The notes under the pieces: generated by a model
The model's database searches: none
Told to the model about the DNA's origin: nothing
The model's input: the letters and a program-made list of their open reading frames with translations, nothing else
In this document: positions 1-64,000 of the stretch, in pieces
Layout: every line of letters begins with the position of its first letter
How positions within the stretch are numbered: the stretch's first letter is position 1
Translations under genes and position numbers: made by a program
Source: Candidatus Woesearchaeota archaeon
Lineage (GTDB): Archaea; Nanobdellota; Nanobdellia; Woesearchaeales; JABIAG01
Direction of reading: 5' to 3'
NCBI GenBank assembly: GCA_018653365.1
Contig: JABIAG010000003.1
Coordinates: forward strand, 1-64,000
Length of the DNA stretch: 64,000 bases

Positions 1-3000
1 ATTATACCAACTGAATATGTATTGGTGAGGATTTGTGTCTGTTAGTGTGATGTTGAAATGTACTGAACTTCCTTGGGTTGTATTAGTTGTTATGTTGGTT
101 TGGTTGTTGCTCCAGGTTGGACCTGTCGTATCTAATGAAATGTTTCGGGTCTCTGTCGAATTTGTGTTTTCTGAAGTATCAGTTAGTGTAACATTATAAT
201 AATAATCTCCATCGTATAATGATGTGAAGTTAATGCTTCTTGTTCCTGTTGAATTTACTGTGAAGTTTATTTGATCTAATGTAGAATTAAATAAGTTGAA
301 TGTTATGTTAGCTTCATTAAGATCAAATGCAGTGACATTAATATAAATCCAATTTCTTGCTTTAAGAACATTGTTAAGTTCTGTTCCGCCAGAATATGTT
401 ATTGTTGGAGGTGTGCTGTCTGTTATGTTGATCCAGATTGCGGTTGAGTTTTCATTTCCTATTGTGTCATTGACTGTGATGTTGAGATTATATGTTGTAA
501 CGTTTAGGGTTGTTTTGTTTTGGAGGTATCCTGAACAGTTGATTTGGAAGTTTGTTGTATCGTTGATTGTGAAGCAGCTTATGTTGTTTGTGTCTGTTGC
601 ATTAATGTCTAATGTTAGTGGGCTGTTGTAGTTTTGGGTGATGTTTGATATGTCTGTGAACGTTGGAGGAGTAGTATCTGCTACAGAACCATTGACAAAA
701 TAGTACTTTGTGTCTGAAGCGTTGTAATTGTTATCTGGGCCGCTTCCCCAAGCGTGCCATTTGTATGTATATGTGTTGTTTGTAATAAACGCATAGCTTG
801 TGTTAAATTTTATTGTAGTTAAATTGGTTGCAGTGATGTTTGTATTATTAATTTCTAGTAAAACTGTTCCGTTTGTGTTATTCACGGTTACATTAAAGTG
901 TCCCACTCCCTGACCATTTACTGTGTTGTTGTTATCCCAATAATTACTAAATGAAGGATAGGTGTTGTCTGTTATGTTGATCCAGATTGTGGTTGAGTTT
1001 TCATTTCCTATTGTGTCATTGACTGTGATGTTGAGATTATATGTTGTAACGTTTAGGGTTGTTTTGTTTTGGAGGTATCCTGAACAGTTGATTTGGAAGT
1101 TATTAGTGTCATTAATAGAGAAACAATCTATGCCACTAGCGTCTGTTGCGTTGATGTCTAGCGTTAATGCTGTATTGTAGTTAAGGCTGATGTTTGATAT
1201 GTCTGTAAATGTGGGGGGAGTAGTAGTCTCTTTAGTAAATGTCACACTATCGCTTCCAATTAAACTGTTATTATCGTTACAATAAACAGTCCAGGTGTTT
1301 GAGCCTTCTGAACTAGTTAAGTCTGTAAAGTTGACTCCTGCAGTGACATTGGATGAATTTGTAACTCCATTGTTTGTGCTGTACCAACATTTATCTAGTG
1401 TTTGAGTACTACTGACTGTGTAATTAAATTGACTAACATTGGCATAATATGTCGTGCTAGTGGGATAAACAATACTTGCTGTGGGTGCACTGGTCTCGCT
1501 GCTAAGGTTAGCAATGGTAACATTCCAATGTGTACTTGTCGTACTGATTAATTGATCTGAAGTCCAATTTGCGTAAACAAAAAATTCATGTATTGTATCG
1601 AGTTCTCCAGTCACATTAACTGTCCAGGTTATTGTTTGAGATTCGCCTGCATTTAACAAAACTGAATAGGGATTTTGAGTTAGGGTATAAAATGGTGTTG
1701 ATGTATTGTTCATGGAGATTAATCCTGATTTGGCGGTATTGGTGGCGTAGATTATTGCATAGCCCTCTCCCAAATCAAGCCTAATGCTGTTGTTTTGGTT
1801 AGTTCCGTTATTAAGTGACCCTCCTCCTCCACCTCCTGCATCGGATGAACTGCCTGAAGCTCCTCCTCCTGAATAGCCGCCGCCTCCGCCGCCTCCTTCT
1901 GAATCAGAACCTGAAGCTGCATCTCCATCTGCTCCGCCTCCCCCAAAGCCTCCATCGGTTATGTAATCTCCGCCCATTCCTCCGTTTAGAGGGGTGTGCC
2001 CTCCTGTATTTGATGCACCATCTGCTCCATCACTCGACCATCCTGCACCCGCTCCTCCAGAACCTGCTGAGAGTCCTCCTGCGCCGTCAGTACCTCCTGC
2101 TCCGCCTCCAGATCCATCAGCAGTACCGCTCGTAGTATTGGAAGCATTTCTTCCTGAACCCTGACCACTACTTCCTTGGCCTTCATCTCCTGTTCCTCCT
2201 CCCCCGCCTGCGATTATTAACTGATCATTAGTTTCTGCGAACCATATGAATGTTCCTCCTCCGCCCCCTCCGGCTTCACCACCATTAGTAACCCCCTTTT
2301 GTCCAACTAGAATTGATAAAACAGTGCCTGCAGTTAATTGAAATTCGCCTTTTATTTTTGCACCATATCCTGGGTCTGCAGTTGTACCATCTCCGCCAGA
2401 CGCACCAAATGTTTCAATATTGTATGTTCCTGTTGAGGGTACTGTCCAGTTTTGAATTCCACCTCCTATTGTTACGAGGCCATCCAGGTCTGTTCCAGTG
2501 TAATTGGTGTCGCAATCTGATTGTGATGGTCCATCTTTTCCTGTAGCGCCACAAGTGGTGAAATTATATTTTGCTGTTTCGGGATCTAAACTTACATTAA
2601 TTCCCCCACAATCAAATACACTACAACTTATACTGGCAGAAACAGTGAATGTTTCATTTTGAGTAACATTAACGTCAGTTAGGGGAGAGATCCGTTCTAG
2701 GCTGATTGTTGGAACTTTGCTGAACGTTATTGATCTACTGTTTGTTACATTATTGCTATCGTTACAATAAACCGTCCAGGTATTCGATCCCACATCACTT
2801 GTTATGTCTGTGAAGTTGATTCCTGCAAGAACACTCACAGAGTTAGTTTCACCATTGTCTTTACTATACCAACAGGCATCTAAGTCATGTCCTGTTTGAA
2901 GAGTGTAATTGATTTGTGTGATGTCTGTAAAATGATTTCCTCCAGTTGGATAAATTATTGTGATTGGACTGACTGTAAAGTTTACAATTGTGAGGTTAAT

Positions 3001-6000
3001 ATGTGCAGATTCTCCATTGAGCAGTGAGCCAGAGGTCTGATTTGCATACGTAAAAAATTCATGTGTTGAATCTATATCCCCTGTTGCGTTAACTAGCCAG
3101 GTTATGGTTTGGGATTCTCCCTCATTTAATGAAATTGAAGAGGGGTTTTGGTTAGTAGTGTAGAAGGGGGTATCTCCAACAATTGTGGAAATTAATCCTG
3201 ATTTTGTTGCCTCTCTTAATGTTAAGTTGATACCATCATTTTCTCCATATTGGTATTCTTCACAAAAGTCACCATCGGTTTCACTATATCCGTTTCCAAT
3301 TCCAGAAACATCACACATTGTATTATATGCAAAAGTAACTCTTATGTGATATTCATCATCTACTGTTACAGATGAATTAATGGTGGTGTCAGTTCCAAAG
3401 CTTGCTGATTCACTTCCCCAATATCCTGCTCCAAAGGTTAAATTACATCGTTGATCTGCAAAATCCAAGGTGGTGTAGGTTCCTGAAGTACAGTCTGTAT
3501 AACTGTCTGTTGAATCATAACACCCAAATTCGTTTACTTTAACTCCATTTTGCCATCCCGTTACTAACATAGAGCCTGGATGGTCACTGTCTAACTGACT
3601 GGTAATTGTGATTTCTCCACCAGGAGTAAAACTTCCATTTACCCAAATGTCATGTACAAAGAAGTGTCCATCTGTTCCATCACCTCCGCAATCATTTACT
3701 TGTGTGTCTTCACAATCGTCAGTTACATAGTCTTGATTACATAAATTACAATCAGCACCACATGTTGCACTATCTGTTGCAATGGGATCTAAACTTACAT
3801 TGATTTCACCACAATCATTGTATAAACAGCTCACTTTTGTTGAAAAACTAAATGTGTCGTTTTGGGTAACATTTGAATCTTTGGTTGGGCTAACTAAAGC
3901 AACACTTATCTCTGGAAGTTCAACTCGGTATTCGACTGCGGAAGAACCAAGGTTGCCTGAGCTATCATTACAATATAATGTTAAAGTATTGTTTTCTCCA
4001 TTAACACTGCTTATGTCTGTAAAGTTAGTCCCTGCCAAAATTGCAGTGTTGTTTGTTGTTCCATTATCTAAAGAATGCCAACAGTAACCATTGCTGTCTA
4101 AATCAGTATAGGTATAGTTTAGTTTATTGACGCTGAGTGCATAAGTTGTTGGGATTGGATAAATGATTGTCAGATTCGGAGGAATTAGATCTATAATTGT
4201 GACGTTCCAATGGTCTGTAATGTTATTTGTTGTTTGGTCACTTGTTTGATTAGCATAAACAAAGAAGTCATGGACTGAGTTTGCATCTCCTGTTGCATTT
4301 ACCCACCAAGTAATTATTTGTGATTCATCTTGATTTAATGAAATGTTGTATGGGTTTGTGGTATTTGTATAAAACGTGGTTGCGGTATTATTCATGGAAA
4401 CTAATCCTGATTTTGTTGCTGATCCTGTAAGTGAAATGGATACATATCCTGCTTCTGTTCCTATTGCTGCAGTGTTGTTTTGGTTTGTTCCATTATTGAC
4501 AGAGCCGCCGCCTCCGCCGCCTCCACCTGCACCTGAATAGCCTCCTGCTCCACCTCCATTGTAGCCGCCGCCTCCGCCGCCGCCACCATAACCATCGCCA
4601 CCTCCTCCGAATCCACCTAATGAACTACCTGCACTGCCTGATCCTCCTGAACCTCCGTTCAAATAAGAATCTCCTCCTCCATTACTACTATAATCTCCAC
4701 CATCTCCAACATATCCTGCTCCTGCCCCTCCCCCATTTGTTGATGACACTCCACCATTTCCATTAGTTCCGGGGGCATTAGAGTCAAGCGTACTATCTAT
4801 TGATCCGTAAGTTCCTGTGTTATTTGTAGTTGCATTTCTTCCAGCAGTATATGTTGATGATCTAATACTTGCTCCGCCTCCGCCGCCTGCAATGAGTAAG
4901 ACATCATCATTTGTTGAATCTATTACAAAGGTTCCTCCCCCACCTCCTCCTGCGTAGGTTCCGTCTCTTATCCCTTTTTGTCCTACTAAGATTTGTATAA
5001 CCTCTCCCTCAGTTAAAGAAAATTCGCCTTTAATATATGCACCTAGTCCTCCAACCCCACTTCCTGACCCGCCAGTAATTCCTGCGGCTCCAACGGCTTC
5101 AATGGTGTATGTTCCTGTTGCAGGTACGGTCCAGTTTTGAATTCCTCCTCCCACTGTTACAAGACCATCAAGATCTGTTCCAGTGTAATTAGTATCGCAA
5201 TTAGATTGTGTGGGTCCTGCTATCCCTGTAGATCCACACGTGGTAAAGTTGTAAACAGTGCTGCTTATTGGATCTAAGCTTACATTGATCTCTCCACAAT
5301 TTGCATTAAGACAACTAACATTTACTGTTACATTAAAGAAGTCATGTTGTGTTACATTAATTGATTCTGTGGGATAAATTGTAGTTAAGCCTATTGTTGA
5401 GTTGGTTTGCAAACCTATTGTTATTGTCCTTTGTTCTGTCCAATTAAGATTTCCTGAGGTGTCTTGTGCGAATATTTGATATGTGTAACTTCCATTACTT
5501 AAGTTTTCATTTACGTTTTGTGATTGATTTACATATAATTCCCAACCGTCAGAATTAATTTTTTTGAGATTTGAAATATGTTGTTGGTAAATTTCATCTT
5601 CGCTTAAACTTCTGTTCCAGATTCTAACTTCGTCTATACCTCCATCAAAAAATTCACTTGCTTTATTTTGGTGTGATCCAATCAATACATTGGTTGCACT
5701 GTTATCTACGTTGCCCGTTTGTGTGGTGGTTACATCTGCTATCCCATTAACAAATAATTGTTGGTGGGATGTATTGTAGGTTAATGCAACATAATTCCAT
5801 GAGTTTTGTGTTAGTAAGTTTGTACTCGCTCCCACTTTTCGGACATTTATATCTGCCCATACATATCCTTCTATTGCTCCTGAAGTTCCACTTAATCTTA
5901 AAATATATGATGAATCTTTTTTTACAATCTCATCAGCATCTTGAAACGTTCTTGGATAAACCCAGGCAGCGATTGTTAGTTGGTTTGTTCCCAAATCTAG

Positions 6001-7029
6001 TGATGTGCTGTCACTTATTTCTAAATAGTCACTATTCCCGTCTAACCAGAGTGATTGTTCAAACTTACCTGTTGCATTAATTTTTGCAGTTTCACCAAGA
6101 GTTCCATTATTTTCATACTTGCTTAAGTCAACAACTTTGGTGGAGCTCTCATCAAGAGAAGAAACATTATCAAAGTTCATCATTAATACTAAATTTTCAT
6201 CATATAATGTGTAGTTAGTTCCATTCCACTTATGGGTTAAGATTTTTAGGTCGTCTGCATTTTTTATTGATGCATTTATTTCAATCCATCCATTTAGGGT
6301 GTTTGTATTGTCTACAGGGGTGAGAATTTCAAATGTTGTGTTGGGTGCTGTTGATACATCTTGTGTTCCAAATGTGAATTCTGGTTCGTCTATTGGTTCA
6401 GGTTCTGTTTTATTTGATTCGGTAGTATTGATTTCAGTTTCGTTTAAGGTTGGTATTTCTGTTGTATTTGTTTCGGTAGTGTTAAGCTCCGTTTCGTTCA
6501 ATACTATTGTTTCTGTGATGTTGACTTCTACTATGTCTGTCTCTTGGGTTTCAGTCTGATTCGTGCTTAAATTGGTTATTATGGCACCACCACTGATAAT
6601 TGAAGTTGGGGAGTAAATGATGTTGTCTATTTCATAGGTTCCCTCTCCTTTTATATCAACTCTTATCAGGTATTTTGGTAAGTCAAAATTTACGTCACAT
6701 GTTTCAATACAATTTGAATCAAAACTTATATTTTCACCACTAACCTCAAATTCGGTTATTAAGTAGAATTCTTCATTTACAATTATGTATGTGCTTACGT
6801 TTGCACTTCCATAAACTCTGCCTGTTATTCCTATTCCTCCTATGTTTCCTTGGACTGATGGTGCCCACAGGTAAACTGAGCTTTCATCAAAGGTTTTATC
6901 GATATTGTCTTGATAATTTCCTGTAACCATGCCTGTAACTCCAGGATTTAGGCAGAGGATAGTTATAATACTAACAATAACGATACTTAAAATCAGTAAG
7001 TTACGAGTCCATTTAACGTTCTTATTCAT
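1..7029 (-). CDS. Giant modular surface protein with LamG and two ALK/LTK-like glycine-rich modules (3' end outside window)
   Basis: The frame is open from the ATG at 7029 to base 1: 2343 codons with no stop, so the C-terminus is missing. Order by residue: hydrophobic signal or anchor about 7-26; a Thr/Glu/Asn stalk about 154-218 rich in N-x-T sequons; a LamG/concanavalin-like domain about 280-480; a Cys-containing lead-in and glycine-rich module about 590-850; a beta-rich Cys domain about 1090-1270; a second glycine-rich module about 1485-1760; then Ig-like repeats. Each glycine-rich module has TCGxTGxxGPxQSxCD, WTVPxTGTYxIE, ILVGQKG, GGGGGGTF, IAGGGGG and GGGGGGYxGG in that order. This matches, from memory, the extracellular glycine-rich region of ALK/LTK (Pfam Gly_rich). 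It is probably an exported adhesin or surface-layer component. The start overlaps the upstream RHH mini-gene by 8 bp, so the three genes look like one operon. The ligand is unknown. Confidence 0.85.
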   Translation of the reverse strand, partial: MNKNVKWTRNLLILSIVIVSIITILCLNPGVTGMVTGNYQDNIDKTFDESSVYLWAPSVQGNIGGIGITGRVYGSANVSTYIIVNEEFYLITEFEVSGENISFDSNCIETCDVNFDLPKYLIRVDIKGEGTYEIDNIIYSPTSIISGGAIITNLSTNQTETQETDIVEVNITETIVLNETELNTTETNTTEIPTLNETEINTTESNKTEPEPIDEPEFTFGTQDVSTAPNTTFEILTPVDNTNTLNGWIEINASIKNADDLKILTHKWNGTNYTLYDENLVLMMNFDNVSSLDESSTKVVDLSKYENNGTLGETAKINATGKFEQSLWLDGNSDYLEISDSTSLDLGTNQLTIAAWVYPRTFQDADEIVKKDSSYILRLSGTSGAIEGYVWADINVRKVGASTNLLTQNSWNYVALTYNTSHQQLFVNGIADVTTTQTGNVDNSATNVLIGSHQNKASEFFDGGIDEVRIWNRSLSEDEIYQQHISNLKKINSDGWELYVNQSQNVNENLSNGSYTYQIFAQDTSGNLNWTEQRTITIGLQTNSTIGLTTIYPTESINVTQHDFFNVTVNVSCLNANCGEINVSLDPISSTVYNFTTCGSTGIAGPTQSNCDTNYTGTDLDGLVTVGGGIQNWTVPATGTYTIEAVGAAGITGGSGSGVGGLGAYIKGEFSLTEGEVIQILVGQKGIRDGTYAGGGGGGTFVIDSTNDDVLLIAGGGGGASIRSSTYTAGRNATTNNTGTYGSIDSTLDSNAPGTNGNGGVSSTNGGGAGAGYVGDGGDYSSNGGGDSYLNGGSGGSGSAGSSLGGFGGGGDGYGGGGGGGGYNGGGAGGYSGAGGGGGGGGSVNNGTNQNNTAAIGTEAGYVSISLTGSATKSGLVSMNNTATTFYTNTTNPYNISLNQDESQIITWWVNATGDANSVHDFFVYANQTSDQTTNNITDHWNVTIIDLIPPNLTIIYPIPTTYALSVNKLNYTYTDLDSNGYCWHSLDNGTTNNTAILAGTNFTDISSVNGENNTLTLYCNDSSGNLGSSAVEYRVELPEISVALVSPTKDSNVTQNDTFSFSTKVSCLYNDCGEINVSLDPIATDSATCGADCNLCNQDYVTDDCEDTQVNDCGGDGTDGHFFVHDIWVNGSFTPGGEITITSQLDSDHPGSMLVTGWQNGVKVNEFGCYDSTDSYTDCTSGTYTTLDFADQRCNLTFGAGYWGSESASFGTDTTINSSVTVDDEYHIRVTFAYNTMCDVSGIGNGYSETDGDFCEEYQYGENDGINLTLREATKSGLISTIVGDTPFYTTNQNPSSISLNEGESQTITWLVNATGDIDSTHEFFTYANQTSGSLLNGESAHINLTIVNFTVSPITIIYPTGGNHFTDITQINYTLQTGHDLDACWYSKDNGETNSVSVLAGINFTDITSDVGSNTWTVYCNDSNNVTNSRSITFSKVPTISLERISPLTDVNVTQNETFTVSASISCSVFDCGGINVSLDPETAKYNFTTCGATGKDGPSQSDCDTNYTGTDLDGLVTIGGGIQNWTVPSTGTYNIETFGASGGDGTTADPGYGAKIKGEFQLTAGTVLSILVGQKGVTNGGEAGGGGGGTFIWFAETNDQLIIAGGGGGTGDEGQGSSGQGSGRNASNTTSGTADGSGGGAGGTDGAGGLSAGSGGAGAGWSSDGADGASNTGGHTPLNGGMGGDYITDGGFGGGGADGDAASGSDSEGGGGGGGYSGGGASGSSSDAGGGGGGSLNNGTNQNNSIRLDLGEGYAIIYATNTAKSGLISMNNTSTPFYTLTQNPYSVLLNAGESQTITWTVNVTGELDTIHEFFVYANWTSDQLISTTSTHWNVTIANLSSETSAPTASIVYPTSTTYYANVSQFNYTVSSTQTLDKCWYSTNNGVTNSSNVTAGVNFTDLTSSEGSNTWTVYCNDNNSLIGSDSVTFTKETTTPPTFTDISNISLNYNTALTLDINATDASGIDCFSINDTNNFQINCSGYLQNKTTLNVTTYNLNITVNDTIGNENSTTIWINITDNTYPSFSNYWDNNNTVNGQGVGHFNVTVNNTNGTVLLEINNTNITATNLTTIKFNTSYAFITNNTYTYKWHAWGSGPDNNYNASDTKYYFVNGSVADTTPPTFTDISNITQNYNSPLTLDINATDTNNISCFTINDTTNFQINCSGYLQNKTTLNVTTYNLNITVNDTIGNENSTAIWINITDSTPPTITYSGGTELNNVLKARNWIYINVTAFDLNEANITFNLFNSTLDQINFTVNSTGTRSINFTSLYDGDYYYNVTLTDTSENTNSTETRNISLDTTGPTWSNNQTNITTNTTQGSSVHFNITLTDTNPHQYIFSWYN
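417..552. repeat. 136-bp direct repeat, copy 1 (encodes an Ig-like module)
   Basis: These bases match 966-1101 with a single mismatch (c at 441, t at 990). Both lie in the giant surface gene and encode the same segment of an Ig-like domain around NFQINCSGYLQNKT. Near-identity at silent positions points to recent duplication or gene conversion. Confidence 0.9.
966..1101. repeat. 136-bp direct repeat, copy 2
   Basis: Partner of 417-552, offset 549 bp (183 codons, so in frame). Outside the block the two Ig-like modules still resemble each other but diverge at silent sites. Confidence 0.9.
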
Positions 7030-7171
7030 ATTCTTTTAATAACCTCAACACCGCTTTATCTACAAAATTCTTGACTGATGGATATTCAATTCTATTATCT
7101 TCTTGAGAAATTAACTCTTCAATTCTTTTTTTCAGTTTTGCATCTAGCTTTACAACGTTATTTTTTGTCAT
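7022..7171 (-). CDS. Ribbon-helix-helix mini-protein, 49 aa (second of a tandem pair)
   Basis: The ATG is at 7171. The layout is that of an RHH/CopG-like DNA-binding monomer: a beta strand NVVKLDAKL, helix 1 KKRIEELISQ, a turn, and helix 2 SVKNFVDKAVLRLLKE. About 35 of 42 aligned residues are identical to the adjacent mini-gene upstream, so this is a tandem duplication. It overlaps that gene by 14 bp and the giant surface gene by 8 bp (its TAA lies just inside the next ATG), so the three are probably co-transcribed. Likely role: a dimeric repressor of its own operon. The fold is assigned by pattern only. Confidence 0.7.
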   Translation of the reverse strand: MTKNNVVKLDAKLKKRIEELISQEDNRIEYPSVKNFVDKAVLRLLKEYE

Positions 7172-7301
7172 TTTTTAATAGTTTTAAGACTGCTTTATCG
7201 ACGAAGTTTTTAACAGAAGGATATTTAATCCTATTATTTCCTTGAGAAACTAACTCTTCAATTCTTTTTTTCAGCTCAGCATCTAGCTTTACAACAGTCA
7301 A
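7158..7301 (-). CDS. Ribbon-helix-helix mini-protein, 47 aa (first of a tandem pair)
   Basis: The frame opens after a stop at 7326-7328. The only plausible start is TTG at 7301, since no ATG occurs in frame upstream of the conserved strand VVKLDAEL. A TATA-like element at 7325-7332 would start transcription near 7303, so the mRNA may be leaderless. The body repeats the RHH layout of its neighbour, with helix 2 SVKNFVDKAVLKLLK. An inverted GTTACT repeat lies between the TATA element and the start, where a self-regulating RHH repressor would bind. The TTG start makes this call less certain than the downstream copy. Confidence 0.6.
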   Translation of the reverse strand: MTVVKLDAELKKRIEELVSQGNNRIKYPSVKNFVDKAVLKLLKNDKK

Positions 7302-7332
7302 GTTACTAAAAGTTACTAAAAGTAACTATATA
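7302..7332 (-). promoter_or_regulatory. TATA element and RHH operator-like repeat for the surface-protein operon
   Basis: Read on plus, GTTACT occurs at 7302 and 7312 and AGTAAC at 7321. The last two form a palindrome at 7312-7326 with a 3-bp centre, and the extra half-site sits exactly 10 bp away, on the same helix face. A TATA-like stretch abuts the array at about 7325-7332. The arrangement suits repression by one of the two RHH proteins encoded immediately downstream. Confidence 0.55.
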
Positions 7333-7381
7333 AAGTTTGTCTTTTGAACTTAAGAAGGGATTCAAACTATTTTTTTAGAAT

Positions 7382-8566
7382 TTAACCAAACATTTTACTA
7401 TCTAATTCTTCTTCAATAATACTTACTTTTGCTACTGCTTTCATGAAGTCTTCCTCTTTTACTGTTCCTCTTTTTTCTCTTATTGCAAAGTAACCCGCTT
7501 CAGTACATACTGATTTTATTTGTGCTCCGCTCATTCCTTCCATTAAAGAACTTAATTTTTCAACACTTATTTTTTCTGAGTTCATATCTTTGCAGTGTAC
7601 TTTAAAGATTTCTTTTATTCCTTGTTTGTCTGGAAGGGGTACCTCAATTAATCTGTCTAATCTTCCGGGTCTAATTACTGCTGTATCCAGAATATCTTTT
7701 CGATTAGTACATCCAATTATTTTTACTTCATCTAAATTTTCAAATCCGTCTATTTCAGCTAATAGTTGCATAAATGTTCGTTGTACCTCTCTTTCACCAC
7801 TTGTGCCGACCTCTATTCTTTGTGAGGCAATAGCGTCTAGTTCGTCAATGAATACTATTGATGGCGCTTTGTCTCTTGCCATTTGAAATAGATCTTTAAC
7901 TAGTTTAGCTCCTTCTCCAATGAATTTCTGTACTAATTCTGAGCCAACTATTTCAATAAATGTTGAATTGGTGGATGCGGCTACTGCTTTTGCTAGTAAT
8001 GTTTTTCCTGTTCCTGGCTCACCATGTAATAACACTCCTTTTGGGGGTTGTATTCCTATTTTTTTGAACAATTTTGGTTTTTTTAAGGGCAGTTCAATCA
8101 CTTCTTTGATTTCTCTTATCTGATCTTTTAACCCACCAATATCTTGCCATGTCAAATCTGGTTTTTCTATGATAACAAACTTTTCTACATCAAATTGGGT
8201 GTTTCCAGAATGCTTTTTCACGATGTTTAAATTTCTTTGTTCTACAAATACGTGGTCGCCAGGGACTAACCTTTCAGCTTCACCATTATATTTTACTAAG
8301 AATGCATTTCCATTTGGTACTTTGATTATTGCTTCTTTATCAAAAACATCTTTTACTTCACACACCATTAGAGGGGTTGTTTTTAATCCGTCTAGTTCTG
8401 TGTTTAATTGTGTTACGGTATCTTTTAGAATTCTATTTTCACTTTCTAACTGGTTTATATTCATAACATAAGAATACATTTCTTTTTCATAATCCCCACT
8501 ACTCATATTTTTTGTTAAATTCTTTTTCTTTAAATAGGTTTTGGATATACTTGGTTGTGGTAACAT
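7382..8566 (-). CDS. pan: Proteasome-activating nucleotidase (PAN)
   Basis: AAA+ unfoldase that feeds substrates to the archaeal 20S proteasome. Visible: N-terminal coiled coil about 30-60, OB domain about 63-125, Walker A GEPGTGKT at 182-189, Walker B IVFIDE at 237-242, pore-loop KFIGEG near 214-219, and arginine fingers in RPGRLDR. The C-terminus ends in M-F-G, where PAN usually has a hydrophobic-Tyr-X (HbYX) motif, so Phe replaces Tyr. The start is uncertain. ATG 8566 gives 394 aa, but residues 1-20 look unlike PAN and the shared TATA (8583-8590) would place the mRNA start near 8560; ATG 8506 (MSSGDYEKEM) would give 374 aa. It is divergent from the M29 aminopeptidase. Confidence 0.95.
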   Translation of the reverse strand: MLPQPSISKTYLKKKNLTKNMSSGDYEKEMYSYVMNINQLESENRILKDTVTQLNTELDGLKTTPLMVCEVKDVFDKEAIIKVPNGNAFLVKYNGEAERLVPGDHVFVEQRNLNIVKKHSGNTQFDVEKFVIIEKPDLTWQDIGGLKDQIREIKEVIELPLKKPKLFKKIGIQPPKGVLLHGEPGTGKTLLAKAVAASTNSTFIEIVGSELVQKFIGEGAKLVKDLFQMARDKAPSIVFIDELDAIASQRIEVGTSGEREVQRTFMQLLAEIDGFENLDEVKIIGCTNRKDILDTAVIRPGRLDRLIEVPLPDKQGIKEIFKVHCKDMNSEKISVEKLSSLMEGMSGAQIKSVCTEAGYFAIREKRGTVKEEDFMKAVAKVSIIEEELDSKMFG

Positions 8567-8582
8567 CCCTAAAAAATAAAAC

Positions 8583-8590
8583 TTTAAAAG
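8583..8590. promoter_or_regulatory. Shared TATA element between pan and the M29 aminopeptidase gene
   Basis: The 46-bp gap between the two divergent ATGs holds one near-palindromic TTTAAAAG element. It is about 27 bp from the plus-strand ATG (8613), which fits a leaderless start, and 20 bp from the annotated minus-strand ATG (8566). The short minus spacing is one reason to doubt the long PAN start. Confidence 0.5.
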
Positions 8591-8612
8591 CTGGAGAATA
8601 TCATCGATCTTT

Positions 8613-9683
8613 ATGGATCCTAGAATTAAAGAGTTGGCAAGAATTTTAACTGATTATTCTATTAAAATCAAGAAAGGGGATAAGATCGTTCTCTCCTTTG
8701 ATGCTGAAGCAAAAGCATTGGGTTTAGAATGTTATAAAAATATTTTAAAAAAAGGGGCGTTTCCTGTTGTTCATGTCGGACTTCCTGGTTTTGGTTACGC
8801 TTATTACTCTCTTGCTTCTGACGAACAACTAAAGTCCTTTCCTGAATTGGCAATGCATGAAGTTAAAAGTTGTCAGGGACATATAGGGATTGGTGCAGAA
8901 TATAATACTAAAGAATTTTCTAATGTGGATCCTAAGAAGTTCGCTTTAAGAAGTAAGGCAACTCAGAAAGTGTCTGATTTTGCGGTTAATCAAAATAATT
9001 GGGTGGGTACAGAAATTCCAACTCAAGCATTAGCTCAAGATGCAGAAATGTCTTTGGAGGAGTTTGAAGATTTTGTTTATTCTGCTACTAATGTTGATTG
9101 GGCTGAAGAGTCAAAAAAACAAGATAAGCTTAAGGCAGTTTTAGATAAGGGTGAACAAGTTCATATTATTGGTGAGAATACTGATTTAACTTTTAGCATT
9201 AAGGGCCGTCAAGGCATTAAGTGTGATGGTAAAAGAAATATGCCTGATGGTGAGGTTTTTATTGCACCTGTTGATGATTCTGCTGAAGGACACATTGAAT
9301 ATTCTTTTCCAATAATCAGAGGTGGAAGAGAGGTTCAGGGTGTTAAGTTGGAGTTTAAGAAAGGAAAAGTAGTAAAGGCTACAGCTGAGAAGAATGAAGC
9401 TTTCCTTAAGGAAATGCTTGAAACTGATGAAGGTGCTAAACGTCTTGGCGAATTTGGTATTGGTCTTAATTTTGGTATTACAAAGTTCATTAAACAGATT
9501 CTTTTTGATGAAAAGATTGGTGGAACTATTCATTTGGCTCTTGGACGAGCATATAAAGAGGGTGGCGGTAAGAATGAGTCTGCTATTCATTGGGATATGA
9601 TTAAAGACTTAAGAACTACTGGAAAATTCTTAATTGATGGTAAAGTTATTATGGAAAAGGGCGAGTTTAAAATAGAATTATAA
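8613..9683 (+). CDS. M29-family (thermophilic type) aminopeptidase
   Basis: This 356-aa protein is a probable dinuclear-metal aminopeptidase of peptidase family M29 (AmpS/PepT type), acting in the cytoplasm on peptides such as proteasome products. Supporting segments in family order: CDGKRNMPDGEVFIAP near 205-220, EFGIGLNFGI near 280, GGTIHLALGRAYKEGG near 303-318, and SAIHWDMIKDLR near 323-334, which carry the acidic and histidine ligands. Length is close to the usual 360-410 aa. It sits divergent to pan, a functionally sensible pairing. It meets the minus-strand membrane-protein gene tail to tail with 1 bp between. Confidence 0.9.
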   Translation: MDPRIKELARILTDYSIKIKKGDKIVLSFDAEAKALGLECYKNILKKGAFPVVHVGLPGFGYAYYSLASDEQLKSFPELAMHEVKSCQGHIGIGAEYNTKEFSNVDPKKFALRSKATQKVSDFAVNQNNWVGTEIPTQALAQDAEMSLEEFEDFVYSATNVDWAEESKKQDKLKAVLDKGEQVHIIGENTDLTFSIKGRQGIKCDGKRNMPDGEVFIAPVDDSAEGHIEYSFPIIRGGREVQGVKLEFKKGKVVKATAEKNEAFLKEMLETDEGAKRLGEFGIGLNFGITKFIKQILFDEKIGGTIHLALGRAYKEGGGKNESAIHWDMIKDLRTTGKFLIDGKVIMEKGEFKIEL

Positions 9684-9684
9684 T

Positions 9685-10299
9685 TTATTTTTTGCGTTTT
9701 TTTCTTTTATTGTTATCTAAAAAGTAACCTGTTCTAAATTTTCTAAATAGCATGTAAATTCCAATTCCTAGTAATCCACCAATTACGTTGTTGAGCATGT
9801 CTTTTTGTGTGTCCCATTCGTCTGCATCTCCTGCTCCGATAAACAGTACTCCCTCTCCCTCTCCTAATGCTAGTGCACCACCATATTCAAATAGTTCGTG
9901 AAATGCGGACAGTCCTAACATTACCACTAGTACAACAACAAATATTGATATGCAGTCTCTGTATTTTTTTCTGTGGTGTATTGCTTTTAGTATTATGAAT
10001 GCGGACATAAATCCAAAGAAGCCATGCACCCAGTAATCGTATTCTATTCCTAGGGGAAATAATTCGTAGAATCCAAAGAATCCAAAAAAGTGTAATAATA
10101 AGAATATGCCTGCCATTATGTAATGTGCTGGTTGTAGGTCTATTTTTTTTCTTAGTAAATAAACGCCAACTAGTAAACCAACGACAAATATAAAATCATA
10201 TTTGTAATGTGAACTTGTTTTAATTGCAAGAATTTCAATTATTATTAATGGAATTAGTGTGATTAACATTATCCACTTGTTTGCTTTATCTTTATCCAT
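9685..10299 (-). CDS. Polytopic membrane protein, DUF2238-like
   Basis: 204 aa with about six hydrophobic segments and a basic tail (KKRKK). Motifs recalling the DUF2238/YjdF family are EYDYWVHGFFGF near 85, FHELFEYGGA near 134, and WDTQKDMLNN near 162 followed by a Gly-rich final helix. Family members are integral membrane proteins without a settled function. The conserved His/Glu/Asp positions could bind metal, but that is a guess. It follows the M24 peptidase gene on the same strand with a 31-bp gap, so co-transcription is possible. Confidence 0.7.
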   Translation of the reverse strand: MDKDKANKWIMLITLIPLIIIEILAIKTSSHYKYDFIFVVGLLVGVYLLRKKIDLQPAHYIMAGIFLLLHFFGFFGFYELFPLGIEYDYWVHGFFGFMSAFIILKAIHHRKKYRDCISIFVVVLVVMLGLSAFHELFEYGGALALGEGEGVLFIGAGDADEWDTQKDMLNNVIGGLLGIGIYMLFRKFRTGYFLDNNKRKKRKK

Positions 10300-10330
10300 T
10301 TTAATTTATTTTTTTTATTATTTAAAAATG

Positions 10331-10960
10331 TTAAGATTTTGGTATTATTTTCAATTCTCTGCTTAAATTTGTTACCACTCCCTCGCCCACTACTACGTCA
10401 TCCTCTATTCTTATTCCCCATTTACCTTTTTTATATAGTCCGGGTTCTATTGTGATCACCTCTCCTTTCTTTAGATGAGTGTTCATTTTTGCATGAACTA
10501 CATCACTTAATCCATGTCCTAACAGGTGTATGAATAATTTGTTCTTATTTCCTAATCTTTTTCTAAATGCACGTTCAATATAGCGGGGTTTAGCATTGAT
10601 TTTAACCTGACGTAACATTTTATAATGCTCTCTTAACAGGTATGCATACAAATCTTTTTCTTCTTGCGAGGGTGTTCCAATATATACTGTTCGGGTTACA
10701 TCACTACAAATTCCGTCATGCTTTATTCCAAAGTCTATTACACAAAACCCTTTTTCAAGCGGTCCGTTTTCAAAATAATGGGGGTTGGCAGCATTCTTTC
10801 CTGATGCAACAACAGTTGTAAAGGCCAATTCAAACCCTCTTTCTAAGAATTCTTTAACCTCTTTCTCTGTTTTAAACGTTTCAAACCTCTCAATACAGGC
10901 TTTCATCCTTTCACAGGTTAATTCACATGCTTTTTTGATATTTTCATTCATCTGTACCAT
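10331..10960 (-). CDS. M24-family metallopeptidase, catalytic domain only (Xaa-Pro aminopeptidase-like)
   Basis: The pita-bread fold ligand set is complete and in order: D76 (VIDFG), D87 (SDVTRT), H149 (LLGHGL), E172 (TIEPG) and E186 (IRIEDD). At 209 aa it lacks the N-terminal creatinase-like domain of prolidases, and its spacing is unlike methionine aminopeptidase. It is probably a cytoplasmic di- or aminopeptidase for X-Pro bonds. TATA-like elements at about 10975-10982 and 10990-10997 precede it. The ATG at codon 4 (10951) is an alternative start. Confidence 0.85.
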   Translation of the reverse strand: MVQMNENIKKACELTCERMKACIERFETFKTEKEVKEFLERGFELAFTTVVASGKNAANPHYFENGPLEKGFCVIDFGIKHDGICSDVTRTVYIGTPSQEEKDLYAYLLREHYKMLRQVKINAKPRYIERAFRKRLGNKNKLFIHLLGHGLSDVVHAKMNTHLKKGEVITIEPGLYKKGKWGIRIEDDVVVGEGVVTNLSRELKIIPKS

Positions 10961-11043
10961 GAAAATGGTTTTGTTTATATAATTTCTTTATATATACTCG
11001 AAAAACGATAGATTTAAATATTCTCGAGTTTTTATTATTCTCT

Positions 11044-11304
11044 ATGGAAGAAGACAAAAACTTTTCAAAAGAGATTATTGGTAAAACAGTTGTATCTAAA
11101 AATGGTAAGACTTATGGTAATGTTGCTGATGTTGAGTTTGAGACTCGTTCTGGGGAACTAATTCATATCATTTTGAAGAGTCCTACTGCTAATGCTGAAA
11201 AGTTAGAACTTGAGAAAGATGGCAATGGTAGTCTAAAGATTCCTTTTTCTGCAGTTATAGCAATTGGTGATTTCTTAGTTATTGCTGAAGAAGACATTGT
11301 TTAA
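11044..11304 (+). CDS. PRC-barrel domain protein, 86 aa
   Basis: A single small beta-barrel: KEIIGKTVVSKNGKTYGNV, then the strand-turn pattern and a closing SAVIAIGDFLVI. Archaeal stand-alone PRC-barrel proteins include the CdpB-type factors linking FtsZ and SepF in cell division. Which role this one has cannot be told from sequence. A TATA element at 11014-11021 lies about 26 bp from the ATG, giving a leaderless mRNA. The last seven codons are duplicated 97 bp downstream. A second PRC-barrel gene lies at 50880. Confidence 0.8.
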   Translation: MEEDKNFSKEIIGKTVVSKNGKTYGNVADVEFETRSGELIHIILKSPTANAEKLELEKDGNGSLKIPFSAVIAIGDFLVIAEEDIV

Positions 11305-11401
11305 ATTATAATTATTCTTTTTTTGGGCTGTTTGAACGTAGTGAGAATAGTCCTTCGTTTGGCATTGGCGAAAGAATGCTGCTGAAGAAGACATTGTTTA
11401 A
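11284..11401 (+). repeat. Duplicated gene tail A: PRC-barrel 3' end, spacer, second copy of the 3' end
   Basis: The last 21 nt of the PRC-barrel gene, stop included (11284-11304), recur exactly at 11381-11401. The 76-bp spacer starts T-rich (probable transcription terminator, about 11313-11323). It then holds a core GTTTGAACGTAGTGAGAA at 11329-11346, which recurs almost unchanged in the spacer of duplication B. The second copy is not attached to a reading frame and ends 10 bp before the rfcS TATA box. Confidence 0.85.
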
Positions 11402-11410
11402 GATAACAAT

Positions 11411-11421
11411 CTTTTTATAAC
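11411..11421 (+). promoter_or_regulatory. rfcS promoter TATA box
   Basis: CTTTTTATAAC is centred about 26 bp before the rfcS ATG at 11442, so the transcript should be leaderless. It lies immediately after the second copy of the upstream gene's tail. Confidence 0.6.
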
Positions 11422-11441
11422 ACTTCTTTATACTATTAAAT

Positions 11442-12395
11442 ATGGAACATTCTATCTGGATAGAAAAATACCGTCCTAAATCTTTTGAAGAGATCAAGGG
11501 GCAGATTGAGATAATTAAACGAATTAAGGCATTAGTTGAAAAACAAAATCTTCCTCATTTATTATTTACTGGTCCTGCAGGTGTTGGTAAGACTACTCTT
11601 GCGGTGGTTATAGCTAAACAATTATTCAAAGACACCTGGAGAGAGAACTTTTTAGAACTTAATGCTTCTGATGAACGAGGTATTGATATTATTCGAAATA
11701 AGGTTAAGGACTTCGCCAGGACCAAGGCTATTGGTGATGTACCGTTTAAAGTTATATATTTGGATGAGTCTGATGCCCTAACTAAAGAGGCTCAGCAAGC
11801 ACTTAGGCGTACGATGGAGAATTACACTCAGAACTGTAGATTCATCTTAGCAGCTAATTATTCTTCTAAAATTATTGATCCTATTCAGTCTAGATGTGCT
11901 GCTTTTCGTTTCAAACCTCTTGAAAAGGAGGAAATTGTCAAACTGATTGATGTTATTGTTGAAAAGGAGTCTTTAACAATTGATGATAAAGCAAAAGAAG
12001 CATTATTTCAGATTAGTCATGGTGATTGTAGAAAGTTGGAAAACACGCTTCAAAGTTGTGCTTCTATTTCTAATAACCTTACTGAAGAGAATGTCTTCAG
12101 CTTAGCATCTTTTGCTAAACCTGAAGAGTTGAAAACTGCCCTAGAACTTGCATTAAAACAGGATTTTGAGGCTGCTCGTAACGAATTATTGAAGACTATG
12201 TTGAAGTATGGTTTGTCTGGTACTGATGTTATTAAGCAGATTCAGCAAGAGATTTGGAATCTTGATATTGAGGATAAGTCTAAAGTTCAGTTAATTGATA
12301 AGTGTGGCGAGATAGAGTTCAGAATGGTTGAGGGTAGTGATGAGTTTATTCAGTTGGAAGCGTTACTGGCTCAGATTATGATTTCTAAATCTTAG
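11442..12395 (+). CDS. rfcS: Replication factor C small subunit
   Basis: Clamp-loader ATPase that opens PCNA and loads it on primed DNA. Visible: RFC box, Walker A GPAGVGKT at 44-51, Walker B YLDESDA at 106-112 (family consensus DEAD; here Ser replaces Ala), sensor 1 LAANYSS near 137-142, SRC arginine-finger motif at 150-152, and the C-terminal collar helices. At 317 aa it matches archaeal small subunits. Its partners PCNA (52022) and the fused primase (43844) are elsewhere in the window; no large subunit is present. The last 71 nt are duplicated downstream with synonymous changes. Confidence 0.95.
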   Translation: MEHSIWIEKYRPKSFEEIKGQIEIIKRIKALVEKQNLPHLLFTGPAGVGKTTLAVVIAKQLFKDTWRENFLELNASDERGIDIIRNKVKDFARTKAIGDVPFKVIYLDESDALTKEAQQALRRTMENYTQNCRFILAANYSSKIIDPIQSRCAAFRFKPLEKEEIVKLIDVIVEKESLTIDDKAKEALFQISHGDCRKLENTLQSCASISNNLTEENVFSLASFAKPEELKTALELALKQDFEAARNELLKTMLKYGLSGTDVIKQIQQEIWNLDIEDKSKVQLIDKCGEIEFRMVEGSDEFIQLEALLAQIMISKS

Positions 12396-12516
12396 GTTGT
12401 TCGAACGTTAGTGAGAACTGATGTTGCGCGAGAACATTTTCTCGCTGGTTGAGGGTAGTGATGAGTTTATTCAGTTAGAGGCGTTACTTGCTCAGATTAT
12501 GATTTCTAAGAATTAA
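12325..12516 (+). repeat. Duplicated gene tail B: rfcS 3' end, 50-bp spacer, second copy of the 3' end
   Basis: The last 71 nt of rfcS (12325-12395) recur at 12446-12516 with the reading frame and a stop preserved. Differences in the shared LEALLA...ISK part are synonymous (TTG/TTA, GAA/GAG, CTG/CTT, AAA/AAG). Only the last residue differs, Ser before TAG against Asn before TAA. The spacer holds GTTCGAACGTTAGTGAGAA (12398-12416), matching the duplication-A core, and a hairpin with 7-bp arms GCGAGAA/TTCTCGC (12429-12445). The second copy has no start codon and is a silent tail. Confidence 0.9.
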
Positions 12517-12543
12517 TTTAAAAAAATAAAAAAAAATAAATGT

Positions 12544-13452
12544 TTATTCTGTGTGTTTTACCATTAACGTTGTTGATATGTCGTCACTTACTGCGTAAGT
12601 TAGGTCAATGGTTATTGCTTTTTCATAGTCTGTTGCAGAGTCAATTTCTACATTACATCTAATTGTTTTGGTTCCGTCTTGTAGGTTTACATATCCTTCA
12701 CTGTCGGTTCCTTGACAGGTGATGCCCTCTATTCCTGCTACTTCTACCTTTACTTTGTTTTCTACGCTTCGTGTGCCTTCACAGCTCACACCCTCTTTGT
12801 ATATTTTACTTACACTTCCTTGGTTTGCGATTACAAAGTCAAATTCAAGTTTGTTTTGTCCTGCAGCTCTTTCTGTTAAGGAGGTTACCTGAATTGGTGC
12901 TCCTGAACTGAATACCTCTTTTACTGCTCCAACAGTACATACTCTGCTGTTGTCTTTTAGAATGTCTTTTACTACACACAAGTCTGCTACTGCTTTTGTT
13001 GCGTATTCGTAGCACATGCTTGCAATTATTGGTCTTTCTATTGCAGCTCCAACAATTGTTCCATCATAACTTAGTTCTTCTATTGATACTTCTGTTTGTC
13101 CACCATCTACTAATCCTGCAGCATCTTTTGATGCTCCCATTAGATCTCCGGTTGGTTCTAAAACAAAGTCTGTATCGCTTAATCCGAATTCTTCAGGGTC
13201 TATCCCTTTGATTGTTACTTCAACATCTTCTTTTGCTACATCTGTTTCTCCTACATTTTCTAGTTCTACTACTAATTCAAATGGGAAATTACCATTATCA
13301 AATACTTCTGCGGGGGGTGCGTCTGCTAAAAATGCCATTCTCACTCCTGTAGTTCCACCAACAAAGGGGTTAACTTTGCCAGTTTCTTCTTTTTGACAGC
13401 CCATTAACATGATCGTCATTACAACCAATAAAGCTAAAATTATTTTTTTCAT
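12544..13452 (-). CDS. Envelope lipoprotein paralog 1, six-cysteine Ig-like (function unknown)
   Basis: 302 aa. A lipoprotein signal ends at LMGC (Cys19), followed by beta-rich, Ig-like sequence with phrases such as VELENVGETDV. It shares with the next two genes a CYxYxTx6C motif (here CYEYATKAVADLC) followed by [GA]AP[IV]xV[TI]S (GAPIQVTS), plus three later cysteines at matching places. This suggests three disulfides outside the membrane. I do not recognise a named family. It is last in a five-gene minus-strand operon; GAGGTAA sits 7 nt before the ATG as a Shine-Dalgarno. A role in an envelope complex is inferred from context only. Confidence 0.8.
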   Translation of the reverse strand: MKKIILALLVVMTIMLMGCQKEETGKVNPFVGGTTGVRMAFLADAPPAEVFDNGNFPFELVVELENVGETDVAKEDVEVTIKGIDPEEFGLSDTDFVLEPTGDLMGASKDAAGLVDGGQTEVSIEELSYDGTIVGAAIERPIIASMCYEYATKAVADLCVVKDILKDNSRVCTVGAVKEVFSSGAPIQVTSLTERAAGQNKLEFDFVIANQGSVSKIYKEGVSCEGTRSVENKVKVEVAGIEGITCQGTDSEGYVNLQDGTKTIRCNVEIDSATDYEKAITIDLTYAVSDDISTTLMVKHTE

Positions 13453-13463
13453 TTTATATTACC

Positions 13464-14357
13464 TCATTCAATTCGTTTTATTAGTACTCTTTTTGTAATT
13501 GAGTCTTTGTAACTATATCCCAATTGTACTCCTAGTGATGTTCTGTATGCTGGTTCGTCTTCATCTAGATCTTCTCCAGTACATGTTATTGTTCCTACTC
13601 CGTTTATGATTCTTATCCATTCTGAAGGGGTACAATCTAATTCTTCATCTCCTAAATAAACTGCTAATAATTCTACTACGTCTTTGTCACTTCTTTCAGG
13701 GTTTAAGCAGTCTGTTTCTCGGAAAACACTTCCGCCGCCAACGTTTGAGATTTTTATAGTGAATCTTACTTTTTCTTTTAGAGATTCTTGTTGAATTGAG
13801 GTTACTCCAATTGGTGCTGCCTGTCCACCTAGTCCTGATGAGATTCCGGGATTGCAGGTGTCTTCATCATTTCTTGTTGGGTTTGGGTCTACGCATACAT
13901 CTATTGGTGCTAATGTTTCATAGTCATAACATGCGGTTACTCTTATATCTTGAGGTAATGAGTCTGCATCTTCATATAATCTTACGTCAAATTCTTCTTC
14001 ATAGAATGCCAATCCTCCTTCTGGGTTGGTTTGTGATTTTCTGCCCTCAATGTCTATTGAGTCATCATATGGTAAATCTATTAGATTTCTATCAAATCCG
14101 GAGAAGTATAGGTCAACATCTAAACTATCATCTTCTTCTTCAGGAAATCCCCCTCTGTTTCTTAATTCTAGTACTATAGGGTATGTTTCTCCTGCATAGA
14201 TTTCATTTGGTGGACTGTTTTGACTTAGTTCTAAGACAATCCCTTGGTTTCCTGTTTTCCAGTTTGGGTATTCTCCTTCGTTGCTGCCACCTGTACATCC
14301 TACCAATACTATTAATGTTAGAATTGCTAATATTATTATTTTGATTTTCATTTTCAT
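13464..14357 (-). CDS. Envelope lipoprotein paralog 2, six-cysteine Ig-like (function unknown)
   Basis: 297 aa with lipobox LVGC (Cys21) and an acidic, beta-rich body. The paralog signature is CYDYETLAPIDVC followed by AAPIGVTS, with later cysteines in TDCLNP, LDCTPS and ITCTGE that match the other two paralogs. ELRNRGGFPEEE marks the first Ig-like domain. It lies 75 bp after paralog 3, a gap that includes a TATA-like GTTTAAATAC (14374-14383) and a GAGG Shine-Dalgarno, so an internal promoter is possible. It is 11 bp from paralog 1. Confidence 0.8.
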   Translation of the reverse strand: MKMKIKIIILAILTLIVLVGCTGGSNEGEYPNWKTGNQGIVLELSQNSPPNEIYAGETYPIVLELRNRGGFPEEEDDSLDVDLYFSGFDRNLIDLPYDDSIDIEGRKSQTNPEGGLAFYEEEFDVRLYEDADSLPQDIRVTACYDYETLAPIDVCVDPNPTRNDEDTCNPGISSGLGGQAAPIGVTSIQQESLKEKVRFTIKISNVGGGSVFRETDCLNPERSDKDVVELLAVYLGDEELDCTPSEWIRIINGVGTITCTGEDLDEDEPAYRTSLGVQLGYSYKDSITKRVLIKRIE

Positions 14358-14432
14358 TTATTCTTCCTCTTTAGTGTATTTAAACTTTGCGATTTTTTAG
14401 GAGTAAAGTTTGAGCTTATAATCCATCAACGT

Positions 14433-15362
14433 TTATCTAGCGGGATTTTTCACTATGAACATATCTGTTGAGGTTTCATCTTTGTAGCCATAATCTAATG
14501 TCATGGTGATACTTCCTAAGTATGCTTCTTCTGAATAAGGAATTTCATTTCCTTCACAAGCTAAGGTAGTTACTTCTACATCAAAATATTCATCGCCTTC
14601 GGATCTTTGTTCTACTCTTAGTTGATTTCTTGTACATTTTAATTTATCAAAACCCAGGTATATGTTGCTTGCATCTATTAATCCTACTTCTGCAGGTTTT
14701 AGTCCTGTTGATGAACACGCATTTTCGTATGCTGTTTTGGCCATTACTGTTCCCTTTCCTACATTTTCTACCTCAAATTCAAATGTTGGAATTGCGCCTG
14801 TTTTTGTGGGCAACATTTTTGTTTCCATGGATATTACTGCTACTGGTGCTCCCTGTCCATTTCTAAATGTTCTTTTTTGTTCTGGACATTCTGCTGGTTT
14901 GTTTGTCTTTTCTCCAAGTACGTCAGGATCTATGCACACGTTTGTTGAGAAAACAGTGCTATATGGATAACAATAAACTATTTTAAACTCCGCAGGTTGT
15001 GTTTCTGCTGCAAAAATTGTTTTTGTTTGTATGTCTATTACTTTTATATCGCTATCTCCATAAGGGTTGTTTATGCTTTTGCCTTCAAGTCTAGCATAGT
15101 ATAAGTCTTCAAAGCTTTCAAACAAGCTTCGTTGGGTACTTAATACTATTTTTGCTTTATCTATGTCTGTTGCTCCTGCATTATGTGCTTCAAAACCAAT
15201 TGAGAACGGACTGTTTTCATATACTTCGTCAGGAGGCGTGTTGGGTAAGAATTCAATTACTAACCCTTCTGTGCCTTGGTGTGGATCGTATTCGTTCGAA
15301 TCATTTCTACCGCAGGCAGTAATTAAAAGTAGTCCAATTAGTATTAGTATTATTTTTTTCAT
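14433..15362 (-). CDS. Envelope lipoprotein paralog 3, six-cysteine Ig-like (function unknown)
   Basis: 309 aa with lipobox ITAC (Cys17). All three paralogs carry a comparable N-terminal phrase soon after the anchor (here VIEFLPNTPPDEVYENSPF; in paralog 1 APPAEVFDNGNFPF). The signature follows as CYPYSTVFSTNVC and GAPVAVIS. It starts 6 bp after the stop of the 670-aa membrane protein, so it is probably translated from the same mRNA. The repeated PP-x-E-[VI]-[FY] motif and conserved cysteines suggest three subunits of one assembly rather than three independent proteins. Confidence 0.8.
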   Translation of the reverse strand: MKKIILILIGLLLITACGRNDSNEYDPHQGTEGLVIEFLPNTPPDEVYENSPFSIGFEAHNAGATDIDKAKIVLSTQRSLFESFEDLYYARLEGKSINNPYGDSDIKVIDIQTKTIFAAETQPAEFKIVYCYPYSTVFSTNVCIDPDVLGEKTNKPAECPEQKRTFRNGQGAPVAVISMETKMLPTKTGAIPTFEFEVENVGKGTVMAKTAYENACSSTGLKPAEVGLIDASNIYLGFDKLKCTRNQLRVEQRSEGDEYFDVEVTTLACEGNEIPYSEEAYLGSITMTLDYGYKDETSTDMFIVKNPAR

Positions 15363-15368
15363 TTTAAT

Positions 15369-17381
15369 TTATATTTCAAATGTTTCTATTCTACATCCGT
15401 ATCGATCATTAATCCAGTCACACTGGTTATTTGAATTTTCACATTCTGATTTTTCTTTCTCTTTACATTTAGTAGCTATGTCTTTGTGTGTTGATCCACA
15501 ATTTTCTCCTTTTTCTAAAAGTTTTGTGCTTTCATCTTCTTTGCCAGGAACTCGTATTTTACATTCACAAGTTTCTGCATTACACAGAGTTATGTCATCA
15601 TCATATATTGGGATGATTTGTTCAAATTCTTGTATTCCAAATTTTACTCCTTTTTGTATTCTGTATTTATATTCTGCTAGTACCTGAAAGAAGTCTAGAG
15701 TTATATCGTCTGCTAGGTATAATGCGTTTGGTGTTATTATTAAATCACAGGTTATTTTCATTCTGTTGCCTGCTTCCATGTTTCTATTTTTTGTAAATTT
15801 TAAATAAGATTGATCTTTTTCATAATCTAAGGTTATTGGGTTAGTTCCATCCATTGGGGGATTACATGCTCTTACCTCTACTCCTTCAGGTAGCATTATT
15901 GTGATCCTTTCAAAATGATCTATTGTCCCCTCACCAACATTTTCAAATTCAACCCCCCATCTTACGGGGATTTCTGGTGCTGCAATTAATACCTTTCTTT
16001 TTACAAATGTGTCTAACATTTTGGTTGAGACCGGTCCTGGTGTGTATCTTGCTCTTCCAGTTTCAAATTCATGGTCTAATTTGTATAATTCATCAAATTT
16101 GTCCTTGCTTACCATTTGTTTAATTATGGATCCTGCTGCTATGAAGTCAAATTCTGCTTTCATAAAAATTGTTCTTGCTTTATCGTTTCCAACAGTTAGT
16201 TCATCAAAATTACATGATGTTCCAACATGTTGATTTTCAATGTATTTGAAGTCAAGTATGGATGGAACCATTTCTCCTGGTTCGTTTCGATTGGTAAAGC
16301 AGCTTAAACTAATCTGATCTAGATCGCACTCAACATTTACGGCGTTACATATGTCTTGGTTTAGTCCTCGTCCAGATATGCCTCCTGTTATGAAAGCATT
16401 TCTTACTTTTCCGCCAGTTTTTATTAGTGGTTGTCTATCTTCACTTGCTACTCTTTGATCATCTACTTCTAAGTTTAGTCCTAGTTTTTGTGTTGCGTAT
16501 TCATCTACTTTTCCATTGAATATGTCCCCCGTGGTGGCTATCTCTATCTGCCGATCGAATTGTCCTCTGGCCCAGTCTATCATTCCTTTAAACATACCTC
16601 CAAAATTGTTGAGGGTTTGCCAGTATTCTTCTTCTGCAAAGTATTGTATGAATCTTCTTACTGTGTCTCCTGCCATTTTTGCTCCAGCATCTCCACTGAA
16701 TAAGAATCCTGCTCCAACAATTAGTATTATGAATATTATTGCTGCGATTACAATTACTGGTTTTTTCCCTTTTTGCATGGCTATGTTTATTTTTTGTTTT
16801 GTTGTTGATTTGTTTGCTCCTGATATTTTGTCAACTAATTTATTTAAGTGATGCATTCCTGTAAATCGTGATAGAAAGGGGTGTGCTTCTTCAAAGTTTC
16901 TAGCAATTTTTATTCCCGCACCTGCTGCCATGCCTTCTGGCCCAAAGCCTGATGCTAGTTCTGCAATTTGGTCACTTCCTTTTCTTCGCGCATCTGCTGC
17001 TTTTTCTTCTGCACTTGCAACTCTTGCACTCCCTTTTTGTTGTGCTGTTGCTGCTCCTGTTTGCGCTTTAGCTACTTGTTCTTTTCTTAATGAATCTTTA
17101 GTAAGTTTTTCTTGTGCAACTAAAACTTTTCTTTTATATCTGGGTAATTTCGCTTCTTCTGCTAAATATTTTCTTTTCTCTCTTGCTGCTTTTAATTCTT
17201 GATAAGAAACGTTATTTTCTCGCATCAATTTTCTTTTAGCTTGAGAGTTAACCTGTGAATCATGAAAGACATCGTGATTAGCACCCTTTAATTTTATTTC
17301 GGCGTTTAAACTAGATGCAATTCCGCCTTTTTTTCTTAGATATGCATCTATTGCAGAATCTATTGCACTTTTATCAGCCAT
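15369..17381 (-). CDS. Single-pass membrane protein with long basic cytoplasmic region and Cys-rich exterior (function unknown)
   Basis: 670 aa. Residues 1-205 are charged and helical with Ala/Gln/Lys-rich stretches, probably cytoplasmic. One membrane segment lies at 208-228. The remainder is extracytoplasmic, with an Ig-like block (FENVGEGTIDHF near 485; ITCDLIITP near 545). A C-terminal Cys-rich tail about 595-665 includes CNAETCECKI and CDWINDRYGC. No catalytic motif or known family is recognised. GAGGTAAGT before the ATG is a Shine-Dalgarno, and only 2 bp separate it from the upstream gene. It is probably the membrane-spanning scaffold of the five-gene unit. Confidence 0.75.
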   Translation of the reverse strand: MADKSAIDSAIDAYLRKKGGIASSLNAEIKLKGANHDVFHDSQVNSQAKRKLMRENNVSYQELKAAREKRKYLAEEAKLPRYKRKVLVAQEKLTKDSLRKEQVAKAQTGAATAQQKGSARVASAEEKAADARRKGSDQIAELASGFGPEGMAAGAGIKIARNFEEAHPFLSRFTGMHHLNKLVDKISGANKSTTKQKINIAMQKGKKPVIVIAAIIFIILIVGAGFLFSGDAGAKMAGDTVRRFIQYFAEEEYWQTLNNFGGMFKGMIDWARGQFDRQIEIATTGDIFNGKVDEYATQKLGLNLEVDDQRVASEDRQPLIKTGGKVRNAFITGGISGRGLNQDICNAVNVECDLDQISLSCFTNRNEPGEMVPSILDFKYIENQHVGTSCNFDELTVGNDKARTIFMKAEFDFIAAGSIIKQMVSKDKFDELYKLDHEFETGRARYTPGPVSTKMLDTFVKRKVLIAAPEIPVRWGVEFENVGEGTIDHFERITIMLPEGVEVRACNPPMDGTNPITLDYEKDQSYLKFTKNRNMEAGNRMKITCDLIITPNALYLADDITLDFFQVLAEYKYRIQKGVKFGIQEFEQIIPIYDDDITLCNAETCECKIRVPGKEDESTKLLEKGENCGSTHKDIATKCKEKEKSECENSNNQCDWINDRYGCRIETFEI

Positions 17382-17383
17382 AC

Positions 17384-18592
17384 TTACCTCTTTCTTTTTT
17401 CTATTTTAACTGTGAGTTTTAGAACATCTACCGAATCATCATCTGTTGATAGTTTGATTACATTATTTCCTTTTTCAAGATAACTGTCGATTATTTGTGT
17501 GAATGTCTCATCTCTTTGGTAAATTCCAATGTCTCTATTGTTAACTTCTACTTTCATGTTAACATATTCATCATCTACAACAAACTCCATGGTCATGTTG
17601 GCTATGTATTTACTTTCAGATATGTCTTCCCATTGGTCTTCATCTATATATACATAGAATTTTGGTTCTCTTTTTTCTTTTAAGTCAGTTTTTACTTTAA
17701 TTCGGTCTACAAGGTAAGTTCCTTTTTCTGTTTTAAATCCTACCTCGTTTATTCCTGTTTCAATATATGTTGGTGGAACCAATACTGTGTTTAAAACATT
17801 ACAGTCTGGCACTGCGCTGAATATCTCATCTGCATTTATTCTTATTCGTAATCTTCCTGTGTTCGTACTTTCACATTCAGGTACAAATATTAATCTTGCT
17901 TCGTTTATGTTATCTCTTGAATCTAGAATGTTAAAGACTGTTTTTGTATCTTGTCCGGACACGTCAGTTATGTCTGCAAGTATTTTTACGTTTTCAAATG
18001 CGTACTCATTTGCATTCCAGAATGCAACTCCTACCGATGATGTTGAGAATTCTAAACGGTTGATGCCGTTAGTTAATTTTTCTTTGGGTAGTATGATTGG
18101 ATCTGAGTTGTATTGGTTAATGTCTTTTTCATATATTACTTGAGTGTTAAGTTTAACTGCAAGTGTTCCCTCATTTTTTAGGGTGTTAAATGATAATAAT
18201 AAATTGTTTATGTTGTCTTTGTCTGCGATTTCAAATTCTATTTGTTTTGGCTTTTTTTCAAACCAACTGTTTTTAATGATGAATGGGTTTTCTTTTTTTA
18301 CAATTTCTGCATCAGTAGTTCTTACTAATCTGACCGAGGGCAAATTATATTCGTATTGTGTTCTTCCCTCTTCCTCAATTCGACCAGGACTAACATCTAA
18401 AAGCACTCGACTGCTTGTTGTACCTGTTATTGTTCCAGAATTACTACTACCTCCACTATTGCTTGATCCTGTGTCAAGGTCTAACAATTCGTTTCTTGTA
18501 TCTGCAGGGATTAATAGTACATATAATATCAAGAATACGGCAAATAAGAATACTAATACTGCTGCATAGGCGGCATCTCCTTTTTTATTCAT
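17384..18592 (-). CDS. N-terminally anchored surface protein with beta-sandwich repeats (function unknown)
   Basis: 402 aa, first gene of the five-gene operon. The N-terminus MNKKGDAAYAAVLVF followed by hydrophobic residues to about 28 resembles a signal anchor or a class III (pilin-like) signal; a KKG cleavage site is possible but not proven. A Ser/Gly/Thr linker (about 40-62) is followed by repeated beta units with the phrases NNLLLSFNTL, NEARLIFVPE and NVIKLSTDD, each ending in similar strands. Transcription probably starts from the palindromic TATA at 18611-18620 shared with pelota. Confidence 0.75.
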   Translation of the reverse strand: MNKKGDAAYAAVLVFLFAVFLILYVLLIPADTRNELLDLDTGSSNSGGSSNSGTITGTTSSRVLLDVSPGRIEEEGRTQYEYNLPSVRLVRTTDAEIVKKENPFIIKNSWFEKKPKQIEFEIADKDNINNLLLSFNTLKNEGTLAVKLNTQVIYEKDINQYNSDPIILPKEKLTNGINRLEFSTSSVGVAFWNANEYAFENVKILADITDVSGQDTKTVFNILDSRDNINEARLIFVPECESTNTGRLRIRINADEIFSAVPDCNVLNTVLVPPTYIETGINEVGFKTEKGTYLVDRIKVKTDLKEKREPKFYVYIDEDQWEDISESKYIANMTMEFVVDDEYVNMKVEVNNRDIGIYQRDETFTQIIDSYLEKGNNVIKLSTDDDSVDVLKLTVKIEKRKR

Positions 18593-18610
18593 GCTCTAAA
18601 ATAATTAACT

Positions 18611-18620
18611 TTATATATAA
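18611..18620. promoter_or_regulatory. Bidirectional palindromic TATA box (envelope operon / pelota)
   Basis: TTATATATAA is a perfect palindrome centred at 18615.5, 24.5 bp from the pelota ATG (18640) and 23.5 bp from the minus-strand ATG (18592). One element could start near-leaderless transcripts in both directions. Confidence 0.55.
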
Positions 18621-18639
18621 ATGTTCCTATTTTACGCAC

Positions 18640-19692
18640 ATGAAAAAAGTTTTCTTTGATTCTAAAAAAGGAGCCAAACTTCAGGTCGAAAATCTGGATG
18701 ATTTATGGTACTTAAGTCAGTTGATGGATCCTGGAGATCAGCTAAGAGGAAAAGCATATAGAAAAATTAAATTATCCTCTTCCGCTGAAAAATCTAAGGT
18801 CGAGAAAAAACCAATTACTTTAACTATTTGTGTTGAAAAGGTTGATTTGTCTGATTCAAGTTTAAAGGTTAATGGCACTGTTTTAACTCCAACTGAGGAC
18901 ATTCCGAAGGGATCCTATCAGTCTATTACTTTAGAACCCTCTTCTATTTTAACATTAAACAAGTCTACCTGGTTTAAGTTTCAAACTGAACGATTAAACG
19001 AGGCCTGTTCTCAAAAGATCAAAGGGATTTTAATTGTAGTTTTGGATCGTGAAACCGCAATTTTTGCACTTACAAAGAATTATGGTTATGATGTTTTGGC
19101 TAAATTGGATGGTGATGTTCAGAAGAAGGATGAGCGTAATGTTGCCAAATCTTCTTTTTATGATGATGTAATTAAAGCAATTCAAACCTATTTATCAAGG
19201 TATAAGTTGGATTCAGTTATTGTTGCATCTCCTGCTTTTTGGAAAGAAGAACTTTTGAAGCGAGTATCTCCCGAATTGAAAAAGAAAATTGTTGTTGCTA
19301 CTGTTCATTCAGTTGATGAATCTTCTATTAAGGAAGTTTTGAGGCGTGACGAAATTCAATCTATATTAAAAGAGGAAAGAATTTCTAAAGAGATGGTTGT
19401 TATTGATCAACTATTGAAAGAGATTTCTAAAAACGGGCGAGCAGTTTATGGAATTCGTGATGTTTCTAAAGCTTCTGATGTTGGTGCTATTGAAACACTT
19501 TTAATTACTGATTCTAAAATTAAAGAGCATAGAGATAAAGATAATTATGAAAAGGTTGATAACATTTTGAAGTCTGTTGATTCTTTGAAAGGCAACATTC
19601 ATATTATTAGTTCTAAAAATGATGCAGGTAAAAAGTTAAATGGTCTCACTGGAATTGCTGCTATTCTTCGTTACAAACTCAATCTAGAATAA
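18640..19692 (+). CDS. pelA: Pelota / Dom34 mRNA surveillance factor
   Basis: Release-factor-like protein that, with aEF1-alpha/aABCE1, rescues stalled ribosomes. The 350 aa fit the archaeal length. Domain 1 is Sm-like (DLWYLSQLMDPGDQLRGKAYRKIK near 19-42). The central domain (about 130-260) has VVLDRETAIFAL and VIVASPAFWKEE. The L7Ae-like C-terminal domain holds YGIRDVSKASDVGAIETLLITD. I use the ATG at 18640 rather than any upstream in-frame start: it begins the conserved MKKVFFD and lies 24.5 bp after the TATA centre. No RNase activity is implied. Confidence 0.95.
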   Translation: MKKVFFDSKKGAKLQVENLDDLWYLSQLMDPGDQLRGKAYRKIKLSSSAEKSKVEKKPITLTICVEKVDLSDSSLKVNGTVLTPTEDIPKGSYQSITLEPSSILTLNKSTWFKFQTERLNEACSQKIKGILIVVLDRETAIFALTKNYGYDVLAKLDGDVQKKDERNVAKSSFYDDVIKAIQTYLSRYKLDSVIVASPAFWKEELLKRVSPELKKKIVVATVHSVDESSIKEVLRRDEIQSILKEERISKEMVVIDQLLKEISKNGRAVYGIRDVSKASDVGAIETLLITDSKIKEHRDKDNYEKVDNILKSVDSLKGNIHIISSKNDAGKKLNGLTGIAAILRYKLNLE

Positions 19693-19830
19693 CCCTGTTC
19701 TATCACTATATTTGCATTATCCAAATATTTAAAAAGCAAATTTAATAACAACTATTGAAGGGTGAAAATCGTAACATATAAATAGTAGTACTGGATTAAG
19801 TTTTTTAATAAAGGGGTGGGGTGAAACTAC

Positions 19831-20646
19831 ATGATTGTTAAAGAAGAATTTTTGAGTAAACTACGAAGGTATTTTGCGTTAAATCTTTATGAGGTTAAGA
19901 TTTGGACTGCTTTGCTTTCTAGAGGGGTTTCTACCGCGGGTGAATTATCTGATATTGCTGATGTTCCAAGAAGTAGAAGTTATGACGTTCTTGAGAGTTT
20001 AGAGAAAAAAGGTTTCATTATCACTAAAATTGGTAAGCCAATTCGTTATATTGCAGTTTCTCCTGCTGAAGTTGTTGAGCGTGTTAAAGTTAATCTTAAA
20101 AACGATGCTGATGAGAAAGTAAAATATCTTGAAGAGCTTAAAACAACTGATGTTCTAAAAGAGTTAAACAATTTACACACTCAAGGTATAGAATTAGTTG
20201 AGCCGTCTGAACTTTCAGGTAGTTTGAAAGGGAGACATAACTTATACAATCATTTAGAATTAACAATTAGGGGTGCTGAAAAGTCTGTTGCTATTTTAAC
20301 AACCACTCAAGGATTTATTCGAAAAATTGAGGGATTAAAGCCTACGTTTGAAAAACTTAAAAAGCGGGGTGTTCAGATTAAAATTGCTGCTCCTTTAACT
20401 AAAGAGTGTAAGGCCGCAATTAAAGATCTTGGTAATCTGGCAGAGATTAAGAATACTGATATTCCGGGTAGATTTGCAATCATTGATGGTAAAGAGATCA
20501 TATTCATGATTTTGAATGATACTGATGTTCATCCAACTTACGATACAGGGATTTGGGTTAACACTCCTTTCTTTGCTAGTTCTATGGAGAACATGTTTAA
20601 TGCTAGTTGGGATTCAATGGAAGATGCAAGTAAGATTATGAAGTAA
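19831..20646 (+). CDS. TrmB-family transcriptional regulator
   Basis: 271 aa. The N-terminal winged helix-turn-helix (about 10-85; RSRSYDVLESLEKKGFII is the recognition region) is followed by a short coiled coil (95-115). A C-terminal TrmB ligand-binding domain, related to the phospholipase D fold, has GRHNLYNHLELTIRGAEKS and RFAIIDGKEIIFM. TrmB proteins sense sugars or other metabolites in archaea; the ligand here is unknown. A strong GGTGAAAC-type Shine-Dalgarno precedes the ATG, and a TATA-like ACATATAAATAG at 19774-19785 implies a 25-30 nt leader, unlike most first genes here. Confidence 0.88.
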   Translation: MIVKEEFLSKLRRYFALNLYEVKIWTALLSRGVSTAGELSDIADVPRSRSYDVLESLEKKGFIITKIGKPIRYIAVSPAEVVERVKVNLKNDADEKVKYLEELKTTDVLKELNNLHTQGIELVEPSELSGSLKGRHNLYNHLELTIRGAEKSVAILTTTQGFIRKIEGLKPTFEKLKKRGVQIKIAAPLTKECKAAIKDLGNLAEIKNTDIPGRFAIIDGKEIIFMILNDTDVHPTYDTGIWVNTPFFASSMENMFNASWDSMEDASKIMK

Positions 20647-20705
20647 GAACTTATTTCTTTTTTTATTAATTAAATTTATATAATCTGTTCTTCTTAATCA
20701 TTTAG

Positions 20706-22718
20706 ATGAACAAAACATTTAAGGTATTATTTCTATTTTTATTTTTAACTATTTTTATAGTTGGTTGCAAAAGAACTGATTTTGGCGATTGGCAAAACCT
20801 AGTTGAATCAGAGGTTAAAGATTTAGAAGTTTTTGAAGTATCAATAAAAGTAGTGGATCTCTTAGGACATGCAGTTAGTAATGCCAATGTAAGATTGTAT
20901 AATCAAGATCATTCAATCTTTTTCCCAATAAATACTAATCCTGAAGAGTTTGAGGGAAAACAGTGCAATAAAGTATTTTTTGACGATAATTTTTATGCTA
21001 AAACTAATTCTAATGGAATTGCAAGAGTTAAGATTACTAAAGGAGATTATTTGTTACAAGCATTTAAAGTTGAAAACAAATATGCTTTATATCTTGAAAA
21101 AGACATTCTTTTAGACCGATCTCAAGAGGTAGAGTTGAGAGCTGAACGTGAACAAAAATTAAATGTGTTTGTTGATGGGGTACAATTAGAAAATTTCGAA
21201 GCCTGGATAACTCATAAAAACCAAAAACCTGCTTTCCCCCCATTTTATCTTGATTGGGTTGAAGCTGATTTAATGATTCAAACCTCTCCCTCTACTCAAG
21301 CATCTATTATAATTACAAAGAGACCTTCTGAAAACTTAGCTGGTTATGTTATTTCTGAAGATTTGACCCGCACAACTGAGAATGTGATGATTGTACGTTC
21401 TAGTATGAATCTAGCAGAACTATCTTTTGAGTCTTTTAATGGAAATAACCAACCTGAATCAATTGGTTCGGTTTATCTAAACTTTGTTGATTTTTATTTA
21501 AACAATTTTGGTACTGATTTTGATTTAAATAATGGAAATAAGATCTTGCTTGATCCACAAACAATTAGAGTCTGGTTTAGGTTAGATAAAGGGGGGCAGA
21601 GTTTTTCATTATATAAAAAAGGAGGTCATGTTGTAGAGCTTAAGCGAGGGGGGAAAAAGAAGTTCAATTTTGGTGGCCCTTTTGATCTAAAGTTAGAAAT
21701 AGCATCATTCAACCCTAAAATTCATGCCTCTAGAAATTATGTCTGGTTTGTTGTTAAAGATTATTATGGCAATTATGTTAATGATTATAGAACAATAAAC
21801 CCTTCAGCTCCAAAGGTTACCATAAAAGAGAACAATGCAGTAGTGTTTGATTCGCCTCTTGAAAACAATTATCCCGATATTCACATGGATGTAAGAAACA
21901 ATGTTTATTTTGATAATTTTGAGAACTATGTTGTATCTTTTAGTGAGGATTTTCATGAGTTTGGTTCAATTAGTTTGGTTGAGGAACCAATGCAAAATTT
22001 GAGAATGCCATTGTTAACTTTTGAGTCTGAAAATTTAGAGTTCATTTTACCTAAAGAATTAGAATTCTTAAAAGATGATTGGACCTCAAATTTTCAACAT
22101 TTTTATGATAAAATGGCTCAACTTTATGAGGTTAGAACTCAGGAAAAAGTTCCGGTTAGAGTGGTAGTGGATGGTGCAGATAAAGCATGGGCCCCAATTA
22201 TTTGGCCCCTGGTTGCTTTTGAACATGATACAAGAAATTATCAAGCCTGGTTTATGATCGTACATGAGATAGGCCATCCTTTTACTGGTAACAAGCCAAT
22301 AAGTTGTAAGAATGATTGTCCTTATAATGAAGAATCAAAAGCAAGTTATTCTGGAATATCTGCAGCAATAGGTGTAAACCCAATTGTTGGGGAGTCTATT
22401 AAAGCTAAATACCCGTTATCATTCAAGCATTTAACTGATCAAAGTGTTTGTTTTGATCGGATTGAGGTTATTCAAACATTGATGTTATACCTTGATGAAA
22501 AGTATCCCTCTTCAAAGCCCTCTGTTCAGTTAATAAAAAATTGGGCAGAGTATCAAGAGGTCTATGATGAATTAATAAGATTAGGTTATAACCATGATGA
22601 AGCTTATTGTGCACTTTATTCAATGGTTGTTAATAAAAACCTAGGTCCTGTATTTGAGAAGTTTGGCTTGGTTAGAAAACAAAGAGTTACCAATGCTCTA
22701 AAAGATATTTCTTCATAA
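20706..22718 (+). CDS. Secreted lipoprotein with HExxH metallopeptidase-like C-terminus
   Basis: 670 aa with an N-terminal lipoprotein signal ending VGC (Cys21). A carboxypeptidase-regulatory-like beta domain (about 38-145) follows, with VVDLLGHAVSNANVRLY and NSNGIARVKITKGDY. A large unassigned middle comes next, then HEIGH at 520-524 with a Glu about 18 residues on. The HExxH-x(8-28)-E spacing recalls gluzincins of family M60, but other M60 marks are not clear to me. It is likely a membrane-anchored extracellular protease or sugar-binding enzyme. A TATA element centred near 20679 gives a leaderless mRNA. Confidence 0.65.
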   Translation: MNKTFKVLFLFLFLTIFIVGCKRTDFGDWQNLVESEVKDLEVFEVSIKVVDLLGHAVSNANVRLYNQDHSIFFPINTNPEEFEGKQCNKVFFDDNFYAKTNSNGIARVKITKGDYLLQAFKVENKYALYLEKDILLDRSQEVELRAEREQKLNVFVDGVQLENFEAWITHKNQKPAFPPFYLDWVEADLMIQTSPSTQASIIITKRPSENLAGYVISEDLTRTTENVMIVRSSMNLAELSFESFNGNNQPESIGSVYLNFVDFYLNNFGTDFDLNNGNKILLDPQTIRVWFRLDKGGQSFSLYKKGGHVVELKRGGKKKFNFGGPFDLKLEIASFNPKIHASRNYVWFVVKDYYGNYVNDYRTINPSAPKVTIKENNAVVFDSPLENNYPDIHMDVRNNVYFDNFENYVVSFSEDFHEFGSISLVEEPMQNLRMPLLTFESENLEFILPKELEFLKDDWTSNFQHFYDKMAQLYEVRTQEKVPVRVVVDGADKAWAPIIWPLVAFEHDTRNYQAWFMIVHEIGHPFTGNKPISCKNDCPYNEESKASYSGISAAIGVNPIVGESIKAKYPLSFKHLTDQSVCFDRIEVIQTLMLYLDEKYPSSKPSVQLIKNWAEYQEVYDELIRLGYNHDEAYCALYSMVVNKNLGPVFEKFGLVRKQRVTNALKDISS

Positions 22719-22732
22719 GTGTAACCATAACC

Positions 22733-22743
22733 TTTTTATATTT
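22733..22743 (+). promoter_or_regulatory. TATA box before the Phe-rich mini-ORF
   Basis: TTTTTATATTT is centred about 25 bp before the ATG at 22763, the same spacing as for leaderless genes elsewhere in the window. Confidence 0.5.
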
Positions 22744-22762
22744 CTTTTTTCTTCTTTATTGT

Positions 22763-22825
22763 ATGAAACACCTAAACCAGTTTGCAGTTAGTTTTGGTTT
22801 AGATAGCGCTTTCTTCTTTTTTTAG
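22763..22825 (+). CDS. Phe-rich 20-codon mini-ORF upstream of pheS (candidate leader peptide)
   Basis: ATG, 20 codons, TAG. The product MKHLNQFAVSFGLDSAFFFF has six Phe, four of them consecutive and directly before the stop. It lies 88 bp upstream of phenylalanyl-tRNA synthetase alpha, as bacterial pheST leader peptides do. The TTC TTC TTT TTT T run is also T-rich, the form of an archaeal intrinsic terminator. Against attenuation: pheS has its own well-placed TATA box downstream, and I see no competing hairpins. It could be a true leader peptide or chance coding through a T-rich terminator. Confidence 0.35.
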   Translation: MKHLNQFAVSFGLDSAFFFF

Positions 22826-22883
22826 TTGACGGATTTAGATTTTACTAAGTCCAAAAGAATAAAACTAGAAGAAATGCTAAAAC

Positions 22884-22894
22884 TTTAAATAAAA
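22884..22894 (+). promoter_or_regulatory. pheS promoter TATA box
   Basis: TTTAAATAAAA is centred about 26 bp before the pheS ATG (22914), predicting a leaderless pheST mRNA independent of the upstream mini-ORF. Confidence 0.55.
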
Positions 22895-22913
22895 CATAGC
22901 CACACTAAATAAA

Positions 22914-24431
22914 ATGGATACAACACAACTTATAGAATCATTGCATCCTTTGGAGATTAAGGTACTCCCCTCTCTAAAGAAATATTCCAAGTTTGAATAC
23001 TTAGTTAAAGATTCTAATTTAAAAGATGTCGAAGTTATGCGTGCTTTGCAATGGCTTGAGAACAAAAAAGCACTGGTTATTAGCAAAGAAGAAAAAGAGT
23101 TAGTGGAATTGGATGTTAATGGAACCGCATATATTAAAGTTGGCCTTCCTGAAAAGCGGTTACTTACTGAATTAAGCAAAGGACCTAAAACATTAAACGA
23201 GATAAATTCATTAGAAAAACAAGAGATTGGGATTGCTATTGGAGCATTAAAACAAAAGGCAGCCATCTTGATGGATCAAGGAAAACTTAGTATAACTCCT
23301 CAAGGTACATCATTGTTAGAAAAAGAGTCTTTAGAAGAGTTGTTTCTTAAAAAATCATTTCCGTTAGAAACTTCCACACTTAAAGAAGAAGAAGTATTTG
23401 CTCTAAACAATCTAAAAAAGCGTAAGCAGATCATAAAAGTAGAAAAGCGTAAACTTATCACTATTGAATTAACAGATATTGGTAAAGAATTAGTTTCTAA
23501 AGAAATAAAAGTAGGAGAGCTAATTGATAGACTTACCCCCGAACTTATCAAGTCGGGTAAGTGGAAAGATAAAAAGTTCAGAAGGTATGATGTTTCTATT
23601 AACGTTCCTCAAATTGATGGGGGTAAACGCCATTTTGTTTCTCAAGCTTTAGAGTATGCTAAACAAGTGTGGATGGATATGGGCTTTAAAGAGATGGTTG
23701 GACAAAAGATTCAGACCTCTTTTTGGAATTTTGATACTTTATTCACTCCGCAAGATCATCCGGTTAGAGAAATGCAAGATACGTTTTTTATTAAAACAGT
23801 TGAGAAAGGTTCTTTACCAAAAGATAAAAAATTGATTGCTGCTGTTAAGGATGCTCATGAAAATGGAGTTCAAGGTAATCATGGGTGGGGTGGAGTTTGG
23901 AGTGAGGAAATTGCTAAAACTAATATTTTAAGACCACATACAACCTGTCTTTCTTCAAAGACATTATCAAAATTAAAAAAGGAAGATATGCCTGCTAAAT
24001 TTTTTGCGTTAGGAAGATGTTTCCGTAATGAATCTTTGGATTGGTCTCATTTATTTGAGTTTAACCAAACTGAAGGAATTGTTGTTGATCCTGATGCAAC
24101 TTTTAGAAACTTATTAGGTTATTTAAAACAATTTTTTAAGAAGATGGGTTTTGAAAAAGCAAGATTTAGACCTGCTTTTTTTCCATATACTGAACCTAGT
24201 GTTGAAATAGATGTATTTCATCCTGTTCATAAAACTTGGTTAGAACTAGGTGGTGCTGGAATGTTCAGACCTGAATTAACAATTCCACTTTTAGGAGAAG
24301 AAATTCCTGTACTTGCCTGGGGTCCTGGTTTTGATAGAATATTAATGGGTTATTATGAAATAAATGATATGAGAGAACTTTACTCCAATGATTTAGAACA
24401 ATTAAGAAAGATTAAAGCGTGGAATAAATAA
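22914..24431 (+). CDS. pheS: Phenylalanyl-tRNA synthetase alpha subunit
   Basis: Class II synthetase catalytic subunit; pairs with PheT as an alpha2-beta2 enzyme charging tRNA-Phe. At 505 aa it has the archaeal/eukaryotic architecture: N-terminal winged-helix repeats (about 1-180), then the catalytic core with motif 1 near 240, motif 2 around FRNESLDWSHLFEFNQ (about 364-379) and motif 3 GFDRILMGYYEINDMR (about 475-490). The stop is 1 bp before the pheT ATG, so the two genes are co-transcribed. A Phe-rich mini-ORF lies upstream. Confidence 0.97.
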   Translation: MDTTQLIESLHPLEIKVLPSLKKYSKFEYLVKDSNLKDVEVMRALQWLENKKALVISKEEKELVELDVNGTAYIKVGLPEKRLLTELSKGPKTLNEINSLEKQEIGIAIGALKQKAAILMDQGKLSITPQGTSLLEKESLEELFLKKSFPLETSTLKEEEVFALNNLKKRKQIIKVEKRKLITIELTDIGKELVSKEIKVGELIDRLTPELIKSGKWKDKKFRRYDVSINVPQIDGGKRHFVSQALEYAKQVWMDMGFKEMVGQKIQTSFWNFDTLFTPQDHPVREMQDTFFIKTVEKGSLPKDKKLIAAVKDAHENGVQGNHGWGGVWSEEIAKTNILRPHTTCLSSKTLSKLKKEDMPAKFFALGRCFRNESLDWSHLFEFNQTEGIVVDPDATFRNLLGYLKQFFKKMGFEKARFRPAFFPYTEPSVEIDVFHPVHKTWLELGGAGMFRPELTIPLLGEEIPVLAWGPGFDRILMGYYEINDMRELYSNDLEQLRKIKAWNK

Positions 24432-24432
24432 A

Positions 24433-26085
24433 ATGCCAACTGTAAAACTAAATAAAGAAGTATTTGAAAAGCTTGTGGGTAAGAAACTACCTATCGATAA
24501 ACTTAAAGATCGTATTTCTATGTTGGGTACAGATCTTGATGGTATTGAAGGAAATGAAATTAATGTTGAAGTTTTCCCTAATCGTCCGGACATGCTTTCA
24601 GAGCAGGGTTTTGCTAGAGCATTTGCTTCTTTTATTGAAACCAAACCGGGTTTAAGGGATTACAATGTTGAATCTTCTGGTGAAAAAATAATTATTGATA
24701 AAAGTGTAACTGATGTTCGACCATTTACTGCATGTGCTATTGTTAGAGGTTTAAAGTTTGATGATGAGACTATTAAAGAGGTTATCCAACTTCAAGAAAA
24801 ACTTCATATTACTTATGGTAGAAACAGAAAGAAGCTTGCCATTGGTATTTATCCTATGGAAAAAATTAATTTTCCAGTTACTTTTTTTGCTGAAGATCCA
24901 AAAAAGGTTAAGTTTCAACCGTTAGAATATCCTTCTGAGTTGGATGGTTTGCAAATTTTAAGTAAACATCCTAAAGGGAGAGATTATGCTGATCAACTTG
25001 AGGGAATGGACAAATTTCCTTTTTTCAAGGATGCGGATAATAAGATTTTGTCTATGCCCCCAATAATTAACTCTCACGATGTTGGTAAAATAGATGAAAA
25101 CACCAAAGATGTTTTTATTGAGTGTTCGGGTTTTGATTTTGAGTATCAGAAAACTGGTTTGAATATGATTGTTACGGCTCTTGCTGATATGGGTGGGAAA
25201 ATCTTCAGCTTAGAACTTGATTTTGGAGATAAAAAGGTTACAACTCCTGATCTTTCTCCCAAAGAGTGGGACCTGGATGTTGCTTATATTAACAAACGGT
25301 TGGGTGTAGAGCTTACTGAGAAAGAGTTAACACATCTTCTGGCAAAGATGGGTCATGATTATAAGAACGGTAAGGTTCTCTCTCCGGCGTATAGGAATGA
25401 TATTATTCATCCGGTTGATTTTGTTGAGGAGGTTGCTATTGCTTATGGTTATGAAAACTTTGAACCCGAAATTCCTGATGTGGCTACTCTTGGTGAAGAA
25501 CATCCTTTTGAGAAGTTTAAGAAGAACATTGCTCGAAGTCTGACTGGATTAAGGTTACTTGAGACTGATACTTATAATTTGACTAGTAAAGAAACTCAGA
25601 ATGTTAAGATGCTTACTGATTTAGATCTTATAGAATTAAAAAGTGCAGTAAACAATGAGTATAATGTTCTTAGGGCCTGGCTGATTCCTAGTTTGATGGA
25701 TGTTTTACATAATAATCTTAATCGTGAATATCCCCAGAACATTTTTGGTATTGGTACTGTATTCAAAAAGGGCGATACTGAAACTGGCATTGAAGAATCA
25801 GACAGCCTGACAGTTACGTTGTGTGATGAATCCGCTGATTTTACTAGTATCAAGCAAGTTCTTGATTATTTGTTAAGAATGTTGGATGTTAAATACGAAG
25901 TTAAAGAGGCAGATCATCCTTCAGCTATCCCTGGAAGGGTGGGTGACGTGTTTGTTGATGCTAAACGGGTTGGATTTGTTGCAGAGGTTCATCCTCAAGT
26001 TTTAGAAAACTTTAGTTTAACTAATCCTGTTGCTATTTTGGAATTGGATTTAACAGAATTGTTCGAATTAATTAATAAAAAATAA
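24433..26085 (+). CDS. pheT: Phenylalanyl-tRNA synthetase beta subunit
   Basis: 550 aa, the short archaeal/eukaryotic form without the bacterial N-terminal tRNA-binding OB domain. It begins with B1-like MPTVKLNKEVFEKLVG. The B3/B4 editing region (about 90-260) contains NRKKLAIGIYPMEKI. A B5 domain is around LDVAYINKRLGVELTEKEL, and the class II-like pseudo-catalytic domain ends the chain. It follows pheS with 1 bp between. It converges on a small membrane-protein gene 8 bp downstream. Confidence 0.97.
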   Translation: MPTVKLNKEVFEKLVGKKLPIDKLKDRISMLGTDLDGIEGNEINVEVFPNRPDMLSEQGFARAFASFIETKPGLRDYNVESSGEKIIIDKSVTDVRPFTACAIVRGLKFDDETIKEVIQLQEKLHITYGRNRKKLAIGIYPMEKINFPVTFFAEDPKKVKFQPLEYPSELDGLQILSKHPKGRDYADQLEGMDKFPFFKDADNKILSMPPIINSHDVGKIDENTKDVFIECSGFDFEYQKTGLNMIVTALADMGGKIFSLELDFGDKKVTTPDLSPKEWDLDVAYINKRLGVELTEKELTHLLAKMGHDYKNGKVLSPAYRNDIIHPVDFVEEVAIAYGYENFEPEIPDVATLGEEHPFEKFKKNIARSLTGLRLLETDTYNLTSKETQNVKMLTDLDLIELKSAVNNEYNVLRAWLIPSLMDVLHNNLNREYPQNIFGIGTVFKKGDTETGIEESDSLTVTLCDESADFTSIKQVLDYLLRMLDVKYEVKEADHPSAIPGRVGDVFVDAKRVGFVAEVHPQVLENFSLTNPVAILELDLTELFELINKK

Positions 26086-26093
26086 AAAAATAC

Positions 26094-26279
26094 TTATTTC
26101 TTTTTTTCGAATAATCCCATGAATATTCCTAGTATAACCATTACTACGGCAATTGGTACTACTACCCACATCTGTTCTGATGCTAGTATTGCTAGTAATG
26201 CCACTATTACTATTAATGGTATTCCTACTGCCCAGGTTATAGCTGCAAATTCATCACAACATTTTTTTCTTTTTAGCAT
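26094..26279 (-). CDS. Small two-helix membrane protein, 61 aa (unknown)
   Basis: Two hydrophobic segments (about 12-33 and 37-55) lie between a Lys/Cys-rich start (MLKRKKCCDEF) and a basic end (KKK). I place the start at the ATG at 26279. An in-frame GTG three codons earlier falls inside the Shine-Dalgarno GAGGTGAT and should not be the initiator. No family is recognised. Confidence 0.6.
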   Translation of the reverse strand: MLKRKKCCDEFAAITWAVGIPLIVIVALLAILASEQMWVVVPIAVVMVILGIFMGLFEKKK

Positions 26280-26335
26280 ATTAATCACCTCTAATATAAT
26301 AAAAAGAAAATAATTTAGAACGTATTTAAACTTAT

Positions 26336-26860
26336 CTATTTCTTCTCATCCTTTAAAGCAGCAACCTTTTCTACTTTTTCCTTGGCATCCACTTTAGCAT
26401 CCTTAACTTCTGTTTTAGCTTCTACCTTTGCCTTTGTTTCTGTTTTTACAGTTTCTTTGGCATCTGCCTTTGACTCTTCAGCTTTTACTGCTGCTTCTAA
26501 CTTAGATTCTTTTTCCGGCATTTCTTTAGCATATTTTTCTTTTTTAACTTTTTTCTGTGCTGCTTTTTCTTCTGCAGTTTTTCCTTTTCTTATTTTTTTA
26601 GGTCGTTCAGTAGCTTTTTTAGGTTTTGTTTCCCAAACATCTAATTTTAGTTTCTTAAATGCGCCAATAACGTCAGAATGTGAAGCTTTTTTCTTAATAT
26701 CTATTGTTTCTTTTAGTGGAATTAAATGGATTTTATTGCATTTTCTTCTTCTTACATTTCCATCAATTGTTACAAAGTTTTTGTCTAGAACTTCTACGAT
26801 TACACATTTTTTGCCTGCATCTCTGCCTGCAAGTTTAACACACATTTGGCCTTCTTTCAT
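26336..26860 (-). CDS. rpl14e: Ribosomal protein eL14 with charged C-terminal extension
   Basis: Residues 1-80 match archaeal eL14: a KOW-type barrel with QMCVKLAGRDAGKKCVIVEV and RRRKCNKIHLIPL. Residues about 85-174 are a Lys/Ala/Glu/Val-rich low-complexity tail that roughly doubles the usual length. It follows eL34 on the same strand after 41 bp. Archaeal clusters often have cmk between eL34 and eL14 and truB after; neither is here. Confidence 0.93.
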   Translation of the reverse strand: MKEGQMCVKLAGRDAGKKCVIVEVLDKNFVTIDGNVRRRKCNKIHLIPLKETIDIKKKASHSDVIGAFKKLKLDVWETKPKKATERPKKIRKGKTAEEKAAQKKVKKEKYAKEMPEKESKLEAAVKAEESKADAKETVKTETKAKVEAKTEVKDAKVDAKEKVEKVAALKDEKK

Positions 26861-26901
26861 TTTTTGTTTCTCCTGTTTCAGTTATTATAGCAGTAGTTGC
26901 C

Positions 26902-27168
26902 TTATTGCCCTGAAACTTTACTTTTTATTTTAGCTCTTGTACATTTACTGCACAAGTTTCCGCCATATGGTCTTTCGGGTCTTTTTTCAGTTTTAGCTAA
27001 TTTCTTAATTTTAGCAGGTATATCTCTTGGTGTACCCATAAGTTTAGCACCACAGCTACATTTTGCTGCTTTTGGTTTTCTTTTTTTGAAATGTACAGTA
27101 GTCTTTCCGCCAGGGGTTTTTACAAATATTCGCCTTAGGCTTCTTGACTTCTTTTTTCCTTCAACCAT
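26902..27168 (-). CDS. rpl34e: Ribosomal protein eL34
   Basis: 88 aa, normal archaeal length. Two zinc-binding pairs, CSCG near 38-41 and CSKC near 74-77, flank a basic body (RRIFVKTPGGKTTVHF at the start). The TATA palindrome at 27191-27198 is centred 26 bp before the ATG, so eL34-eL14 has its own leaderless promoter apart from the main r-protein operon. Confidence 0.95.
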   Translation of the reverse strand: MVEGKKKSRSLRRIFVKTPGGKTTVHFKKRKPKAAKCSCGAKLMGTPRDIPAKIKKLAKTEKRPERPYGGNLCSKCTRAKIKSKVSGQ

Positions 27169-27190
27169 GTTTAACAGAACTCCTAATCTC

Positions 27191-27198
27191 TTTATAAA
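27191..27198. promoter_or_regulatory. Palindromic TATA box of the eL34-eL14 unit
   Basis: TTTATAAA is centred at 27194.5, 26 bp upstream of the eL34 ATG. Being palindromic it could also fire to the right: a 31-codon plus-strand ORF starts at 27225 and ends in an ATGA overlap with the unknown gene at 27317. I do not call that mini-ORF as a gene. Confidence 0.5.
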
Positions 27199-27316
27199 GC
27201 TTTTGTCTGAAGGACTTAAGTTTTATGCTCAAAACAATGCGTTTTTGTCGAGGAAGTTATGGGATGTTGGTTTTTAATAACGATATTTTTAAAAAGGAGT
27301 GCACTCTTTTTTTGTT

Positions 27317-27955
27317 ATGACCTTACGTGTTAGAGACTCGGGTTGGACTTGTGCGTCTGCAGTTCAGGCAGGTGTTGCGGGTGCAAGTTCGCAAGCAGAA
27401 TGGCAAGCACACCTTATTGGGCAAGATGTTAGAGAGGGAGAGGTTTATTCTCAAACGTTTAAGTTGGTGGGTGTTGAAGATGGTTGGAATGTTCTAGCTT
27501 TCTTATATTGTACTGGTCGTCCGCTTTGCACTGATGAAAATTTTTTAAGTTGGCCAGCTAATTCTGGTTCGTATCATTCTGAGTTACGAAAGTTTCCAGT
27601 TTCAGGTAACAAACCAGGTTTGGTTCAAAAACGAGATGCTAAGGGAGTAAAAGTGGTTAAATCTGGTGAGCCGGTTATGGTTCAGGGTGAAGTTTCTATT
27701 TCTGATGATGAACTTAGTGAACGTTTTCAGACTGTTCACGACCGTTTAACAGAATTACTTCCTTGTTTAGAGGCCGCGTTGGGTGAGTCTGTTGATTCGT
27801 CTTTAAAACCCAAGCCAAGAATTTATTCTAGTGCTAGTCCTGAACCTTATAATGGACCTTTACCTAATTTAGTTCAAGGACGGTTGTTTAGATCTGATGG
27901 TGCTACAGTTAAGCCCTGTTTTGATTATAAGCATGATTCTCTTAGGCTAACTTAA
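27317..27955 (+). CDS. Unrecognised 212-aa protein inserted beside the ribosomal cluster
   Basis: I do not recognise this protein. It is soluble-looking, with no signal or membrane segment, and rich in Ser, Gly and Pro, with scattered Cys (WTCASAV, LYCTGRPLCTDE, LLPCLEA, KPCFDY) and one amphipathic helix (SDDELSERFQTVHDRLTELL). The start is the ATG at 27317, about 27 bp after a TATA-like run, rather than the GTG at 27299. It is the only plus-strand gene between 26.1 and 45.3 kb. It overlaps the 3' end of the EMC3-like gene by 14 bp in convergent orientation. Its codons look somewhat richer in GC than its neighbours, so recent acquisition is possible. Confidence 0.6.
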   Translation: MTLRVRDSGWTCASAVQAGVAGASSQAEWQAHLIGQDVREGEVYSQTFKLVGVEDGWNVLAFLYCTGRPLCTDENFLSWPANSGSYHSELRKFPVSGNKPGLVQKRDAKGVKVVKSGEPVMVQGEVSISDDELSERFQTVHDRLTELLPCLEAALGESVDSSLKPKPRIYSSASPEPYNGPLPNLVQGRLFRSDGATVKPCFDYKHDSLRLT

Positions 27956-28733
27956 ACAGTTTTCTTAGAAGTAGACTAAATACTAATGATGCCAGTATGT
28001 ATGTACCTAACCAACCTGGTTGCCAACCGAATAGTTTTACCTTTCCTAGTGGTTTTATTGGTTTGTTGTTTATTCTAATTGATTTCACTAAGTCATCTTT
28101 TAATAGTTTTTCTGCAGGTTCATAATCGCTTTCTGTTGTGATTAGTACACTTTTATCATATACCTGTCCATTAAGTTCATATTCTAATAAGTACTTCCCG
28201 GGCGGACCTTTTAGTTTCCAACTTACGGTTTCTGCATTAATTTTTTGAGTTGCATCAGATAATATTTCAATTTCTTCAGGTGTTATGATAGTTATGTTTT
28301 GTCCGAATCCGTCTTTTAGTTCGATGGTTGTTATGAAATCTTCCATTGGCATTATTGGGTAGTATGCTAGATGTGCTGCTAACCAAGAAAAGATTATTAT
28401 GATTGGTATGAATGTGATAATTGTTGGTTTGAAACTTTGGGTCATGTATTTCATATTGGTTTCCATGGCCTGTTTTTGTACTTTCATCATTGCTTTTGGG
28501 TCCTGTCGCAAGGTTTTCATTTCACCCTGTAATTCTTTTAATTCTCCCTTCAAACGATGCATTAAGTTTTGATCTGTTGCCCATTTATAGACTAGTGTCA
28601 TGATTAATGCGATTAAGAATGAAATAATTACAATTGCCCAGAACGGACTTAGATTTAGTAAGGGTTTCAATACTGGGTCTAAAATGAAGTTTAGTGCGTC
28701 TCCTAGTGCTCGGAACATATCTTTAGAAAACAT
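27942..28733 (-). CDS. DUF106 / EMC3-like membrane insertase (Oxa1 superfamily)
   Basis: 263 aa. Topology fits the archaeal Oxa1/EMC3/Get1 superfamily: TM1 about 31-50, a cytoplasmic coiled-coil hairpin 57-98 (LKGELKELQGEMKTLRQDPK), TM2 about 103-122, and TM3 about 240-258. Between TM2 and TM3 is an exported domain of roughly 110 residues with beta-strand character (VSWKLKGPPGKYLLEYEL). The ATG at 28733 is used; a TTG one codon earlier is less likely. It follows secY by 21 bp, sensible for a membrane-protein insertion factor. Confidence 0.85.
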   Translation of the reverse strand: MFSKDMFRALGDALNFILDPVLKPLLNLSPFWAIVIISFLIALIMTLVYKWATDQNLMHRLKGELKELQGEMKTLRQDPKAMMKVQKQAMETNMKYMTQSFKPTIITFIPIIIIFSWLAAHLAYYPIMPMEDFITTIELKDGFGQNITIITPEEIEILSDATQKINAETVSWKLKGPPGKYLLEYELNGQVYDKSVLITTESDYEPAEKLLKDDLVKSIRINNKPIKPLGKVKLFGWQPGWLGTYILASLVFSLLLRKLFKLA

Positions 28734-28754
28734 CAACCAGGTTTAAAAAGGTTG

Positions 28755-30155
28755 CTATTCCATAAATTTTCGCATCATTGGGTTCATATCCATCATGTGT
28801 TGTTTAGCAATTTCTTCATATAATTTGTAAACAATCATAACTGTTAATAATAATCCTGTTCCTGAACTTAGTGCGCCGGATAGATCTGCAAATGCTGCTA
28901 AGAATCCAACGGTTAGTGCTCCCATTACTGTTAGCGGCCAAATGTATCTGTTTAGTACTCTTTCTAGAATTCTTTCATCTCTTCTAAATCCTGGTAGTTG
29001 TAATCCTGAAGACATCATTTGTTTTGCTTGACTTTTAGCATCCATTCCAGATGTTTGTACCCAGAATATGGAGAATAATACTGATCCCCCCATCATGATT
29101 AATATGTAAATTATAGAATTTGCCATTACTTTGCTGTTTACTGCGCCTGTGATTAGTGCTCTGATTAAGTTTGGTGCATTTACCCATTCTACTAGTCCAT
29201 GTCCTGAAGCGGCTGTTCCAACCTGTCCTAGTACATATACTGATAACCAGGTCATTAGTTTTCCACCTGAGGCCACAGCCATGTTTTGTGCAAGTCTTCC
29301 CCATAGTTGGATGTTTGCTAATAGTGCTGCTACTAGTATAACTGGGATGTTAGAAGTGTAAATAAAACTTAGTGGCCATCTTATTCCATGTCCTCGTACT
29401 CTACCAAATGATAAAGGGATCTCTACTTTCATTGCTTGTGCATATACTGCTATTACGAATACTGCGAGTGTGGCGATTATTCCGGCAAGCATGAGTGTTG
29501 CGGTTATTGGATCGCCTGCTGATACTGATTGAAATAGTGCGGGAATAGCTCCGGCTGATATCTCTGGGTTATTTGGTGATGGGAGCCAAGATAGGGCTCG
29601 CACTAGGATAGATTGCGATACTCCGGCGGCAATAAAGAGCGATATTCCTGAACCAAAGCCCCATTTCGAAACTACCTCATCTAAGAACATGATTAAAATT
29701 CCACCAACTATTAGTTGGAATACCAACAACCAGGGCGAAATTCCTGCTTCTGGACTTAATCCTCCCATGAATACGTATATGGCTGCCTCAAAGAGTATGA
29801 AAAACAATGCCATTAATTTTTGTATTCCTTGGAATCTTTTTTTACCTTCGTCTGAAGCTAGATCAAATTTCCATATTCCTGATCCATTTAATAGTTGAAG
29901 TACAATGGATGCAGTTACGATGGGTCCAATTCCGAGCGAGATTATAGATCCAAATTTTGCTCCTAGAATTACGGATAAAATTTCAAATCGTTCTAGAGCG
30001 TTTCCTCCTAATCCATAAAGGGGAATTACTCCAAGAATAAAGAATAAAACTAATATGATCAGGGTCCATTTTAACTTTTCATTAAACCCTAACTTTTTTT
30101 GCGTTGGTCCTGCTACTTCTGGCAGATTGTTTGTTATCTTATCGAAAAAACTCAT
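28755..30155 (-). CDS. secY: Preprotein translocase subunit SecY
   Basis: Protein-conducting channel of the cytoplasmic membrane; 466 aa with ten membrane segments. Landmarks: N-terminal NNLPEVAGPTQKKLGFNEKL before TM1, the plug and TM2 region GGNALERFEILSVILGAKFG, and cytoplasmic loop arginines in LPGFRRDERILERVL near 400. The start overlaps the uL15 stop by 4 bp at the end of the r-protein operon. The adenylate kinase gene that often follows secY in archaea is absent; an EMC3-like gene follows directly. Confidence 0.97.
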   Translation of the reverse strand: MSFFDKITNNLPEVAGPTQKKLGFNEKLKWTLIILVLFFILGVIPLYGLGGNALERFEILSVILGAKFGSIISLGIGPIVTASIVLQLLNGSGIWKFDLASDEGKKRFQGIQKLMALFFILFEAAIYVFMGGLSPEAGISPWLLVFQLIVGGILIMFLDEVVSKWGFGSGISLFIAAGVSQSILVRALSWLPSPNNPEISAGAIPALFQSVSAGDPITATLMLAGIIATLAVFVIAVYAQAMKVEIPLSFGRVRGHGIRWPLSFIYTSNIPVILVAALLANIQLWGRLAQNMAVASGGKLMTWLSVYVLGQVGTAASGHGLVEWVNAPNLIRALITGAVNSKVMANSIIYILIMMGGSVLFSIFWVQTSGMDAKSQAKQMMSSGLQLPGFRRDERILERVLNRYIWPLTVMGALTVGFLAAFADLSGALSSGTGLLLTVMIVYKLYEEIAKQHMMDMNPMMRKFME

Positions 30156-30625
30156 TCTTCTTTTGATTCTTTCTTAGGTTCAGACTTGTCAACTTTTTCA
30201 GTTTCTTTTACTTCTTTAGGTTGTTTGTCTTCTTTTTGAGAATTAACTTTACCGCCTGCTTTTTTAATTTTTTCTTCTGCTTTAGGTGTGCAGGTTTGAA
30301 CAGTTACTTCTAACTTTTTTGTTATGTTTCCTGTTCCGATTATTTTACTGTATCCTTCTTTTGTTAAATCAACAGTTCCGTCATATTTTTTATCAAGTTC
30401 TCTTACTGTTATTACTTTGATTTGTTTATGATGTGGATTGAATCCGTGTTTTCCGAATTTTTTTAGGTCTTTCCAGGTGGATGGCTTTTTAGAGTCTGCT
30501 CTTTTTCCGCTTCCTGCGTTTCCTTTTCCGCCTCGGCTACCTTTTCCTCTGTGTTTTTTCTTGTGACCCCATCCGTGGGTTTTGTTTCCTCTTTCTCGAG
30601 AAGTTTTAGCTCTTTTTATTATCAT
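30152..30625 (-). CDS. rpl15: Ribosomal protein uL15
   Basis: 157 aa. The Gly/Lys-rich start THGWGHKKKHRGKGSRGGKG is characteristic, followed by GKHGFNPHHKQIKVI. The last 30 residues form a charged Lys/Glu tail. It overlaps uL30 and secY by 4 bp each. Confidence 0.95.
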   Translation of the reverse strand: MIIKRAKTSRERGNKTHGWGHKKKHRGKGSRGGKGNAGSGKRADSKKPSTWKDLKKFGKHGFNPHHKQIKVITVRELDKKYDGTVDLTKEGYSKIIGTGNITKKLEVTVQTCTPKAEEKIKKAGGKVNSQKEDKQPKEVKETEKVDKSEPKKESKEE

Positions 30626-31059
30626 CCTAGCATCCTCTCTATTAAATCGTTAATTTTATCTCCTCTATCTCCCAATGCTCCACCTAATTTGAAGACTGTT
30701 TTGATTCCTTTTCTTCCGAATCCTTTTTTTGGTGAGTTTAGGTTAAAATAGCCTTTTTGGCCTTTCTTTTCTACTAATTTTTTGATTGTTTCGTCACTTA
30801 CGTCTCCCCAAGTCACATAATATTTTATTTTGTTAAGCATGCCCATCATTGATTCTGTTTTTTCTAAGATTACACAACAGTTTTTCTTTCTTAGTCTTAA
30901 CATGTAGGTTGTGTCTTTTATTTCTTTGTTTACTTTTACCATTCCTCTAACTAGGATTACTGCAACCTTTTCGCTCTTTTTTGTTGGAGCTTCTTTTTTA
31001 GGTTCAGAAGGTTTAGCTTCTGTTGGTTCTACCTTTTCTTGTTTTTCTTCATTCGTCAT
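30622..31059 (-). CDS. rpl30: Ribosomal protein uL30 with charged N-terminal extension
   Basis: The archaeal uL30 core starts near residue 30 (VAVILVRGMVKVNKEI) and includes MLRLRKKNCCVILEKT. The first 28 residues are a Glu/Lys/Pro/Ala extension resembling the tails found at the C-termini of other r-proteins here. It overlaps the uS5 3' end by 11 bp. Total length is 145 aa. Confidence 0.93.
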   Translation of the reverse strand: MTNEEKQEKVEPTEAKPSEPKKEAPTKKSEKVAVILVRGMVKVNKEIKDTTYMLRLRKKNCCVILEKTESMMGMLNKIKYYVTWGDVSDETIKKLVEKKGQKGYFNLNSPKKGFGRKGIKTVFKLGGALGDRGDKINDLIERMLG

Positions 31060-31828
31060 TTTCTTTTTTGATTGCTACCTTTCCAGCTACAATTCCTATT
31101 TTTTCTTTATGTTCAGGTAATGTGTGTGTTTGTGATAATTTTTTTAGTGCACTGAACCCTGCTTTTAATAAGTTGGTTCGGCTTGAGGTTTTTCCTCTAG
31201 ATTTTGACCATACATCTACAATTCCTGCCTTTTCTAATATTTTAGCAAGTTCTTTTTCTGCCATTAGTCCAGTTCCTTTTGGTGCGGGCATTAATTTTAC
31301 TACAACGCTACCACATTTTCCTTCTACTGCAAATGGGATGGTGTGTGGAGTTTTACAATCACATTGCCAACTTCCACATCCTCTTGCTATTTTTATGATG
31401 CTAACTTTTGCATTTCGTGTTGCTTTTTCTCTTGCAGGAACTGTTTCTTTACTTTTTCCAAAGTCTAATCCTACATATCCATTTTTGTTTCCTACTACTG
31501 CTACGGTAGAAAATTTTGGTTTGTTTCCTTCTCTTGTTTTCTTTTGAGTTTGTCTAAACGCACGTCTTTGTCCGCCCCCAAATTTTCCTTTTGATTGTCC
31601 TAGTAATAATAAGTCTACTTCTAAATCTGGAACTAGTAGTTCTACGATTTCTTTTTCGTATATTTTTTGTCCTGAGTCTAGTATTTCATCTAGGTCAGTT
31701 ATTTCTTTATTTTTGACTTTCTTTCCTAATGCAGTTATAGGTTTCCAGTTTTCTAATTCAAGTGTGGCTTTCTTTATTCTTTCTTCTTCGTGTTTTCCCA
31801 CTTTTACTACTTCTTGTTCCCCAGTCAT
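31049..31828 (-). CDS. rps5: Ribosomal protein uS5
   Basis: 259 aa. The dsRNA-binding-like N-domain contains GGGQRRAFRQTQKKTREGNK and VAVVGNKNGYVGLDFGKS. The C-domain has LMPAPKGTGLMAEKELAKIL and SRGKTSSRTNLLKAGFSAL. Archaeal-type insertions around CGSWQCDCKTPHTIPF are present. It overlaps uL18 by 4 bp. Confidence 0.96.
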   Translation of the reverse strand: MTGEQEVVKVGKHEEERIKKATLELENWKPITALGKKVKNKEITDLDEILDSGQKIYEKEIVELLVPDLEVDLLLLGQSKGKFGGGQRRAFRQTQKKTREGNKPKFSTVAVVGNKNGYVGLDFGKSKETVPAREKATRNAKVSIIKIARGCGSWQCDCKTPHTIPFAVEGKCGSVVVKLMPAPKGTGLMAEKELAKILEKAGIVDVWSKSRGKTSSRTNLLKAGFSALKKLSQTHTLPEHKEKIGIVAGKVAIKKENDE

Positions 31829-32316
31829 TTTATTTTACCCTTGATTTCTTCTATTTTGTTAGCAAAATCTTTGATGTGTTTTCCATTTATTCTGTCTTCT
31901 GTTGGAAATACCTCTTCTGAACATGGTACATTTAGTCCAGCGTCTACAACGCCTTTTAATGCAGAGTATATTTTGGATCCACTTAGTGAAGTGATCAAGC
32001 CAGTGTCTAAAACTGCCTCTTTTATTCCTGCTTCTAATGCTTTTTTACCTATTAGGTATCCTGTTAGGTAGGCAGCACATAAGTTTTTGGTGGAACCTTT
32101 CCAACCTAGTTTTATTAGTGCAGTTGAATCCACGCCTAATTTTACAATGTCTCCTTTAATATCGAATTTGATTACTTGAGTAACGATTTTAGTATTGGTT
32201 TTTCTAATTACTAACCTTAGTTTGTTTGAGGTTAAGGTTTTTATTCTCTTATTATAATTAGTTTTACCTTCTCGTCTTCTTCTATATTTTACTATTTGTA
32301 TATTACTTTTTTTCAT
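31825..32316 (-). CDS. rpl18: Ribosomal protein uL18
   Basis: 163 aa; the 5S rRNA-binding protein. KYRRRREGKTNYNKRIKTL at the N-terminus and AAYLTGYLIGKKAL in the core are typical. The ATG lies inside the end of eL19, overlapping by 14 bp, so translation is probably coupled. Confidence 0.95.
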   Translation of the reverse strand: MKKSNIQIVKYRRRREGKTNYNKRIKTLTSNKLRLVIRKTNTKIVTQVIKFDIKGDIVKLGVDSTALIKLGWKGSTKNLCAAYLTGYLIGKKALEAGIKEAVLDTGLITSLSGSKIYSALKGVVDAGLNVPCSEEVFPTEDRINGKHIKDFANKIEEIKGKIK

Positions 32317-32761
32317 TTTTTAGTATCCCATGTTCTTCGAGGTAAACTTTTATGTGTCTTGCACTTCTGAAAAAGTTTCCTTTACTTTTTTTGTATAATT
32401 CTCTGTATGTTGTGGTATCAATTTTTTTATTTTCATATAGTCTTTTAATGAGCGCTCTTTGTTTTCTTATTTTATTAATCCAAGTTCTTTTGGTCTTGGC
32501 TCGGGCATTTAAGGTTCCTTTTCTAGAACCGTGTCCTTTTCTTAGTCCTTTTCTTTTTTGTTTTAATGCTTTGTTTGCTCTTGCTCGTGAAACACCCTTT
32601 TTTTGTTTGGTTTTTATTGCTTTTGTACCTAGTAATAGTTTAACATCATGTTTTGTGATTGCTTCTTTTATTTCTTCAAGTTTAGTCGGGTCTAGTTTGA
32701 TCCTTTTCGGGGAGCATTTCATTACTTTTGCCGCTATTCTTTTTTGTATTTGAGTTACCAT
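32303..32761 (-). CDS. rpl19e: Ribosomal protein eL19
   Basis: 152 aa; helical, strongly basic (GLRKGHGSRKGTLNARAKTK). The start is taken as the ATG at 32761, 1 bp after the eL32 stop and followed by the conserved QIQKRIAAKVMKC. A GTG four codons upstream would overlap eL32 and is less likely. Confidence 0.95.
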   Translation of the reverse strand: MVTQIQKRIAAKVMKCSPKRIKLDPTKLEEIKEAITKHDVKLLLGTKAIKTKQKKGVSRARANKALKQKRKGLRKGHGSRKGTLNARAKTKRTWINKIRKQRALIKRLYENKKIDTTTYRELYKKSKGNFFRSARHIKVYLEEHGILKNEKK

Positions 32762-32762
32762 T

Positions 32763-33338
32763 TTATACTGCACCTTTTTTGATTAATGCTTTATCTAGTT
32801 CTTTTTTCTTTTCTTCTTCGGTTTTTGTAGTATCTTGTTCAGACGCAGACTTTTCTTTTTCATCTTCTTTCTTTTCTTCTTTTTCAGCTTTTACTTTTTT
32901 AGCCTTTTTGTCTGCTTTTGCTTTTTGTTCTTCTTTTTTAGATTTTAATTTTTCTTCTGCTTTTTTGATAAATTCTTCAGTATAGTTTGCAAGTTTGATT
33001 TTTTTCTCTGTTGCTTTTTTGATTATGTCTATTTTTTTTCTTGCTCCTACTGTTGAGCCGATTACTCCAACCATTCCTTCTTTTATTAGGTTTAAGTCGT
33101 TTATGTTACAAACAAGGATCTCTTTTAATCCCTCTCTGTTTAGTCCTCGAACAGCTTTTGGTGATTTGTATCCTACTTTTACAAGTTTACCTTTGCCTCT
33201 TAGTTGTAATCTTAATTTGGAGTCGATTCCTCTTGGTTTTCTCCAATTTTTTGCTAATCTTTTTTTCTTGTGAGTGTCCTGTCTAATGAAAGTTGGTTTT
33301 TTCTTTTTCATTTGATTTCGTAGGTCTATTTGTTTCAT
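32763..33338 (-). CDS. rpl32e: Ribosomal protein eL32 with long charged tail
   Basis: The core (1-115) has FIRQDTHKKKRLAKNWRKPR and GYKSPKAVRGLNREG, as in archaeal eL32. About 75 further residues are almost entirely Lys, Glu, Ala and Asp, ending KKELDKALIKKGAV. It overlaps uL6 by 4 bp. Confidence 0.94.
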   Translation of the reverse strand: MKQIDLRNQMKKKKPTFIRQDTHKKKRLAKNWRKPRGIDSKLRLQLRGKGKLVKVGYKSPKAVRGLNREGLKEILVCNINDLNLIKEGMVGVIGSTVGARKKIDIIKKATEKKIKLANYTEEFIKKAEEKLKSKKEEQKAKADKKAKKVKAEKEEKKEDEKEKSASEQDTTKTEEEKKKELDKALIKKGAV

Positions 33339-33889
33339 TTGATCGGTACTCCTGCTTTTTCTATTATGTAAATTCCATCCATGAAGATTCTTCTATCGAA
33401 TCTTGGTCTTTTTACCATTTTTTCGATGTCTGCAGCTATTTGTCCTGCACATTCTTTGTTTGGAGATGTAACAGTAATTATTTCACCCTCAATTTTTACG
33501 TCAGCGCCTTCTTTGATTTTGAGTACTCTTGATACTTTTTCTCCAATGAAGTTAGTTACCTCTATTTCTTGTCCTTTTAGTGCAACTCCCATTGGGAAGT
33601 GTGAAGAGCAAATTTTTAGTTTGTATACGTAAGGTTCTTTTACACCTTTTATCATATTTTTGATGTGTGATTCTAATGTGTTAATTAACTTTTTTTCAGT
33701 TTTTGATGATTTTTTCACGTTTGGTTTTAGGATTACTTTGCCCTCTTTTACTTCTGCAGTTAATCTTTTTGTTGTGATCTTCTTACTGATTTCTGCATCA
33801 CCTTTTACAGTTACAATTCTTTCAGCTATTGTAATTGTTATTCCTTCGGGGATTAGTACTTCCCTTATTAGTGTTTTTTTATTTTCCAT
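33335..33889 (-). CDS. rpl6: Ribosomal protein uL6
   Basis: 184 aa from the ATG at 33889, two bases after the uS8 stop; a TTG four codons upstream is rejected. It has two tandem uL6 folds, with the C-terminal one carrying NKECAGQIAADIEKMVKRPR and DGIYIIEKAG. Confidence 0.95.
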   Translation of the reverse strand: MENKKTLIREVLIPEGITITIAERIVTVKGDAEISKKITTKRLTAEVKEGKVILKPNVKKSSKTEKKLINTLESHIKNMIKGVKEPYVYKLKICSSHFPMGVALKGQEIEVTNFIGEKVSRVLKIKEGADVKIEGEIITVTSPNKECAGQIAADIEKMVKRPRFDRRIFMDGIYIIEKAGVPIK

Positions 33890-33891
33890 CT

Positions 33892-34281
33892 TTAGTAACA
33901 ATAAGCTAGTAGTTTGCCCCCTATTTTTTTCTTTCGTGCATCATCATTTGTTAGTATTCCTTGTGATGTTGAAATGATTATTATCCCGAAATCTTTTGCA
34001 GGCAGGAATCTTTTTTCGAATTTTTCAATTTCTTCGAATTTTATGGCATATCTTGGTTTTATTGCGCCACATTTGTTAACTTTTCCTATTAGGTTTAAGG
34101 TTAGTTTTGTTCCGCCAATTTCTTGAACTTTTTCAAAACTTCCTATGTATCCTTTTTTACTTATGATTTCTAGTGCTGCCTCTATTATTTTTGAGGTTGG
34201 TTTTATCTCTACTGTTGGCTTTCCTATTTTTTCCGCGTTTAGTATTGCGGATAATGCATCTGCTAGTGTATCATTTAACAT
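33892..34281 (-). CDS. rps8: Ribosomal protein uS8
   Basis: 129 aa, normal archaeal size, starting LNDTLADALSAILNAEK and ending with the signature STSQGILTNDDARKKKIGG. TTGAGGAA just before the ATG provides a Shine-Dalgarno, one of the few clear ones in this operon, across a 9-bp gap from uS14. Confidence 0.96.
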   Translation of the reverse strand: MLNDTLADALSAILNAEKIGKPTVEIKPTSKIIEAALEIISKKGYIGSFEKVQEIGGTKLTLNLIGKVNKCGAIKPRYAIKFEEIEKFEKRFLPAKDFGIIIISTSQGILTNDDARKKKIGGKLLAYCY

Positions 34282-34290
34282 TTTTTTTCC

Positions 34291-34521
34291 TCAACTATAT
34301 TGTTTAAATCCAATGTCTTCAGCGTGATCTCTGAAACATTGTCTACATAAGTGTAATCCATATTTTGATATGTGTGCTCGGGTTCTATTACATTTAACAC
34401 ATTTTTTTAGGCTTATTCCACAACTTCTGTCTTTTGGAGAGTTATGTTTTATGTATTTCTTTAATTTAGCTGGTTTTTTCTTCAGCTGTTTAAAGACTTT
34501 TTTGTAGTCTGTTGCAGTCAT
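34291..34521 (-). CDS. rps14: Ribosomal protein uS14, zinc-binding type, N-terminally extended
   Basis: 76 aa. Zinc pairs CVKC and CRQC enclose NRTRAHISKYGLHL, and the chain ends in the conserved FRDHAEDIGFKQYS. It has about 20 more N-terminal residues (TDYKKVFKQLKKKPAKLKKY) than most archaeal uS14 proteins. It overlaps uL5 by 4 bp. Confidence 0.95.
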   Translation of the reverse strand: MTATDYKKVFKQLKKKPAKLKKYIKHNSPKDRSCGISLKKCVKCNRTRAHISKYGLHLCRQCFRDHAEDIGFKQYS

Positions 34522-35033
34522 TCTTCTGCCTCCATTGTTACTTTATAATTTTCTTTCATGAATTTTATTGCATCGTCTTTGTTGATCTTGTGTTTTTGTG
34601 CTACTTTCTTCTTTTGAGTTTTTCTGTTTTTGATTCTGTAACCTGGTCTTTGTAATGTGATACATACTTGTAATCCAAGGGTTCCAATTTCAGGAGCGTA
34701 TTTTAGTCCGGGTATGTCAATGTATTCGCTAATTCCAAAAGAGATACTTCCATTTTGATCAAAATTATTTTCGCCAAGTACAAAGTCTTTAGCTTCAACC
34801 ATTCTTTTTAATACTTCTTCTGCAACCTTTTTTCTTAGTGTGATTTTACATCCAATTGGTAGTCCAGGTCTTAATCCCCAGCCTGCAATTCTTTTTTGTG
34901 TTATGGTCTTAATTGGTGTTTTTTGTGTTATGATTTGTAATAGCTTTAGACCTTTTTCTAGTTGGTCTTGGCTTTTTCCAGTCCCTATATTAAGGGTAAC
35001 CTTTTCTACTTTTACTGCTTGCATCGGATTCAT
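34518..35033 (-). CDS. rpl5: Ribosomal protein uL5
   Basis: 171 aa; contacts 5S rRNA and P-site tRNA. VEKVTLNIGTGKSQDQLEKG near the start and QKRIAGWGLRPGLPIGCKIT in the middle are diagnostic. It overlaps eS4 and uS14 by 4 bp each. Confidence 0.96.
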   Translation of the reverse strand: MNPMQAVKVEKVTLNIGTGKSQDQLEKGLKLLQIITQKTPIKTITQKRIAGWGLRPGLPIGCKITLRKKVAEEVLKRMVEAKDFVLGENNFDQNGSISFGISEYIDIPGLKYAPEIGTLGLQVCITLQRPGYRIKNRKTQKKKVAQKHKINKDDAIKFMKENYKVTMEAEE

Positions 35034-35719
35034 TTTATCTTAACGTATGTTTTACCTTTTCCCACTACATATGCGTGGGTTTTTATAGTTTCAAATACTT
35101 CATTTTTTTCATTTTTGAATACTAATTTATTTCCTTCTACGCTTTCTACAATTCCAACAGTTCCGATGTGTTTTCCACCAGTTAGTAATATGTTGGCACC
35201 TTTTTCAAAGTTGAATTGTTCTAATATTTTTTGAGTTGGAACTTCTATTGCTACAGTTGCTTTTACTTTTACATCTGTTTTTTCTACTAGGATGTTTCGG
35301 CCATCGAATAGGTTTAGTTGTATTTTTTTTCCAACCATTACTTTGCCTTTAACTTTGTTTAATTTGATTTTTGCTTCTTTTTCATCAATTTCTATTAGGT
35401 TTAGTTTTCCTCGATCATCCAGGATTATTCTATAATTTTTTTTGATTTTTGGGAAACTAATTGTGTCCATTAGTCCAACCATTCTTTTGTGATCTTTTGT
35501 TTGTTTTCCATCAACAAGTACTTCTTGGTGGTGTAGTATGTCTCGGATTTCTTTTCTTGTTTTTCCGATTTTTAATAGGTCTCTTAATGCTAAAACTAGG
35601 GGAATCCCATATTCCATGGAGTGACTTCCAGGTTTTGGTTTTGCCACATACTTTTCTTCTTTTTTCTGGATCTTCCAGTTTTTGCTTGTTGCTATTCGTT
35701 TTAAGTGATTTTTTACCAT
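35030..35719 (-). CDS. rps4e: Ribosomal protein eS4
   Basis: 229 aa from the ATG at 35719 (MVKNHLKRIATSKNWKI), 1 bp after the uL24 stop. An in-frame extension upstream would overlap uL24 by about 80 bp and is only a shadow of it. S4-type RNA-binding segment (GKTRKEIRDILHHQEVLVDG) and a C-terminal KOW motif near GKHIGTVGIVESVEGN. Confidence 0.95.
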   Translation of the reverse strand: MVKNHLKRIATSKNWKIQKKEEKYVAKPKPGSHSMEYGIPLVLALRDLLKIGKTRKEIRDILHHQEVLVDGKQTKDHKRMVGLMDTISFPKIKKNYRIILDDRGKLNLIEIDEKEAKIKLNKVKGKVMVGKKIQLNLFDGRNILVEKTDVKVKATVAIEVPTQKILEQFNFEKGANILLTGGKHIGTVGIVESVEGNKLVFKNEKNEVFETIKTHAYVVGKGKTYVKIK

Positions 35720-35720
35720 T

Positions 35721-36266
35721 TTAGTTTTCCTTTTTTTCTTCTGTTTTTTTAACAGGTTTTGTTTCGACTTTAGTCGTGCCAGAAGTTTTCTTCTGTTCAC
35801 TTTCTTTCTTTTCTGTTGTCTTGGGTTTTTCCCGAGGCTCAGAAGCTTTTTCTTCTGTTTTCTTAGGCTTTGCCTGAGTAGTTTTTGATTCTGATTGGAT
35901 TGTTTTCATTCTTTTTTTGTCTTCTAAGTTTAGTTCCATTATCATGATGTTTGAGGGTTCTAAAGGGTATAATGATCTGCTTCCGTCTCTTTTTTTGAAG
36001 TCTAATCCTTGTATGTAGATTTTTGTGTGTTGTACACTTACTTTTTCTACACTACCTGTTTTTCCTTTGTGTTTTCCTCTCATTACTTTTACTTTGTCAC
36101 CTTTTTTTATGCCAATTGTTCGAATTTTATGTTGGGTTCTTAGTTCTTTACAAAGATGCCCTCCTAAAAACTTCTTTTTGATATGTAATGGAGCATTATG
36201 TCTATACTTTCTTTGTTTTCTTGGTTGTGTACTGTTTTTCCAAGTTGTTGAAAATGTAGTTTTCAT
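35721..36266 (-). CDS. rpl24: Ribosomal protein uL24 with charged tail
   Basis: The uL24 core ends near residue 120 and contains the KOW motif KKGDKVKVMRGKHKGKTGSV and HNAPLHIKKKFLGGHL. The last 60 residues are a Lys/Glu/Thr/Ser tail. Its DNA is nearly identical over 72 bp to that encoding part of the uL22 tail. Confidence 0.94.
   Translation of the reverse strand: MKTTFSTTWKNSTQPRKQRKYRHNAPLHIKKKFLGGHLCKELRTQHKIRTIGIKKGDKVKVMRGKHKGKTGSVEKVSVQHTKIYIQGLDFKKRDGSRSLYPLEPSNIMIMELNLEDKKRMKTIQSESKTTQAKPKKTEEKASEPREKPKTTEKKESEQKKTSGTTKVETKPVKKTEEKKEN
35736..35807. repeat. 72-bp repeat shared by the uL24 and uL22 tails, copy 1
   Basis: Matches 38775-38846 with three mismatches, offset 3039 bp, in the same frame and orientation. 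It encodes EQKKTSGTTKVETKPVKKTE. The low divergence indicates copying between two neighbouring genes or recent gene conversion. Confidence 0.85.
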
Positions 36267-36267
36267 T

Positions 36268-36669
36268 TTATACTGTTATCCTCGCTAATTTTGATATTGC
36301 AGGCCATCTTTCGCATACTTCTTTTGCGATTGGTCCTTTGAACATTGTTCCTTTTGGATTTCCTTGATCGTCTTTTAAAATTACTACTGCGTTATCTTCA
36401 AATTTTACTCTTGTTCCATCTTTTCTTCGGAATTCTTTTCTTTGTCTTACAACAACTGCATTGAATACTTGTTTTCTCATATCTGGTCGTCCTTTTTTTA
36501 CTGTTACTACAACCATGTCGCCAATTCCTGCAGCAGGTAATCTTCCTTTTACTGTTTTTCCTCTTTTTACTCCAAATATTTGAACGAGTTTTGCTCCAGA
36601 GTTGTCACAAGGTTCAACTTTTGTTCCTACGTTTAGTCCTCTTGTTACTCTAGCGCTTATTGCTTTCAT
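36268..36669 (-). CDS. rpl14: Ribosomal protein uL14
   Basis: 133 aa. CDNSGAKLVQIFGVKRGKT and AAGIGDMVVVTVKKGRPDMR are the conserved uL14 segments. No added tail, unlike many neighbours. It overlaps uS17 by 4 bp and is 1 bp from uL24. Confidence 0.97.
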   Translation of the reverse strand: MKAISARVTRGLNVGTKVEPCDNSGAKLVQIFGVKRGKTVKGRLPAAGIGDMVVVTVKKGRPDMRKQVFNAVVVRQRKEFRRKDGTRVKFEDNAVVILKDDQGNPKGTMFKGPIAKEVCERWPAISKLARITV

Positions 36670-37130
36670 TCTTCTTTTACCTTTGATTCAGATTCTTTTG
36701 ATTCTGTTTCTTCAACTTCTTCTTCAGTTTCTTTTTTCTTTTCTGTTCTTTCACTTCTTGTTCTTCCTTCTTCAAGTGCTTCTTTTCGTTCTTCGTAGTG
36801 TTTTTCTTTTCCTTGATTTTCGACAATTACGTGATGAACAGTTTTTGATAAGGGTCTTGTTGCAAATACTTTTACAATGTCTCCCTCTTTTGCGTGTATA
36901 CATTCAGGGTTGTGAACGGTGATTCTGGTTTTTTTCTTTGTGTACCTTTCATATTTTGGTATTGGTACTTTTCTTGTCCATTCTATTACTGCTGAATTGT
37001 GCATTTTTGCTTGAACTACTGTTCCAACAAATGATTTTTTCTTTACATTGATGTTTCCATGGAATGGACATTTTTGATCTGTACATTCCTTTTCAGGTCC
37101 TTTTATTCCAAATATTTCGTTTGTTTTCAT
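36666..37130 (-). CDS. rps17: Ribosomal protein uS17 with charged tail
   Basis: 154 aa. The archaeal form starts with ECTDQKCPFHGNI, then an OB fold with FVGTVVQAKMHNSAVIEW and RITVHNPECIHAKEGDIVKV. Residues from about 115 form a Glu/Lys-rich tail. It overlaps rnp1 by 4 bp. Confidence 0.95.
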   Translation of the reverse strand: MKTNEIFGIKGPEKECTDQKCPFHGNINVKKKSFVGTVVQAKMHNSAVIEWTRKVPIPKYERYTKKKTRITVHNPECIHAKEGDIVKVFATRPLSKTVHHVIVENQGKEKHYEERKEALEEGRTRSERTEKKKETEEEVEETESKESESKVKEE

Positions 37131-37372
37131 TTTAGTGATACTCTTTCTTCGGGTCTTTTTTCAAGAAGTCTGCCCTCTATTAAAAACGTTTGCCCTTTGT
37201 TTTCGATTTCGAATGTGTTTTGTTGTTTTATCATTTTTTTGTTTCCGTTTTTTGTTTTGATTGTGATTGTACTTTTTGTTTCATCGACAATTTTGCCAGT
37301 GATTCCTTTGTTGGATGGGTTGTTGCTTTCAACAACTTTTACTTGTTTTCCTATGATCTCTTGTGTTATCAT
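37127..37372 (-). CDS. rnp1: RNase P protein component 1 (Rpp29/aPop4)
   Basis: 81 aa from the ATG at 37372 (MITQEIIGKQVKVVES); an upstream ATG eight codons earlier adds MNHFQEKK and looks non-native. Sm-like barrel with NKGITGKIVDETKSTITIKT. This protein binds RNase P RNA in tRNA 5' processing. Its place between aIF1 and uS17 is the normal archaeal one. Confidence 0.9.
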   Translation of the reverse strand: MITQEIIGKQVKVVESNNPSNKGITGKIVDETKSTITIKTKNGNKKMIKQQNTFEIENKGQTFLIEGRLLEKRPEERVSLK

Positions 37373-37418
37373 TTTCTTTTCCTGAAAATGATTCAAAAAT
37401 CATTTTTGATTTTTGTTA

Positions 37419-37754
37419 TCATCGGGTTTTTGGTTTTCGTGTGAAACTTTTAACTTCGATTGTTTCAGGTGCAAATCCGATTTTGATTAGTTCTTCTTTG
37501 ACCTTTTGTTGATGATTTCCTTGTAACTCAATTTTTCCATCTTTTGCTGTGCCTCCGCACGCAAATTTCCCTTTGAGTTGTTTTGCAAGGTTTCTAATGT
37601 TAATTTCTTTGTCGTCTACGCCTTCAACAATTGTGTATGGTTTTCCGAATTTTTTCTTGACCATACTTACAACAATCTTTTGTGTTTCTTTTGCTATGCT
37701 TTCACACATACAAAGTTCTTTTGGAAGTCCACACATGGTGCATATTTCGCTCAT
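37419..37754 (-). CDS. Translation initiation factor aIF1 (SUI1) with N-terminal zinc knuckle
   Basis: 111 aa. The SUI1 fold spans about 25-105 with KFGKPYTIVEGVDD, LKGKFACGGTAKDGKIELQG and IGFAPETIEV. The first 17 residues form a CxxC...CxC zinc motif (C5, C8, C15, C17), seen in some archaeal members. It acts in start-codon selection on the small subunit. It overlaps uL29 by 4 bp. Confidence 0.95.
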   Translation of the reverse strand: MSEICTMCGLPKELCMCESIAKETQKIVVSMVKKKFGKPYTIVEGVDDKEINIRNLAKQLKGKFACGGTAKDGKIELQGNHQQKVKEELIKIGFAPETIEVKSFTRKPKTR

Positions 37755-37966
37755 TGCTTATCTTCAGCCTCTTTTTCAAGTTTTCTTGAATTGGTGATTG
37801 TTAATATTTTTGCGATTGTTTTCTTTCTTTGTTTTAACATTCCTGGACTTTTTGGTGGAGTCCCTGTGGATATTTGCGAGTAGTCCTGCATTAACTCTTT
37901 TTTTAATTCTTTTAACTTATTTTGCAAGTCAGCATTATTTAAATCGCGAAGTTCTTTGGATTTCAT
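37751..37966 (-). CDS. rpl29: Ribosomal protein uL29
   Basis: 71 aa, two helices: KSKELRDLNNADLQNKLKEL and the closing helix with KQRKKTIAKILTITNSRKL. The ATG shares one base with the uS3 stop (TAATG). Confidence 0.95.
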   Translation of the reverse strand: MKSKELRDLNNADLQNKLKELKKELMQDYSQISTGTPPKSPGMLKQRKKTIAKILTITNSRKLEKEAEDKQ

Positions 37967-38733
37967 TATTTTTTAGCCTCTTTTTTCTTTTTTGATTCTT
38001 TTTTCTTGGGCTTTGCTTGAGAGTCATCACTTTTCGGTTCACTTTTTTTAGTTTCTTTTTTCTTTGAACTTTTTTCGTCTGATTTTTTTGTTATTTCTTC
38101 TTCTTTGATATCTTCAGATTCTTCGATTGTTTCTAGTTCTTCTCTTAATTCTACTTTATCAGGTAGTTCTACATCACCGGGCATGATTCTTACCTGGATT
38201 CCCACAGTTCCACTTTTTAGGTTTGCAACTGTGTATGCTTTTAAAACTCCTATTTTTGCGATATGTCCTGATTTTTTCAAGTAGCCTTGATAGAATCTCC
38301 ATCTTTTTGCTCTTGAACTTGGAATTTTTCCTGAAATTAATATTTCAGTTCCTAGTGCACCTGCTTTCATTATTGCTTCTAGTACTTTATGACCTATTGA
38401 TTTAAATCGTCCCGATCCAAATCTTTCTAGTGTTGTTGCGATTCTTTCTGCAACGATTTTTGGATCTAGGTCTGGTTGTTGTACTTCTTCAATTTCGATT
38501 TGTGGATTTTCTAGGTTGAATCGTTTTTTTAGTTGTGTTGTTAGTAATTTGATATTTTCCCCTTTTCTTCCTACTACTAGTCCTGGTTTGGATGCTGTGA
38601 TTAGTATTTTTTCCCCTAGTGGAGTTTTCTTAAGTTTAACATTTGATTGTCCTGCTCTTTTTAGGACCTCATTTACGTATTCTTTTATCAAATACTCTTT
38701 CAGGTTTTCTGATACAAATTTTCTTTCAATCAT
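37966..38733 (-). CDS. rps3: Ribosomal protein uS3 with charged tail
   Basis: 255 aa. The KH domain with KPGLVVGRKGENIKLLTTQL, then the C-domain with GRFKSIGHKVLEAIMKAGAL and AKRWRFYQGYLKKSGHIAK. From about residue 190 it continues as a Glu then Lys/Ser/Glu tail. It overlaps uL22 by 4 bp. Confidence 0.96.
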   Translation of the reverse strand: MIERKFVSENLKEYLIKEYVNEVLKRAGQSNVKLKKTPLGEKILITASKPGLVVGRKGENIKLLTTQLKKRFNLENPQIEIEEVQQPDLDPKIVAERIATTLERFGSGRFKSIGHKVLEAIMKAGALGTEILISGKIPSSRAKRWRFYQGYLKKSGHIAKIGVLKAYTVANLKSGTVGIQVRIMPGDVELPDKVELREELETIEESEDIKEEEITKKSDEKSSKKKETKKSEPKSDDSQAKPKKKESKKKKEAKK

Positions 38734-39419
38734 TTTTTAATTTCCTCTGCTTGATCTTTAGGAGCTTCAGTTTTTTCTTCTGTTTTTTTAACAGGTTTTG
38801 TTTCAACTTTAGTCGTGTCAGAAGGTTTCTTCTGTTCACTTTCTTTTGATTCTGTTTTCTTAGGCTCTGCCTGAGATTCAGAATCTTTTGATTCTGTTTT
38901 AGGAGTTTCAGTTTTTTCTTCAACCTTTTTTTCTACCGTGGTTTCTGTTTTTTTCTCGGTTGTTCCTTTTTTTGCAATCTTTTTATCGTCTTTTTTTGTT
39001 ATTTCTTCAACAACGATTTCAATATGTGTTGATTTAGTTTTAAGACCTCTCCGTCTTCCGTAATGGTAACTTCTTGATCCTTGATTTGGGATCATGGTTT
39101 TAATAATTAAACTGTCTGTGTTTAATCCTTTTGAGTTTGCATTTGCTTCAGCACTTTTTAATACGTTTAGTATGAATGTTGCTGCTTTGATTGGGTAATT
39201 TCCTGGACCAATTCCTTTTTTGTGACCTACGCTTGCAATTTTTCTACAAGGGACTGCTATTTTCATTAGGATAACATCTTCTAGCATTTTTTTTGCTCTT
39301 TGAACGTCTTTTCCTTTTATGAAATTGCTAATTTCTAAACTTGCTTTTCTTGAAATAGGTAATCCTATTCCGATTGCAATCGCTTCTCTTTCACTTAATT
39401 GTTTTGTTGTTCTCGTCAT
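38730..39419 (-). CDS. rpl22: Ribosomal protein uL22 with long charged tail
   Basis: 229 aa. The core (1-140) has KDVQRAKKMLEDVI and the tunnel-lining hairpin NQGSRSYHYGRRRGLKTKST. About 85 more residues are Lys/Glu/Thr-rich, including the segment duplicated in uL24. The core alone is near normal length. Confidence 0.95.
   Translation of the reverse strand: MTRTTKQLSEREAIAIGIGLPISRKASLEISNFIKGKDVQRAKKMLEDVILMKIAVPCRKIASVGHKKGIGPGNYPIKAATFILNVLKSAEANANSKGLNTDSLIIKTMIPNQGSRSYHYGRRRGLKTKSTHIEIVVEEITKKDDKKIAKKGTTEKKTETTVEKKVEEKTETPKTESKDSESQAEPKKTESKESEQKKPSDTTKVETKPVKKTEEKTEAPKDQAEEIKK
38775..38846. repeat. 72-bp repeat shared by the uL22 and uL24 tails, copy 2
   Basis: Partner of 35736-35807, three mismatches, encoding EQKKPSDTTKVETKPVKKTE in the uL22 tail. 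Confidence 0.85.
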
Positions 39420-39799
39420 TTAACTGATACCGCACTACTTGATCTTGTTGCACCTACTCCTGGAGCTGAGTGTGCTAGTCTTTTTCTTGTTAATACAAAG
39501 TCGCCCAGTCTATATCCGATCATTTCTTCGGTTATGATTATTTTTTCAAAGCTTTTTCCTGAGTATACTGAAATTGTTTTGTCTATCATTGAAGGGAGTA
39601 TGATTATTCCTCTGCTATGAGTTTTTAGTTTTCCATTTCCTTTTTCTAAAGCAGTCATGAATTTTTTTTGTTCATCTGTTAGTCCTCTTGTTAGAGTTCT
39701 TCTTGCTCTTGTTGGAAGTAATGTTATGAATTCTTTTAGCGGCATTGCCTTTAATTCTTCTGTTGTTTTTCCTCTGTATTTGAATATTTTTTTTGCCAT
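39416..39799 (-). CDS. rps19: Ribosomal protein uS19
   Basis: 127 aa. KTHSRGIIILPSMIDKTISV and EMIGYRLGDFVLTRKRLAHS are the conserved head-binding segments, ending GVGATRSSSAVSVK. The 5-bp gap from uL2 lacks a Shine-Dalgarno. Confidence 0.97.
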   Translation of the reverse strand: MAKKIFKYRGKTTEELKAMPLKEFITLLPTRARRTLTRGLTDEQKKFMTALEKGNGKLKTHSRGIIILPSMIDKTISVYSGKSFEKIIITEEMIGYRLGDFVLTRKRLAHSAPGVGATRSSSAVSVK

Positions 39800-39804
39800 T
39801 TTAT

Positions 39805-40506
39805 TTACCTTTTCATTCCTGTTCTGCTTGGTGCAATTTTACCAACTTTTCTTCCAGCTGGTGCATGTCTTGATACGTGCATTGGTCTTCCTTTAACATG
39901 TGAACATTTTCCACCGAATGGATGGTCTACTGCATTCATAGATATTCCACAAACTTTTGGATATTGTTTGTGATGTGCTTTCATGTATTTGAAGTTGTTT
40001 CCTGCTTTCATTAGTGGTTTTTCTGTTCTTCCACCGCCAGCAATTACTCCTATGGTTGCTCGGCATTCTTGATTAAATAATTTGATTTTTTTGGAGGGCA
40101 GTATTACAGTTATTCCTTTGCTTGTTTTTTGTGATACTCTTGCAAAGTTTCCTGATGCTCGTACAAATTTTCCACCATCTCCTTGTTGTTTTTCAATGTT
40201 ATAAATGTAAGTTCCTTCTGGAATGTCTTTTAATGATAAACAATTACCTACTTTTACTGTTGTAGTTTCATATTCGATCTCGTCACCAACTCTTATACCT
40301 TCAGGTGCGATTAAAAGCACTTCTTCATTTCCAAATTTAGTTTTTAGTAATGGTGCTGAATGAATTTTGTTTGTGATTATATCTAATACTATTCCAGTTT
40401 TTTCACTATTAAGTTTAGCGTGTCTTGCTTTTCCTTTTGACTGGTGTTTTAGTGATTCATGTATTGAACCTTTTCCCCGTCTTTGTTGTAATAGTCGTTT
40501 TCCCAT
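39805..40506 (-). CDS. rpl2: Ribosomal protein uL2
   Basis: 233 aa. Near-invariant peptidyl-transferase-centre region MNAVDHPFGGKCSHVKGRPM, with RHAPAGRKVGKIAPSRTG at the end. The N-terminal RRGKGSIHESLKHQSKGKAR is basic as expected. It starts 1 bp after the uL23 stop. Confidence 0.98.
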   Translation of the reverse strand: MGKRLLQQRRGKGSIHESLKHQSKGKARHAKLNSEKTGIVLDIITNKIHSAPLLKTKFGNEEVLLIAPEGIRVGDEIEYETTTVKVGNCLSLKDIPEGTYIYNIEKQQGDGGKFVRASGNFARVSQKTSKGITVILPSKKIKLFNQECRATIGVIAGGGRTEKPLMKAGNNFKYMKAHHKQYPKVCGISMNAVDHPFGGKCSHVKGRPMHVSRHAPAGRKVGKIAPSRTGMKR

Positions 40507-40507
40507 T

Positions 40508-40768
40508 TTAGATCATTCCCAATTCTGTTGCAATATCCATTGCAGGATTTTCATCTGCTAATTTTACATATGCTCTTTTTTTTCCTTTTCTTGATATGTA
40601 TGTGTTAACTTTTCGAACTTTAACTTTGAACATTTCTTCTACTGCTTTTTTTACTTCAGTTTTTGTTGCTTTAATGTCCACGTCAAATAGTAATTTGTTT
40701 TCAGCTTCCATTAGTCTGATTGCTTTTTCCGTGGATACAGGATTTTTAATTATGTCGTGTGATTCCAT
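40508..40768 (-). CDS. rpl23: Ribosomal protein uL23
   Basis: 86 aa from the ATG at 40768 (ESHDIIKNPVSTEKAIRL), 1 bp after the uL4 stop; a longer in-frame start would intrude into uL4. The body KTEVKKAVEEMFKVKVRKVN matches. This is the tunnel-exit docking protein for SRP and nascent-chain factors. Confidence 0.96.
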   Translation of the reverse strand: MESHDIIKNPVSTEKAIRLMEAENKLLFDVDIKATKTEVKKAVEEMFKVKVRKVNTYISRKGKKRAYVKLADENPAMDIATELGMI

Positions 40769-40769
40769 T

Positions 40770-41570
40770 TTATATGAATAATTTATCCTCACTAATTTTT
40801 TTGATTGAATCTTCGCTGAATAGTACTAATCTTCCTGCTTCTGCGCCAGGGGCTAGTATTTTTGCGTTTATTTCGTTCACTTTTGCAATTTCTACGCCTG
40901 GAACATTTTTTACTCTTTCAACTTCACACTCTTTTGATACCACAATTAGGGGTCCTGTTTTTGTTTTGTATTTTCTTCCTCGCATGGTTCCTTTTCCTGC
41001 TCGGATTTTTTTTACTTTAACTCGGTCTAATTCTTTTTCAAGTCCGAATGATTTTAAGGCTTTGATTAATTCAGATGTTTTCTTTATATTTTCAATTCCA
41101 CTTTCAATTATGAAAGGATATTTTTCAGGTACTTGATGTTTTGTTTCAACTACCTCTTTCATTAGTGTTGCGGATAGTGCGCACCTGATTGCTTTTCTTC
41201 TTTCTTTTTTATTGATATCTTTGATTATGATTTTTTCTGCTTTTGGTGAGTGTGCTTTTCTTCCGCCAACAGTTCCTGGTGCGCTTGCTCCTACCCAGTT
41301 AAATCTTGTTCCTCTGCTGGTTAGAACTTTTCTTGGTACTCTCGAAATTCCAATTCCATAAGCTCCTCTATAATTATGTCTTCGTCTTGATACTTTTGAA
41401 GATGATCTCATTCCTGCACCTGGTTTTGAACCATAGGGTTGGATTGTTTTGGAGTTTACTGCAATGAATGCTCTTTTGATTAGATTTGGTCTTAGTTCTT
41501 CATTGAACTGTTTAGGCATATCTATAGTTCCTTTATTTTCGCCTTTTAAGTTTAGTATGTTTAGTTTCAT
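40770..41570 (-). CDS. rpl4: Ribosomal protein uL4
   Basis: 266 aa. Tunnel loop with KPGAGMRSSSKVSRRRHNYR and GTRFNWVGASAPGTVGGRKA, then the globular part with KKIRAGKGTMRGRKYKTKTG. It overlaps uL3 by 4 bp (ATGA). Confidence 0.97.
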   Translation of the reverse strand: MKLNILNLKGENKGTIDMPKQFNEELRPNLIKRAFIAVNSKTIQPYGSKPGAGMRSSSKVSRRRHNYRGAYGIGISRVPRKVLTSRGTRFNWVGASAPGTVGGRKAHSPKAEKIIIKDINKKERRKAIRCALSATLMKEVVETKHQVPEKYPFIIESGIENIKKTSELIKALKSFGLEKELDRVKVKKIRAGKGTMRGRKYKTKTGPLIVVSKECEVERVKNVPGVEIAKVNEINAKILAPGAEAGRLVLFSEDSIKKISEDKLFI

Positions 41571-42499
41571 AATATCAACTTTTTAAGTTCAATTTTTGTG
41601 CTAGGTTTTCTTTTTGCTCTTATAGCATTTGTGATTGTGATTGGTCTTTTTTTGGATCCTGCAATACTGCCTTTGATTATGATAAAGTTATTTTTGATTT
41701 TTCCATAGTGTCGAATTCCTTCTTCAGGTAGTGTGTCTTCCATTTTTAGAATTTGTTTGTTGTATTCTGTTCTTTGGTGGAATCCCATTTTTCCGGGTTG
41801 TGCAACTCGATACATCATATGTGCTTGTGCTTTCCATCCACCTGATCTTGCACCAACTCCTCTTTGACCTTTTTCAGATCTGTGAGATTTTAGGTTAACT
41901 CCAAATCGTTTAACCACTCCTTGGTACCCTTTTCCTTTTGTTACTGCATGAATGTCAACAAAGATGTTTTCTTCAAATACGTCTTTTACATTGATTTCTT
42001 TTTCTAGGTTTTCTTTTACCCAGGTTAGTTGTTCTTCTTTTGATCCACCTAGTGCTACTTCAAAGATATCAGGTACTTTTTTCCCCATACTTGTTAGTTT
42101 AGGTTGGGTGTATGTAAGAATTCTTATTTGATCGTATACGTCTTTTACATCGTCTAATTTTTTAGAATATTCTTTTGGTAAGGGTAATCGTTTTTTAAGA
42201 TCTTGATCGAGTTTTGGTGAGAGAATTTCGGTTTGAATTGAATTTTTTTGGTAGAAACGCACAGAAAAGATTTTGATTGGTGGACACTCAATCAGTGTCA
42301 CGGGAATGGAATGTTGAAGAGTTAGTTTGCCTTTTTGTTCAGCACCCATCATATGAGCCATTCCAACTTTATAGCCCACAAATCCCAGGGGTTTGGCTTG
42401 TTTGCCAGTCCAAGTTCTAACTCTAGTTAAAAGTTTCTTGGCCCTTTTTCTTGGCCAAAATTGCATACTTCCATGCCTTGGGTTTGCTTTTTTTACCAT
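41567..42499 (-). CDS. rpl3: Ribosomal protein uL3, first gene of the main r-protein operon
   Basis: 310 aa. It starts KANPRHGSMQFWPRKRAKK, a typical archaeal N-terminus, and holds DIHAVTKGKGYQGVVKRFGV and GWKAQAHMMYRVAQPGKMGF. It heads a run of 25 tightly packed minus-strand genes through secY. Unlike most first genes here, its likely TATA boxes lie up to 180 bp upstream, leaving room for a structured leader. Confidence 0.97.
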   Translation of the reverse strand: MVKKANPRHGSMQFWPRKRAKKLLTRVRTWTGKQAKPLGFVGYKVGMAHMMGAEQKGKLTLQHSIPVTLIECPPIKIFSVRFYQKNSIQTEILSPKLDQDLKKRLPLPKEYSKKLDDVKDVYDQIRILTYTQPKLTSMGKKVPDIFEVALGGSKEEQLTWVKENLEKEINVKDVFEENIFVDIHAVTKGKGYQGVVKRFGVNLKSHRSEKGQRGVGARSGGWKAQAHMMYRVAQPGKMGFHQRTEYNKQILKMEDTLPEEGIRHYGKIKNNFIIIKGSIAGSKKRPITITNAIRAKRKPSTKIELKKLIL

Positions 42500-42690
42500 T
42501 TCCTAAGTTAATTTTTGTTTTTGCTTCTACCGCCTCTTTATTGTGGTTGAATTTAAACTGCCTTTTTATGAAAACATTGAAGAAGTACTTTCGTACTGAA
42601 AATGTTTTCTTTTCAGGCTGATTTGTGCTGAGTATCTAATTTATCGTCAGATACGAAAAAAAGAATTTTATATGTCTTTATAAATGTTAT
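42500..42690 (-). promoter_or_regulatory. Promoter and structured leader region of the uL3 operon
   Basis: On the minus strand TATA-like TTTATAAA (42676-42683) would start a transcript near 42655, giving a leader of about 155 nt. Within it, GTATCT/AGATAC arms pair at 42632-42637 and 42649-42654. A long hairpin spans 42570-42609, with 9-bp outer arms (GAAAACATT/AATGTTTTC) and an inner AGTAC/GTACT stem. A second TATA-like TTTAAA at about 42551-42556 could drive a shorter transcript. The structures could be an r-protein binding site for autoregulation or belong to the 3' end of the upstream gene. Confidence 0.5.
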
Positions 42691-42719
42691 TCTTTTTTAG
42701 AGGAAGAGCAGGTTTAATC

Positions 42720-43847
42720 TTAACTTAATACGAACTTTAGAGTGGGTTGTGGTTCTTCATCTTCAAAGTATCTTGCACCCTCATCAATTTCTTCAAATGT
42801 TAAAGTTAATCCAAGAACGCTTTTACTATCTCCCTCTTCCAGGGTGATTAATTCATCGTTTAATAATAATCTAATTCTTTTTTCTTCAAAATTAAGAATT
42901 TCAATTTCTTCAAGATAAACATATTTACTCTGATGTTTAAATACAAAGCTTGTGCTTTGATCTAGAGAGTCTGTATGAGACAAAGGTAAGTCGTCAAATA
43001 GGTTGCTGGTCATTCCACGGGGGGTTTTAAGACCGTATGATGCTTTGTCATATGCTAGTTGAACACTACTATATGTGACTCCTCCAAATTCACACACGGT
43101 GAATGTTACGCCATCAAAAACCTCTTCTTGTCCTTTTCTTATCTTTCTCTCTTCTCCATTAACACTAAGTGTTATTGAATTTTCTGAGAAATCAAAGTTT
43201 GTTGCTTTTATCCTAAATACTGAATTGCCAATTTTTTGTTTATATCTTACATCTGTTGTAAATGACGCACCATATAATATGCAACTGTTGTCTCCCTCTG
43301 GACAGCTGTTTTCTTTTATTTTTTCACATAGATTACTTTCTTCAACTCTTTCTGAATAAAATATTATGCTGTCTGATGTTGAAAGTTGATTATAACTTTG
43401 ATAATTGCTTACTTTTTCTGCTATTTCTAGGGTGTCTTCTTTACTTGTGCCTGCTATCAGTAAAATTGTTCGTCCTTCATCTTCTACAACTTTTATTACT
43501 GACTCCCCAACTTTGTAGGGCCAGTTCTCACATGTTTCTTTTGAGTAATCATTCCAGAATGTATTAGCACAGGGCCCACCTAATATGATTAAGTTTTGGT
43601 TGTTTACTGTGGCATATTTGTCAAAGTCTATAAATCCCGGTCCAATTTCATGTGTTTGTACATTATCTCCCAGTATTTGGGCAAATATTTGTAAGTATGC
43701 TCCGTTGTCTTCCTGTCCAAAGATCATTAACAAATCCTCTTCTGATCTAAACTCATCATCTATCTTGTCTATTGCTTCTGTTACACTTATTGCACTAACT
43801 GCTGTTGTTAGCATAATTACAAGAATTAAATAACATATAATTTTCAT
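42720..43847 (-). CDS. Secreted S-layer-like protein
   Basis: 375 aa with a signal peptide (1-19, cleaved near VSAIS). An N-terminal alpha/beta domain contains NLIILGGPCANTFW and DEGRTILLIAGTSKEDTLEIA, resembling the LGGPxAN-type domains of archaeal S-layer and cell-wall-binding proteins. Then come beta domains with ITLSVNGEERKIRKGQ and IRLLLNDELITLEEGD, two copies of one small fold. No C-terminal anchor is seen. It starts 4 bp inside the end of the primase gene. It is not related to the LamG giants by the motifs I can see. Confidence 0.7.
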   Translation of the reverse strand: MKIICYLILVIMLTTAVSAISVTEAIDKIDDEFRSEEDLLMIFGQEDNGAYLQIFAQILGDNVQTHEIGPGFIDFDKYATVNNQNLIILGGPCANTFWNDYSKETCENWPYKVGESVIKVVEDEGRTILLIAGTSKEDTLEIAEKVSNYQSYNQLSTSDSIIFYSERVEESNLCEKIKENSCPEGDNSCILYGASFTTDVRYKQKIGNSVFRIKATNFDFSENSITLSVNGEERKIRKGQEEVFDGVTFTVCEFGGVTYSSVQLAYDKASYGLKTPRGMTSNLFDDLPLSHTDSLDQSTSFVFKHQSKYVYLEEIEILNFEEKRIRLLLNDELITLEEGDSKSVLGLTLTFEEIDEGARYFEDEEPQPTLKFVLS

Positions 43848-45220
43848 TCTTTTTTAGAATCTTCGTTTTTATTTAAAGTTTCCTTTTTTTGTGTTGTTTC
43901 TTTTCTCTTCTCTTTATTATTCTGTCCAGCAAACACCTTTCTTCGTGCGTAGTTTACTGGGTTTTTTATCTTTCCACATAGGTTATCTGGGAAGCACATT
44001 TTCATTCCTTTGTAATACATCTCATTTGTACAGTTGGGGGGTAGTTTTTTGCCGTTTTTCTTTGTATATTTTAGTTGTCCTTTCCAGTAGACCTCTTTTA
44101 GGGGTTCTTTGTTGCATTTGTTCCAGGCTATCAGTCTGGCCTCAATTTGATCCCAGCCCCAGCCTACACTTGCTAAAAAGTTAATTAGAATAAATACTGC
44201 TCTTTTTTTCCCGTCGTCCATTCCTTTTAGTATATATACTATGCATGGAGGAAACAGCTCTTCAGGTATTGCTTCTTGTAGTTCTTCATATGCTATTTCT
44301 TTTTTTGTTGTTTCATCCTCTTTTATTTCTGGTTTGTAGTCTATTGCCTGAACGAATAAGTTTTCAGCTTCGTTCGGGACTACGTTTTCTCTGTCAAAGA
44401 ACTTCAAAATATTTCTTACGTTTTCTGGTTTAGCATCAACTCTACTAAAGCCTTTGATATCTTCTGGTTTTATTACAACAGATATTAGTCCTGATTTTTC
44501 ATTGTAACAATAGGGCATTCGGCATAAGTGTCGTGAAGAGATTAGTATGGTGTCTACGTCTACAACTTCAAATGGGTCGAACTGTTTTTCTTTTATTAAT
44601 TCTTTAACCTCTTTTCCTACGTTTTTTGCTATCTCTTCAATGCCTCCCTTTTCTAATAGTCCGGTTATTAGATGTTCTCGTATCATTTCTTTAAGGTACA
44701 TTGCAATTCTTCTTGCTCCTTCTGGAAACCAGGTTCTTACTTCATGTTCCATGGTTCGTTTTGGAAATGCTTCAAAGGGTACTCCAATGTGGAAGCCGTG
44801 ATTGCCTGAGAACTTACACATTATGGATTTTATTCCATGGTGTTTTAATGCCTCTACTATGAGGAAGGATGCAACTTTAGAGTATTCAAAAAAGGGAGTA
44901 TCTATATCAATAATTAAGTCCCATCCTTTTCTTAACTCCTCCATCTCTTTTTGTTTTAAGTCTAAATTTAATTGTAAGGGGTCTTTCCATATCTCTTCAG
45001 AAAAGTGAAATGATGTTGCTCCGTTTTTTGCTAATTCTAAAACATCTGCAGGATTATTAATCACATCTGGACGTTTTCCATAACCATATTTGGTACCATA
45101 ATCATATTTCATTCCCACTTCTTTATCTTTGGCTTCACGTGCGATGGCAGTTTGTACATCTTCGCGACTATAGAATTCTAATACTTCTTCTTTGTCCAGT
45201 TTTTTATCTTCTCCCCCCAT
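43844..45220 (-). CDS. DNA primase, PriS catalytic domain fused to a PriL-like C-terminal domain
   Basis: 458 aa. The N-terminal two-thirds has archaeo-eukaryotic primase motifs: catalytic DID at 105-107, SGNHGFH at 138-144, and the third Asp region VVDVDTILISSRHLCR at 219-234. The C-terminal third is cysteine-rich (C326, C369, C397, C409, C415) in the pattern PPC...NKC...PNC...MCF...LCG, as expected for the Fe-S domain of the large subunit PriL. Separate PriS and PriL are usual in archaea. A single fused enzyme is known from Nanoarchaeum. A Lys/Glu-rich tail follows about 430. SD-like GGAGAG precedes the ATG. Confidence 0.85.
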   Translation of the reverse strand: MGGEDKKLDKEEVLEFYSREDVQTAIAREAKDKEVGMKYDYGTKYGYGKRPDVINNPADVLELAKNGATSFHFSEEIWKDPLQLNLDLKQKEMEELRKGWDLIIDIDTPFFEYSKVASFLIVEALKHHGIKSIMCKFSGNHGFHIGVPFEAFPKRTMEHEVRTWFPEGARRIAMYLKEMIREHLITGLLEKGGIEEIAKNVGKEVKELIKEKQFDPFEVVDVDTILISSRHLCRMPYCYNEKSGLISVVIKPEDIKGFSRVDAKPENVRNILKFFDRENVVPNEAENLFVQAIDYKPEIKEDETTKKEIAYEELQEAIPEELFPPCIVYILKGMDDGKKRAVFILINFLASVGWGWDQIEARLIAWNKCNKEPLKEVYWKGQLKYTKKNGKKLPPNCTNEMYYKGMKMCFPDNLCGKIKNPVNYARRKVFAGQNNKEKRKETTQKKETLNKNEDSKKE

Positions 45221-45302
45221 GCTCTCCAGATACTTTACAAATTTAATAAGGTTTTGGTAAGTTTAACAATACTTTTATATTATTAGTACTTATCTTTCTT
45301 TT

Positions 45303-46133
45303 ATGTCTTTGATCAATAATGTTAAAACATTTGTTTTGCTTGGCTTACTTACTGCGCTATTATTGTGGGTTGGTAGCTTCTGGGGTTATTCTGGCTTGGC
45401 AATAGCTCTTGTTCTTGTTTTGGTGATGAATCTTGTTTCTTTTTGGTATTCTGATAAGATTGTTTTGAAGATGTATAAAGCTAAAGAAATCCGCTCTGCT
45501 CCTGTTAAGGAGTTGGTTAAAGAACTTGCTAAAGAGGCTAACATACCAATGCCTAAAGTATACCTTATCCCCTCTGATGCCCCTAACGCTTTTGCAACGG
45601 GTCGTTCTCCAGAGCATGCTGCTGTTGCGGTCACTCAGGGAATACTTTCAGCCCTAACAAAGGATGAACTTCGTGGGGTGTTAGCTCATGAACTTGCTCA
45701 TATTAAGAATCGAGACACACTTATTCAAACTGTTGCTTCTGTTATTGCAGGCGTTATTTCTTATGTTGCAATGATGGCCAGATTTGGCGCGATGTTTGGA
45801 GGGTATGGGGACAGAGATGGTGGAAGGGGAATAGAGTTGTTAGCATTAGCGATCATTACCCCTCTTATTGCGGTAATAATTCAACTTGCTATTTCTAGAA
45901 GTAGGGAATTTTTGGCTGATGAACGGGGTGCTAAGTTGATAAGGGATGGATTGCCCCTGGCTTCTGCTTTAGAAAAGCTGGAGTCTTCACATGTTAAGTT
46001 GAAGTTTGGTTCCAAAATGACTTCTAGTTTATTTATTGTAAATCCTTTTAAAGGAAAGGCTCTTTGGAAGTTATTATCAACACACCCGTCTACAAGTGTG
46101 CGTGTTGAAAAACTAAAATCAATGAGGTGGTAA
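45303..46133 (+). CDS. htpX: HtpX-family membrane zinc protease
   Basis: 276 aa. Membrane segments about 8-25 and 28-48 precede the catalytic HELAH (129-133). Two further hydrophobic helices and the Glu ligand region SRSREFLADERGA follow. HtpX degrades damaged membrane proteins. It is preceded by TATA-like TTTTATATTA centred 25 bp before the ATG. The stop lies 1 bp before the next gene, a stand-alone Lrp-type ligand domain. Confidence 0.95.
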   Translation: MSLINNVKTFVLLGLLTALLLWVGSFWGYSGLAIALVLVLVMNLVSFWYSDKIVLKMYKAKEIRSAPVKELVKELAKEANIPMPKVYLIPSDAPNAFATGRSPEHAAVAVTQGILSALTKDELRGVLAHELAHIKNRDTLIQTVASVIAGVISYVAMMARFGAMFGGYGDRDGGRGIELLALAIITPLIAVIIQLAISRSREFLADERGAKLIRDGLPLASALEKLESSHVKLKFGSKMTSSLFIVNPFKGKALWKLLSTHPSTSVRVEKLKSMRW

Positions 46134-46134
46134 T

Positions 46135-46368
46135 ATGGCTGCAATGGCTTATGTGTTAATTAGTGCGAGAAACGAACAGGAAGTTGCTAAGAAACTTATG
46201 AATTTTGATTTAGTTTCAGAGGTTCACGAATTGTTTGGTCAATGGGAAATTATTGTTAAGTTAGAGGCTGAGGAGATGGCGTCGATTCAAGATTTTATTA
46301 ATAATACTATTCGTGCTGATAAAGAAATCCAGGGTACAGAAACTCTAATAGTAAGTGATGTATTCTAG
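46135..46368 (+). CDS. Stand-alone Lrp/AsnC ligand-binding (RAM) domain
   Basis: 77 aa, one alpha-beta unit: AYVLISARNEQEVAKKL, DLVSEVHELFGQWEIIVKL, and a final strand ETLIVSDVF. There is no helix-turn-helix, so it cannot act as a repressor alone. Single RAM proteins in archaea are thought to bind amino acids or pair with Lrp regulators. It follows htpX with 1 bp between, so it is co-transcribed, and converges on hef. Confidence 0.88.
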   Translation: MAAMAYVLISARNEQEVAKKLMNFDLVSEVHELFGQWEIIVKLEAEEMASIQDFINNTIRADKEIQGTETLIVSDVF

Positions 46369-46385
46369 AAACTTTTTTATTTTTT

Positions 46386-48569
46386 TTATGAATTTTCAAA
46401 TACTTTTTTTATTTTCGCTGCTTTTTTCTCTCCGATTTTAGATACTTTTTGTAATTCTTCTTCACTAGCATTAACAATGTTTTTTGGACTTCCAAATTTT
46501 TCTAGTAATTCTTTTGCTAATTTGAGTCCAACACTGGGTAGTGATGATATGAAGTATTCTTGTTGTTCTTTTAGTGAGATTCCTCTTTTTGTTGGGTTTG
46601 GTGAGAAGTACCCTTTTTCTTTTTGTTCTCTTTTTGCAATGCTGACTAACAATTCTGTGGTTTCTTTAAAGTTTCGAGAGTTCAAAATTGGTATGCCAAA
46701 ACTTATTGCGATGGTTATTAGCATACCTCTGATTGAATTGGGATGTACTTTTCTCATTGAGTATAGATCTTCTTCTCCCTCTATAATCAAAAGTGGTTTT
46801 TTGAAGTTATATTTTAAATCTTTAATCTGTTCTAGTAGCCGCCCATCAATTAGTGAGTCTACAAAGTCTGGTACGGTTTTTAGTTCAACCCCTATTTCCT
46901 CTCCCAATATGTAGTCAGCTACTTCTAATTGTTTTAACTCAACCTTGATTCCTTTGTCTATCAGTTCTTTTATTGTTTTGCCTGCTTTCTCTCTATGATC
47001 TGCATATATTACAAGTTCTTTTTCAAATTCTTCTAGTTTGGTTTGTTCTTTTTCTTCTTTTAGAATTATCTTGTCTTTCAAATTTTTCAAATTAGTATAC
47101 ATCTTTTTTTCTTTGTGAAATGCGCTCCAGCGGTATGCTTCGTCTCTTGTTCCTTTTGTTACTAGTACGATCACTTTTCCTTTTTCTAGTCTTCCGGTTC
47201 TTCCTTTTCTTTGGATGTGTCTGATTGCAGAGGGTACGGGTTCAAAGAAGATTACCTGGTCTACTTTTGGAATGTCTAGTCCTTCCTCTCCTACGGAGGT
47301 CATTACTATTACGTTGAATTTGCCCTCTCGGAATTCTTGTAACATTTCGATTTGTTTTTTTTGACTTAATCCGGTTCCTGACTTTTTTGCTTGTCCTACA
47401 AAGAGTTTTGCTTCAACATTTTTTATTTTGTTTAGTTCTTCAACAATTTTGGCTGCGTTGTCTCGAAAGTTGTTGAAAATTATTGCTTTTTCTCCAGAGT
47501 CTAGTAATTCAATGAGTGAAACGAGTCTTGCTAATTTTGGGTGTTCTATTCCTTCTTCAATTAGGTTTTTTACTAATATGTTTGCAGATCTGAAGTGTAG
47601 GTCTGCAACTAAATTTTTTGTGGCTTTTGTTTTTGTTTTTTCACTATCTGAAATGAGTTTTTCAAAGTATTTGTTTAGTGCATTCATTCCCTGACTTTCT
47701 AATAGTTCCATTGCATGGTGCATTTTCATTATTTCTGCCAGCACGGATATGCTTTTTAAAATTTCAAAACTTTTTTCTCCTCTTGCTACTTCGCCATGAA
47801 GTTCGCTCATGATTCCGAGTAGTTCTTTTTTACTTATGGTGTTTACTTTTCGTCCAGGTATTGCTCCAAATTCATCTATTCTTTTTGCACGGTCAGCTAG
47901 AAAGTCTTGTAAGTATTTTCTTATTTTTTTGAATTCTTCACTTAGTTCAACTTCAACAAATTCAGTTTCGACTTCTTGAATGTATGGTTTCACATCCGGG
48001 TCTTTTTCTGTTCTTATTTCTATTGCTTCAACGTTGAGGTTGTCACATACTTCTTTGATTTTTTCTGTATCACTTCCAGGGGATGCGGTAAGTCCTAGTA
48101 TTCGGGGATATTTTGCGTGTTTAACATAGTGTTTTGCTAGCCAAGAATATGCATATTCTTTTACTGCTCTATGACATTCGTCAAAGACTAATAATGAAAC
48201 GTCTTGAAAGCTTATTCTGTTTGAGATTACATCATTCTCTAGTCCTTGGGGTGTTGACACTATTATTTGGGTTTTCTTAAATAGTCTGGCTCTCTCTTCA
48301 GGTTTTACCTCTCCCGTAAATAGAACTATTTGATCTTCTGGAACGTCTAGAAATTGTTTGAATGTTTTGACGTGTTGTTCACATAATGGTTTGGTGGGTG
48401 CTAGGATCATTATTTTTGAATTTGGGTAATTGCTTAGTCTTTGTGCAGCAAGCATTACAAACACAATTGATTTTCCCATTCCTGTGGGAAGTACAACCAG
48501 TGTGTTCTTTACCGCACAGGTTGCTAGAATGGTTTCCTGATAGAGTCTTGGTTTAAGATCTTTAATCAT
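46386..48569 (-). CDS. hef: Hef-type helicase-nuclease (FANCM/XPF family)
   Basis: 727 aa. SF2 helicase: motif I TGMGKS 29-34, motif II DECH 130-133, and motif VI HIQRKGRTGR near 450. Then an XPF-like nuclease whose usual ERK-x3-D core reads ELKTVPD at 562-568, with Arg replaced by Leu. Tandem helix-hairpin-helix motifs at the end (LPSVGLKLAKELLEKFGSP). It processes stalled replication forks. Whether the nuclease is active with the substitution is uncertain, but the other acidic residues are kept. Promoter TATA shared with the gene at 48620. Confidence 0.93.
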   Translation of the reverse strand: MIKDLKPRLYQETILATCAVKNTLVVLPTGMGKSIVFVMLAAQRLSNYPNSKIMILAPTKPLCEQHVKTFKQFLDVPEDQIVLFTGEVKPEERARLFKKTQIIVSTPQGLENDVISNRISFQDVSLLVFDECHRAVKEYAYSWLAKHYVKHAKYPRILGLTASPGSDTEKIKEVCDNLNVEAIEIRTEKDPDVKPYIQEVETEFVEVELSEEFKKIRKYLQDFLADRAKRIDEFGAIPGRKVNTISKKELLGIMSELHGEVARGEKSFEILKSISVLAEIMKMHHAMELLESQGMNALNKYFEKLISDSEKTKTKATKNLVADLHFRSANILVKNLIEEGIEHPKLARLVSLIELLDSGEKAIIFNNFRDNAAKIVEELNKIKNVEAKLFVGQAKKSGTGLSQKKQIEMLQEFREGKFNVIVMTSVGEEGLDIPKVDQVIFFEPVPSAIRHIQRKGRTGRLEKGKVIVLVTKGTRDEAYRWSAFHKEKKMYTNLKNLKDKIILKEEKEQTKLEEFEKELVIYADHREKAGKTIKELIDKGIKVELKQLEVADYILGEEIGVELKTVPDFVDSLIDGRLLEQIKDLKYNFKKPLLIIEGEEDLYSMRKVHPNSIRGMLITIAISFGIPILNSRNFKETTELLVSIAKREQKEKGYFSPNPTKRGISLKEQQEYFISSLPSVGLKLAKELLEKFGSPKNIVNASEEELQKVSKIGEKKAAKIKKVFENS

Positions 48570-48590
48570 TTAATCTCAATATCAACAACT

Positions 48591-48598
48591 TTTATATA
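48591..48598. promoter_or_regulatory. Bidirectional palindromic TATA box (hef / small membrane protein)
   Basis: TTTATATA is centred at 48594.5, exactly 25.5 bp from both divergent ATGs (48569 and 48620). Both transcripts would be leaderless from one element. It is the most symmetric case in the window. Confidence 0.6.
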
Positions 48599-48619
48599 CT
48601 TTTATACTTTCGAAGAATC

Positions 48620-48886
48620 ATGATAGTCAAATTTTTGGGAACTATGGACATTGTTATGGCGTTTCTAATTTTATTACTTCATTTTGGAGTTGGTTATTGG
48701 AGGCTGCCTCTTCTTGTTACTTTATACCTTTTCATTAAGGGTGGAATGTTTTACAAGGATGTTCAGAGTTATGTTGATATGTTTATAGGGGTGTTTGCCT
48801 GGATTATCTTTCTTGGGGCAGCATCATTATTTGATTATATTTTAATGATTTATTTGTTGCAGAAAGGGATTGCTTCGTTCATGTAG
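48620..48886 (+). CDS. Small membrane protein, 88 aa, three helices (unknown)
   Basis: Hydrophobic segments about 8-24, 29-44 and 55-83 with few charges; no recognised family. It is divergent to hef from a shared TATA box and convergent, with no gap, on the S2P-like gene. Conservation cannot be judged here. Confidence 0.65.
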   Translation: MIVKFLGTMDIVMAFLILLLHFGVGYWRLPLLVTLYLFIKGGMFYKDVQSYVDMFIGVFAWIIFLGAASLFDYILMIYLLQKGIASFM

Positions 48887-49600
48887 CTACTCCCAATTGT
48901 TCTTAAATACTGTAAAGAATCCAACAAATCCAAGAACTACTCCTGTTAATATTGCATATCCTACGCCTGCATAGAATAATGTTACTGCAAATGCTATTGT
49001 GAATCCAACTGAGAATGCAAAGTTGTAAAAGCTTCCAAAGAATAGGTGCATTCCATCATATCTTGGTGCAGGTATTAATGAGAATGCTGCAATTAGTATG
49101 TTTGCAATTACAAATTTATAGACTATTGGGTTAGCTATGAATGCCCCAAATATTGCTGCGAGTATAATGTTGGCTAATATTCCAAAGTTTGCCATGTAGC
49201 CATACTCTCTTACATAAGGTCTGTATCTCCATTTTCCAACACGAGATTTCATTTTTACTTTTGGCATTAGGTATCCTGGTGCTAGTATGAATGCAAATCC
49301 GTTAGTTAAGACTGCCAAGAATAGTCCTATGCCTAGTGCTGGAAAGTTCGCATGGTATTTTGTTTCCATCCCTTTCCATATTGCGTAAAACTTTTCTCCG
49401 CAAAAGTGTACAAAGATTGCGATGAATGCCATGATGCTCATTATGATCATGTTTTCTATTCCTGCATTTACGTCGATTGTTTTTCCGTCTCCCCACATTC
49501 TGAACGATAGAATTAGTCCTGAGAGTATTGCAATTATTGCAAATGTTCCTATTTCTTTAGAACTAAAGTGAAACTCTTTTTTAAGTCTTCTATGCAGCAT
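48887..49600 (-). CDS. S2P/M50-like membrane protein with altered zinc motif
   Basis: 237 aa, about six membrane segments. The order of site-2-protease elements is present: a helix with VHFCGEKF (65-69) where HExxH is expected, then GILANIILA near 140-148, then SLIPAPRYDG (D182), the usual NxxPxPxxDG region. The first motif has His then Glu in positions 1 and 5 but lacks the catalytic Glu next to His, so ordinary M50 chemistry is unlikely. It may be a pseudo-protease or use a changed metal site. Confidence 0.65.
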   Translation of the reverse strand: MLHRRLKKEFHFSSKEIGTFAIIAILSGLILSFRMWGDGKTIDVNAGIENMIIMSIMAFIAIFVHFCGEKFYAIWKGMETKYHANFPALGIGLFLAVLTNGFAFILAPGYLMPKVKMKSRVGKWRYRPYVREYGYMANFGILANIILAAIFGAFIANPIVYKFVIANILIAAFSLIPAPRYDGMHLFFGSFYNFAFSVGFTIAFAVTLFYAGVGYAILTGVVLGFVGFFTVFKNNWE

Positions 49601-49648
49601 ATTCTTATTATTGAGAAATGTTTATTTAAATGTTGCTTTTTAGGATGT

Positions 49649-50314
49649 TTACTCAAACTTTCTTTTAATCATATCTAATACTTCTTCTTCATGTCCTGCT
49701 CCAATTACTGCAAATATTTTAGAATCTGGGTTTTGTTTTATTATGTGTGCTATGTTTCGTGCTAGAACAACATTTCTTTCAACTACTAATACTTTATACA
49801 CATTAGGATACTTGCCCTTGACTTCATCAATGAGTGTTTTAATTAGGTCTTTATCTGGTACTGAATTTAGATTAAATTTGATTTTTTTCTTTCTAAATGG
49901 GGCACTAACCAGATCCCATACAAATTGGAATTTTTCTTTCCAAGTTAATTCTTTAGAAAATCGTTTTAGTGTAATCATAATGTCTTGATCAACTAGGGCC
50001 ATCTTAATCTTATTTTTTTCACACTCTTTTATTGCTGCCATCATTTCTGCGCCAGGGGTTGTTCCTACCATTTTTCCCAGTTTCTTTTCAGCCCAGCCTC
50101 CCAGTAATACAAACAGCCAGCCTTTCAATCCTATGCTTCGAATATCTTTTAGTGTGGTTTTCCTTTTTCCAACTTTTAGAGCTACAAATCTTCGTTTATC
50201 TAGTTCTAAACAAACTATGTCTGGTTTGTCTTCTTTTATGATCTTCTTAACTTTGTTTATGGATTCTTTTGATATGTGTGATGTTCCAAGTATTGTAAGA
50301 TTTTTCGTTTCCAT
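49649..50314 (-). CDS. TraB-family protein
   Basis: 221 aa. TraB/TIKI-superfamily markers: LTILGTSHISKESINKV at the start, IVCLELDKRRFVAL near 34-47, and IFAVIGAGHEEEVL near the end; GTSH and GAGH are the paired conserved motifs. The middle (about 80-105) has GTTPGAEMMAAI. Members are implicated in metal-dependent hydrolysis or signalling regulation; the archaeal role is unknown. The shorter archaeal form here lacks the C-terminal membrane helices seen in some relatives. Confidence 0.88.
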   Translation of the reverse strand: METKNLTILGTSHISKESINKVKKIIKEDKPDIVCLELDKRRFVALKVGKRKTTLKDIRSIGLKGWLFVLLGGWAEKKLGKMVGTTPGAEMMAAIKECEKNKIKMALVDQDIMITLKRFSKELTWKEKFQFVWDLVSAPFRKKKIKFNLNSVPDKDLIKTLIDEVKGKYPNVYKVLVVERNVVLARNIAHIIKQNPDSKIFAVIGAGHEEEVLDMIKRKFE

Positions 50315-50335
50315 ATTGTTCTCTAATTTAGTAAT

Positions 50336-50345
50336 ATTTATAAAT
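50336..50345. promoter_or_regulatory. Bidirectional palindromic TATA box (TraB / coiled-coil protein)
   Basis: ATTTATAAAT is centred at 50340.5, 26.5 bp from the minus ATG (50314) and 25.5 bp from the plus ATG (50366). Confidence 0.6.
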
Positions 50346-50365
50346 GATTTTGTTTGTTTTTAAGT

Positions 50366-50782
50366 ATGGTTGGTGTTGAAACTAAAGGTGTTGAAGAGAT
50401 AATTAGTTTGCCCGATTCCGAGTATTTGGATTATCTGGAAAAGTTAGCAAGAGGGATTCGAACTATTTTAAGAGAAAAGGATAAAATGTTGGAGGTCCAA
50501 AATTTAGCAGCTCACGCTACTGAAGATGCGGTTAAGGTAAGTTCTAAATTGGGTTCTTTATTTGAAGAGGTTTATCAAAAAGCATTTAGCATAAATCAAC
50601 AGTTGGGAGTAGCTAACCAGCATAAGGGAGCAGATGTCCATCCTTATTGGAAATATTATGAAGATGATGTCGAATTTATTGATGCAAAAGTTGAAGATAT
50701 TCTGGATATAATTTCTGAGATTAAAAGAGATGAAAAGAAAATTGAAAGGTTGGCGGAAGATATTCGTAAGCTTGCAACTTAG
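50366..50782 (+). CDS. Coiled-coil protein, 138 aa (unknown)
   Basis: Almost entirely helical and acidic: EYLDYLEKLARGIRTILREK, a middle with HKGADVHPYWKYYEDD, and a closing heptad-like SEIKRDEKKIERLAEDI. No family recognised. The start is the ATG at 50366, fixed by the TATA spacing; an upstream TTG is rejected. It is followed after 97 bp by a PRC-barrel gene on the same strand. Confidence 0.7.
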   Translation: MVGVETKGVEEIISLPDSEYLDYLEKLARGIRTILREKDKMLEVQNLAAHATEDAVKVSSKLGSLFEEVYQKAFSINQQLGVANQHKGADVHPYWKYYEDDVEFIDAKVEDILDIISEIKRDEKKIERLAEDIRKLAT

Positions 50783-50879
50783 CTAGTTAAGTTGTATCTA
50801 ATTGTTGTCTTAAATCATCAAAAGATTTATAAAGTACATAAATTATAAACTAGTATACTTATTTAGGGAGGGAATTACA

Positions 50880-51158
50880 ATGCTGAAACTTAAACGGGTC
50901 TCTGAAATGTATGAAATGAGAGTTTATACAGATGGAGGCGAATATTTCGGAGATGTTGAAGAATTAGTTTTAACTAAAACTAAGGTTAGTATGTGGAGAA
51001 TTAAGGCCACAAAAAATTCATTTCTTAGTAATGTTCTTGGTGGTGCTAAAGGTGTTTTGGTTCCACATAATCTCGTGAAAAGTATTGGTGATATTGTTAT
51101 AATCTCAAGATCTGCTATTCCTAATTTCGGTGGCGAAAAAGAAGAAGCAGAAGCTTAA
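50880..51158 (+). CDS. PRC-barrel domain protein, 92 aa
   Basis: LKRVSEMYEMRVYTDGGEYFGDVEEL opens a PRC barrel and LVKSIGDIVIISRSAI closes it, with a Lys/Asn-rich loop (ATKNSFLSNVLGGAKG) between and an acidic tail. GGGAGGGAATT before the ATG is a strong Shine-Dalgarno. Related archaeal CdpB proteins act in cell division; the role here is inferred by family only. Confidence 0.8.
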   Translation: MLKLKRVSEMYEMRVYTDGGEYFGDVEELVLTKTKVSMWRIKATKNSFLSNVLGGAKGVLVPHNLVKSIGDIVIISRSAIPNFGGEKEEAEA

Positions 51159-51194
51159 TTTTTTTATTTTTAGTAATATTTAGAATTTTGTTGT

Positions 51195-51704
51195 TCAAGC
51201 ATTACTTTCTAATTTTTTTATGTTTGTTTTTAATCGCTCGATGGTTTTTGTGTTGTCTTGTTGATTCAGCAGACTGCCACATTCAGGGCATTTGAATTCG
51301 TGTTCTGTTGCGGTGTAGAATTCCATTCTTACGCATGCTTGTGGGCACATAAAGTAGTTGCCCTCATTTTCTTCTTCTTTTTCTAATCTTTCTTTGAATT
51401 TGACTAATTTTTTGTTTTTTAGGATTTCTACGAGTTCTAGTACTCTTTTCAGTGCAGGTGTCCAGTAGCTTATGTACCACCCTTTTTCTTTATCTTTCTT
51501 TCTTCTATATGTTACCAGGCTTTCATTATGTAATCTGTATAATATATTGCGAACTGCATGTATTTCTGTTTTTGTATCGTCTGCAATTTTAAACTCAGAA
51601 ATGTCTTTTCGCGTTTTTAAATAGAAGTATATGGGTAGCGCATCTTCGCCGACTGCTTCTGCAACGACGTCAGTTATCAGTTTTTTTGTTAGGGACTTCG
51701 CCAT
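51195..51704 (-). CDS. tfe: Transcription factor E alpha (TFE)
   Basis: 169 aa. The N-terminal winged helix (about 1-90) with TEIHAVRNILYRLHNESLVT is followed by a short linker, a zinc ribbon (MCPQAC...FKCPEC) and a C-terminal helix. TFE helps open promoters with TBP/TFB and RNA polymerase. The ATG lies 35 bp inside the upstream DUF1858 gene and is preceded there by GGAGAT, a good Shine-Dalgarno, which supports this start and translational coupling. Confidence 0.95.
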   Translation of the reverse strand: MAKSLTKKLITDVVAEAVGEDALPIYFYLKTRKDISEFKIADDTKTEIHAVRNILYRLHNESLVTYRRKKDKEKGWYISYWTPALKRVLELVEILKNKKLVKFKERLEKEEENEGNYFMCPQACVRMEFYTATEHEFKCPECGSLLNQQDNTKTIERLKTNIKKLESNA

Positions 51705-51909
51705 TTATCTCCTCAATCATTTTATCGATTTGTGCATCATCCATTCCATGCATTTTACATCCTTGCTCTACACTTTCTACTTTTGCCATCATGCAACCCA
51801 TGCAATGTAGGCCATTATTTTGTAATATTTCGGTAGATTGGGGGAATTTTTCAATTAGTTCGAAGAATGACATTCCCTTATTTGCTTTGATTTTTGGTTC
51901 GTTTTCCAT
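51670..51909 (-). CDS. DUF1858-type redox disulfide domain protein
   Basis: 79 aa. MSFFELIEKFPQSTEILQNN leads to the conserved HCMGCMMAKVESVEQGC, as in the hybrid-cluster-associated disulfide/ScdA N-terminal-like domain. The paired cysteines suggest a redox-sensitive role. AGGTGAT precedes the ATG, with TATA-like CATATAAAT further upstream. Its 3' end overlaps tfe by 35 bp. Confidence 0.85.
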   Translation of the reverse strand: MENEPKIKANKGMSFFELIEKFPQSTEILQNNGLHCMGCMMAKVESVEQGCKMHGMDDAQIDKMIEEINGEVPNKKTDN

Positions 51910-52021
51910 AAGATCACCTGTATTTCCTTATTTTTATCATTTATATGTTTTACTAATTAGTTTACTGGATAGAAAGGCTTATAAAGATATCGGGTGATTC
52001 ACTACTCTTAAGAAGAAACAC

Positions 52022-52768
52022 TTAATTATTCTCAACACGCGGAGCCAATATAAATGATAGTTGTACCTTATCCACCTCTTGAAATGTTAGTTTCATTGGG
52101 TATTCTTTATCAAAAAGGAGTGTAACTCTGTCAGAAAGTTTACTCCCACCAATTATTTTTTTGAAGTATTCAATAGAGTATTTAGCTTTAACAGGATCAG
52201 TTTCATCGTTTGTTATGATTGTTTTTTTGTCTGACTCAATTTCTACTTGAGCTTTTGATAAATTTCCTTCTCCTTTTAGTATTAATTTTTTTTGTTCGCA
52301 AATTAGTGTTACTGATTCTGAAACAACTCCTATGTCTTCTATTGCTTCACTTATTACTTCTGCATCTGTTTCTATTATTACTGGGAATGCTAGTTCGGGT
52401 ACTTTTTGTTCTTTGTCTTCTAGTTCCATTACGGGTATTGAGAAGCTTCTTGTTGTTTTTGATTTTAGTATAACTGTTAACTTGTTATCCTCTCCGAATT
52501 CTAATGTTACTGCGTCTGTTGGTTTGGCTCGTCTTAGTACTTGTCTTAGGTTAGTTAGATTAATGCCAATCTCAGTCTCCTTTTTAATGTTATATTCAAC
52601 AAAACAACTAGAAAGCAGTTTAAAAACTACCATTGCTACATTAGCGGGATCCATTGCAATCATCTCGATTCCATTAGAAGTTACCTTGAATTTTGCTTCA
52701 TTAACTAGTTCTGAGATGATGCTAATACTTTCTTTTAGATATTTTGGTTCTGCTAAAGTTAATTTCAT
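52022..52768 (-). CDS. pcn: DNA polymerase sliding clamp (PCNA)
   Basis: 248 aa, two PCNA folds joined by a linker. Landmarks: ITSGIEMIAMDPANVAMVVFKL-like segment near 31-52, interdomain VMELEDKEQKVPELAF near 113-128, KAKYSIEYFKKIIGGSKL near 193-210, and the C-terminal strand YPMKLTFQEV. It forms a homo- or heterotrimer ring; only one PCNA gene is seen here. AGGGGG precedes the ATG and TTTATAAA lies about 35 bp upstream. Confidence 0.96.
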   Translation of the reverse strand: MKLTLAEPKYLKESISIISELVNEAKFKVTSNGIEMIAMDPANVAMVVFKLLSSCFVEYNIKKETEIGINLTNLRQVLRRAKPTDAVTLEFGEDNKLTVILKSKTTRSFSIPVMELEDKEQKVPELAFPVIIETDAEVISEAIEDIGVVSESVTLICEQKKLILKGEGNLSKAQVEIESDKKTIITNDETDPVKAKYSIEYFKKIIGGSKLSDRVTLLFDKEYPMKLTFQEVDKVQLSFILAPRVENN

Positions 52769-52818
52769 ATTTCCCCCTAATATAAAAAAACGATAATACT
52801 TTATAAATTTTTATAGTG

Positions 52819-54144
52819 TCAATTAAACTTAACACTTTCTCCATCATGTAACAAATGTACTTGTTTTTCTTCATATCCCATCGCTAGACATATTTCACGC
52901 ATTCCCTGCTTCATTGATTCATCTCCGTGTGCAGGAATTACATTTTTAGGTTTTACCATTAATAATAAATCTTTCAAATCCTCTTTTGCTGCGTGTCCAG
53001 ATACGTGGATATCTTTGAACATTCTTATTCCAGTTCTTTTCAACTTCTCTTCAAGTACTTTTCTTCCCTCGATTGTTAGGGGGGATGGAATCGTTTTACA
53101 TGAAAATATTACAAAGTCTTCTGAATCAAATCTGAATGGTGTTTCTCCATTGGCCATTCTTGATAGTATTGCTTTTGGTTCTCCTTGATGCCCCGTTACA
53201 ACTAAAATGTATTTTTCTTTGCCTTCTTTCATTACAGTTCTCAATTTGTTATATATCTTGCCTCTAAATCTTATTACTTCTGCATCTTTTGAAAAATCAA
53301 TAATCCCTACTTTTTCTGCAGCTTTGATATATTTGTTTAATGACCTTCCTAAAAACAATAACTTCCGACCAGTTTTTTTAGAAAACTGCACTATCGAATT
53401 AAGTCTGGCAATATGTGAAGAAAACGTTGTAATAATAATCGCTTTTTCATGAGAATAACTCCCTAACATAATATCTTTTAACATTTGTTTTGCAACACTT
53501 TCTGAGGGCATTTTTCTTTCATCCCTGGAATAGGTAGAGTCAACAATAACTGCTACAACATTCTCTAATTCTTCTAACCGTTTGAAGTTGGGTTTCTTCC
53601 CTAATGTGGGATAAAGATCAAATTTGAAATCATTTGCATATAGTACGGTTCCATATTTTGTGTGTATAGCCACCATTGCAGTTTGAGGTGTTGAATGTGT
53701 TACATTAATGAATTCTATTGTTATGTTTTCGCTAACTTTGAATGAAGAGTTGGGATGTATGCTTCTTATGTTATTGTTGATTTTTATTTTTTCATCTCGT
53801 AAGATTGTTTTGATGACTTCTGCTGTAAATGGCGTACAGACAATGTCTGCGTTAAATTCATTTGCTAAGTAAGGAATTGCTCCCACATGGTCTAAATGGG
53901 CATGGGTGGGTATTATTGCTTTTACTTGACCTTTAATGTCTTCAATATTTTTAGTGTTGGGTATTGCTTCAACCCTTTTTAGATCTTCAGGGGATACGTT
54001 AATAAGATCTTCATCTTCTGTAAACTTAATATAATTTTCTAGATGTATTCCCATGTCGCAGATTACTACTTCATCATCTACTTTTATGGCGGTCATGTTT
54101 TTCCCAACATAGTCAAATCCACTTACTGCTATAATCTGTATCAT
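52819..54144 (-). CDS. rnj: RNase J (beta-CASP ribonuclease)
   Basis: 441 aa. Metallo-beta-lactamase motif 2 HAHLDH at 81-86, followed by THSTPQTAM and the DFKFD segment. The beta-CASP insert has TTFSSHIARL, and the C-terminal motifs are VSGHAAKEDL and VIPAHGDESM. There are no KH domains, so it is aRNase J rather than aCPSF. It is a 5'-3' RNA-decay exonuclease. It overlaps the TatD gene by 4 bp. Confidence 0.95.
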   Translation of the reverse strand: MIQIIAVSGFDYVGKNMTAIKVDDEVVICDMGIHLENYIKFTEDEDLINVSPEDLKRVEAIPNTKNIEDIKGQVKAIIPTHAHLDHVGAIPYLANEFNADIVCTPFTAEVIKTILRDEKIKINNNIRSIHPNSSFKVSENITIEFINVTHSTPQTAMVAIHTKYGTVLYANDFKFDLYPTLGKKPNFKRLEELENVVAVIVDSTYSRDERKMPSESVAKQMLKDIMLGSYSHEKAIIITTFSSHIARLNSIVQFSKKTGRKLLFLGRSLNKYIKAAEKVGIIDFSKDAEVIRFRGKIYNKLRTVMKEGKEKYILVVTGHQGEPKAILSRMANGETPFRFDSEDFVIFSCKTIPSPLTIEGRKVLEEKLKRTGIRMFKDIHVSGHAAKEDLKDLLLMVKPKNVIPAHGDESMKQGMREICLAMGYEEKQVHLLHDGESVKFN

Positions 54145-54911
54145 TTAAACAACCTCATATAGTTCAAGAATATATTGTTTGCGGTTTCTTTTTCGTCAAA
54201 TCCTTTTATTTTTGCTATTTCTTTTATTGTAACTGTTATGTTTGCGGGTTCATTTGGTTCTCCCTTAATTGGGCTTAGAAATGGCCCGTCGGTTTCTGTT
54301 AGTAACTGATTAATATTAACCTCTTTCACCATGCTTTGAAAATTAGATGCACGATTAACATTTGTTGGAATAGTAAAATAATATCCTCTCAAAGCCCCCT
54401 CTTTCACTAGATTTTTGTTTCCGCAAAAGCAGTGCATTACAACCTTTTTAGCATTTTCGCGTTCAAGTATTTCTAAAACTTCTTTTTCTGCTTTTCGTGA
54501 GTGTACAATTAGTGGTTTATTAAGTTCTTTGGCTAATTTAATCATTTTAACAAATAATTTTTCTTGTTCTTTTTGATTAATATTTTCTGAACTAAAATCC
54601 AGTCCCACTTCTCCAATACCCATAATGTCCTTTTGATGTTTTTTAATGAATGCAATCTCTTCTTCAACATCACACTCCTTAAACGCTTTCCCTGATGCTT
54701 CATACTCTTTTTTCAGAGCATCTTTTGGGTAAATTCCTAAAGAACATTCAACAATTTCATATTCTTTTTTCAATTCAAGTGCTTTTCTATTTGTTTCATG
54801 ATCAATTCCAGAAGTAATAATCTTCTTAACACCGCTCTCTTTCGCTCTTATAATTGCATGATCTAAATCATTTAACAATTCTAGATGATTGTGTACGTCT
54901 ACTAGTTCCAT
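54141..54911 (-). CDS. TatD-family metal-dependent hydrolase (DNase)
   Basis: 256 aa from the ATG at 54911. That start puts VDVHNHLELL first, as in TatD, and lies about 25 bp from the TATA element near 54940. Metal ligands: HNH, Glu in GIGEVGLDF, His in LIVHSRKA, His in VVMHCFCG, and Asp in LLTETDGPFL. A nuclease of the amidohydrolase fold. It is co-transcribed with rnj. Confidence 0.93.
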   Translation of the reverse strand: MELVDVHNHLELLNDLDHAIIRAKESGVKKIITSGIDHETNRKALELKKEYEIVECSLGIYPKDALKKEYEASGKAFKECDVEEEIAFIKKHQKDIMGIGEVGLDFSSENINQKEQEKLFVKMIKLAKELNKPLIVHSRKAEKEVLEILERENAKKVVMHCFCGNKNLVKEGALRGYYFTIPTNVNRASNFQSMVKEVNINQLLTETDGPFLSPIKGEPNEPANITVTIKEIAKIKGFDEKETANNIFLNYMRLFK

Positions 54912-54976
54912 TAATCTTAGAATAACAAAAACCTTTAAAAATGTTCCTCCCATTCTTTGTTTTGGAGGTAATTATA

Positions 54977-55150
54977 ATGGTAAAAGATAGCAAATTCCTT
55001 AAAATTCGTTGTACTAAATGCAATAATGAACAAAATACTTTTGGTAAGGCCTCAACACCTGTCAAATGTTTAGTTTGTGGAGAACCCCTGGTTGATCCAA
55101 AAGGTGGTAAAGGTAAGATTAGAGCTAGAATTTTAGAGGTATTAAACTAA
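54977..55150 (+). CDS. rps27e: Ribosomal protein eS27
   Basis: 57 aa with zinc pairs CTKC and CLVC, starting VKDSKFLKIRC. The ATG at 54977 follows GGAGGTAATTATA, the strongest Shine-Dalgarno in the window; an earlier in-frame ATG at 54941 is rejected. It heads the eS27, aIF2-alpha, nop10, PAC2 operon. The eL44 gene that usually comes first elsewhere is missing here. Confidence 0.96.
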   Translation: MVKDSKFLKIRCTKCNNEQNTFGKASTPVKCLVCGEPLVDPKGGKGKIRARILEVLN

Positions 55151-55920
55151 TGTTGCTTAAGAAAAAGGGGTTTCCTGAAGAAGACATTTTAGTTTTGGTT
55201 AATGTTACTAAGGTTAATCCTAACTCTGTTTTCGTTACGCTAGATCATTATGAAGGTCGTACTGGTCTGATTCACATTTCTGAGATTAGTCCAGGTAGAA
55301 TTCGTAACATTCGTGATTACGTTGTTGAAGGAAAAAAGATTGTTTGTAAAATTTTAAGAGTTGATAAAGAAAAAGGCCATATTGATGTTAGTTTAAGAAG
55401 AGTTACTGAGATTCAGAAAAGAAATTTCTTGAATGACCTTAAACAAGAACAAAAAGCTGAAAAACTTTTACAATTTTTTGCTGAACAAAATAAACTCCCT
55501 GCAGCAGATTTAACTAATATGTTTTCTAAAATTGGAGTGGAATACAATTTTGTTTTTGATTTTTTTCGAGATGTTGTTGATAATGTGGTTAAAGTTGAAG
55601 ATACAATTAACCTCCCTATTGCTAAGAAATTAGAAGAGTTTATACGAGAAAAAATTCAACCAGAAGAAGCTATTGTTAAAGGAAAATTAAAAGTTTCTTT
55701 TTTTAATTCTGATGGCGTTTCTGAAATCAAGTCTCTTTTCAAAGAAGTTCTGGATGATCAAACAGTTGTAAGATATCTTGGAGCTGGAGCTTACTCTTTT
55801 GAGGTTAAAGACAAAGAGTTTAAAGATGCTGAAAAATTACTTAAACAAAAGTTAAATAAAGTTGAGAGCTTTGTTGAGAAAAGAAAAGGTGTTTTTTCGT
55901 TTGAAAGGATCGAAGCATGA
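55150..55920 (+). CDS. eif2a: Translation initiation factor aIF2 subunit alpha
   Basis: 256 aa. The N-terminal S1 domain has HYEGRTGLIHISEISPGRIR and GHIDVSLRRVTEIQK. A helical domain and a C-terminal alpha-beta domain (DDQTVVRYLGAGAYSFEV) follow. It forms the aIF2 heterotrimer that brings initiator tRNA. The ATG shares a base with the eS27 stop, and its TGA overlaps the nop10 ATG. Confidence 0.96.
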   Translation: MLLKKKGFPEEDILVLVNVTKVNPNSVFVTLDHYEGRTGLIHISEISPGRIRNIRDYVVEGKKIVCKILRVDKEKGHIDVSLRRVTEIQKRNFLNDLKQEQKAEKLLQFFAEQNKLPAADLTNMFSKIGVEYNFVFDFFRDVVDNVVKVEDTINLPIAKKLEEFIREKIQPEEAIVKGKLKVSFFNSDGVSEIKSLFKEVLDDQTVVRYLGAGAYSFEVKDKEFKDAEKLLKQKLNKVESFVEKRKGVFSFERIEA

Positions 55921-56069
55921 ATCATATAATGAAATGTTCAAAATGTGGCAAATACACGCTTGAAGCTTCTTGTTGTAGTAAAAAAACAGTTTCACCACGC
56001 CCTCCCAAATATTCTCCTGAAGATAAATATGCTGATTATAGAAGAAAGTATAAGGAGTTGAATGCATGA
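55917..56069 (+). CDS. nop10: H/ACA RNP protein Nop10
   Basis: 50 aa. It has the zinc-ribbon start MKCSKCGKYTLEASCC and the extended, basic linker SPRPPKYSPEDKYADYRRKY that wraps Cbf5. The start is at 55917 (ATGA overlap with aIF2-alpha); the ATG at 55929 is an alternative beginning at MKCSKCG. A component of RNA-guided pseudouridylation. It overlaps the PAC2 gene by 4 bp. Confidence 0.95.
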   Translation: MNHIMKCSKCGKYTLEASCCSKKTVSPRPPKYSPEDKYADYRRKYKELNA

Positions 56070-56815
56070 CTTGGAAAGTTATTAAAAAGCTTAAAGAAAA
56101 ACCTAAGAATAGTGTTTTGTTAGTTGGTCTTCCAGGAATTGGTAATGTGGGTAAGATTAGTGTTGATTTTTTGATTGAGGAACTGAAGGCTAAGAAACTG
56201 ATTGATTTTTTTTCTAACTCTTTTCCAAATTCTGTTTTTGTTAATGAAAAAAACTTGATTGAACTTCCTTTAATTTCTCTTTATTACAAAAAAAGGCAGA
56301 ACAAAAAAGACTTGTTATTACTTACTGGAGATATTCAACCTCCTGATGAAAAAACTTGTTATGATTTTTGTGGTATAATTAATCATCTTTCTAAAGAGCT
56401 TGATATTAAACAGGTTATTACTTTGGCAGGGATTGGGTTAAAAGAAGAGCCTAAAAAGCCTAATTTGTTTGCTACTGGTAACAATTCAAAAGTAATTCAA
56501 ACATTTTGTAAAAAGCACAAGGTTAGCAAGGATGTTTATGGTACTGTTGGTCCAATTATTGGGGTAAGTGGAGTTCTACCTGCGGTAACAAAGATCCCCT
56601 CTCTTATTTTTTTAACAGAGACTTTTGGCCATCCGTTTTATGTGGGAATTAATGGTTCTAAAGCATTGTTAGACGTTCTTAATAAGGAGTTTAGTCTTAA
56701 TGTTAAGGTTGATAAACTTCTAAAAGAAGTTAAAAGTATTGAAGAAGATTCTTTAGAAAAAACTAATAAGCTTAAAGAAGTTTCTAATAATAAAGCAGAT
56801 AATTATATTGGTTAA
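56066..56815 (+). CDS. PAC2-family proteasome assembly chaperone-like protein
   Basis: 249 aa. NSVLLVGLPGIGNVGKISVD at the N-terminus, KKDLLLLTGDIQPP in the middle and LTETFGHPFYVGINGSKALL later match the archaeal PAC2 (COG1938/2047) family. It often follows nop10 in archaea. Its exact role in archaea is not settled. The last 45 residues form a charged helix. It converges with the 452-aa surface protein gene, overlapping by 4 bp. Confidence 0.92.
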   Translation: MTWKVIKKLKEKPKNSVLLVGLPGIGNVGKISVDFLIEELKAKKLIDFFSNSFPNSVFVNEKNLIELPLISLYYKKRQNKKDLLLLTGDIQPPDEKTCYDFCGIINHLSKELDIKQVITLAGIGLKEEPKKPNLFATGNNSKVIQTFCKKHKVSKDVYGTVGPIIGVSGVLPAVTKIPSLIFLTETFGHPFYVGINGSKALLDVLNKEFSLNVKVDKLLKEVKSIEEDSLEKTNKLKEVSNNKADNYIG

Positions 56816-58170
56816 AAAAGTTCTTTTATTCTTGTTAGGAATCCTGAAAAGTATGCAATTATTAAAAATATTATTATTGCCAGCCCTCCAACTGAATAAT
56901 CGAAATGATAAATTGCTAGATTCCAAAGCCATACTGCGTTTGTTATGATCCAGCTCCAAATCTGGTTAAACATGCTGAACGTAATTATCTGTGTATATGC
57001 TGCATAGTACAGTGTTGCAATAATTACTGCAATACTTAGAGTAATTGTTAGTATCTCTTTGTACTCTTTTATTTCATACCATTCTTTGTATAATAATACT
57101 ATTAAACTAATTATCAGTATGCCTAAAATTGTGTGTGCAGGGTATTGTAAGACTAAATTGTATAGGTAAACTGTGTTGGCTGTTACAAACCCACTTGCTT
57201 TTGCAAATGCAAGCTCTATTTTAGCAAGTGTTAATAATTTGGTATAAAACACACATGCTAGTATAATTATTGCTGCTGTTATTTCAGCTATTTTCAAAAC
57301 CTTTTTTTTATTTATTTCACGTTTTTTGTAGGGTTTTTTGAGTATATGGTGGTGTACTGTTCTTCTTAATAAGTGAACATGCATTCCGATTAACATTGTT
57401 ACTGATAGGGTAGTTACTGCAAGAATAATTAATGCTAACCAGTATAAATTATCCTTGTTGCTATTGAATTGTTCTCTCTGTTTATCGTTTTCAGTACTAA
57501 ACATTAGGCTTGATGTTCCGATTGAATCGCCGTGTTTTATTATGATTCCAAATACGTATTGTCCACTTTCGATACTTTTTGGAAGATGAATTGTTTTTGT
57601 AAAAGTTTCTTTTTTGTTAACTGCTATATTCGAACTTTCTGTTAGGATTGTATTGCCTTTGAAGTCTTTTATTACATATTCGATATCAACATTGGTCAAT
57701 CCGACATCTCTTAAATCAAATAATGTTAATTCAACATTTAAATTTCCTCCTGCCTTGATCTCTTGGTTTAGTTGGAGGGTTGTACTTGCATCAAATAATA
57801 CTTTTTGTGTTTCTATTTCTACTATTAGTGGAATATTTTTTACTTGACTTTTGCTTTTGGCTAAAAAGTTTCCTACAAATATTCCTTTTTGATTTGTTGA
57901 ACCAATTGTTAGCACAACATTTTTGGTTTGCCTAGGTGTTAAAGCGAATTTGTTTTCTTGTATGTTGATTATTTCTGATAAGTGTTCTGGATAGACTTCT
58001 AAGTTTTGTTCTTTATTTGAAATGCTGGTTAATTTTACTATTCGTTCTTCTGGTTGGTCTTTTAGTAATACTTTGATTAGTATATTGTCTGTTTTAAACG
58101 ATTCTGCTGCTAATACACTAGTAGCAAAGAGGGTTATCATTAGAATGAATATTAGTATTTTTGCATTCAT
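56812..58170 (-). CDS. Polytopic surface protein with Ig-like ectodomain shared with the giant protein
   Basis: 452 aa. A signal peptide (1-21) is followed by two Ig-like domains (about 22-235), then about five membrane segments from residue 243. A His-rich cytoplasmic loop (HVHLLRRTVHHHILKK) follows the first. The second Ig-like domain (VEIETQKVLFD...IEYVIKDFKGNT) matches the giant surface protein's C-terminus (MKVATEKVLFD...ITYTIKDMDDNT). It overlaps the RHH mini-gene stop by 4 bp. Function is unknown; it may hold or sense the giant protein at the membrane. Confidence 0.75.
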   Translation of the reverse strand: MNAKILIFILMITLFATSVLAAESFKTDNILIKVLLKDQPEERIVKLTSISNKEQNLEVYPEHLSEIINIQENKFALTPRQTKNVVLTIGSTNQKGIFVGNFLAKSKSQVKNIPLIVEIETQKVLFDASTTLQLNQEIKAGGNLNVELTLFDLRDVGLTNVDIEYVIKDFKGNTILTESSNIAVNKKETFTKTIHLPKSIESGQYVFGIIIKHGDSIGTSSLMFSTENDKQREQFNSNKDNLYWLALIILAVTTLSVTMLIGMHVHLLRRTVHHHILKKPYKKREINKKKVLKIAEITAAIIILACVFYTKLLTLAKIELAFAKASGFVTANTVYLYNLVLQYPAHTILGILIISLIVLLYKEWYEIKEYKEILTITLSIAVIIATLYYAAYTQIITFSMFNQIWSWIITNAVWLWNLAIYHFDYSVGGLAIIIFLIIAYFSGFLTRIKELF

Positions 58171-58352
58171 TGTTTTCCCTCTTTTTTTGGTAACTCAACG
58201 TTTTGATGTATCCACATGACTAAAATATTTCTTATTACTGATGCTGAAGAATTTCCATATACGCCTTGTAGGCCTTCTATAATAGCTAATTGTTCTTTAT
58301 TTAGAGATGTTGGTATCTTAACAGTATCCTTTTGGTTACCTTTTGAAGCCAT
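58167..58352 (-). CDS. Ribbon-helix-helix mini-protein, 61 aa
   Basis: RHH layout: strand KDTVKIPTSL, helix 1 NKEQLAIIEGLQGV, a GNSSAS turn, and helix 2 SVIRNILVMWIHQ. It differs in sequence from the 7-kb pair but, like them, lies next to surface-protein genes. A TATA element TTTATAAA at 58379-58386 lies just past the giant gene's stop and starts transcription about 4 nt before the ATG. It is co-transcribed with the 452-aa protein gene. Probably a DNA-binding regulator. Confidence 0.75.
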   Translation of the reverse strand: MASKGNQKDTVKIPTSLNKEQLAIIEGLQGVYGNSSASVIRNILVMWIHQNVELPKKEGKQ

Positions 58353-58387
58353 TATGGAGTATCTATAGAAACTTTACTTTATAAATA

Positions 58388-61300
58388 TTATTCTTTTTTC
58401 CAGGTTTTTACTGTTCTAACGATTAAGAATAAAACTAAACTAAGAACTACTAACACTCCGATCAATTTTGAATCAATTTTTGTGTAACTTTCTTTATTCA
58501 ACAACCCGGCCATTCCTGCTGTCAGTTCTTTCCCTCCTTTAACTTTGAACATGTTGCCTGCTACTGCTACTGCTCCTTCATAGTCTGCTTGAACAGTTGC
58601 TATGTAATTTCCAGTTATTAAATTATTTGTTGAGAATTTTTTTACAAAACTTAATTCTTTGTCTACTGCCAGGGTTTCATAAGATTTCCAAACAGTGTTG
58701 TCGTCCATATCTTTAATTGTGTAAGTTATTACAACATCAACCTTTTTTGGTTTTCCCATGCTTAACAAGGTTATTTGTGTTTTTAGATCTTTTCCAGAAT
58801 CTAGTTCTTTTCTTTCTGCATCCATCTTAACATCAAATAATACTTTTTCAGTTGCAACTTTCATTACTATTGGGATGGATTTCATTATTCCCTGTGTTTC
58901 AATTAGTACGTTTCCTGTATGCACTCCTGTTTCTTTTGCTATAAAGTCTAATGTGATAGTTTCTGCTTTTCCTGGATCCAGGGTTATGCTGTTTGTTGAG
59001 CTGTGTACATTTTTTAATCCTCTGATGTCTATGCTAAGTTTTAAGACTGTATCACCTGTATTGATTATTGTTAATTCTTCTGTTTCTCCCTCTCCTTCGA
59101 TTAGATTTACTGAGATTTTACTTCGTGTTGTCTCAATCTCTTTTCTTATCTCTTTTACGTATCCAATTGGTTCTTCTAGCGTTTCAATTGATCCATCTCC
59201 GCCGCCTCCTCCTCCACCGCCTGCAGTGTTTATGATTGGGTTAACGGTATCAACACTAGTATCAATAGTTACTGTTCTTAATTCAGTAATATTCTCATTT
59301 CCTGCATCATCTTTTGCACTGGCAGAATATGTGTAATTTCCATCTGGTAGTCCGTCTGTTGCATTCAAACTTTGATTCACATACAAGTACCATTGCGTTT
59401 CATTAAACTTATTTAAGTTTGAAGCATATTGTTGGTAAACTTCTGAAGCTGAAAGAGAACGATTCCAAACTCTAACTTCATCGATTAATCCATTAACAGC
59501 ATATTGGCCACTAACAATATTAAGATCGCCAATATAAAACTCTCGTGTGCTTGTTCCAGCAGTCCAAGAATAAGTAAATGTATCTTTTGCAATGCTATCA
59601 ACATAATAAGTTGCCGTAGTCCCATCTCCGGTAAGAGTCAGCATATGCCAGTCCCCTGCACTTATTCCATGAACTCCGGGATTCCCATTTCCATTCCCTT
59701 CATAAGTATCTCCAAATCCATAAAATGTATTTCCGGTTCCATCAATTCCAATATAAAATCTCCTGTTATTTCCATCATGATGACCTACCAACTGATCTAT
59801 TGGTGAAACAACATCATATTTGACCCAGTATATGATTGTACCAACATTAGTACTGTGGTTATATCCTGTAGAAAAATAGTCTCCTCCATCAAAACTATAT
59901 GCTTGATCATATTTTCCACTCGAGCTCCAACTAGGACAACTATCCCCACTACAACTCCCATCATTCCCCTTCCCACTCATATCAACAACATAAGTATCAT
60001 TCTCACCTAAAGCTGAACGATTATCAAAGTTCATCATTAACACAAGACTATCATTAAACATTGTAAAATTAGTTCCATTCCAATTATATTTAACCTCATC
60101 CAAATTAAATTCACTAATTGAAACATTTATTTCAACAGAAGTATTAGTCGGTGAGCTTTCATTATCAAGTGTTGGGCTGACATAACTTATGGTTGGGAAA
60201 TAATCTGATAATTCAATATTTATCTGCAGGTTTGTTGATATGTTGATGCTTGAATTAGAATAGCTGCTTAAACCAGTTAGAGTTGCATTCAAACTATGGG
60301 GGGTATAATTATAAGTTCCTGTCTTGTTTTGTGTATACTCCTTAACGGTCTGTCTTACTATATTTCCCGTAACATCTGTTAAGACAGAAAACTTCTCATT
60401 ATTATTAACATCATCTACACTTACATTTACTCCTTGTTTGTTATTCCCTAAGGTATCATTCACATAAACGTCTAAGTACCATGAAACATTCAAATCCAGA
60501 ACATCATTAATGGAAGTTTCAGTTTCATCAAATGTGACATTTATGAAATTCAGCCAGGAACCTGCATCCGTGTCTGTACCAGTATAAATATCTAAATGAT
60601 TTGTACAGTTTAATACTGTATTTATGAATGTTGCAGTTATTACATCCTTATTTGCCTGCAGGGCATAATTTGTTCCACCATCTTTTGTTATTGTGAATGT
60701 TGAATCTGATATTGTATTGTTAAGTGAATCGTCATATAGATAAATTCCCTTCAGGGCATATCCATAAAGATTAACTGATGCATTTGATATGACGTTATTT
60801 GAGCTTAAATAGAGATAAATCCCATTTGTTCCTGAATCATATTCAGTATCACTTATATTGATTATTGTTGAAGTTATTACATTATTATTGGATCCTCTTA
60901 AGTAAACTCCGTGTGTATTGTAACCTGCCCCCTGGCCTGAAGAAAGATTATTGCCTGTTAGATTGTTGTTTGGGCTGTCATAGAGATAAATTCCTATAGC
61001 AGAAGTTCCGTTATACTCAATATTGTTATGTTCTAAAATGTTATTTGAACTGGTATCAAGGAATGTACCATGTCCATATGTTGAATCTGTGATGATTCTG
61101 TTTGAACTGAGGTTATTATTATTTGAATTCGGATATAACCAAATTCCATAACCTGTAGATGAATTTATGAAATTATTGTTGATTGTTGAATTTGTTGTGT
61201 GAAATAAACTTATCCCGTCATCTGTAATATTTGAATTCTGAACTGTAATATTATTACTCCAGGCAAATATGATTTGTCCATACTGAGCTAAATTAATTCC

Positions 61301-64000
61301 ATCATAAACTAAATTGTTATAATTAAATGAATAATTTACTGGTTTTCCTTCTGCAGTATTTGAAGAGTCAATTGAATGGTTAAAATGATCAATAATTGTT
61401 CCATCAATAACATAACTATTTGCTGCAGATGAATTAGCATTGTTGTCAGTTAAGGTATTGTTTAAAGTTGACAAGAGATAGATTGAAGATCCCAAGCTTG
61501 AAACTTTGTTTGAAATTATATTGTTATTGTTTGAGGTAACATAAATGCCATAGCTAATTCTAAAAGCGGTTATTGTGTTGTTAGATAGGGTATTGCCTGG
61601 TGATGCAAGATAAATTCCATGAGATGGATTTTGTGTGGCTGAAGCTGAAATTGTATTATTATTTATTGTATTGGAGATTGAATCTGATAATAAATAAACT
61701 CCATAAGCATTTCTTGCATTTATTGTTATTAAATTATTGTCAACCAAATTATTAGCTGATGATGTAAGATAGATTCCATGAGCTAGCTGATAATTAATTA
61801 GTGTTGTGATGTTGTTGTTAGAGATGGTTGTGTTTGAAGATGATGCTAGTGAGATCCCATAACCCAAACTCCCTAAGGTTGTTATGGTGTTGTTCTCAAT
61901 TGTCCAGTCTGAAGAGGAGGATAAGGAGATTCCATAACCATTCATCCCTGTGGTTGTTATTGTATTATTTTCAATTGTTCCATTGTTCCCACCCTCGGAA
62001 TAAATTGCGTATTTGTACCTTGTAGTATCGATTCCTTCTTTAATCACACAATTCTTTATGGTGGTAAAATTATATGCTCCGGAATTATTGATACCATACC
62101 CCAAAGTTCCAGCATAACTATAATTGATTTCATAGCCAACACAGTCCAAAGTTATGTTGTTGGCAGCAATTGTAAAACAGGTTCCTGTGTTGTTAACGGA
62201 TGCATTTAGGTTATAAATTGCATTTGAGATGTTAAGTTCACCACATTGACCAACATATTGGATGGCACTTTCGTCAACTGCATCTACTGTTAGAGTTCTT
62301 AGTTCAGTTTCATTTACATTTCCACTTAAATCCTGTGAGTATGCTTTGAATGTGTGATCTCCTTCTGCTAAACCAGTATAATTAGCTTCAACATATTTTG
62401 AAGTGGTATTTGCATATAATCCAAGAACTTCATCTGCGCTTAATGAACGATTAAAGATCATTACGTCGTCAATATATCCTTTCCAGAATTTTTCAGTTCC
62501 ATCATCCCTTGCCCCGATATAAACATTTTCATCAGGTCTATCAAAAATATCTCCACTAAAAGTTCCAGAATTATCTTCTCCTCCATCAACATATATTGTC
62601 TGAGTTGTACCATTATAAACTGCAACAACATGGTGCCATTTGTTGTCATCAACAGTTGTTGTTCCTTGAACTGCACCCGTACTTGAACCATCTTCTAAAA
62701 CAAATCTTGGCTGATAAACTGCATTAGCATTAGCATCATAAATTGCTAGATACCATCCTCTATTGGTCTCAGCAGCATCAGTATCATATCTTGACACAAT
62801 AGCATTCAGACCACTATTAGAAGTAATCGCAGGTCTCTTAATCCAAGTACTTATTGTCACTTCTTCGCTAAAATTAAGACTAGAATCTTGTCCAACATTC
62901 ACGTAATCTCCAGTTCCATCAAAATATGTCGCATGCCCTAGTTTTCCAGATGCATTTATCAATGCATTTCCAATAAGTGAACCATTATTCCTTCCAGTGT
63001 AGTCTGTTGGGTCTCCTGAAGCGTTTACATCGTCCATTCTCCACCAACTAACAAGCGAATTATCAAAATCAATAAAAGTAGAAATATTACTTGTCTCATC
63101 AGCTGAACTTACATTAACATAAATCGAATCAACTGAAATCTCAGTAGCATTATCTTCTGTTGGTTCTTCAAAACTAATATTCGGCGCCGTTGTATCTGGT
63201 GTTTCCGCCGCTTCAATAGTCAAACTCCTAACCTCAGTCAAATTCTCATTCCCAGCAGAATCCTTAGCCGAAGCAAAATAAGTATAATCCCCAACAGACA
63301 AACCATCAGTTGCATTCAATGATTGATTAACATAAAGATACCATTGTGTAGAATTAAACTTATTTAAATTTGAAACATATTGTTGATAGACTTCATCTGC
63401 TGTTAATGAACGATTCCAGATACGGACTTCGTCTATATTTCCAATAATATGGGTTGCTCCACCAGTAGCATGTCCCCCAATCCAAAGGTCTCTTGTTCCC
63501 CAATTAGGAGTTGTTGGAAAAGAAGTAGAACCTATTGATGCCCCATTAACAAAAAGCTCACCATCTGTTCCATTATACTGAGCAACAATATTATACCAAT
63601 TTCCTGCAACCATCCCATGTGCCTTTGTATTAAACATATAACCCGCTCCCGTACCAACATAAAACTCTAAATTATTTGCACTAGCGTCATCTATTCTTAA
63701 TGTATAGCCTACATTAGACAATGTTTTACCAAAATAAACATCTCCTGCAGGTAATGTTTTTGGCTTAACCCATAAAGAAGTACTCATAGACTCACTAAAC
63801 ACAAAATCAGAATCATGGGCAACAATTATTGCATCTCCAACCCCATCATAAGTAAAACAATTCCCATATTTACAATTAGTAACATTAACAACTGGATTTC
63901 CAGTCAATGCCCCATTATTCCCATTCCCACTCATATCAACAACATGCGTATCATTCTCACCCAACGCACTAACATTATCAAAATTCATCATCAAAACTAA
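58388..64000 (-). CDS. Giant LamG / beta-helix surface protein (5' end outside window)
   Basis: 1870 codons plus a stop, open to the right edge, so the N-terminus is missing. Order: LamG 1 (about 1-200), LamG 2 (313-527), right-handed beta-helix with NosD-like short repeats (577-1154), a small beta domain, LamG 3 (1324-1520), and a run of nine glycines near 1595. Two Ig-like domains (1617-1823), one C-terminal membrane helix (about 1843-1862) and a basic end follow. Every LamG copy starts LVLMMNFDN-like and ends EVRIWNRSLSxxEVYQQY, as in the giant at the left edge. Probably a cell-surface carbohydrate- or protein-binding adhesin anchored at its C-terminus. Confidence 0.88.
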   Translation of the reverse strand, partial: LVLMMNFDNVSALGENDTHVVDMSGNGNNGALTGNPVVNVTNCKYGNCFTYDGVGDAIIVAHDSDFVFSESMSTSLWVKPKTLPAGDVYFGKTLSNVGYTLRIDDASANNLEFYVGTGAGYMFNTKAHGMVAGNWYNIVAQYNGTDGELFVNGASIGSTSFPTTPNWGTRDLWIGGHATGGATHIIGNIDEVRIWNRSLTADEVYQQYVSNLNKFNSTQWYLYVNQSLNATDGLSVGDYTYFASAKDSAGNENLTEVRSLTIEAAETPDTTAPNISFEEPTEDNATEISVDSIYVNVSSADETSNISTFIDFDNSLVSWWRMDDVNASGDPTDYTGRNNGSLIGNALINASGKLGHATYFDGTGDYVNVGQDSSLNFSEEVTISTWIKRPAITSNSGLNAIVSRYDTDAAETNRGWYLAIYDANANAVYQPRFVLEDGSSTGAVQGTTTVDDNKWHHVVAVYNGTTQTIYVDGGEDNSGTFSGDIFDRPDENVYIGARDDGTEKFWKGYIDDVMIFNRSLSADEVLGLYANTTSKYVEANYTGLAEGDHTFKAYSQDLSGNVNETELRTLTVDAVDESAIQYVGQCGELNISNAIYNLNASVNNTGTCFTIAANNITLDCVGYEINYSYAGTLGYGINNSGAYNFTTIKNCVIKEGIDTTRYKYAIYSEGGNNGTIENNTITTTGMNGYGISLSSSSDWTIENNTITTLGSLGYGISLASSSNTTISNNNITTLINYQLAHGIYLTSSANNLVDNNLITINARNAYGVYLLSDSISNTINNNTISASATQNPSHGIYLASPGNTLSNNTITAFRISYGIYVTSNNNNIISNKVSSLGSSIYLLSTLNNTLTDNNANSSAANSYVIDGTIIDHFNHSIDSSNTAEGKPVNYSFNYNNLVYDGINLAQYGQIIFAWSNNITVQNSNITDDGISLFHTTNSTINNNFINSSTGYGIWLYPNSNNNNLSSNRIITDSTYGHGTFLDTSSNNILEHNNIEYNGTSAIGIYLYDSPNNNLTGNNLSSGQGAGYNTHGVYLRGSNNNVITSTIINISDTEYDSGTNGIYLYLSSNNVISNASVNLYGYALKGIYLYDDSLNNTISDSTFTITKDGGTNYALQANKDVITATFINTVLNCTNHLDIYTGTDTDAGSWLNFINVTFDETETSINDVLDLNVSWYLDVYVNDTLGNNKQGVNVSVDDVNNNEKFSVLTDVTGNIVRQTVKEYTQNKTGTYNYTPHSLNATLTGLSSYSNSSINISTNLQINIELSDYFPTISYVSPTLDNESSPTNTSVEINVSISEFNLDEVKYNWNGTNFTMFNDSLVLMMNFDNRSALGENDTYVVDMSGKGNDGSCSGDSCPSWSSSGKYDQAYSFDGGDYFSTGYNHSTNVGTIIYWVKYDVVSPIDQLVGHHDGNNRRFYIGIDGTGNTFYGFGDTYEGNGNGNPGVHGISAGDWHMLTLTGDGTTATYYVDSIAKDTFTYSWTAGTSTREFYIGDLNIVSGQYAVNGLIDEVRVWNRSLSASEVYQQYASNLNKFNETQWYLYVNQSLNATDGLPDGNYTYSASAKDDAGNENITELRTVTIDTSVDTVNPIINTAGGGGGGGGDGSIETLEEPIGYVKEIRKEIETTRSKISVNLIEGEGETEELTIINTGDTVLKLSIDIRGLKNVHSSTNSITLDPGKAETITLDFIAKETGVHTGNVLIETQGIMKSIPIVMKVATEKVLFDVKMDAERKELDSGKDLKTQITLLSMGKPKKVDVVITYTIKDMDDNTVWKSYETLAVDKELSFVKKFSTNNLITGNYIATVQADYEGAVAVAGNMFKVKGGKELTAGMAGLLNKESYTKIDSKLIGVLVVLSLVLFLIVRTVKTWKKE

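Follow-up and report, generated by a model that had tools for sequence, protein, structure and literature searches.

In the window (a stretch of 64,000 nucleotides of Candidatus Woesearchaeota archaeon DNA), a PRC-barrel domain gene and the gene for the small subunit of replication factor C (rfcS) adjoin each other, and each carries a duplicated 3′ end, as a sequence-only reading of this DNA had claimed. In both cases, the tail attached to the gene (copy A) is followed by a spacer and then by a displaced second tail (copy B) (Table 1). The duplication of the PRC tail is exact, and its length is 22 nt instead of the 21 nt given in that reading; a weaker repeat continues past the tail into the 3′ UTRs (37 nt at 81%), which are diverged yet alignable. 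For rfcS, positions 12325-12388 and 12446-12509 match over 64 nt at 95%, and the two tails can be paired over 71 nt up to their stops. The rfcS tails had been described as differing almost only at synonymous sites, which holds for four changes but not for two non-synonymous ones, including the last codon (KS-stop versus KN-stop).

Table 1. Features of the PRC-barrel and rfcS loci, in positions of the window
Feature	Position	Strand	Basis or remark
PRC-barrel domain gene	11044..11304	+	ORF, 86 aa; product name taken from the sequence-only reading
PRC copy A, tail attached to the gene, including the stop (TGCTGAAGAAGACATTGTTTAA)	11283..11304	+	exact direct repeat of 11380-11401
PRC copy A 3′ UTR, T-rich	11305..11324	+	alignable with the sequence 3′ of copy B
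Hairpin H1, stem GGGCTGTTT/GAATAGTCC around GAAC-GTA-GTGA	11325..11353	+	predicted fold; covariation in relatives
Second fold, probable H-type pseudoknot	11355..11379	+	14 distinct sequences show covariation of the second helix
PRC copy B, displaced tail	11380..11401	+	begins directly behind the last base of the fold
rfcS, replication factor C small subunit, 317 aa	11442..12395	+	ORF; orthologues in 40/40 genomes searched
rfcS copy A, tail attached to the gene, including the stop (VEGSDEFIQLEALLAQIMISKS, stop)	12325..12395	+	DNA and protein tail repeat
H1-type hairpin GTTC-GAACGTTAGTGA-GAAC, holding the core	12399..12418	+	sequence; alternative folds possible
rfcS second fold	12421..12445	+	perfect hairpin GCGAGAA/TTCTCGC, or pseudoknot ATGTT:AACAT + GCGAG:CTCGC
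rfcS copy B, displaced tail including the stop (VEGSDEFIQLEALLAQIMISKN, stop)	12446..12516	+	4 synonymous and 2 non-synonymous changes versus copy A

Downstream repeats of gene tails were scanned over the whole genome (1.09 Mb, 3 contigs, 1,187 predicted genes). At the DNA level, three repeats score 41-55 and the PRC repeat scores 22, and the bulk lies at 6-12; at the protein level, six tails score at least 30, compared with 0.5 tails in mismatched pairings. The PRC and rfcS duplications are beyond chance, and they are two among several cases of a wider phenomenon. Regarding the short core sequence described earlier as common to both spacers, it is present in each (GTTTGAACGTAGTGAGAA, 11330-11347, inside hairpin H1 of the PRC spacer; GTTCGAACGTTAGTGAGAA, 12399-12417, in the rfcS spacer) but is not a unit in its own right, being the H1 loop of a multi-copy element family. 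This genome contains just two exact instances of the core, which is one version of a wider hairpin loop. In relatives, the core is found inside tRNA T-loop introns, and in bacterial and viral contigs in isolated hairpins with no tail repeats; the stand-alone core was thus rejected as the defining unit. The earlier expectation that the core lies between two copies of a gene tail holds for most copies of the fuller element. None of six variants of the core was found in a relevant paper of the open literature, which is no proof of novelty.

A dispersed double-hairpin element

The more informative unit of the PRC spacer is the fold immediately 5′ of copy B (TCGYTT...GGCGAAAG...). It belongs to a dispersed element of about 50 bp, devoid of ORFs and composed of H1 and the second fold in the order H1, TCGYTT, a stem strand, GGCGAAAG and the matching strand, of which this genome contains 10 copies (the PRC spacer and nine other places). 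The constant part was then used to search the order (338 genomes), and 25 more copies with a preserved complementary stem were found in families f39 (G038, G102, G106, G107 and G109) and f40 (G039), giving 35 copies with complementary stems in 7 genomes and 3 families, and a reversed control pattern gave 0 in most genomes and a maximum of 3. The sister genomes G105, G108 and G238 are without pattern hits. The genomes are recognized as archaeal by RfcS, L40e and tRNA features, and they probably belong to a DPANN-like lineage. The pattern TTGGCGAAAGAATG, applied to 353 genomes, failed to detect the other families owing to their different covarying stem, and a looser pattern recovered them. The class A consensus has no match in GTDB r220, and the curated covariance models of Rfam gave nothing near the gathering score over positions 9000-15000. 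Matches of the constant part in viral contigs were discarded as chance, the flanking hairpins being absent. Within 1.5-3 kb of the loci lacking a nearby repeat, no longer autonomous or enzyme-coding version was found.

The fold is conserved while its sequence varies. H1 folds in 34 of the 35 copies, mostly as a stem around GA-xy-GNA-y′x′-GA or with a four-base loop. The covariation of the helices is 0.46 and 0.59, compared with 0.21 and 0.19 after shuffling and at most 0.17 with slid partners. In the second fold, pairing is kept in 99% of the cells, and both partners are changed in 17 cells, compared with none when the partners are slid; in H1, both partners are changed in 13 cells. The pairings in the PRC copy are TCGT (11355-11358) with GCGA (11368-11371) and GCATT (11362-11366) with AATGC (11375-11379). 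As the first of these helices, TCGY:GCGA, shows no breaks and varies only from C to T, an H-type pseudoknot is probable rather than proven, in preference to a plain hairpin. The rfcS spacer and that at C3:99237 have the layout of the element with other sequences. The constant TCGYTT/GGCGAAAG part is missing from the rfcS spacer; its second fold, differing in sequence from the main family, appears to be a related, diverged form, akin to the others by position and layout only.

This genome also harbors units termed class B, in which a gene tail is followed by an inverted tail copy (left arm), a GAACGWAGTGA loop and a tail copy (right arm). They are located at C3:93638, C3:105468, C3:42144, C1:528180 and C1:592219, the loop holds GAACGWAGTGATGTTGTG, one unit lies at a tRNA 3′ end, and one is a triple tandem. 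The tail copies can be fully recoded, for example, GTATACTAA versus GTGTATTAG, both reading VY-stop. Among 145 genomes of the order, the class B pattern was found in this genome only; one class B case, FAWYAFHPTTEIYEVNN and a stop followed by AWYAFHPNTTLYEK and a stop, is present in the one-contig control genome G010 (family f11), which is therefore not a clean negative. In other relatives, including a one-contig genome, tail copies surround other hairpins. Inserts of about 44 nt ending in CTTCGAACGTCAGTGAGAA were observed in tRNA T-loops at four loci (L010 and L013 in G015, L011 in G008 and L012 in G010). They contain the H1 core and occupy the T-loop region used by the element in G039; perhaps they are similar insertions minus the restoring copy, retained as introns. 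An apparent tRNA gene at C3:102851 of this genome has an intron with an H1-like hairpin (GTTCTGAACGTAAGTGAAGAT).

Paired gene ends around the element

A direct repeat surrounds the element in 22 of the 33 testable copies (score of at least 10), compared with 0.5% of mismatched pairings, and in most copies it starts at the first base after the fold, so that the junction between fold and copy B is fixed. In several related archaea, the element is located between two diverged copies of a gene end, and the gene stays intact because the element stands between them. The repeats vary between sites in length (9-94 nt) and in the place of identity, and the inserts between the copies (about 50-190 bp) contain no homing endonuclease ORF. 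A process acting on gene 3′ ends, as proposed in the sequence-only reading, is borne out except for the restriction to 3′ ends, since the repeats cover not only the 3′ ends of protein genes but also the 5′ end of msrA (G102) and tRNA 3′ halves (G039), where they span the T-loop to the 3′ end plus the trailer. Two copies, at msrA of G102 and at the L40e gene of this genome, have an antisense orientation relative to the gene.

Some copies have further peculiarities. At five loci of G039 (L188, L197, L198, L202 and L203), the target is a common repeated RNA-like sequence of about 110 nt (CCATTAGCTATGCAAAGGAAAAGAAAGGATTAGAA...), which might itself be a dispersed element that carries the double hairpin. 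At L169 and L237 of G107, in the interval between rps17 and the next gene, the element and copy B read in frame as MSKITMSVRLHEVNVVPDLASQLAKEL-MKTFVIVEKQ-stop; QLAKEL is kept in several f39/f40 variants and does not occur in this genome. The in-frame reading in G107 is probably a by-product of the paired stem.

The paired ends differ mainly synonymously. Over 17 coding pairs, there are 36 synonymous and 15 non-synonymous differences (dN/dS 0.085), a signal carried by the longer pairs, as the very short ones were partly picked for similarity. A model with one neutral copy expects 69% non-synonymous differences and is rejected at about 1e-8. Among the longer pairs, the ratio of synonymous to non-synonymous differences is 8 to 0 for msrA, 8.5 to 2.5 for the TldD-like gene of G038 and 4 to 2 for rfcS of the window. 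Therefore, both copies have served as coding ends, and, judged from their substitutions, they behave like orthologous gene ends.

Empty sites in the same genus bear on which of the two ends is native. At the HAD gene of G107, the empty orthologues in G106 and G108 match copy B and its flank, whereas copy A does not match them; over the right 21 nt, the identity to G106 is 90% for copy B and 71% for copy A. This one locus, which provides the clear native-end evidence, indicates that copy B with its flank is native and that the gene-attached copy A is divergent. Together with the dN/dS of 0.085, it supports the earlier proposal that a diverged homologous allele supplied a replacement tail while the older one stayed in place downstream. 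In rfcS of G038, two extra tail copies with a different hairpin spacer start within a few codons of the site used in the window, and this is the sole rfcS with tail copies among the 29 relatives inspected there. The left half of its gene-attached copy is 88% identical to the sister G105, compared with 79% and 76% for the downstream copies. The HAD and G038 rfcS patterns fit a crossover inside the shared gene end. At rps17, G107 has the insertion, flanked by identical repeats, whereas the site is empty in G106 and G108, and the insertion is therefore recent. In G009, G012 and G018, the matches to rfcS are split within very long reading frames (852-963 aa), a pattern that would agree with inteins.

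Proposed mechanism and alternatives

With a probability of roughly 0.55, we favor the interpretation that a gene-less mobile double hairpin enters genes and brings along a gene end that displaces the old one. The element would insert close to one end of a gene, or into the T-loop of a tRNA gene, and supply a homologous gene end (copy A) that often derives from a diverged relative; this end would complete the gene, and the resident end (copy B) would be displaced to just past the fold. The insertion is presumably Campbell-like, in that a small circle or an equivalent segment consisting of the gene end and the element would recombine by a crossover inside the shared gene end, leaving the left part of A and the right part of B native and the remainder derived from the incomer. 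Mobilization would presumably occur in trans. Several points count against this interpretation: the native end is clear at one locus only, 11 of the 33 testable copies are without a clear repeat, no longer enzyme-coding version was found within 1.5-3 kb of the loci, the sites do not all share an identical crossover core, the very short class B pair at C3:105468 (VY-stop) has no identical stretch for a crossover, and the rfcS spacer of the window is without the constant part of the family.

The main rival is a transposition in which the element (about 50 bp) creates a long target-site duplication of variable size (10-95 bp); the surviving insertions would be those whose duplication covers the gene end, and later recombination with diverged empty alleles would add the synonymous differences to one copy. 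We regard this as possible, at clearly lower odds than the replacement of gene ends. It explains the identical pairs (35 nt at rps17, 22 nt at PRC and 46 nt at C3:99237) and agrees with the fold end as a fixed boundary and with the occurrence of the element in both orientations. It does not explain the coding constraint on both copies, one of which would decay in a plain duplicate, or the HAD gene of G107, where the functional copy is the more diverged one. In addition, a search for an RVT_1 reverse transcriptase, with positive controls included, gave no match in this genome, which counts against the rival and led to the rejection of a reverse-transcribed element (TPRT, group II intron or DGR).

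Attachment scars of a tyrosine recombinase are an unlikely explanation. Copies A and B would then be attL and attR, as in tRNA islands, and the 50-bp element a mobilized or deleted remnant. tRNA T-loops and gene ends are classic integrase sites, and both are among the targets. No integrase had been noticed in the sequence-only reading; the genome does encode three tyrosine recombinases, one beside a related hairpin (C3:105486), but none lies inside the inserts and no link between them and the element is apparent. XerA-like enzymes are general in archaea, which weakens this argument. Furthermore, no sequence is common to the A and B copies of different loci, the length and the position of identity of the repeats differ by site, and no island or cargo is left.

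It is still less probable that the element acts in RNA, as a spliced intron, in translational bypass or as a guide RNA with copy B as the guide. The covarying fold, the coding constraint on both ends and the presence of the H1 core in tRNA T-loop introns of other families would agree with such a role. However, the gene is complete without splicing, and the two antisense copies make cis splicing or bypass unlikely; an archaeal intron of the bulge-helix-bulge type was rejected on the same grounds. In rfcS, PRC and C3:99237, the first 20-31 nt of copy B are identical to copy A, which speaks against a guide RNA and against a guide element of the TnpB/IscB type. Finally, an assembly artefact or strain mixing, from which diverged tandem ends can arise and which might be suspected as most searched genomes are in many contigs and probably metagenomic, is rejected, in agreement with the sequence-only reading, because one fold with compensatory changes in its helices and one identical junction recur at many places and in other genomes, with a related case in the one-contig genome G010.

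Known systems and significance

The closest known system, by analogy, is the mobile ORFs of fungal mitochondria that replace the C-terminus of a gene, as in atp6 of Allomyces and atp6, atp9, cox2 and nad3 of Glomus (PMC3630166). In these cases, the inserted diverged end completes the gene and the displaced native end downstream matches the sister species (PMC3630166). A diverged inserted end and a displaced native end are likewise seen here, clearly at the HAD gene of G107 and consistently with the overall dN/dS of 0.085. In contrast, the fungal inserts encode a homing endonuclease and are directed at single genes, whereas the archaeal element is a chromosomal fold of about 50 bp with no ORF, associated with many unrelated genes, a 5′ end and tRNAs.

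Mitochondrial double hairpins are short and dispersed, with a conserved fold and variable stems. To our knowledge, the duplication of gene ends with recoded copies is not a feature of these elements, and they reside in different genomes. In form, the archaeal element is like the mitochondrial double-hairpin and repetitive hairpin elements (e.g., PMC2800124) in its short dispersed copies, its two folds, its conserved fold and its variable stems. Thus, by analogy, it seems to work like the fungal ORFs and to look, in form, like the double hairpins.

As in integrative elements with attL/attR sites in tRNA genes or gene 3′ ends, the target gene is restored by the side of the element, with a partial copy displaced, and the tRNA repeats run from the T-loop to the 3′ end; unlike them, the archaeal element has no cargo or common core, no integrase lies inside its inserts, and its repeats are recoded and of variable length. 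An archaeal tRNA gene disrupted by a mobile element, with adjoining tRNA fragments and introns, is described for Caldiarchaeum (PMC3293823); that element is 1.8 kb long and has a predicted recombinase gene, in contrast to a double hairpin of about 50 bp with no ORF. The element resembles MITEs, REP and other non-autonomous repeats in being short, multi-copy, structured and without an ORF, but differs from MITEs and REP in lacking the terminal inverted repeats of a known transposase and in having long, variable, coding repeats.

Essential genes, namely rfcS, rps17, L40e and tRNAs, appear to be end-duplicated or end-replaced by a tiny gene-less element. More tentatively, these could be protein-free archaeal mobile elements, in which the moving form is a circle of about 100-200 nt made of the structured module and a captured gene end, and in which homology directs integration into the corresponding gene of another species; if so, the ends of housekeeping genes and tRNAs would be exchanged between species. 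If the replacement of gene ends is true, a prokaryotic chromosome would use the end-replacement trick of fungal mitochondria without an endonuclease, which would account for short recoded gene-tail repeats and displaced tRNA 3′ halves. It would also offer a testable route to T-loop interruptions in tRNA genes and a natural marker of gene exchange between species.
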